A stretch of 32,555 nt of DNA, taken from Anaerolineae bacterium. Its GTDB lineage: Bacteria > Chloroflexota > Anaerolineae > Anaerolineales > Villigracilaceae. This document shows positions 1 through 32,555 of the stretch, in pieces. The notes under the pieces were generated by a model that searched no databases, had not been told where the DNA came from, and saw only the letters and a list, made by a program, of their open reading frames with translations. The stretch spans positions 1 to 32,555 of the forward strand of contig JABGQU010000019.1 in the NCBI GenBank assembly GCA_018648605.1. Direction: 5' to 3'. The position numbers and the translations under genes were made by a program. How positions within the stretch are numbered: the stretch's first letter is position 1; the number at the start of each line of letters is the position of its first letter.

Positions 1-97
1 TAATTGTTTCGTATCTCATACGCCTATTATGGCATACTTATGCAAGAGGTCTAAACAAAAAAATACTATGACAATTCTTTTTTCCTTTTCTATCAAA

Positions 98-112
98 ACG
101 GGTCGCCCCTAC
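98..112 (-). repeat. REP-like half element (reverse complement GTAGGGGCGACCCGT) just upstream of the priA start
   Basis: ACGGGTCGCCCCTAC is the reverse complement of the sequence at 2657-2671 downstream of priA and resembles the one at 3059 in the RAYT gene. Confidence 0.6.
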
Positions 113-117
113 ATCAG

Positions 118-2652
118 ATGACCATCTTTGTCCAAATCTCCGTAAATGTCCCCGCCGTGAGTGGGGTTTTTGATTACCATCTTCCTGAAAACCTAGATGG
201 GCAAGTTGGCGTTGGGCATTTGGTGACCGTTCCTTTTGGTCATCAAGTTGTGCAAGGGGTGGTTTTACGCTTTGTAAAAACTCCCGCTGTTGAAGATACA
301 AAAGCCGTCATTGATCTGCTTGACCCTTTGCCTGTGTTGACATCCGCACAAATTGCGCTCGCTGAGAATATGGCGGAGCAGACTCTAAACCCTGTTGCAG
401 CAATGGTAGGGATGATGCTACCAAGCGGATTGAGTCAGCAGGCAGATGTGGAGTTCGAGATCCGGGAATTGGGAATTGGGAATAGTGAACTTTCTCAAAC
501 CCAAAAACGTATTCTTGCCTTACTCGAAAAGCGTGGCTCTTTACGCGGACGACAAATTGACCGTCATTTCAAAAACGTAGATTGGCGACCATCTGCGCAG
601 AATTTACTCAGGCGCGGCATTCTAATGAGTAAATCCGTTTTGCTCGCGCCAAAGGTACGCCCGAAATTTGTGCGTACCGCGCAATTGGCTGTTCCGCCGA
701 AGGTTGCTGAAGAAGCCATGTCTACTTTGGGGACAACAGATGCGACGCAAAATCGCCGTGCGGCTGCGTTGCAATTTCTAATGCGAGAAAAAGAAGCCAT
801 TGCCGTTAGTTGGGTTTACGCTGAGAGTAATTGTAATATTGCTGATCTGCAAATCTTGGCTGAAAAAGATTTGATCGTTTTACGAGAAACCGAGATTTGG
901 CGTGACCCCGTTCAAAAAGTAGAAATCGAAGAAGCAGAACAAAAAGAATGGGCACTAACACCGGCCCAAAAAGAAGCGATGAAAGCCGTTCACGAATCTT
1001 TCGCTGATTCGCTGACGCATCCCATTCTCTTGCACGGCATAACTGGTTCCGGCAAAACCGAGATTTATATCCGCGCCGCGCAGGAGGCAATTAAGCGGGG
1101 TGGGCAAGCCTTGATTCTCGTCCCTGAAATTGCACTCACGCCGCAAACCGTGCGTCGCTTTTTAGCGCGCTTCCCCGGACAGGTTGGGTTAATCCACTCA
1201 AAGCTCTCCATCGGTGAACGCTACGATACCTGGCGACGGGCGCGGGCAGGACAACTCAAAGTAATCATTGGCGCACGTTCTGCGCTTTTTGCGCCTTTAC
1301 CGGATATCAAATTGATCGTTTTGGATGAGTTTCACGATGGCTCTTATCATCAAACGAATCTGCCTTTTTATGATGCCGTTCAGGCTGCGCAAAATTATGC
1401 TGAGATCAACGGCGCAGTTTGCATTTTGGGGTCGGCAACCCCGCCCATCGAATATCGCTATCAAGCTGCCCTCACCCATTCTCGCTCCGCTCGAATTTCC
1501 CTCTCCCGCGACGCGGGAGAGGGGGAGCGAGCGAAGCGAAGCGGGGGTGAGGGCGTTTTTCGCCTTGTCGAACTCCCAGAAAGAATCGGAGACAGAAAAC
1601 TTCCGCCTGTTGACGTGATCGACATGCGCACCGAGTTGAAATCCGGCAATAAGGGCATTTTTAGTCGTGCGCTGCAGGATGCGCTATCCCAAACACTGGC
1701 GCGCGGCGAGCAGGCCATCCTCTTTCTCAATCGGCGCGGCACGGCAACTTACGTTTTTTGCCGCGAATGTGGGCATACGATGAAATGTCCACGTTGCGAA
1801 ACGCCACTCACTTTGCATGCGATAAATTCTCCACCCTTGAGGGGGGGAGTTAGAGGGGGGGCTTTGCGCTGCCATCGCTGTAATTACACGCGTCAGATGC
1901 CGAAAAACTGTCCCGAGTGCAAGAGCACGAAGATCCGTGCCTATGGACTTGGCAGTGAAAAGGTCGAGGATGAAGTCAACGCCCTTTTTCCCGATGCCCG
2001 CGTCTTGCGCTGGGATTGGGATACCACCCGCACAAAGGATGCCCATGAACTCATCCTGAGCCATTTTACGGCGCACCGTGCTGATGTACTGGTTGGCACG
2101 CAGATGCTCGCCAAAGGGCTAGATCTGCCTCTCGTGACCCTTGTGGGTGTCGTGCTCGCAGATGTGGGATTAAATCTCCCCGATCCTTTCGCCGCCGAAC
2201 GCGTTTTCCAGACCCTGACACAAGTTGCGGGACGAGCAGGACGGTCCGCTCGTGGTGGAAGCGTGCTGTTGCAAACTTTTGAGCCGGAGCATTATGTGGT
2301 GCAACATGCTTCCAAGCATGATTATGCAAACTTTTACGCTCACGAACTGGAACAGCGTCGCCGGCTGGGATATCCGCCCTTCGCCAATTTGGTGCGTTTG
2401 GAATACCGCCATCGCGACCCCATCACTGCTGAAGAAGCAGCAAAAAAACTTGCTGCAGAAATCAAGGAATTATTGCTCATCGAAAACCGAATACAAACTA
2501 CGATTATCGGTCCCGCCCCTGCCTTCTTCTCCAAGATAGATGGTGTTTATCGCTGGCAAATTGTTTTACGTGGCCCCGAGCCTGAGACGTTATTGCGAAA
2601 TAAAGATTTGAAGGGTTGGAGAGTTGAAGTTAGTCCTGTGAGTTTATTATGA
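118..2652 (+). CDS. priA: Primosomal protein N' (replication restart helicase PriA)
   Basis: Walker A GITGSGKTE, motif II DEFHD, zinc-binding CRECGHTMKCPRC...CHRC...CPEC, GSEKVEDEV, GTQMLAKGLD and QVAGRAGR motifs. Confidence 0.96.
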   Translation: MTIFVQISVNVPAVSGVFDYHLPENLDGQVGVGHLVTVPFGHQVVQGVVLRFVKTPAVEDTKAVIDLLDPLPVLTSAQIALAENMAEQTLNPVAAMVGMMLPSGLSQQADVEFEIRELGIGNSELSQTQKRILALLEKRGSLRGRQIDRHFKNVDWRPSAQNLLRRGILMSKSVLLAPKVRPKFVRTAQLAVPPKVAEEAMSTLGTTDATQNRRAAALQFLMREKEAIAVSWVYAESNCNIADLQILAEKDLIVLRETEIWRDPVQKVEIEEAEQKEWALTPAQKEAMKAVHESFADSLTHPILLHGITGSGKTEIYIRAAQEAIKRGGQALILVPEIALTPQTVRRFLARFPGQVGLIHSKLSIGERYDTWRRARAGQLKVIIGARSALFAPLPDIKLIVLDEFHDGSYHQTNLPFYDAVQAAQNYAEINGAVCILGSATPPIEYRYQAALTHSRSARISLSRDAGEGERAKRSGGEGVFRLVELPERIGDRKLPPVDVIDMRTELKSGNKGIFSRALQDALSQTLARGEQAILFLNRRGTATYVFCRECGHTMKCPRCETPLTLHAINSPPLRGGVRGGALRCHRCNYTRQMPKNCPECKSTKIRAYGLGSEKVEDEVNALFPDARVLRWDWDTTRTKDAHELILSHFTAHRADVLVGTQMLAKGLDLPLVTLVGVVLADVGLNLPDPFAAERVFQTLTQVAGRAGRSARGGSVLLQTFEPEHYVVQHASKHDYANFYAHELEQRRRLGYPPFANLVRLEYRHRDPITAEEAAKKLAAEIKELLLIENRIQTTIIGPAPAFFSKIDGVYRWQIVLRGPEPETLLRNKDLKGWRVEVSPVSLL
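1468..1554. repeat. 87-bp palindromic repeat inserted in frame in priA
   Basis: Outer arms GCCCTCACCC/GGGTGAGGGC; inner perfect arms CCCTCTCCCGCG-A-CGCGGGAGAGGG; encodes the non-homologous peptide LTHSRSARISLSRDAGEGERAKRSGGEGV. Confidence 0.85.
1823..1864. repeat. G-rich repeat insertion in the priA zinc-binding region (peptide NSPPLRGGVRGGA)
   Basis: TTCTCCACCCTTGAGGGGGGGAGTTAGAGGGGGGG interrupts PLTLH...LRCHRC, where PriA homologues normally have only a short linker. Confidence 0.7.
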
Positions 2653-2656
2653 TCCT

Positions 2657-2755
2657 GTAGGGGCGACCCGTTTGGGCATTTTAAATAAATCTCCTGAAAA
2701 GAATAATTTCTTTGCAATATAGAAATTCACGTAAAAACCATATAGGGTCTCCCTT
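2657..2755 (+). repeat. REP/MITE-like element, copy A (upstream of the RAYT gene)
   Basis: GTAGGGGCGACCCGTTTGGG...TTCACGTAAAAACCATATAGGGTCTCCCTT; same ends and spacing as copy B at 3059-3156; ends form an imperfect terminal inverted repeat. Confidence 0.75.
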
Positions 2756-2779
2756 ACTTTTAACAGGAAGTTAGTCCTG

Positions 2780-3382
2780 TTGAGAAAAACGATGGCTGAT
2801 ACAAAACCAAAACGCCGTAACTCCCTCCGTCTAAAAGGATATGATTACACCCAACCTGGGGCATATTTTGTCACGACCGTTACGCATCAGCGAGCATGTT
2901 TATTTGGCGATGTGGTCGATGGAGAGATGCAATTGAACCACGCGGGAAAAATCGTGCATTGGGAATGGGAGCGATTAGCACACCATTTTGATTTTATTGA
3001 ATTAGGTGCGTTTGTTGTGATGCCAAATCATTTTCATGGGATTATTATCTTGCAAGACGTAGGGGCGCCCCGTTTGGGTTATTTGGATACTGCATCTAAA
3101 AACGAGAATCTTGCTACCAACATAATTTCACGCAAAAATCACAAAGGGTCGCCCTTGCATGCCAAGGGATCTACTCCAAAATCCTTGAGCGCAATCATTG
3201 GACAATTAAAATCCCGCGTAACAAAACGCATCCACAAAACCGACGAATTCCCCCCCCCGAACGAATCTGGCAACGCGGATTTCACGACCGCATTATCCGC
3301 AACGAAGAAGAATGGCGTAAAATCCATTTGTATATCGAAGCTAATCCTGCTAATTGGGAAAATGATACTGAAAACTCTATGA
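2780..3382 (+). CDS. REP-associated tyrosine transposase (IS200-like/RAYT, Y1_Tnp fold), C-terminus frameshifted
   Basis: RRNSLRLKGYDYTQPGAYFVTTVTHQRACLFG and the HUH-type motif MPNHFHGII, then SLSAIIGQLKSRVTKRIH. Adding one C to the C9 tract (3250-3258) restores PERIWQRGFHDRIIRNEEEWRKIHLYIEANPANWENDTENSMNLL, ending at TAA 3391-3393. Confidence 0.85.
   Translation: MRKTMADTKPKRRNSLRLKGYDYTQPGAYFVTTVTHQRACLFGDVVDGEMQLNHAGKIVHWEWERLAHHFDFIELGAFVVMPNHFHGIIILQDVGAPRLGYLDTASKNENLATNIISRKNHKGSPLHAKGSTPKSLSAIIGQLKSRVTKRIHKTDEFPPPNESGNADFTTALSATKKNGVKSICISKLILLIGKMILKTL
3059..3156 (+). repeat. REP/MITE-like element, copy B (inside the RAYT coding sequence)
   Basis: GTAGGGGCGCCCCGTTTGGG...TTTCACGCAAAAATCACAAAGGGTCGCCCTT; aligns end to end with copy A. 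Confidence 0.75.
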
Positions 3383-3432
3383 ATTTGCTATAATCCACTC
3401 AGCAAATACACGATATAAAAAGGAGCACGCTC

Positions 3433-4323
3433 ATGCAATCTTTCTCACGCGGTTGGCAATTTCTCAAACAGGCTTGGCAGATGGCCTCTGCCGACAAAGA
3501 CCTGATCAAACCCTCCATCTACACCCTCTTTGCGGGAGCAGTTGTATCGGTGATCGGTATTATCCCGATCGCTTTGGTGGCGATGTTTTTCAGCAATGCC
3601 GGTTTTGTGGGGCAGATCATCATGGTTTTGTCGGGCGCTTTGCTCGTCTTTGCTGAGTTCATCGTCAGCTATATTTTCTCGGCGATGACAGTCTATCTCA
3701 TCTACGGCTATCTCTCCGAAGGCGATGGACGCATGGATAAGGCTTGGGAGATCGTTAAGCGCGACTTGCTTGACCTTGCCACCCTCGCCGCCGCATCGAC
3801 CGCCGTGAATGCTTTACAGAAACTTGTCAAAGGACAGGGGCAAAAAGCGGGTCGAAATTTACTCGCCAGTCTCATTCAAAATGTGTGGACAGAAGCCTCC
3901 TATCTCATTCTCCCCGCGATGGTCATTGAAGATATCAATCTCACCGATGGCATCAAACGGGCAACGCAGATCGTGCAGGATAATCTCCTTTTAGTGGGAA
4001 TCAGCACCGTGGGCGTGAAAGCGGTAACTGCTCTGATCGGGATACTGCTCGGTTTAACGGGAGCAATTATCGGGTCCGCGCTTGGCTACGGGATCATCAG
4101 CCTCGCAGGCGGAACGACCGTGACCCTCGGCTTGGTGCTGGGGATCGGGCTGGGACTCCTCGTCTTCTTCATCTTCGTCATGATCGCGACTGTGATCGGA
4201 ACGTACACATTGACCGCTTACCACACCTGCCTATATCTTTGGGCACGCGATATCGAAAAAGCAGATGTTTCAGCAGAATCTATTGCTGCTCCTGCGCCAC
4301 TCGCGGCTGTGCTTGATCTCTAG
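3433..4323 (+). CDS. DUF6159-like multi-pass membrane protein
   Basis: MQSFSRGWQFLKQAWQMASADKDLIKPSIY start followed by several glycine-rich hydrophobic segments. Confidence 0.75.
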   Translation: MQSFSRGWQFLKQAWQMASADKDLIKPSIYTLFAGAVVSVIGIIPIALVAMFFSNAGFVGQIIMVLSGALLVFAEFIVSYIFSAMTVYLIYGYLSEGDGRMDKAWEIVKRDLLDLATLAAASTAVNALQKLVKGQGQKAGRNLLASLIQNVWTEASYLILPAMVIEDINLTDGIKRATQIVQDNLLLVGISTVGVKAVTALIGILLGLTGAIIGSALGYGIISLAGGTTVTLGLVLGIGLGLLVFFIFVMIATVIGTYTLTAYHTCLYLWARDIEKADVSAESIAAPAPLAAVLDL

Positions 4324-4331
4324 GAGTATTT

Positions 4332-5018
4332 ATGCGTTTTGAAGAATTGAACTGGATGGATATAGAAAGCTATCTTGAGAAAGATGACCGCCTAATGATC
4401 GTTTTGGGTGCAACAGAGCAACACGCCTACTTGAGTTTACTGACCGACATCAAAATTCCGCTTGCAATGGCAGATGCCGCCTCCCAACAGAGTGGGGTAC
4501 TGGTTGCCCCGCCACTCAATTTTGGCAGCTCGCCCTATTTTCTTGATTATCCGGGCACAATTTCCTTCCGTCTTAGCACGCTGATGGATGCTGTTGAAGA
4601 TATTTTGCGCTCGGTATATCGGCAAGGTTTTCGACGTGTATTGGTATTGAACGGACATAGCGGTAATGATGGCGTACGGGCGCGTTTGGTTGAAGTAGCT
4701 AATGCCCTCTCCGATTTAAAAATGAATTGGTATTCCTGGTGGGAATCCCACGGTGTCGAAGCGATCACGCTAAAGCACAGTCTGAAACCTGGGCACGCCA
4801 ACTGGCTGGAAGCCTTCCCTTTCACGTTGGTTGATGAAGTGCCCGGTACGCCCAAATCTCCGCCTTACGTTCCCAGCACGATCATGGACGCAGGCTCAAC
4901 GCGTGAGGTGTATGGTGACGGTTCTTTTGGGGGGCCCTATCAGGTTGATGTTGCTATCATGAACGAAATATTTAGTATTACCGTAACAGATATTCTCGAA
5001 ATGCTAAAATTCGAGTAG
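4332..5018 (+). CDS. Creatininase family protein
   Basis: Motifs GATEQHAYLSLLTD (E..H..D ligand pattern), VLVLNGHSGND and GHANWLEAFPFT; SD-like AGGAG overlaps the upstream stop codon. Confidence 0.88.
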   Translation: MRFEELNWMDIESYLEKDDRLMIVLGATEQHAYLSLLTDIKIPLAMADAASQQSGVLVAPPLNFGSSPYFLDYPGTISFRLSTLMDAVEDILRSVYRQGFRRVLVLNGHSGNDGVRARLVEVANALSDLKMNWYSWWESHGVEAITLKHSLKPGHANWLEAFPFTLVDEVPGTPKSPPYVPSTIMDAGSTREVYGDGSFGGPYQVDVAIMNEIFSITVTDILEMLKFE

Positions 5019-5085
5019 AATGTCTGTAGGTATGGGGGAATTATTTAGAAAGCTCTATGAGTTTGCAGATTGGTCTCTTTTATCC

Positions 5086-5115
5086 TTGACGAGTTTGCAT
5101 GGGTGTCGGTATAAT
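5086..5115 (+). promoter_or_regulatory. Sigma-70-type promoter upstream of rpoC
   Basis: TTGACG - 18 nt - TATAAT, leaving a leader of about 160 nt before the GTG start. Confidence 0.65.
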
Positions 5116-5284
5116 TCCCAACTTGGATGAAAATATCTAAATTTATCTGTCTATTGGCGAGCGCTTGAGAATACACCCTCAATGTGCTTGCCTTTGTGTG
5201 TCTCTCGCGATATTTTTCGCGTAAACGATAATATAAAAAGTCTCTGTTTTTCTCAGAGATTATAGACGACGAGGAGAGTATTCA

Positions 5285-8200
5285 GTGGAAACTAAGGGGC
5301 TTAAAGCGCTTCGTATTAGTCTTGCTTCGCCAGAAACCATTCGTAGTTGGTCTTATGGTGAGGTCTTAAAGCCGGAAACAATCAATTATCGTCGTCTGCG
5401 TCCAGAGAAGGATGGTCTTTTTTGTGAAGCCATCTTTGGACCGCAACGAGATTGGCAATGCTACTGCGGTAAATACAAAAATCCGCGCTACAAAGGAATT
5501 ACTTGTGATAAATGTGGTGTTGAGATCACGCGCTCGGCTGTCCGCCGTGAGCGGATGGGGCATATCCAATTAGCGACACCTGTTGCACATATCTGGTATA
5601 CACGCCGTATCCCCTCCTATTTGGGATTACTGCTTAATATTTCACGTCGTAATCTTGATCGTGTGCTTTACTTCGCGCAATATATCGTCACACATGTAGA
5701 CGAAGAAGCGCGCGAAAAAGCATTGAATAAACTTGATGAAGAGATCAGTAACTCTGGCGTCAAGAAAGATGCGATGGCAAATGCCAAAGTTGGCGAAATT
5801 AAAGAACGTAGTGCCACTGCGTTGACAGCACTTGAACAACGTCGTGCTGCAATGGAACAAGAATTCGACGAAGAAACAGCTGCATTGCTTGAGCCTGTTA
5901 TGAAAGAAGGGCAGCGTTTGGATGAAAGCCTGCAAGAGCAAATGGGTGTAGCTGCACGCAAAGATATTGTCTTTGGCGCAACTGGTGATCTCATTGCCGA
6001 AGCTGGCTCAGTAATCGCTTCCCAACATATTAGCAAAGTTCAAACTGCTGTAAAAGAAAGCTTACATAAGATCGAGAGCGAACTTCAGGAACAACGTGAA
6101 GAGAAATTCGGCGTCATCGATCAGGAAATTGAAGCTCTAAAGGCAACTACAGACGAAGAGCTACAACTCTTGAGCGATCAAGTTGGTGACGAACTTGCTG
6201 AAACCAAAACTAAAAATAAGCAGACGCGCAAAGAATTGGTTGATCTACAGCCTTTTGATTTCTTGAGCGAAGTCCGCTATCGTGAACTTAAAGCACGCTG
6301 GGGACAAATCTTCCGTGCCGATATGGGCGCAGAGGCTTTCCTTGATATTCTCCAACGCGTCGATCTGGATGCTCTTGCCGAAGAGCTTTGGAACGAAGTT
6401 CGTACAACAAAAAGTAAACAAAAACGTAAAAAAGCAACCAGCCGCTTGAAAGTGGTTGAAGCTTTCCGCCGTTCGGGCAATAAACCCGAATGGATGATCA
6501 TGAGCATTTTGCCCGTCATCCCTCCCGATCTGCGCCCGATGGTGCAATTGGATGGTGGACGCTTCGCAACCTCGGACTTGAACGATCTCTATCGACGTGT
6601 GATCAACCGTAATAACCGCCTCAAACGCCTGTTGGAGTTGGGTGCCCCCAACGTCATTATTCGCAACGAAAAACGTATGTTGCAAGAAGCAGTCGATTCA
6701 CTGATTGATAACAGTCAGCGTGGTAAGGCACTCTCCCGTCGTGGACGTCGCGAGCTTAAATCACTCAGTGATATGCTCAAAGGCAAGAAGGGGCGCTTCC
6801 GCCGCAACTTGCTCGGTAAGCGTGTGGACTATTCCGGTCGTTCAGTGATCGTGGTTGGACCCCAACTTAGACTTTATCAATGCGGTCTTCCCAAGAAGAT
6901 GGCATTAGAACTATTCCGCCCCTTTGTGATCGGTGGGTTGGTCAATCGGAACTATGCTGCTAACGTGAAGGGTGCTCGTCGCATGATTGAGCGCAATCGC
7001 CAAGAAGTATGGGAAGTTCTCGAAGATGTGATCAAAGATCGTCCGGTTTTGTTAAACCGTGCACCAACCTTGCATCGTCTTGGTATCCAAGCCTTTGAAC
7101 CTCTGCTGATCGAGGGTAGTGCAATTCAGTTGCATCCGTTGGTTACTACCGCGTTCAATGCTGATTTTGACGGCGACCAAATGGCGGTTCACGTTCCGCT
7201 TTCGCAAAAAGCAGTCGAAGAAGCCCGTCGGCTGATGTTGTCATCCAAAAACTTGCTCAAACCTGCTGATGGCGAACCGATCATCAGCCCAGGGAAAGAC
7301 ATGGTTTTGGGTGTCTATTATCTTACAATGGAAGACCCCTTCGACTATAAAGGCGAAGGTAGTCTTTTTGGTTCTCTCGAAGAAGTTCAATTAGCCTTTG
7401 AATTAGAACACGTTGAAGTTCATACGAATATCCGCTTGCGTGCTACTACTTGGTACGATGATGAAGGCACACGCCTTGCCGAAGCTGAAACACGCATGAT
7501 CGAAACAACTGTTGGACGCGCGATTTTCAATAATATTTTGCCTCCTGAAGTTCAGTTTGTAAATACTACGCTGGACAAAGGTGGTGTGAAAGATCTGATC
7601 GCAGATGTGTACGAAATCTGCGGGCAAGATGTGACAACAGATGTTGCAGATGGTATTAAGACCATTGGCTTTGAATATGCGATGCGTTCTGGCGTTACAG
7701 TGGCGATCTCCGATATTACCGTTCCTGAATCAAAAGAAGACATCATACAGAAATCCCTGCAAGGTGTTGAGTTGGTGCAGCGTGACTTCCGTCGCGGTTT
7801 GCTGACCGAACAAGAGCAGGACGAACGTGTTGTCCAAATTTGGCAGGATACGACCAATGAAGTGGCTGCCGAGGTCCGCAAAGTGATGGACCCGAATGGC
7901 AACCTTGCCACGATGGCAAGCTCTGGCGCGACCAAAGGTGGTTTCGGGCCGATCTCCCAGTTGGCTGGTATGCGTGGTCTTATGGCTGATCCGTCGGGGC
8001 GCATTATTCCGCTCCCGATCCGCTCAAATTTCCGCGAGGGGCTTACCGCACTCGAGTACTTCATCTCCACGCATGGCGCTCGTAAAGGTTTGGCAGATAC
8101 CGCACTTCGTACAGCGGATGCTGGATACCTTACCCGCCGCTTGGTAGATGTAGCACAAGACTTAATTGTCAACGAGCATAATTGTGATACGACAAATGGG

Positions 8201-9607
8201 GTCACCATTAGCCGTAGTGAGGATATTGCTGGTCAATCACTTGGTTCTCGTATATACAGCCGTCTTATTTGCGAGCGGGTCGTTGATCCGAACACCGGCG
8301 AAGTTGTCGCTGAACGCGATGATGTGATCGGACATGAATTAGCGCGCAAGATCATGAAATCTGGCGTCGAAGAAGTCCTCGTTCGCTCTCCGCTTACTTG
8401 TGATTTACAACATGGTGTTTGCTCCAGTTGTTACGGTAATGACCTTGGGCGTGGAAAGATCGTCGAACTTGGTTCTGCCGTTGGCATCGTTGCTGCTCAA
8501 TCCATTGGTGAGCCTGGTACACAGCTAACATTGCGTACCTTCCACACCGGTGGTGTTGCTGCTGGTAGCGATATCACGACCGGTCTCCCGCGTGTAGAAG
8601 AGCTTTTCGAAGCTCGCCGTCTCCCGAAAGGTGAAGCGGTCATGACCGAGATCGATGGCAAAGTAGCTATCTCGCAATCTGAAAAATATGCAGACCTGAG
8701 AATTGTGACTGTTTCACAAAGCGAGATGGTCAGCGACACGTATAAAATTCCTGAAAACTGGGAAACTCTCGTTAGCGAGGAAACCGAGATCAAAGCAGGT
8801 GATGTTTTGGCAAGCCACGAAGAAGCCACCATCACCGCCCAAAATGACGGTAAAGTCCGCCTTGAAGACGATACCATCTTTGTTTCCTATGAACAGCGCG
8901 AAGAAAGCGAATACGACATCCCCACGACAGCACGTCTTCTTGTTGTTGATGGCGATCACGTTGAAGCCGGGCAACCGCTTACTGAAGGTTCGCTGAATCC
9001 GCATCGTATTTTGCGCATTCAAGGCACTCATGCCTGCCAGATTTACCTCATGTCTGAAATTCAGCAAGTCTACCGCTCACAGGGTCAGAATATTCACGAT
9101 AAGCACTTCGAAGTTATCATTCGCAAGATGCTCTCCAAAGTGCAGATTACCAATCCCTATGACAGTAACTACCTGCCCGGTGACGTAATCGACCGCCTCG
9201 ATATTAGTCGTTCCAATGAAGTCTTGCTCGCAGAAGGCAAGCAGCCTGCGCGTTACGTCAATATCTTGTTGGGCATCACCAAAGCCTCGCTCACAACCGA
9301 TTCCTTCCTGTCTGCCTCCTCCTTCCAACACACCATCAAGGTTTTGGCGAAGGCAGCCATTGGCTCCGATGAAGATCCGCTCTATGGCTTGAAAGAAAAT
9401 GTCATCATTGGTAAGCTGATCCCCGCTGGCTCCGGTTTTGTACCAGGACGTTTCAGCCCTGTAGTAGAAGAAGTGGACGAAGAGCCCGAAGCCGAACTTG
9501 ACCCTGAGCTTGTTCCCGAGATGGAAGCAGTCGCCGAAACCCTCGACGAAGATACCGGTGAAAGCGCACCCTCAGCGGATGCGCCAGAAGCCCCGCTCGC
9601 TGAATAA
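5285..9607 (+). CDS. rpoC: DNA-directed RNA polymerase subunit beta'
   Basis: Zinc ribbon [34 protein letters not shown] catalytic motif, [29 protein letters not shown] start with GAGGAG SD. Confidence 0.98.
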
Positions 9608-9624
9608 TATCACTAGCATTGCTC

Positions 9625-9658
9625 AAAGACGCCGCCTAAAAAACGGCGTCTTTTCTTT
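9625..9658 (+). terminator. Rho-independent terminator of rpoC
   Basis: AAAGACGCCG-CCTAAAAAA-CGGCGTCTTT followed by TCTTT. Confidence 0.85.
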
Positions 9659-9790
9659 AACATTCAGCAATGTTAAAGAAAACAGTACCTCAGAACCGAA
9701 TGGATTTTTTAAGATTTAAGGTATAATGGCGCAACCCTGAAAATCTCTTAGGGGATTTCTAAGAACCCACTTATTGGAAACGCATAAAAA

Positions 9791-10462
9791 ATGCTGTCCT
9801 CAAAAACTATTGATGCAACCGTTCTCATCATAGAAGGAAAACATGCTGATTTTCCTTCTTTTACTATCCCTCTCCAAAAAAAGGGATTTGATGTTCGCGT
9901 TGCTAAAAGTGGCAGCCAAGCCTCAGCCCTACTCAAAGAAGTCAACCCCGACGTGTTGGTCGTTAATGCAGCTTCAATGCGCAGCAGTGGCATTCGTATT
10001 TGCAAAACGCTGCGAGAACAAGATGCCGAACTGCCAATTATCCTTATCGTAGCCCCCGAAAAAGAAATAGATGATAATGTTGCAACAGTCATCCTCCACC
10101 ACTCTTTTACCGTTCAAAAATTAGCCAATCGTATTAAACCTCTCCTGCCAGGCGAAGGTGAAAACCTGCTACAGGTTGGGTCGATCCGCCTTGATCTGGA
10201 CCGTAACCGTGTGCGTTGTTTGGGGCAAAATACACGCCTTACCCCGCGCCTAGTCACATTGCTTGAAGCCCTGCTGAAACGCCCCGGCGAAGTCGTTGAG
10301 CGTGAAGAACTCTTCAAAAAAGTTTGGGATACTGACTATACAGGCGACACACGTACCCTTGATGTACATATCTCATGGCTGCGCAGAGCCATCGAACCAG
10401 ACCCTACCAAACCAAAATTCCTGCGCACCATACGCGGTGTTGGCTACAGATTAGATGTCTAA
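9791..10462 (+). CDS. OmpR/PhoB-type winged-helix regulator with degenerate receiver domain
   Basis: C-terminal LTPRLVTLLEALLKRPGEVVEREELFKKVW...RTLDVHISWLRRAIEPDPTKPKFLRTIRGVGYRLDV; receiver fold lacks the usual phospho-acceptor Asp (VVNAAS). Confidence 0.9.
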   Translation: MLSSKTIDATVLIIEGKHADFPSFTIPLQKKGFDVRVAKSGSQASALLKEVNPDVLVVNAASMRSSGIRICKTLREQDAELPIILIVAPEKEIDDNVATVILHHSFTVQKLANRIKPLLPGEGENLLQVGSIRLDLDRNRVRCLGQNTRLTPRLVTLLEALLKRPGEVVEREELFKKVWDTDYTGDTRTLDVHISWLRRAIEPDPTKPKFLRTIRGVGYRLDV

Positions 10463-10468
10463 AAAAAA

Positions 10469-10492
10469 TAGGGCGACCAAGTGGTCGCCCTA
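10469..10492. terminator. Palindrome TAGGGCGACC-AAGT-GGTCGCCCTA between convergent genes; REP-like, possible bidirectional terminator
   Basis: Perfect 10-bp stem with 4-nt loop, preceded by A8 (a T8 tract on the minus strand); core matches the GGGCGACC ends of the RAYT-associated repeats. Confidence 0.7.
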
Positions 10493-11713
10493 ACGCTTTA
10501 AGATCATCTGAATACGTTCTCCGCTAACTTTTACACAGCGGATGCAAATCTCTTTTCCAAAATCCCCTTTAATTTCTAAACTGGATGGAATAGCCCCGCT
10601 TCGCACGGGGAGAACGGCTTGATCGGTGCTTTTGAATACCTGCCCATCCCAATTTGGATCAACATCCCAATAGACTATATCTGAGAGAAAATCTGCTTCG
10701 AGGGAGATTCGCTTCCCTTCAAGGTGGGCGCAGTTGGCGGATTTTGCTTGGGGTAGAAGAGATGCAGTATCCCGCTCAAAGCTGAAGGATGCTTTTTGCG
10801 CAGCGAGCCTGCTCAGGGTCGTGTGTGCTGCGCGCCAGGTTGCATCGGTGGCGATGAATTTTCTCCCCAGTTTTTCTGCGACGAGCGCCGTCGTCCCCGA
10901 TCCTGAAAAGAAATCTGCTACGAGATTACCCGCGTTAGAAGATGCCTTGATAATACGCTCAAGCAGGGCTTCGGGCTTTTGGGTGGGGTAGCCAGTGCGT
11001 TCGTTATGCAGCCGCGCTACGACGGGAAAATACCACCAATCTTCGGGAACTTTGCCACGTTTTAGATCGGGGGTTTTGCCAAAGCCAGCTTTTTTGGATG
11101 ATTTAAAAGTTTTGACTGTGTTTTTGTGATAAGGTTCGCGGACAGCATCGGCATTGAAGGTGTAATTCTTGCTTTTAGTATAAGCAAGAATAGTATCGTG
11201 TTTACGATTGAAAGCACTCTTGATGGGTGAAGGACCGTGGTAGGTCCAGATGATTTCGTTGAGCAAGCGATCTTGCCCGAAAATTTCGTCAAGAAGCAGG
11301 CGGGCGTAAGCACTGGCATGCCAATCGAGGTGCAGGTAGAGTGTGCCATCAGGCGCGAGCAGACGGTGCATGAGAATAAGGCGCTGGTAGAGAAAATCAA
11401 GATAGGCGTCGAGGTTATCCCAGTTATCTTGATAGCCTTCTGTCATTTCCCATTCTTTTGGTTTGCGAGAATCTTCGCCACGACCAACACGAGCACGAAA
11501 TTTACGGTTGGTGAAGAAGGGGGGATCAATATAGATGAGATTGATGCGCCCCTCATACTCTGGCAGGAGGGCTGCCATAATGGCAAGATTATCGCCAAGA
11601 ATAAGGCGATTTTCTTGTTTTGATGTGGACGTAGGGGAAATCCATGCCTCGGTTTGGAGACTGGCTGGGGATGGAACTACCTGCTTTTTATCGTGCCAGA
11701 TGAGGGAGGGCAT
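10490..11713 (-). CDS. Site-specific DNA methyltransferase (beta-class N4/N6 type; motif IV precedes motif I)
   Basis: [11 protein letters not shown] (DPPF), [55 protein letters not shown]. Confidence 0.92.
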
Positions 11714-12747
11714 TAGCTATAAAAAATATTTATAGTCGTCCCATAACCGCGACGGTAGAGCTGTGGTCCGTCATGGACGGGACGCAGCCAGCGGAAGAGC
11801 CATTTGGCTTCGCTAGTACGCATATTGATACAGCCGTGGCTCATCGGCACGCCATAATTTTCGTGCCAATAGGTGCCATGGAAAGCGTGCCCTGCTTCGG
11901 TGAAGAAACTTGTCCAGGGGACGCCGGGGAGTTCGTAAGCGCTGATGTCGGAGGCGAGACTGCCATTGCCCATGTGTTTGGATGGCATTTTTTCGCGGAC
12001 ATTGAATGTTCCCGTAGGAGTATTCAAACCGATCCCATTAGGATTCCCTTGGTTTAATCCAGATGAAATTATTGTTTGAAAAACCTTTTCCTCGTATTCA
12101 TACGCAGTTAGTTTTTGGGTGGATAAGTCCACTTCAACACGTTTGTCGAGGAAATCCACTTCTGGTGAGATGGGTGCCAAGGATGCGGGTGGGATCATCC
12201 GCAAATGGGTGGGCTGCACAAAATAGGGTACGGAAGCAAGTTCATCGAAAATGCGATACCAGAGTTTTCCATCCGGCCCTTCGCTGATGCTATCGATCCA
12301 ATGAACGGATTCGTAATAGAGTCGGTAGAGTGGTTCCCACCCGTAGAATTTTGTGTAGCGCATGGCACGCGTGTATGGAACGGTCACTTCGGCGAGATAG
12401 CGTTCGCCCTCTTCCAAATTGGTTTGGATATGGTTTTGAAGGAGTTGAACACGTTGTAAGCGAGCACGATGGACAAACCCGCCCCAAACGCGATACCAAA
12501 CAGGGTTGTAGGCGGGGGTTTCGGCGGTAACTTCTTCGTAAACGGTTAGCAGATCGTCACGATACCATTGCCCCGTTATGCGTGCCTCGTCGTTGGGTTG
12601 GCTGTGAACGCTGATCGCGTCGGTTGCAACACGTACGAGCATACGGTCATCAAAGAGATTAAGACGTTCCTTGATGGGAGCGAATGCCATATTGCCGAGC
12701 GCAAATGCGCTGAGTTTGAGAAAATCTCGTCGTGAAAGAGTAGTCAT
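11713..12747 (-). CDS. L,D-transpeptidase (YkuD family), Tat-like signal
   Basis: N-terminus [18 protein letters not shown]; catalytic [27 protein letters not shown]. Confidence 0.92.
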
Positions 12748-12892
12748 CTTGGCTGGATTTTACCTCATGTTGCTTAGAAGCAAATGAATCTACTAGGCTG
12801 ATGTGTGTCGCACTCTCTGTTCTTGTAAAAAGTCAGAATTTTAGATAAAGAAAAGACGCCCCTAATAATGAATTTCTTACTGGTGTATAGAT

Positions 12893-12935
12893 ATGAAAAA
12901 CAGCCTCCCCATGCGGGAAGGCTGTTTGGTTTTAA
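12893..12935 (-). terminator. Rho-independent terminator downstream of the SWIM mini-protein gene
   Basis: Minus strand AAACAGCCTTCCCGCATGGGGAGGCTGTTTTTC: hairpin with a bulge followed by a T run. Confidence 0.7.
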
Positions 12936-12948
12936 TGATCTAAGCGCA

Positions 12949-13182
12949 TTAACTGATCGGCTCCATACCTTTCATTATCTCTTCAATTGCCATTGTGTGG
13001 CTACAATATTCGCGGGAGTTGTAAAAATCGCAAGTGCAAGTTAATTCCCCATCGGCAAGGGAAACACGGTGTGTATTATTCGTCCCTTCAACAGAAATTT
13101 CAAGTGATTCAAGATGAAAACGTTCACGTTCTTGTGCATAGCGTTTTGCTTTTTGAATTTTTCCGATCATACCAGAGTCCAT
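12949..13182 (-). CDS. SWIM zinc-finger-like mini-protein (77 aa)
   Basis: CTCDFYNSREYCSH fits CxCx(n)CxH; SD-like AAAGGAG upstream; downstream terminator. Confidence 0.75.
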   Translation of the reverse strand: MDSGMIGKIQKAKRYAQERERFHLESLEISVEGTNNTHRVSLADGELTCTCDFYNSREYCSHTMAIEEIMKGMEPIS

Positions 13183-13207
13183 TTTGTCTCTCCTTTATAG
13201 TTAGATA

Positions 13208-13235
13208 CAAAAACGCACGCGAACATCGCGTGCGT
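13208..13235 (-). terminator. Rho-independent terminator downstream of nadE
   Basis: Minus strand ACGCACGCG-ATGTT-CGCGTGCGT-TTTTG. Confidence 0.75.
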
Positions 13236-13341
13236 CTAATTAGCAAAAAAGGGAGTATGTCGTTTCTACTCGCATACAAAGAGTATATAGCGGAATCAAA
13301 TTCACGTCAACGGGTGTTTCGATATCCTTATGAAATCTTAA

Positions 13342-14163
13342 CTATGTGCCCCAATCACGCAGGTAAAGGAAGTCATATCCAATTGTGCGATTGCTGATTT
13401 TCGCGATTGGCGGCAGCATCCTCTTGAACTGATTCTGCTGCACACGTTTGAGAACTGCGCGTACGAAGGCTTCATCAAAACCGGCAGCTACACATTCTTC
13501 TACACGGTATCGTTGGTCTATTAGTAGATAAAAGAGTTGGTCGGCTTTTGCATAAGTGAATCCAAGTTCGCTCTCGTCTGTTTGATTTGCCCATAAGTCA
13601 GCAGATGGGGCTTTATCTACAATTTCGTCAGGCACGCCCATCGCGCGAGAGAGTTGACGTACCTGCGTTTTATATAGATCACCAATTGGGTTTAGCGCAG
13701 ATGCAGAATCTCCAAAGATCGTTGAGTAGCCGAGCAAAATTTCGGTCTTGTTGCTTGTACCGATCACTAACCCACCAAAAGCCTCCGACTGATCATATAG
13801 CACGATCATGCGGCAGCGTGCCATAATATTTCCTTTGCGTGTTTTTGACATTTCAGGGTCAAGGGCGATGAGCGGATCTACCATCTCAGTGATGGGGATG
13901 GTTAACGACTGGACGCCAAATTTGTCGATGGCGAGCTGCGCATGGTCGAGAGAATCCTGGCTGGAGGCTTTATACGGCATCCGTACAGCGAGAACATTCT
14001 CCTTTCCAATTGCTTCCGTTGTAAGCGCAAGAGAGAGAGCTGAATCAATCCCTCCCGAAAGCCCAATCACCGCGCGTTTAAAGCCGACGCGATTCAACTC
14101 TGACTTGATGAATCCCGTTAAGATTTTTCGTGCCAGATCGGTATTAATATTTAAATTGCTCAT
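13342..14163 (-). CDS. nadE: NAD(+) synthase, ammonia-transfer/synthetase domain
   Basis: GLSGGIDSAL PP-loop, GTSNKTEILLGYSTIFGDSA, KAPSADLWANQTDESELGF. Confidence 0.95.
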   Translation of the reverse strand: MSNLNINTDLARKILTGFIKSELNRVGFKRAVIGLSGGIDSALSLALTTEAIGKENVLAVRMPYKASSQDSLDHAQLAIDKFGVQSLTIPITEMVDPLIALDPEMSKTRKGNIMARCRMIVLYDQSEAFGGLVIGTSNKTEILLGYSTIFGDSASALNPIGDLYKTQVRQLSRAMGVPDEIVDKAPSADLWANQTDESELGFTYAKADQLFYLLIDQRYRVEECVAAGFDEAFVRAVLKRVQQNQFKRMLPPIAKISNRTIGYDFLYLRDWGT

Positions 14164-15002
14164 TTCGATAAAATCCGATTTAGTTCTGCCTGCACGAGAT
14201 GTGTGCGCTCATCTCTTAATAGGGGTAAACGTGCACGCGTGCGGTGGAGTTGATTTAGATCTAGTTCAACAAAAGTAAGCGCTTCCTCGTGATAAGGGGC
14301 TTTTACCAATAGATCTCCATTGGGGTCATAGACCGTTGATCCACCCCAGAAATTCAACCCGTCTTCATAACCAACACGATTGCTATGTGCCACAAAACTT
14401 GTGAAAAGATTGGCATAGGCGCGATTAGTATGTTCTACCCAACGTGCAGATTCGAGTTTGTCTTCATTGTTTAGACCGCGCCCTGGTGAAGCGGAGGTGA
14501 GCAGAAGGATGTCGGCGCCATCCAGCCAGAGCAAATAGGGCGGAGATACATGCCAAAAATCTTCACAGATCAGCATTCCCACACGTCCGAAGCGGGTGTC
14601 AAAAGCACGGATTGAATCCCCCCACGCAAAGAAACGACCTTCGTCAAAGAGACCGTATGTGGGCAAATAGACCTTGTGGTGGACGTGGATAACTTTGCCT
14701 TGCGAGAGATAAGCATCTGCGATATAGAAGCGATGACGCTCATCTTCATCCACAAAGCCGACCACCATGTCGATCTCGCGGCTGGCTTCAAGTAGCTGGC
14801 GAAAGATAGGATCATCTGCTGTGGGGCGATGAGCCACCGTTGGGGTGATGTCCTGGAGGGTGTATCCGGTCAGAGAAAGCTCGGGGAACAGAATCAAGTC
14901 TGAACTACGAGCGACAGCGTCTCCGATCAAATTAAGATGCTTTTCGAGATTCGCATCCACATCCCCTAATTTTGTATTGATCTGTGCGAGGGCAAGTTTC
15001 AT
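14160..15002 (-). CDS. Carbon-nitrogen hydrolase (nitrilase family), probable glutaminase partner of NadE
   Basis: MKLALAQINTKLGDVDANL; Glu in LILFPELSLTGY, Lys in HHKVYLPTYGLFDE, Cys in GMLICEDFWH; start revised from 15059 to the MKLALAQ ATG. Confidence 0.92.
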   Translation of the reverse strand: MKLALAQINTKLGDVDANLEKHLNLIGDAVARSSDLILFPELSLTGYTLQDITPTVAHRPTADDPIFRQLLEASREIDMVVGFVDEDERHRFYIADAYLSQGKVIHVHHKVYLPTYGLFDEGRFFAWGDSIRAFDTRFGRVGMLICEDFWHVSPPYLLWLDGADILLLTSASPGRGLNNEDKLESARWVEHTNRAYANLFTSFVAHSNRVGYEDGLNFWGGSTVYDPNGDLLVKAPYHEEALTFVELDLNQLHRTRARLPLLRDERTHLVQAELNRILSK

Positions 15003-15017
15003 ATTTTTCTCTTGTCT

Positions 15018-15051
15018 AAAAAAAGAGCCGCCGAGCGTTGGCTGCGGCGGC
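15018..15051 (-). terminator. Probable terminator downstream of tRNA-Ser
   Basis: Minus strand GCCGCCG...CGGCGGC followed by TCTTTTTTTT. Confidence 0.65.
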
Positions 15052-15097
15052 GGTCGCATCCAGAAAAAAAGGTGCTAGGCTTTCTGTATGCTTACTG

Positions 15098-15185
15098 CGG
15101 AGAGAGAGGGATTCGAACCCTCGGTAGCCCAGAAGACTACAACGGTTTTCGAGACCGCCCCGTTCAACCACTCCGGCACCTCTCC
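15098..15185 (-). tRNA. tRNA-Ser (anticodon CGA)
   Basis: Minus strand GGAGAGGTGCCGGAGTGGTTGAACGGGGCGGTCTCGAAAACCG...GAGGGTTCGAATCCCTCTCTCTCCG; anticodon loop CTCGAAA, long variable arm, T loop TTCGAAT; CCA not encoded. Confidence 0.95.
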
Positions 15186-15206
15186 ATGGAGCGGGCGTAT
15201 TATATC

Positions 15207-16601
15207 TTAAATCTCAAAAGTTGACTGCGCTTCTGGGTAAATTACTTCTTTGAAGCCTTTCATATCCAACTCTTTTTTAAGCGGTAGCGCACCGCGTTCC
15301 TCGCCGTGGACAAGGAAGACTTTTTGCACCTGGTCTTTGACCGCTGAAGCATACTCTACGAGCAACTCGCGCCCGGCATGAGCCGACAGGCCGCCAATGG
15401 TCTCGACTTCAGCTTTGCGGATAAATTTCTCGCCAAATATCTTGATCTTGGTCTCACGATCGGCGAGACGCCGACCGAGCGTATGCGGTGCTTGCCAGCC
15501 AACGATAAGAATGGTGTTGCGCGGGTTCTCAATATTATTACGTAGGTGGTGCAAAATGCGCCCCGCTTCTGCCATCCCTGAAGCAGAGATGATGACGGCA
15601 GGCTCTCTATATTCGTTGATCGCTTTCGATTCTTCTACAGAGCGCGTATAAGTGATTTCTTTGAAATCGAGCGCAGCATGTCCACGTTTGCGGATGTCGG
15701 CGAGGGTTTCGGCATCCATACATTCGGGGTGTTCGTTGAAAATTTGCGAGGCGTTGATGGCAAGTGGGCTGTCAACGTAGATCGGGACAGAGGGGATTTC
15801 GCCCTGTTCGATCATCTGGTGCAGGTAGACGGCTAACTCCTGACTACGTCCGACCGCAAAAGCGGGGATGATAACTTTGCCGCCGCGCGCAACTGTTTTC
15901 TGGACAACCTCGCGCAACTCTTGGTATGCCATCTCGGGCGAGCGATGTCCCTTGTCACCATAGGTTGATTCCATAATCAGATAGTCGGTATTCATTGGGA
16001 AAACGGGATCGCGCAGAATGGGCAGATCACGCCGCCCGATATCGCCCGAAAACCATACGCGGAATTTTCGATTTGCTTCCGTTATATCGAGTGCGATGCC
16101 TGCTGATCCGAGGATATGTCCTGCATCCATAAAGGTGGCGCGTACACCCTCTATAATTTCAACGGGCGTGTCGTATTCTACAGAATTGAAATGGCTGGCG
16201 ACCTTTTCTGCATCTTCGAGCGTGTAGAGCGGCTCCATTGGGGGCAAGCCTTTTTTGGCACGTTTCTTATTTGCATAGACAATATCTATTTCCTGGATAT
16301 GCCCTGAATCGCGCAGCATCAATTTAACGAGATGTGTGGTTGCTCGTGTAGCTGTGATTTTCCCTGCATAACCTTGCTTAACAAGGTTGGGTAAATTTCC
16401 ACTATGATCTATATGCGCATTAGAAAGGAGTACTGCATCAATTTTGGATGGGTCAAATGGGAAGTGACGATTACGCTCGTAGGTTTCGTTGCGTTTGCCT
16501 TGAAAAAGACCGCACTCAAGCAAGATGCGTGATCCATTGATCTCCAACAGGTGCATGGAACCGGTAACTGTGCGAGCCGCGCCGTGAAATTTGATCTTCA
16601 T
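15207..16601 (-). CDS. Metallo-beta-lactamase/beta-CASP RNA-processing exonuclease (CPSF73/Ysh1-like)
   Basis: SNAHIDHSGNLPNL, STYGDKGH, PAFAVGRSQE, ASGMAEAGRILHHL, GGLSAHAGR, LVHGEE. Confidence 0.95.
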   Translation of the reverse strand: MKIKFHGAARTVTGSMHLLEINGSRILLECGLFQGKRNETYERNRHFPFDPSKIDAVLLSNAHIDHSGNLPNLVKQGYAGKITATRATTHLVKLMLRDSGHIQEIDIVYANKKRAKKGLPPMEPLYTLEDAEKVASHFNSVEYDTPVEIIEGVRATFMDAGHILGSAGIALDITEANRKFRVWFSGDIGRRDLPILRDPVFPMNTDYLIMESTYGDKGHRSPEMAYQELREVVQKTVARGGKVIIPAFAVGRSQELAVYLHQMIEQGEIPSVPIYVDSPLAINASQIFNEHPECMDAETLADIRKRGHAALDFKEITYTRSVEESKAINEYREPAVIISASGMAEAGRILHHLRNNIENPRNTILIVGWQAPHTLGRRLADRETKIKIFGEKFIRKAEVETIGGLSAHAGRELLVEYASAVKDQVQKVFLVHGEERGALPLKKELDMKGFKEVIYPEAQSTFEI

Positions 16602-16628
16602 GCGAGTCTCCTTTCAAGTTGAAAATAT

Positions 16629-16985
16629 TTAGAATGCCAGCTTATCTCGATCTTCTTTTTTCAAACCTTTGACTACTAACTGGTAAGAGTCATCGATCAT
16701 TTCCAGGATCTGTTCTTCTGGAATGCTCCCGTCGAGAGTAATCGTATTCCAATGTTTCTTGTTCATGTGGTAGCCCGGTATCACGGCAGGATACTGAGCA
16801 CGTAAGGCAAGCGCAAAGTCGGGGTCGCATTTGAGGGAGATGCTTAGCGGGTCTTCTTCCCATGCGACCAGTGCGAACATTTTTCCCAGCACTTTATAGA
16901 CCAAAGCTTGGGGCCCGAAAGGTGTTTCTTCGGTGGTCGCTTTTTTCTCAAGAAGTGTTTGACGAAGTTTTTCAAGTTCCATCAT
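16629..16985 (-). CDS. MmcQ/YjbR family protein
   Basis: FKVLGKMFALVAW-like core (YKVLGKMFALVAWEEDPLSISLKCDPD) and PGYHMNKKHWNTITLDGSIPEEQI. Confidence 0.88.
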   Translation of the reverse strand: MMELEKLRQTLLEKKATTEETPFGPQALVYKVLGKMFALVAWEEDPLSISLKCDPDFALALRAQYPAVIPGYHMNKKHWNTITLDGSIPEEQILEMIDDSYQLVVKGLKKEDRDKLAF

Positions 16986-18109
16986 TATTGTGTTTTTTCT
17001 AAGATTTCGTCGCCATACTCTTGCATGCGCCAGAGCGTTTTTTCCATGATCTTTCTCAACTCTTCTACCCGACGTGGGTTTTTCCTGGCGATATTTTCCA
17101 TCAAGGGTCGAGGCAGGACAATATCTGATTCAACGCCTAAAGTTTTAGCTTTTTCTTTGCGCCAATTGCGTAATATATCCAGACGTGAAATATACTCATC
17201 GCTGGGGCGTTTAGAAGGTGTGCGGCGTACAAAGTCTGCATGAAGACCACGCTCCACTGCGGCGAGGAAAGGTTTCCCGAAGCGGCTGATCTGGCGCGGA
17301 GTGAAACCACTGATCTCAAGATCACGCCTGCTGCGAGGCATGGATTCAGCTAATTTGAGTAAGGTTTTATTGCTAACGACCTTAAATACAGGGCGGTTTA
17401 GTTTGGCGGCTAAAGCTTCACGAGCCAGGCAGATTTCATTCAAAACGGTAGCCTCCCGAGGGGCAAGCTTGGCGCGTCCGCCCACGCGTTCCCAAAGGGG
17501 CAGTTGCTGACGTTCACTCATCCCGTTAACGTAGGTCGCCATCTCAAAATCTTCTTGTGCCAATTCCCAGCGATTTTTATCTTTCAAATCTTTTTTGAGA
17601 ATTTTTCGCAAGGCGATTAGATAATGCGTATCAAGGCGCGCGTAATTGAGCATTTCTTCGGTGAGAGGGCGTTTGCCCCAGTTGGCTTTTTGATATTTTT
17701 TGTCTACTTGCACATCGAATTTGCTATCAAGCAATTTGCCTAACCCCACGGCCTGATAGCCTAGAATACGGGCGGCGATCATGGTGTCGAAAATATTAGC
17801 AAATTGAAAGCCGAAATCTCGCTGAAGGCAGATCAGATCGTACTCAGCGGCATGGAAGATTTTTTCGATATCGGGGTTTGCAAAGAAGGGAGCTAAGTCG
17901 CTTAGATCGGGTAAGGCAAAGGGGTCGAGCAGATAGTCTTTTTCAGATGTGGAAAACTGGATCAGACAAACTTGTTCTTGATAAGCATGTAGACTATTCG
18001 ATTCGGTATCTACGGCAATACTCGCCTCTTCTTCGAGAGCAGAGAGCATATTTTTTAGTGCTGTCTTGCTTGCCACCCAGGTTGGTGGCGGAAGTGTTTT
18101 CTTCGTCAT
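16985..18109 (-). CDS. rnd: Ribonuclease D (3'-5' exonuclease plus HRDC)
   Basis: AVDTESNSLHAYQEQVCLIQFS, HAAEYDLICLQRDFG, LNYARLDTHYLIAL; start revised to MTKKTL. Confidence 0.9.
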   Translation of the reverse strand: MTKKTLPPPTWVASKTALKNMLSALEEEASIAVDTESNSLHAYQEQVCLIQFSTSEKDYLLDPFALPDLSDLAPFFANPDIEKIFHAAEYDLICLQRDFGFQFANIFDTMIAARILGYQAVGLGKLLDSKFDVQVDKKYQKANWGKRPLTEEMLNYARLDTHYLIALRKILKKDLKDKNRWELAQEDFEMATYVNGMSERQQLPLWERVGGRAKLAPREATVLNEICLAREALAAKLNRPVFKVVSNKTLLKLAESMPRSRRDLEISGFTPRQISRFGKPFLAAVERGLHADFVRRTPSKRPSDEYISRLDILRNWRKEKAKTLGVESDIVLPRPLMENIARKNPRRVEELRKIMEKTLWRMQEYGDEILEKTQ

Positions 18110-18143
18110 GCTTTGATTATACCCCCTGAGAGACAAACTTTAC

Positions 18144-18596
18144 TTAGAACCCCTGTACGAAGCGATTTTTCTCCATCACAACCGCATCTGCACCATCTTT
18201 ATAGTATTTTTTCCAGATGTGGATGGTCTGATAACCTTCGTGACGATAGAGCTCAATCGCGTGTTCATTTGTTTTGCGGACAGAAAGCCGTACACGCGGG
18301 GTGGAGAGTTGCTCCTCACACCGATGCAGGAGGCTCCGCCCGATTCCTTGTCGCCGATAACTTGGTAAAACACCAACTGTAGCGATCCAGGAAAAACCCT
18401 CCGAAGGACGTGGGTCTCCGGCGATAAAACCGATCATCTCTTCGTTCTGAGTGGCTTTCAAGCGTATCACGTTGGGGAAGGTCAGTACAGCGACAAGATC
18501 GAAGAGTGACCATGCATCTAAAGGAAAGCAAACTTTCTCAAGATCACGGAGGGCATTTAGGTCACGTAAGGTGGCGGGAATGATTTCGTAAGACAT
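18144..18596 (-). CDS. GNAT N-acetyltransferase, RimI-like
   Basis: LRDLEKVCFPLDAWS, VGVLPSYRRQGIGRSLLHRCEEQL, VRKTNEHAIELYRHEGY; start set at MSYEII. Confidence 0.85.
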   Translation of the reverse strand: MSYEIIPATLRDLNALRDLEKVCFPLDAWSLFDLVAVLTFPNVIRLKATQNEEMIGFIAGDPRPSEGFSWIATVGVLPSYRRQGIGRSLLHRCEEQLSTPRVRLSVRKTNEHAIELYRHEGYQTIHIWKKYYKDGADAVVMEKNRFVQGF

Positions 18597-18606
18597 TTTA
18601 TAAAAA

Positions 18607-18642
18607 GAAAACCTGACGGGTTTTAAAAACCCGTCAGGTTTC
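18607..18642 (-). terminator. Terminator-like hairpin downstream of the slipin gene
   Basis: Minus strand AAACCTGACGGG-TTTTTAAAA-CCCGTCAGGTTT followed by TCTTTTTA. Confidence 0.7.
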
Positions 18643-18661
18643 ATGGCCGTGCTATCAGGTT

Positions 18662-19552
18662 TTACTCTTTGCCTTTGAGAAAGTTTTCCATCAAGCTAGT
18701 GAATTCCATCGGGAAGATGTATTTGGTTGAAGCGCCCTTGCCCAGTTCTTTGAGAGCATCAAAGTATTGCAGGGTCATGGTCTTTTGGTCAATGGTGCTG
18801 GCAGCCTCGAAGATATTCTTGAGTGCGGCTGCATAACCTTGCGCTTTGAGTTCTTGTGCCTTCTGCTGACCCTCTGCCTCGAGGACGGCAGCTTGCTTCA
18901 TACCTTCTGCTTCCAGAATAGCCGATTTCTTTGCGCCTTGAGCAACGGTGATAGCCGCTTCGCGCGTACCATCCGCCTCGAGAACAACTGCGCGACGGAT
19001 ACGTTCAGCGGTCATCTGGCGGTTCATTGATTCCTGAATCTCACGCGGCGGGATGATCTCGCGGATCTCAACATTGGTTACTTTGACACCCCAACGCTCA
19101 GTAACTTCATCAAGACGGGTGCGTAACATGGTATTGATATGCTCACGTTCCGAGAGAGCATCATCAAGTGAGATGCCGCCAAGTACCGCGCGCAAGGTGG
19201 TCGTCGCCATACCCTGAGCCGCAGATTCGAAATTGCCGACTGCCAAAACAGATTCGGTCGGATCAAGAACTTTGTAGTACCAAATAAAATCCACTGAGAT
19301 GCCCGCGTTATCTTTTGTGATTGCGGTCTGATGCGGGATCTCGCGAACCTGCTCGCGTAAATCCACGCGTGCGGCGCGGTCAACGACAGGGATCAGGAAA
19401 ACAATACCGGGTCCCTTTTCTCCGACACAACGCCCCAATCGAAAGACGACCAAGCGCTGATATTCGGGAATAATGCGAATAGCGCTGGCTAAAAGCGCAA
19501 CGACAACTACGCCAACGCCACCAACAAGACATAATAGTGCTGTTCCATCCAT
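18662..19552 (-). CDS. Slipin/stomatin-like SPFH (band 7) protein
   Basis: IIPEYQRLVVFRLGRCVGEKGPGIVFLIPVVDRAARVDLREQ; GVKVTNVEIREIIPPREIQESMNRQMTAERIRRAVVLEADG. Confidence 0.95.
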   Translation of the reverse strand: MDGTALLCLVGGVGVVVVALLASAIRIIPEYQRLVVFRLGRCVGEKGPGIVFLIPVVDRAARVDLREQVREIPHQTAITKDNAGISVDFIWYYKVLDPTESVLAVGNFESAAQGMATTTLRAVLGGISLDDALSEREHINTMLRTRLDEVTERWGVKVTNVEIREIIPPREIQESMNRQMTAERIRRAVVLEADGTREAAITVAQGAKKSAILEAEGMKQAAVLEAEGQQKAQELKAQGYAAALKNIFEAASTIDQKTMTLQYFDALKELGKGASTKYIFPMEFTSLMENFLKGKE

Positions 19553-19584
19553 TTTTACTGCCTCCTGAAATGAATTAAATAAGT

Positions 19585-20187
19585 TTACTTTTCAGCGGTT
19601 TCTACTTCCAAAACAAAGCCGCTACGTTTGATAACACGAACGCGTGTTCCTGTTTTTATGGGTTTTTCGCTACGCACAGTCCATAACTCGCCAGAAACTT
19701 GTGCCGAACCTTCATCGTGGATATCTGTTTTCGCCTCCCCAATACGTCCAACCAACGCGTCCATATCGTGTGTTGGACGTGCTTCAAGGGCTTCAAGGGT
19801 TTTGGTGATAATCAACCATAAAAAGCCGCCCATGAGCAGAGAAACGATAATTACAAGAAAGATGTTGACTGCCGGAGCCAAGCCTTCCCCACGGAAGAGA
19901 TAGGCTGACCCGATCACTACGCCAACGATGCTTATGCCTAAATACACATTTCGGCGCTCGGCACTCCGAATCGCTATCCCAAAAGGAATAACGCTCACAA
20001 CAAGTAGGATCAACGCCCAAATATAGATGGGCAGACTATAGATCGCGTATCCTGCAAGTGCCATCAGGAAAAAAGCCCCGACTTCTAAAAAGCCTGTGCC
20101 GGGGGTGACCAATGCGAAAAAGGTCAATAAAACACCGCCCACGAGAAATAAATATGCAATGTTAGGATTAAGTAAGACGCTATCCAT
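19585..20187 (-). CDS. NfeD-family membrane protein
   Basis: Four hydrophobic segments then OB-fold-like ALVGRIGEAKTDIHDEGSAQVSGELWTVRSEKPIKTGTRVRVIKRSGFVLEVE; adjacent to slipin. Confidence 0.88.
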   Translation of the reverse strand: MDSVLLNPNIAYLFLVGGVLLTFFALVTPGTGFLEVGAFFLMALAGYAIYSLPIYIWALILLVVSVIPFGIAIRSAERRNVYLGISIVGVVIGSAYLFRGEGLAPAVNIFLVIIVSLLMGGFLWLIITKTLEALEARPTHDMDALVGRIGEAKTDIHDEGSAQVSGELWTVRSEKPIKTGTRVRVIKRSGFVLEVETAEK

Positions 20188-20325
20188 TTTTTCCTCTTTT
20201 CTTTAAAAAGTACAAATTCATTATACAATACTATTTACGTTAAATTTGACGGTTGGTTGTATAATACACGCGCATATTTCGTAAGGACAACCTGAGAGTC
20301 GTCCCTGCTTATTTTTGGAGAAACT

Positions 20326-21603
20326 GTGAAATTTCAAAAACTTTGTGTTCTTGGGTTAGGTTATATTGGTTTACCCACAGCCAGCACCTTTGCCACGCAT
20401 GGCTTGGATGTTGTAGGCGTAGACGTTAACGAGAAGATCATTGAAACACTGCAAAATGGTGAGTTGCATATCCACGAGCCAGGTTTGCGGAATTTGGTAC
20501 AGGGTGCGATCCAATCTGGACATTTGCGGGTCGCGACTCAGCCTGAACCTGCTGATGCGTTTATCATCGCGGTGCCCACCCCTTTTTATGAAGACGATAA
20601 ACGCGCCGATATGCGTGCCGTTATTTCAGCTGCCGAGGCGATTACGCCGCATCTGCAAAAAGGGAATTTGGTGGTCTTAGAGTCGACTTCACCACCTCGC
20701 ACAACGCTTGATCTGGTTACGCCTATTCTCGAGAAATCGGGTCTGAAAGCGGGCGTAGATTTTTACCTTGCTTATTCCCCTGAACGGGTTCTACCTGGTC
20801 AGATTTTGCGTGAGTTGGTCGAAAATGCTCGCGTCGTGGGCGGAATTACGCCCGAATCAGCACAGGCAGCTTATGATCTATACACTGCTTTTGTACAGGG
20901 CGATATTATCAAAACCAACGCCACGACTGCCGAGATGGTCAAGCTAATGGAGAATACAACCCGCGATGTTAATATCGCCATTGCCAACGAGTTTTCCCGT
21001 CTCGCCGACCGTTTTGGTGTAGATGTTTGGGAAGCGATCTCTTTGGCAAATTTACACCCGCGTATTAATATTTTAAGCCCTGGCCCTGGTGTGGGCGGGC
21101 ATTGCATTAGTGTAGACCCCTGGTTCTTCGTTGAAGCCGCACCTGACCTTACCCCAGTCATTCGTACGGCGCGTGAAGTGAATGATTCCCAGCCGGAGTT
21201 TGTTGTCAAATTGGTGGAGCGTGCGCTTGGATCATTGGCGGGCAAGAAAATTGCTGCGCTAGGGCTTGCCTATAAACCCGATGTGGATGATTTGCGCGAA
21301 AGTCCGGCAGTAGAAGTGGTGCATCTGCTTCAGCAAGCTGGTGCGAGCGTGAAGGCTTTTGAGCCATTTGCGCCGAATGCTGTCTTGCCAAACTTCAATA
21401 TTGTCCCTAATTTGGAAGAAGTCTTTGCTAAAGCGGATGCGGTCATCTTGTTGGTAGCGCATACTGAATTCAAAAAAATGGATGCGGCTCTAGCAGCGTC
21501 TACCATGCTTGGGCGCGTAGCGGTGGACACAGTTAATGGTTGGGATGTAGATGCGTGGCAAGAGGCAGGCTTTGAACTCACTCGGTTAGGAGTAAGCTCC
21601 TAG
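20326..21603 (+). CDS. wecC: UDP-N-acetyl-D-mannosaminuronate dehydrogenase-type nucleotide sugar dehydrogenase
   Basis: VLGLGYIGLPTASTFA, AYSPERVLPG, PGPGVGGHCISVDPWF, GLAYKPDVDDLRESPA; GTG start. Confidence 0.92.
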   Translation: MKFQKLCVLGLGYIGLPTASTFATHGLDVVGVDVNEKIIETLQNGELHIHEPGLRNLVQGAIQSGHLRVATQPEPADAFIIAVPTPFYEDDKRADMRAVISAAEAITPHLQKGNLVVLESTSPPRTTLDLVTPILEKSGLKAGVDFYLAYSPERVLPGQILRELVENARVVGGITPESAQAAYDLYTAFVQGDIIKTNATTAEMVKLMENTTRDVNIAIANEFSRLADRFGVDVWEAISLANLHPRINILSPGPGVGGHCISVDPWFFVEAAPDLTPVIRTAREVNDSQPEFVVKLVERALGSLAGKKIAALGLAYKPDVDDLRESPAVEVVHLLQQAGASVKAFEPFAPNAVLPNFNIVPNLEEVFAKADAVILLVAHTEFKKMDAALAASTMLGRVAVDTVNGWDVDAWQEAGFELTRLGVSS

Positions 21604-21614
21604 AGCTTTAACTT

Positions 21615-22718
21615 ATGAAAGTTCTCTCTATTTTTGGCACGCGCCCTGAAGCCATCAAAATGGCACCTGTTGTGCGTGAATTAGCACAGACGCCTGGCAT
21701 TGAGTCGCGTGTTTGTGTGACGGCGCAGCACCGCGAGATGCTCGACCAAGTGCTGACCCTTTTTGATATTCAACCAGATGTGGATTTAAACCTGATGCGT
21801 CCAGATCAATCGCTGGCAGAGTTGACTGCGCGCGTTTTTACGCATCTTGATCCTGTTTTAGCAGATATTCAGCCTGATTGGGTGCTTGTTCAAGGCGATA
21901 CCACCACAGTGATGGCTGCTGCGTTGAATGCCTATTATCGTCGCATCCGTGTGGGGCATGTAGAAGCTGGGTTGCGTACACATAATAAATGGGAACCTTT
22001 CCCTGAGGAAGTGAATCGTCGCGTGGCAGGGGTGGCCGCCGATATACATTTTGCACCGACGAAATGGTCTCGTCAGAATCTGCTCAAAGAGGGTGTACCA
22101 GAGGATATCATTTATGTGACGGGGAATCCGGTGATTGATGCGCTTTATTTTGTTGCCGAGCAACCTGTTCCCACAACGGTAGCAAGCCTGTTATCCAAGC
22201 TCAGATCGAAGCGTTTGATTTTGGTAACTGCGCATCGGCGGGAAAATCACGGAGAACCTATTAAAGATATTTGTGCTGCGTTGAAATCCCTCGCTTTGCG
22301 CAGCGATGTTGAGATCGTTTACCCCGTACATCTTAATCCAAATGTGCAGAAGCCGGTTAAGCGTCTTCTTGGAAATATCCCGAATATTACGCTGCTGCCA
22401 CCCTTGGAATATTTGCCTTTGGTACATTTGATGAAAAAAGCTGACTTGATTTTAACGGATTCTGGCGGCATTCAGGAAGAAGCGCCGGCTTTTGGCGTAC
22501 CTGTGTTGGTATTGCGTGATGTTACTGAGCGTCCAGAAGGTATTCAGGCAGGGACATTGAAGTTGGTAGGCACTAATCAAATGAAGATCGTTAACGAAGC
22601 CAATTATTTGCTCAATGATTCAAAAGCTCATGCAGCGATGGCACAAGCTGTGAATCCTTTTGGGATGGGTGACGCTGCAAAGAAGATCGTTGCAAATTTG
22701 TTAAAATTTGGAACGTGA
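21615..22718 (+). CDS. wecB: UDP-N-acetylglucosamine 2-epimerase (non-hydrolysing)
   Basis: SIFGTRPEAIKMAPVV, VQGDTTTVMAAAL, HVEAGLRTHNKWEPFPEEVNR, ILVTAHRRENHGEP, LTDSGGIQEEAPAFGVPVLVLRDVTERPE. Confidence 0.96.
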   Translation: MKVLSIFGTRPEAIKMAPVVRELAQTPGIESRVCVTAQHREMLDQVLTLFDIQPDVDLNLMRPDQSLAELTARVFTHLDPVLADIQPDWVLVQGDTTTVMAAALNAYYRRIRVGHVEAGLRTHNKWEPFPEEVNRRVAGVAADIHFAPTKWSRQNLLKEGVPEDIIYVTGNPVIDALYFVAEQPVPTTVASLLSKLRSKRLILVTAHRRENHGEPIKDICAALKSLALRSDVEIVYPVHLNPNVQKPVKRLLGNIPNITLLPPLEYLPLVHLMKKADLILTDSGGIQEEAPAFGVPVLVLRDVTERPEGIQAGTLKLVGTNQMKIVNEANYLLNDSKAHAAMAQAVNPFGMGDAAKKIVANLLKFGT

Positions 22719-22826
22719 GTTTTATAAAACAGGGGAATCTACAAAAATGTGAAGTATTTAGGGTTCTTTTCGTGTACAATGGTGAAAGATTGTTCGACTT
22801 TTAATCTTTTTGGATATAATGGAAGT

Positions 22827-23756
22827 ATGATGAAATCTGTACGAAAATTCTTGATGCTAATTGTAGTTTTAGGTCTGCTTGCGGGAATCCCTGCACAGGC
22901 TCAGGGTACAGCTTCACGCTTTTTTGATGAAACAAAGCATTATGTTCAAGGGGCTTTTTTGCGATTTTATGAAAATACCGAAGATGCAAAAATTCTTTTT
23001 GGGTATCCGCTTACTGAAGAGTTTTTAAATTCTGAAGGTGTTTTAGTGCAGTATTTTCAGCGCGTTCGTCTTGAAATGAAAGAAGATGGGGTTGTGCGTT
23101 TATCGCCATTAGGGCAATTGACTTACAAAAGCGGTGGTGTACAGCTTAAATTTAACAACCCATTGGCTTGTCGCACTTATCAGACAAATTTTTTGGTTTG
23201 TTTTACTTTTCTTGAGTTTTTCGAAGCACATGGCGGCGTAACGCTTTTAGGGGACCCGATCTCTTCTTTTGAGTTTCAGGATAATAAAATCGTTCAATAC
23301 TTCGAAAATGGACGTTTGGAGTGGAATCCATCCAATCCTGAGGGACAGCGTGTTGTAACCAGCGATTTGGGATTAGGCTATTTTGAGAAGATAGGTGAGG
23401 ACCGAGCACTGCTTAATCCTGTTGAATTTCTTAACGAGAATATAAGAATTGTAGAACTTAACGTAAATGTTTTTCTTGAGAAGACTGTTGCTGATGCGAC
23501 AGATGAGCAATTGATCTATGTTGTTGTTCAAGATCAAACATCAGAACCTCTGAAAGATGTAGAAGGGTATGCGATAGTCCATTGGACAACCGGAGAAATA
23601 GAAACTTTGCCGATCAGGACAGGCGATACTGGCGTTTCAACACTGGTATTGCCTGTAAAAGATCAGATTTACGGCGAGTCTGTGGTAATTAAAATCTTTG
23701 TTTCTCATAAAGGATTGGAAGGACAAACTAGCACCTCTTTCCGAATTTGGTATTAA
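22827..23756 (+). CDS. Secreted protein with LGFP-like GYPLTEEF...VQYFQRVRLE repeats
   Basis: Signal peptide MMKSVRKFLMLIVVLGLLAGIPAQAQG; two related repeat blocks (GYPLTEEFL..VQYFQRVRLEM and GDPISSFEF..VQYFENGRLEW). Confidence 0.7.
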   Translation: MMKSVRKFLMLIVVLGLLAGIPAQAQGTASRFFDETKHYVQGAFLRFYENTEDAKILFGYPLTEEFLNSEGVLVQYFQRVRLEMKEDGVVRLSPLGQLTYKSGGVQLKFNNPLACRTYQTNFLVCFTFLEFFEAHGGVTLLGDPISSFEFQDNKIVQYFENGRLEWNPSNPEGQRVVTSDLGLGYFEKIGEDRALLNPVEFLNENIRIVELNVNVFLEKTVADATDEQLIYVVVQDQTSEPLKDVEGYAIVHWTTGEIETLPIRTGDTGVSTLVLPVKDQIYGESVVIKIFVSHKGLEGQTSTSFRIWY

Positions 23757-23793
23757 CACAGAAACGTTTTGTATGAATTGAAAAAGAACGTAG

Positions 23794-23817
23794 AGCCGTC
23801 CGAAGGGCGGCTTTTTG
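23794..23817 (+). terminator. Rho-independent terminator
   Basis: AGCCGTCC-GAA-GGGCGGCT followed by TTTTG. Confidence 0.8.
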
Positions 23818-23946
23818 ATTCTGATAAATTTCCAATGATAGGATGAAGCTTTGCATGGTATTATCGGATTCGGTTAGTTTATGAACTCGTCTAGATGTTT
23901 TTTAGCATCGCGAGATTTTATTTATATTGTTCACACGGAGGTTTGA

Positions 23947-24984
23947 ATGAATATCGCTCTCTTATTTAAAGGTTTAGCCAGCCTTTCCTGGTTTGCTGTT
24001 CTTGCTGTTCTCGGTATTTTAGTAATGCGAGCATCAAGACAACAACCCACAAAAGGGCTCTCATCGCTCTTGGTTGGTGTACTTATTTTTGCATCGGTTA
24101 TTTCGATCATTAGTGCAGGGATTGTTTTTATCGAGCCGAATGAACGCGCAGTTGTCGTTTCGCCTTATGCTTTCCGCGCCCCAAATGGGTATCTCGAAGA
24201 AGCAATCACACCCGGTTTGCGCTGGATTGTTCCCGGTGAGAATGCACGTATTTATTCTATATCGCGCCAGACCTATACCATGTCTGCGGCATCTGCTGAA
24301 GGTACTGTTGTTGGAGATGATTCCATTCGCGCTCGTACTGAAGATGGACAAGAAGTCTTTATTGATGCTTCGGTTATTTTCCAGGTAGATTCTACTAAAG
24401 TTACTCAGCTACATATTGAGTGGGCGAGTCGTTATCTGAATGAGCTTGTTCGCCCAACAACGCGCGGTATTGTCCGTGATGTGGCATCTCAATATGGGAT
24501 CGAAGAAATCGTTAGTTCTCAACGAGCCTCTTTGGAGAGCGCCATTACCGAGTCAATGGCAGAGAAGTTTCTCGAAAACAATCTCATCCTCGTTGATTTT
24601 GTCTTGCGTGATATTCACTTTAGTGCAGAATATGCCGTAGCTGTTGAACAGAAGCAAATTGCTGAACAGCAGGCGCAACAAGCTTTCTTTGTGGTCGAAT
24701 CGAAGAAGCAAGAAGCAGAGCAAGCACGTCAGATAGCACAAGGTCAGGCGGATGCCGCTGTTATTTCAGCGCAAGGTGAAGCGGACGCACGTATTATCCA
24801 AGCTGAGGCTGAAGCTGCTGCACTTGAATTGATCAGCAATGCCATTAAGAATAATCCCGATCTGCTGACTTACGAATATATCCAGAAACTTTCTGCAGAT
24901 ATTGATGTGATGTTATTACCAAGCGATTCACCTTTCCTGTTCCCACTACCTGGTGCGAATGCGGACACAGGGTTGCCTCAATAA
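23947..24984 (+). CDS. Prohibitin-like SPFH-domain membrane protein
   Basis: GIVFIEPNERAVVVSPYAFRAPNGYLEEAITPGLRWIVPGE, FIDASVIFQVD, AISAQGEADARIIQAEAEAAALELI-type coiled coil. Confidence 0.9.
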   Translation: MNIALLFKGLASLSWFAVLAVLGILVMRASRQQPTKGLSSLLVGVLIFASVISIISAGIVFIEPNERAVVVSPYAFRAPNGYLEEAITPGLRWIVPGENARIYSISRQTYTMSAASAEGTVVGDDSIRARTEDGQEVFIDASVIFQVDSTKVTQLHIEWASRYLNELVRPTTRGIVRDVASQYGIEEIVSSQRASLESAITESMAEKFLENNLILVDFVLRDIHFSAEYAVAVEQKQIAEQQAQQAFFVVESKKQEAEQARQIAQGQADAAVISAQGEADARIIQAEAEAAALELISNAIKNNPDLLTYEYIQKLSADIDVMLLPSDSPFLFPLPGANADTGLPQ

Positions 24985-25007
24985 ACTCTGTTAGAAATAC
25001 CATTGAG

Positions 25008-25051
25008 ATAGCGGTGCAGGTCTAGTAAAATAGGCGCACCGCTATTTTTAT
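25008..25051 (+). terminator. Rho-independent terminator of the SPFH gene
   Basis: ATAGCGGTGC...GCACCGCTAT followed by TTTTATA. Confidence 0.75.
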
Positions 25052-25076
25052 ATAGCAACTCACCAAGGAGAATCTC

Positions 25077-26144
25077 ATGGTAGATGCAGCAAAACCATCT
25101 GGAAAACAAATCCGTCTCACCAGCCTTGCTACATGCGCTGGTTGAGCGTCTAAATTAAGCGCAGAAGCGCTGGCGCAGGTCCTGCGTCCAATTCAAGATA
25201 TTTATCAATCAGAAAGTTATCCCGATCTTTTGGTTGGCATCGGCGACCCAGACGATGCCGCAGCTTGGCGTTTGGATGAAAAGCGTGCCCTCATCGTCAC
25301 TACCGATTTCTTCACCCCGGTTGTCGACGATGCTTATGACTATGGCGCAATCGCGGCTGCCAACAGCCTTTCAGATGCCTACGCAATGGGCGCACGTCCA
25401 TTTCTTGCCCTCAATATAACAGCCCTCCCGAGTAGCCTTCCGCCCGAAGTTTCCAGTGAGATTTTGCGCGGTGGTGCTGAAAAATCCCGCGAGGCAGGCG
25501 TTGTCATTGCAGGCGGACATACCATCACCGATAATGAGCCAAAATATGGACTTGTTGTTTTGGGCTTTGCTGAGATTGACAAAATGATGACCAAAGGTGG
25601 CGCGCGCGTTGGGGATGCGCTCGTGTTGAGCAAACCCATTGGATTTGGCGTGACAACGACCGCACTCAAACAACAGAAAGCCAACCCCGAAGATGTTGCC
25701 GAAGTGGTGGACTGGATGAGCCGCCTCAACAAAACCGCCGCTGAGATCGCTCTGGAATTTGGCGTGCGTGGCGCGACCGACATCACCGGCTTCAGTCTGC
25801 TGGGTCATGCCCATGAAATGGCAGATACTTCTGGCGTAGGCTTTCGCTTCCGCATGTCTAAAGTCCCGCTGACTTCCTGTGCCCGAAAATACGCCGAAAT
25901 GTGGACTTTTCCAGGTGGTTCTTCCGACAATAAACTTTTCTTCGAGAAACACGTTACCTTCGACAAAAGCATCGACGACGAAAACCAGATGCTACTCTTT
26001 GATGCCCAAACAAGTGGTGGGCTACTCTTATCCGTCCCTGCCGAAAAGCTGGATGCTTTACTCGCGCGCGGTAAAGAGCTTGAGCAACCCCTCTGGCATA
26101 TTGGTGAAGTCATTGAAGGCTCTGGCATCAGCGTAGAAAAATAG
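25077..26144 (+). CDS. selD: Selenide, water dikinase (selenophosphate synthetase), selenocysteine-containing; TGA at 25143-25145 read as Sec
   Basis: ATG at 25077 (SD AAGGAG) gives MVDAAKPSGKQIRLTSLATCAG-U-ASKLSAEALAQVLRPIQDIYQSESYPDLLVGIGDPDDAAAW, continuous with the 25230 ORF; GARPFLALNITALPSSLP, AGGHTITDNEPKYGL, TDITGFSLLGHAHEMA, LLFDAQTSGGLLLSVP. Confidence 0.96.
25143..25190 (+). promoter_or_regulatory. Putative bacterial SECIS element
   Basis: Stem GGCGCA (25172-25177) / TGCGTC (25183-25188) with loop GGTCC, starting 27 nt after the TGA; a second small hairpin AGCGC-AGAA-GCGCT lies at 25158-25171. Confidence 0.7.
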
Positions 26145-26161
26145 TTGATATTCCTTTCTAA

Positions 26162-26170
26162 TGGTATAAT
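26162..26170 (+). promoter_or_regulatory. Extended -10 promoter TGGTATAAT immediately upstream of the LysM gene
   Basis: TGGTATAAT ends 9 nt before the ATG at 26180, suggesting a leaderless or near-leaderless transcript. Confidence 0.45.
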
Positions 26171-26179
26171 TTTGCCCCG

Positions 26180-27331
26180 ATGAGTACAAACGAGAATGTT
26201 TCAAAGACAAAAATCTGCCCAACCTGTGGAACACGCTTGGGCGAGAGTGCAAGCAAGTGTCTGGTCTGCGGCGCAACCTTCGAAATGCCTGGAAAAACAG
26301 CGCAAACGAAGAAATCGGTGCAAGGCAGCACCATGCCAAAGATCACCCTCAGCTTGCCAGCCGCGCTGGGCTTTTTAGCCTTCTTTTTGATCGTCGGTGC
26401 AGGTGCGGTCTATTTTGGTTTACAACAAACAGGCCAGGTAATCCCTCCAACCGACATTCCCACACCAACGGTCACCGTTACCGTCACACCAACAGCCACT
26501 GCAACCCTCACCCCAACGCTTGTCCCCACCCCAACACCGCAGCCACCTTTTGATTATACAGTTGCTTCCGGTGATACTTGTGGTGGCATCGCAGTTGCAT
26601 TTGGGGTTTCGGTACAGAGCATCATCATCCTTAACAATTTGCCCGCCTCCTGTAATAGTTTGGTCATTGGGCAAGCGTTGAAGATCCCATACCCGACGCC
26701 TACAGTAACACCCTTCCCAACAGCAACCTTGGAAGGTATTGCCGCAACAGAAGCAGCCTGTGAAAAAGTTTTAATCACCGTGCAGGAGAACGATACGCTT
26801 TCCAGCATTGCAGCGAATTACGCTGTTCCGCAAGAAGCTGTCAAAGCCTTCAATGGCTTAAGTACCGATACCGTTTTCTTGGGGATGCAGATTCAAATTC
26901 CGCTTTGTATGCGTGCCGCAACACCGGGACCGACCCCAACACCGACCACGCCGCCTCCTTACCCCGCCCCGAACTTGCTACTGCCCGCCGATGGTGCCTC
27001 TTTCACCCTGGCAGATGACGTGGTCACCCTGCAATGGGCATCTATCGGTGTTATACGTGATAACGAAGTTTATCAAGTCACCGTTGAAGACGTGACCGAA
27101 GGCGAAGGACGCAGACTGATCGAATATGTGACCGACACGAAATTTATCGTTCCGGTTACCTTCCGCCCGGAAGACAATTTACCACATGTTATGCGCTGGA
27201 ACGTTACCACTGTGCGACAAGCTGGTACAGATGAACAAGGTGAGCCGATTTGGGAATCAGCAGGAGCCTTGAGTAAAGAACGCGTTTTCTCGTGGACGGG
27301 CGCTGCACCTGAAGCAACCCAAGCCCCATAA
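26180..27331 (+). CDS. Zinc-ribbon / TM / dual LysM protein with C-terminal Ig-like domain
   Basis: CPTCGTRLGESASKCLVCGA zinc ribbon; hydrophobic LGFLAFFLIVGAGAVYFGL; T/P-rich linkers; two LysM modules (YTVASGDTCGGIAVAFGVS..., ITVQENDTLSSIAANYAVP...). Confidence 0.85.
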   Translation: MSTNENVSKTKICPTCGTRLGESASKCLVCGATFEMPGKTAQTKKSVQGSTMPKITLSLPAALGFLAFFLIVGAGAVYFGLQQTGQVIPPTDIPTPTVTVTVTPTATATLTPTLVPTPTPQPPFDYTVASGDTCGGIAVAFGVSVQSIIILNNLPASCNSLVIGQALKIPYPTPTVTPFPTATLEGIAATEAACEKVLITVQENDTLSSIAANYAVPQEAVKAFNGLSTDTVFLGMQIQIPLCMRAATPGPTPTPTTPPPYPAPNLLLPADGASFTLADDVVTLQWASIGVIRDNEVYQVTVEDVTEGEGRRLIEYVTDTKFIVPVTFRPEDNLPHVMRWNVTTVRQAGTDEQGEPIWESAGALSKERVFSWTGAAPEATQAP

Positions 27332-27356
27332 TTCAAACAAAACTAATTAAATCAAA

Positions 27357-27387
27357 AAGCTGCGGAGAAATCCGCAGCTTTTTTTTA
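27357..27387 (+). terminator. Rho-independent terminator of the LysM gene
   Basis: AAGCTGCGGA-GAAA-TCCGCAGCTT followed by TTTTTT. Confidence 0.88.
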
Positions 27388-27467
27388 TGTTTTCTCTCTA
27401 CCCTTTCGGGCACGCGTGCGAGGAGGGCTTTAGCCCAACGCGGAAGTCACATAATAATCAATTAGAG

Positions 27468-27484
27468 ATTGCTTCGCTCGCAAT
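27468..27484. repeat. Short palindromic repeat ATTGC-TTCGCTC-GCAAT
   Basis: Inverted repeat in AT-rich intergenic DNA downstream of the terminator. Confidence 0.4.
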
Positions 27485-27511
27485 GATGATAGGTAGTAGG
27501 CAGAAAAATCC

Positions 27512-28531
27512 TTATATCTGTGACAGTGGCCACGTTGGGCGGACATCAAGATCAAGGCTGTCGATCTGTCCATGCACAAAACGCTGATGCCCCGCTGCGG
27601 CGATCATGGCGGCATTATCGGTGCACAGCGAAAGTTTGGGGATATTGACGGGGAATTCATCCTGCCCCATGAAAGCCTCACGGATAGCCGTATTTGCAGA
27701 GACGCCACCTGCGACCAGTATTTCTTTCGCGCCATATTCGCGTGCAGCTTTAATCGTCTTTGTGAAGACTACATCCACAACGGCGGCTTGAAAGCCGGCA
27801 GCCAGATTGGCGACGGGGAGTGTTCCTTCTTTTTCGAGTTTACGCACTTCGCGCAGGACGGCGGTTTTTAGCCCGCTGAAGGAGAAATCGTAGCTTTTAC
27901 CGAGCCATGAGCGCGGGAATTTGAAAGAGGTTGGATCACCGTTGAGCGCCGCTTTCTGGATTGAAGGCCCGCCGGGATAGGGCAACCCCAACATGCGGGC
28001 GACTTTATCGAAGGCTTCACCAGCTGCATCGTCGAGAGTGCCGCCGAGACGTTGATATTGTAAATGGTCAGTCATCAGGTTGAGTTCGGAGTGTCCGCCA
28101 GAGACGAGCAACGCCATGATGGGAAATTGTGGCTCTGGGGGCGCCTCATCTTTGGCATCATGCACCCAGGCTGAATAAAGATGCCCCTCGAGATGGTTAA
28201 CGCCCACGAGTGGACGTCCACTACCGAGCACCAAGCCTTTCGCTGCGTTCATGCCGACGACCAGCGACCCAGCCAAACCGGGGCCGCGCGTCACGGCGAT
28301 AGCATCCACATCCCCAAGGGTGAGATGAGCATCTGCCAGAGTCTGCTCGATGACGGGGGTGATGCTGAGCACATGCTGGCGGGAGGCGACTTCGGGGTAA
28401 ACGCCGCCAAAGCGGGCGTGCATCTCCATTTGCGAGGCGACGGTGGAGGCGAGCAGTGCGCGCCCGTCTTCAAGGACGGCGGCGGCGGTTTCGTCGCAGG
28501 ATGTTTCTATGGCGAGGATTCGAATGGTCAT
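27512..28531 (-). CDS. tsaD: tRNA N6-adenosine threonylcarbamoyltransferase
   Basis: ILAIETSCDETAAAV, VYPEVASRQH, VTRGPGLAGSLVVGMNAAKGL, GVNHLEGHLYSAW, LLVSGGHSEL, LVAGGVSANTAIR. Confidence 0.97.
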   Translation of the reverse strand: MTIRILAIETSCDETAAAVLEDGRALLASTVASQMEMHARFGGVYPEVASRQHVLSITPVIEQTLADAHLTLGDVDAIAVTRGPGLAGSLVVGMNAAKGLVLGSGRPLVGVNHLEGHLYSAWVHDAKDEAPPEPQFPIMALLVSGGHSELNLMTDHLQYQRLGGTLDDAAGEAFDKVARMLGLPYPGGPSIQKAALNGDPTSFKFPRSWLGKSYDFSFSGLKTAVLREVRKLEKEGTLPVANLAAGFQAAVVDVVFTKTIKAAREYGAKEILVAGGVSANTAIREAFMGQDEFPVNIPKLSLCTDNAAMIAAAGHQRFVHGQIDSLDLDVRPTWPLSQI

Positions 28532-28543
28532 GATTGAGTCTTT

Positions 28544-29335
28544 CTATCGTTCTATGGTGTTGTCGTAATCATCCATGCAGTGCGATATCCAGGTGGTGGG
28601 GAAGTTGAAGGCTTGGATTTCACTGCAATAGGGGATGCCTTGCCCGATATAGGCGATGATCCATGTGCCGGAGCTATCTTTGCCAGCGAACCAACCTGCG
28701 CCTGACATCTCGCCGACTTTTTTGACGCCGCCTGTTGCTACTGTGCCCGTATTCGTGCCCATAGAGAAATCTAATTCTGCGGCTGTCCAGCCGAGTTTTG
28801 CCAGCAATGCCTGCTTAATGGCTTCTTCGTCTGTTAATGTGGGTTGCCCAAGAGCAACTGTGTTCCCTGAAGCATCTACACAATGTGAAATCCATGTGGT
28901 GGGGAAGTTGAAAGCCTGAATGTCGACACAATTTGGGATGCCTTGCCCAATATGGGCGATGATCCACTTGCCAGCACTGTCCTTCCCTGCAAACCAGGCC
29001 GCGCCCTGCATTTCGCCGACTTTTTTGACGCCGCCACGTGCGAGCGTGCCGGTGTTATCACCCATGGAAAAATCTAATTCTGCGGCTGTCCAGCCGAGCT
29101 TTACCAGCAAGGCTTGCTTGATGGCTTCTTCGTCTGTTAGCGTAGGGGCTGGCGGGGGAGGCTGAGTTGGCGGAGCAGATTGTGGCTGCATGGCTTCTGT
29201 CGTTAGTGCAACCGATGTAGCGATTTTATCTGTATTGGCGGCGGGGGTAGGCGGAGCATCAAAAATACTGCATGCGAAAGTAAAGAGAAGTAATAGTGCA
29301 AGTACCGTTGTAAGATAAAGTCTTTTTTTATTCAT
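28544..29335 (-). CDS. Lipoprotein with tandemly duplicated ~90-aa domain of unknown function
   Basis: Lipobox-like LLFTFACS; two copies of LTDEEAIKQALL.KLGWTAAELDFSMG...WFAGKDS...WIIA.IGQGIP.C..IQAFNFPTTWISHC, period 101 aa. Confidence 0.8.
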   Translation of the reverse strand: MNKKRLYLTTVLALLLLFTFACSIFDAPPTPAANTDKIATSVALTTEAMQPQSAPPTQPPPPAPTLTDEEAIKQALLVKLGWTAAELDFSMGDNTGTLARGGVKKVGEMQGAAWFAGKDSAGKWIIAHIGQGIPNCVDIQAFNFPTTWISHCVDASGNTVALGQPTLTDEEAIKQALLAKLGWTAAELDFSMGTNTGTVATGGVKKVGEMSGAGWFAGKDSSGTWIIAYIGQGIPYCSEIQAFNFPTTWISHCMDDYDNTIER

Positions 29336-29349
29336 TTGATACTCCTTTT

Positions 29350-30591
29350 TTACTTTTTCATCTCCAAAACAAAATCAAAGGGGAATTCTGCCAGCCGCTC
29401 GAAAGCTCCATCGGGGCGGGCATAGTACGTATTCTCAAGACGCATGCCCATCCCGCGCTCTGGATAATATAAACCGGGCTCAATCGTGAAAACCGTGCCA
29501 CGTTGAAGCAGATTGCCATCTTTTACTTCCATCCGTGCCCAAGGGCTCTCGTGGACGTTCACGCCCAGCCCATGCCCCACGCTGTGCACATATCCCTCCA
29601 GCGGCGCCTCGGTATTCAGCGGTGAAGCGTGCCCCTGTGCTTCAAAAAGCTCGCAGGTCAAGCGTTGCAACGCGCCGAAAGGCATATTCACTTCCATTTC
29701 GTCGATGATCTTCTCATAAACAGCGCGCACCTCGTCGTAGAGCTTTTGCTCTGCTTCGGGGGCATAGCCCAGACACCAGGTGCGTGTGAAATCATAAAAA
29801 TAACCGCCGCCTGCTTCACAAGGGAAAATATCAAAGATGATCGTTTTGCCCAAGCGGATCGGATCGGATGGTGTCCCGACCGAGTGCGGGAAACCCGCAT
29901 CTCGACCGATGGCGAAAATCGTCGCTTCGGGATTTTCTGCGCCACGCTCCGCCAACCAAAGATTGATCTTGGCTTTGACATCGGATATGGTCAGCGGCTT
30001 GCCATCCGCCTTTAGAAGAACTTCGTTCTCGTCTACGGTATGTCCCGTTAAAAAGTCTTTTACTTTCCCTACCACCTCGGTCGTGATACGGCCCATCTTA
30101 CGGATGCGCTCAACTTCTTCTTCAGTCTTCGTCTCCATCGCTTGCAGGAAAACCGAATCCATGCCCGATTCACCGATAAATTCGACTTCCGGCATTAACT
30201 TTTGGGCTGCCATCAACATTGAGAAGGAAGGACTTAGGTCAGTCTGCCCATAAACGCCAATCCGCCCGCTGGTCACATCGCAGTCCGTGAGCATCTTTTG
30301 TAAACGTAAGGCAGCCATCATAATAAGATCACCTTTAGATTCTTCACGTAGCTCTTTAAATGAGTATGTACTATAAGAGACCGTTTTCAATCCTGTTTTG
30401 GCAGCTTCTTCACGCTCCATATCATTGTGGAAGAGAGTCGCATCTTTGCCTTGGGGCTTGATGAGTGTTGCATCGTTGACGTGCCCCCCACCGGTCATGT
30501 AATACATCGGGGAGTTATGCTCCGCGTCGCCGAGGACGAGTAGGGTGTCTATATTGCGGTCTTGCATGATTTGGTCGAGGTCAGTTTTCAT
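29350..30591 (-). CDS. M24 family metallopeptidase (Xaa-Pro aminopeptidase/dipeptidase-like)
   Basis: IIFDIFPCEAGGGYFYDFTRTWCLG, YVHSVGHGLGVNVHESPWA, GTVFTIEPGLYYPERGMGMRLENTYY. Confidence 0.92.
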   Translation of the reverse strand: MKTDLDQIMQDRNIDTLLVLGDAEHNSPMYYMTGGGHVNDATLIKPQGKDATLFHNDMEREEAAKTGLKTVSYSTYSFKELREESKGDLIMMAALRLQKMLTDCDVTSGRIGVYGQTDLSPSFSMLMAAQKLMPEVEFIGESGMDSVFLQAMETKTEEEVERIRKMGRITTEVVGKVKDFLTGHTVDENEVLLKADGKPLTISDVKAKINLWLAERGAENPEATIFAIGRDAGFPHSVGTPSDPIRLGKTIIFDIFPCEAGGGYFYDFTRTWCLGYAPEAEQKLYDEVRAVYEKIIDEMEVNMPFGALQRLTCELFEAQGHASPLNTEAPLEGYVHSVGHGLGVNVHESPWARMEVKDGNLLQRGTVFTIEPGLYYPERGMGMRLENTYYARPDGAFERLAEFPFDFVLEMKK

Positions 30592-30653
30592 GTATCTTCC
30601 TTCTTGAAACGTACAGTTTTCTTTTGGTTTTTATTCGCGATATTCGCGTTAAA

Positions 30654-32012
30654 TCATTTCAAGACATTCTGCAAAGCCACCAACAACGCCCCTTCCTGCT
30701 CAGGCAGGATAGTACGTGGATCAAGCAGAACCTTATCGTTTTCTGTGCGGGCAATAACAGGGGGATTTTGCTTCCGTAATTTCGCGAGGAATTTATCAGG
30801 TTTCTTTACATCGAGGGCGAGGAGCCAGGTTGGCAGGGTTTCACCGGGCAGGCTGCCGCCGCCAATTGTTGATTCACCTGCGACGACTTTGCCTTGCCCC
30901 AGATGGTCTAGCCAAACTTGCGCACGAGCTTTATTTTGTTTTGGTGTAGTGGAAATCATTCGCCAGATGGGGATCTTGCGTTCGGCTTCATCTTTGAGAT
31001 AATGTGTCAACGTGGCGGCGATGCCAGCCAACGCGACCTTATCCGCGCGCACAGCACGCGAAAGGGGATGTTTTTTGATCTTCGCTATCAGATTGGCGCG
31101 CCCAACGATGATCCCGGCTTGGGGGCCGCCGAGGAGTTTGTCGCCAGAGAAAGAGACCACATCTGCACCCGCTGTAAGAGATTCCTGCACTGTGCGCTCG
31201 TGGATCAATCCAAAGCGTTCGGTGTCGAGCAATGTGCCTGACCCAAGATCGTCCACAACGGGGATGTTGGCCGCATGCGAGACTTCGACGATTTCATCGA
31301 GAGAAGGTTCTTGGGTGAAGCCAATGATCTTGAAGTTGGAACGATGGGCGAGCATGACCAGCTTTATGGGTTCTTCATCAATCGCATTTTCGTAATCTGC
31401 GAGGTGAACTTTATTTGTTGTCCCCACTTCGACCAGTTTTGCGCCGGATTGCTTCATTACATCGGGGATGCGGAAGCCGCCGCCAATTTCGATCAATTGT
31501 GAACGGGCGATGACGACCCTGCGTCGATTTGCGAGCGCAGAGAGGATCAACATCACAGCTGAGGCGTTGTTGTTGACGACGACTGCTGCCTCTGCGCCAG
31601 TGATGCGTTTAATAACAGATTCTGCGTGAATAAGACGTGAGCCGCGTTTGCCGGTATTCATGTCGAACTCGAGGGTGGAGTAGCTGCGGGCGACCGAATC
31701 CATTGCTTTGATGGTGGCAGCGCTGAGAGGGGCGCGTCCCAGATTGGTGTGCAGAATGACTCCGGTGGCATTGATAACGGGATAAAGCGTGGGTTGAGTC
31801 CACGCCTCTAAACGGGAGCCAGCCAATTTCAGGAGCGTTTCGGCTGGCGGGATGGGTTTGGTGTTATCGTCTGCGTAGGCGGCTCGGATTTCGTTTAAAA
31901 CTGTTCGAAGGGCATCCAGCACCAGCGGTCTGCCATAGGCTGAGATCAACTCGGCAGATGTTTGGCTTTGGAGTAATTTATCTACTGAAGGGAGAGAGCG
32001 GAGATCAGTCAT
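30654..32012 (-). CDS. selA: L-seryl-tRNA(Sec) selenium transferase
   Basis: RSLPSVDKLLQ, VINATGVILHTNLGRAPLS, YSTLEFDMNTGKRGSR, AAVVVNNNASAVMLIL, IPVVDDLGSGTLLDT, VSFSGDKLLGGPQAGIIVGR. Confidence 0.97.
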   Translation of the reverse strand: MTDLRSLPSVDKLLQSQTSAELISAYGRPLVLDALRTVLNEIRAAYADDNTKPIPPAETLLKLAGSRLEAWTQPTLYPVINATGVILHTNLGRAPLSAATIKAMDSVARSYSTLEFDMNTGKRGSRLIHAESVIKRITGAEAAVVVNNNASAVMLILSALANRRRVVIARSQLIEIGGGFRIPDVMKQSGAKLVEVGTTNKVHLADYENAIDEEPIKLVMLAHRSNFKIIGFTQEPSLDEIVEVSHAANIPVVDDLGSGTLLDTERFGLIHERTVQESLTAGADVVSFSGDKLLGGPQAGIIVGRANLIAKIKKHPLSRAVRADKVALAGIAATLTHYLKDEAERKIPIWRMISTTPKQNKARAQVWLDHLGQGKVVAGESTIGGGSLPGETLPTWLLALDVKKPDKFLAKLRKQNPPVIARTENDKVLLDPRTILPEQEGALLVALQNVLK

Positions 32013-32409
32013 TGTCGATTTGGGGAGGTGTCCATTGGGCTTTTTCGCGCAGGCGGATGAGGGCTTCTATGGCGATCAGCCCCAGCGCGAGCCCGAGCGC
32101 AATGGAGATATTGGCAACCTGACCGAGTTGCAGCCAGGCGAGAGTGGCGCCATACACGCCGACCCAAAGGGCTTGGCGTGTGAGAATATTGGGCGCGGGG
32201 AAGTTCTTGCGATTGAAACGGTTGTTGAAAAAGTAGACGATGGGCAGGGCTGTGCCGGTCAAGGCGAAAACGGCGAGGAAGAAGAACGCCCAACGCGGAC
32301 CAAGGGTGGGTAGGGTAAAGTTGATGAGGGCGTAAAGCCCAGCCCAGCCGAGGATGAGCATGGCGAGTGTGGCGGGTAGGTAGGGGCGGAAGGTGGGTTT
32401 CATAATCAC
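32005..32409 (-). CDS. Small integral membrane protein of unknown function, overlapping the selA start
   Basis: Several predicted hydrophobic helices (ATLAMLILGWAGLYALI, WAFFFLAVFALTGTALPIVYFF, ISIALGLALGLIAIEAL); stop TGA 32007-32005 overlaps the selA ATG (ATGACTGA). Confidence 0.65.
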   Translation of the reverse strand: MIMKPTFRPYLPATLAMLILGWAGLYALINFTLPTLGPRWAFFFLAVFALTGTALPIVYFFNNRFNRKNFPAPNILTRQALWVGVYGATLAWLQLGQVANISIALGLALGLIAIEALIRLREKAQWTPPQIDND

Positions 32410-32555
32410 GAATAGCTCGAATAGGGCGATTTTTTCGAATATTTTGGTGCAGGCATTATACCGCAGGGGCGTTGGGGTTTTGTAAGTGTTTAGGGGTATC
32501 GTAGGGCAATCGCATCTAATTATTGCCCCTGTAAGACTTTGAGCAAATAATCGTT

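Follow-up and report, generated by a model that had tools for sequence, protein, structure and literature searches.

An 87-bp palindromic repeat lying in frame within the priA gene of a bacterium of the Chloroflexota is probably a protein-tolerated mobile element of a genus-restricted family

The window analyzed here is a stretch of 32,555 nucleotides from an Anaerolineae bacterium of the phylum Chloroflexota (contig JABGQU010000019.1; the genome is referred to below as G000). Close to its left end lies an intact priA gene (118-2652, plus strand), which encodes a replication-restart helicase of 844 amino acids. The product of this open reading frame (ORF) matches the Pfam families PriA_3primeBD, DEAD, Helicase_C and PriA_C, and it is PriA both by sequence (8fak and 4nl4; E about 1e-94) and by fold (4nl4, E 1.3e-49). 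Within priA, on the same strand, positions 1468-1554 are occupied by an 87-nt palindromic repeat (GCCCTCACCC...GGGTGAGGGC). Its outer arms, GCCCTCACCC (1468-1477) and GGGTGAGGGC (1545-1554), are 10 bp long and pair with each other, a pairing that is maintained in nearly all of 18 copies of the repeat. Its inner hairpin, CCCTCTCCCGCG-A-CGCGGGAGAGGG (1499-1523), consists of perfect 12-bp arms at 1499-1510 and 1512-1523 around a single central A at 1511. Folded as single-stranded DNA, the 87-mer reaches -36.3 kcal/mol compared with a mean of -18.8 for shuffled sequences (z = -6.69), and none of 200 shuffles did as well. Sequence and fold thus bear out the original prediction of an 87-bp palindrome of 29 codons in frame, with 10-bp outer arms, 12-bp inner arms and one central base. 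The peptide given in that prediction was, however, one residue out of register: codons 451-479 encode ALTHSRSARISLSRDAGEGERAKRSGGEG.

The 29 inserted residues are predicted to form a disordered loop. In the AlphaFold model of PriA (mean pLDDT 82), residues 455-478 have pLDDT values below 50 and lie between a confident helix (444-454) and a strand (482-486). The original prediction had named conservation of the peptide across PriA homologues as one of two findings that would speak against a mobile repeat; instead, the peptide is missing from PriA of the congeneric genome G008, of most of the family and of E. coli. A conserved PriA domain was accordingly rejected, the peptide being missing from relatives and from solved PriAs alike. 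A second, smaller repeat-like insert, SPPLRGGVRGG (1828-1860, plus strand), is present in frame in the zinc-binding region of PriA and behaves like the 87-mer insert. It is missing from G004 and G008, it occurs as variants in G002, G003 and G006, and residues 570-578 have pLDDT values below 50.

When priA was compared among relatives, the 87-mer was found at the same site in G000, G004 and G006. Because G004 and G006 are further, independent assemblies, an assembly artefact is ruled out. The site is empty in G008 (YQAETRAFCLVELP) and in most relatives. The same point is taken up by other polypyrimidine hairpins in two genomes (G001, G002) and by repeat-type peptides in two more (G003, G033). 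Polypyrimidine hairpins occurred in 5 of the 45 priA genes scanned (116 kb), all at this one site, which is an insertion hotspot. When judged against the G008 site, the priA insertion shows no target-site duplication and replaces about 9 nt, although G008 is not the ancestor. In the PriA tree, G006 falls outside the group that G000 and G004 form with G008, G002 and G003; therefore, the branch of G008, G002 and G003 has lost or replaced the element, unless the element was inserted more than once. Moreover, the insert in G006 has AAAAGC/GCTTTT flanks, unlike those in G000 and G004. These differing junctions favor separate insertion events, without proving them.

The second finding that the original prediction had named as contrary evidence, a lack of other genomic copies, was not borne out either. 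Further copies of the 87-mer were found in the window's genome, one of them full length (contig C161, 87% identity) and others partial (contigs C35 and C91). Near-full-length copies number about 15 in G006 and several in G004 and in G008, and across G000, G004, G006 and G008 their identity is about 85-97%; a genome search found none in G001, G002, G003 or G005, and a search of plasmid records gave no match. Within one clade of an Anaerolineae genus, each genome thus has roughly 2 to 15 near-full-length copies of the family. Its length is exactly 87 nt in 15 of 18 aligned copies, mostly intergenic ones, and the keeping of frame over 29 codons therefore belongs to the repeat and not to the priA insertion. 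Note that although family copies typically have four of their six frames open, shuffling at equal composition leaves 3.4 frames open on average, which argues that openness is not special and that the ease of frame-keeping comes from length.

The core of the inner hairpin is common to a wider class of repeats (CTCTCCC-loop-GGGAGAG), which was found at 28 places in the window's genome (reversed control, 0) and in 32 of the 36 genomes of the searched set. At least 8 copies of this wider class lie in frame within Pfam-supported genes of the window's genome, the hosts being an AA kinase, an FtsJ/TlyA-like methyltransferase, a fused glycyl-tRNA synthetase, a DEAD helicase, metH (two copies), HMG-CoA reductase and priA. 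Remnants of the 87-bp family itself are also present in orthologous PEP synthase-like ORFs of G004 and G008 (a host named by eye rather than by Pfam).

We consider it very probable that the 87-mer is an RPE- or MITE-like, protein-tolerated, non-autonomous mobile palindrome of a genus-restricted family, inserted in a loop of PriA. A protein-tolerated mobile repeat is what the original prediction had proposed, and the proposal is supported by the dispersed copies, the empty site, the occupation of this one site by different repeats in relatives and the in-frame copies in several other genes; from the first three of these we infer that the 87-mer moves actively. According to this explanation, the 87-mer would have inserted between two priA codons where PriA tolerates additional residues, in the loop that comes after the helix following the SATP motif and ahead of the next beta strand. 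The insert would then be translated as a disordered loop of 29 residues that is presumably carried by the mature PriA and is probably near-neutral for it. Since the repeat normally measures 87 bp and about four of its six frames are open, many insertions preserve the frame of the host; selection may subsequently retain those that fall in loops. Such a mode of working would resemble that of the Rickettsia palindromic elements (RPEs) and of intragenic REPs.

RPEs (Ogata et al. 2000, 2002, as reviewed in PMC10969869) are palindromes of about 150 bp that occur in frame in unrelated protein genes, have a translated open frame, form several families per genome and also have intergenic copies. The repeats described here are likewise palindromic and multi-copy, and they are inserted in frame in unrelated genes and missing from orthologues. 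The comparison is one of kind and not of descent. The differences are that the 87-mer is found in Chloroflexota and is 87 bp long, its family uses several frames and both strands, one site has been used repeatedly by different repeats, and the polypyrimidine class is associated with the flanks of DUF559 genes. Intragenic REPs of the GTAG and CGTC families also lie in coding regions, many of them in genes for replication and repair; at about the same recB site, two Xanthomonas species are reported to carry different REPs (PMC3733652), much as different repeats occur at one priA site. GTAG REPs, in contrast, are 20-40 bp long, end in GTAG and have RAYT partners. Classification of the 87-mer as a REP or REPIN was rejected, given that it lacks the GTAG tag and that its class is not associated with RAYTs (1 of 20 Y1 loci). 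With bacterial MITEs (e.g. those of Coxiella burnetii, PMC5896051) the 87-mer shares being short, non-autonomous, dispersed and bounded by inverted repeats (87 bp, no transposase of its own, 10-bp inverted-repeat ends). It differs from them in having neither a proven target duplication nor a proven parent transposon, DUF559 elements being candidate parents. What is already known is thus the phenomenon seen with RPEs and intragenic REPs; what is new is the Chloroflexota family, the priA hotspot, the divergence anomaly described below and the DUF559 association. The findings add free-living Chloroflexota to the bacteria that have protein-coding palindromes, for which Rickettsia is the best-known example, and they reveal one helicase loop that has been colonized by different repeats in a single genus.

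Two observations count against the preferred explanation. One is that the priA insertion shows no target-site duplication in the comparison with G008. The other is that the priA copies of the three species differ by only 3-5 of 87 nt, compared with 18-25% for the rest of the gene, a pattern that is not accounted for by a single old neutral insertion. In particular, 3 of the 87 positions of the element (3.4%) differ in the pair of G000 and G004, compared with 18.2% for the rest of priA, and between G006 and either of these genomes the element differs by 4.6-5.7% compared with about 25%. None of the codon changes in the element is synonymous; in the rest of priA most are. Furthermore, no 87-nt window in the rest of the gene is equally conserved in any of the three pairs (minima of 5, 12 and 10 differences, versus 3, 4 and 5 for the element). 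Orthologous intergenic copies, too, diverge less than their flanks (10-21% versus 30-63%, the flank figure being inflated by poor alignability). Low divergence of this kind without synonymous change might be expected if the palindrome were retained as a useful nucleic acid, whether for regulation of the priA transcript or as a protein-binding site, and were therefore under purifying selection. We nevertheless judge such a function unlikely. Compensatory change was seen in only 2 of 32 pairs of the repeat among 18 copies, so that covariation is nearly absent, no Rfam family reached its gathering score with the 87-mer (there was only a sub-threshold chance match), sister species have no element or have another repeat, and the same pattern would be expected from concerted evolution or from repeated insertion. 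The low divergence of the element could be due to homing or repeated insertion, to gene conversion or to selection on the sequence, and the fact that the element diverges slowly relative to its own host gene makes it possible to distinguish among homing, gene conversion and selection by a test.

We also weighed the idea that a tyrosine (Y1, HUH) transposase, for instance the product of the ORF downstream of priA (2780-3382), moves the repeat, which would then be a REP or REPIN. Y1 genes are common in relatives, and this ORF, which begins about 130 bp downstream of priA, is RAYT-like (VVMPNHFHGIIIL). The idea was nonetheless already disfavored, and we regard it as very unlikely: the 87-mer does not end in GTAG, the repeats close to the RAYT-like ORF belong to a different type (GTAGGGGCGACCCGTTT, at 96-113 and 2656-2673), only 1 of 20 Y1 genes is flanked by polypyrimidine hairpins, and the ORF itself looks frameshifted at a run of C near 3248. 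The ORF has no Pfam match at 1e-3. (The GTAGGGGCGACCCGTTT repeats are inverted around priA and are of the GTAG REP type, and a related stretch lies inside the RAYT-like ORF near 3058-3080; a search of the window's own genome for the paired pattern GTAGGGGCGACCC found nothing.) Least credible of all is that the insert is removed at the level of RNA or translation as an intron, an intein or a ribosomal bypass. The 87-mer does form a strong hairpin inside a coding sequence, as do mitochondrial byp elements. Bypass would not, however, require what is found in all inserts at the priA site and in the other listed genes, which preserve the frame without stops; an intein would be expected to have splicing domains of more than about 100 amino acids, compared with the 29 of the insert; and Rfam gave no intron family for it.

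If the 87-mer is a mobile palindrome, as we prefer to think, then the question arises of what moves it. A reading that we hold to be possible, though somewhat short of probable, is that polypyrimidine palindromes, the priA family included, are moved or spread by DUF559 (Vsr-like) nucleases, and that the 87-mer is akin to a deletion-derivative partner of DUF559 elements. Such a reading provides a mechanism for the preferred explanation rather than its opposite, and the low divergence of the priA copies would also be explained, by repeated homing or gene conversion at the one site. The link was noticed through copies of the wider class, which led to DUF559 domains in frame inside metH (contig C119 of G000, locus L106) and HMG-CoA reductase (contig C47, L068), with repeat peptides on either side. 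In relatives, DUF559 was found in frame in metH (in several genera of the family and the order), HMG-CoA reductase, uvrA, Type ISP restriction enzymes and others (some hosts being named by eye); in metH, HMG-CoA reductase and uvrA it has flanking repeats. At L164 and L165, in two genomes, DUF559 lies in frame inside uvrA with repeat-rich peptides on either side.

Polypyrimidine hairpins were found within 260 bp of DUF559 at 23 of 32 order-level loci, compared with 1 of 20 Y1/RAYT loci (Fisher p 1.8e-6) and 2.2% of control pairs (7e-21), and in a phylum-level sample at 23 of 26 loci compared with 6 of 127 controls (4.7%; p 9e-19), p-values that are too small because the loci are best-scoring hits, usually one per genome, that are non-random and partly related. 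In the combined samples, repeats of the polypyrimidine class flank DUF559 genes at 46 of 58 loci (control windows, 2-5%). The end motif of the priA family, CCCTCACCC, is present in 21 of 58 DUF559 flanks compared with 4.2% of controls, and near-exact inverted copies bracket the DUF559 genes of Deinococcus and of several Chloroflexota. The same arrangement was found outside Chloroflexota at Deinococcus, Sphingomonas and Azospirillum plasmid loci; two cyanobacterial loci (L257 and L261) do not pass the strict hairpin test, yet their flanks, of a related C-rich type, match in inverted orientation. On the Deinococcus plasmids, DUF559 genes with polypyrimidine hairpins occupy various positions in catabolic clusters (hpa and paa; L252, L253, L258 and L260).

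Several findings temper this reading. Although the end motif and core motifs of the family occur near DUF559, the full 87-mer was not found beside DUF559 at the tested loci, BLAST recovering only a core of 26-32 nt at a few of them. At 13 of 61 DUF559 loci (Y1, 0 of 15), the inverted match between the two flanks exceeds that of 99% of mismatched pairs, but direct matches are equally frequent and score as high, so inverted orientation is not clearly commoner, and single loci such as L253 and L260 are the only ones for which terminal inverted repeats are established. Finally, association is not action, and DUF559 may simply insert among repeats. More tentative still, and to our minds doubtful as yet, is the broader proposal that a widespread class of polypyrimidine palindromes owes its mobility to DUF559 proteins, which are Vsr-like PD-(D/E)XK nucleases, in a counterpart of the RAYT/REP system built on another enzyme, with solitary repeats and nuclease genes inserting in frame (in priA, metH, HMG-CoA reductase and uvrA) and re-homing to the same sites across species. 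A solved relative of these endonucleases is 3hrl, and the literature searched yielded no paper that links DUF559 to palindromic repeats. If the association is causal, it would supply the missing mobility enzyme for a large and common class of bacterial repeats as well as an explanation for a widespread domain of unknown function.

Elsewhere in the window, two further features were observed. On the minus strand, the peptide QLPLWERVGGRAK (17455-17510), in a ribonuclease D-like protein, resembles an eroded repeat-encoded insert. In addition, a putative lipoprotein gene contains two tandem copies of 287 nt that are 78% identical (28557-29146).
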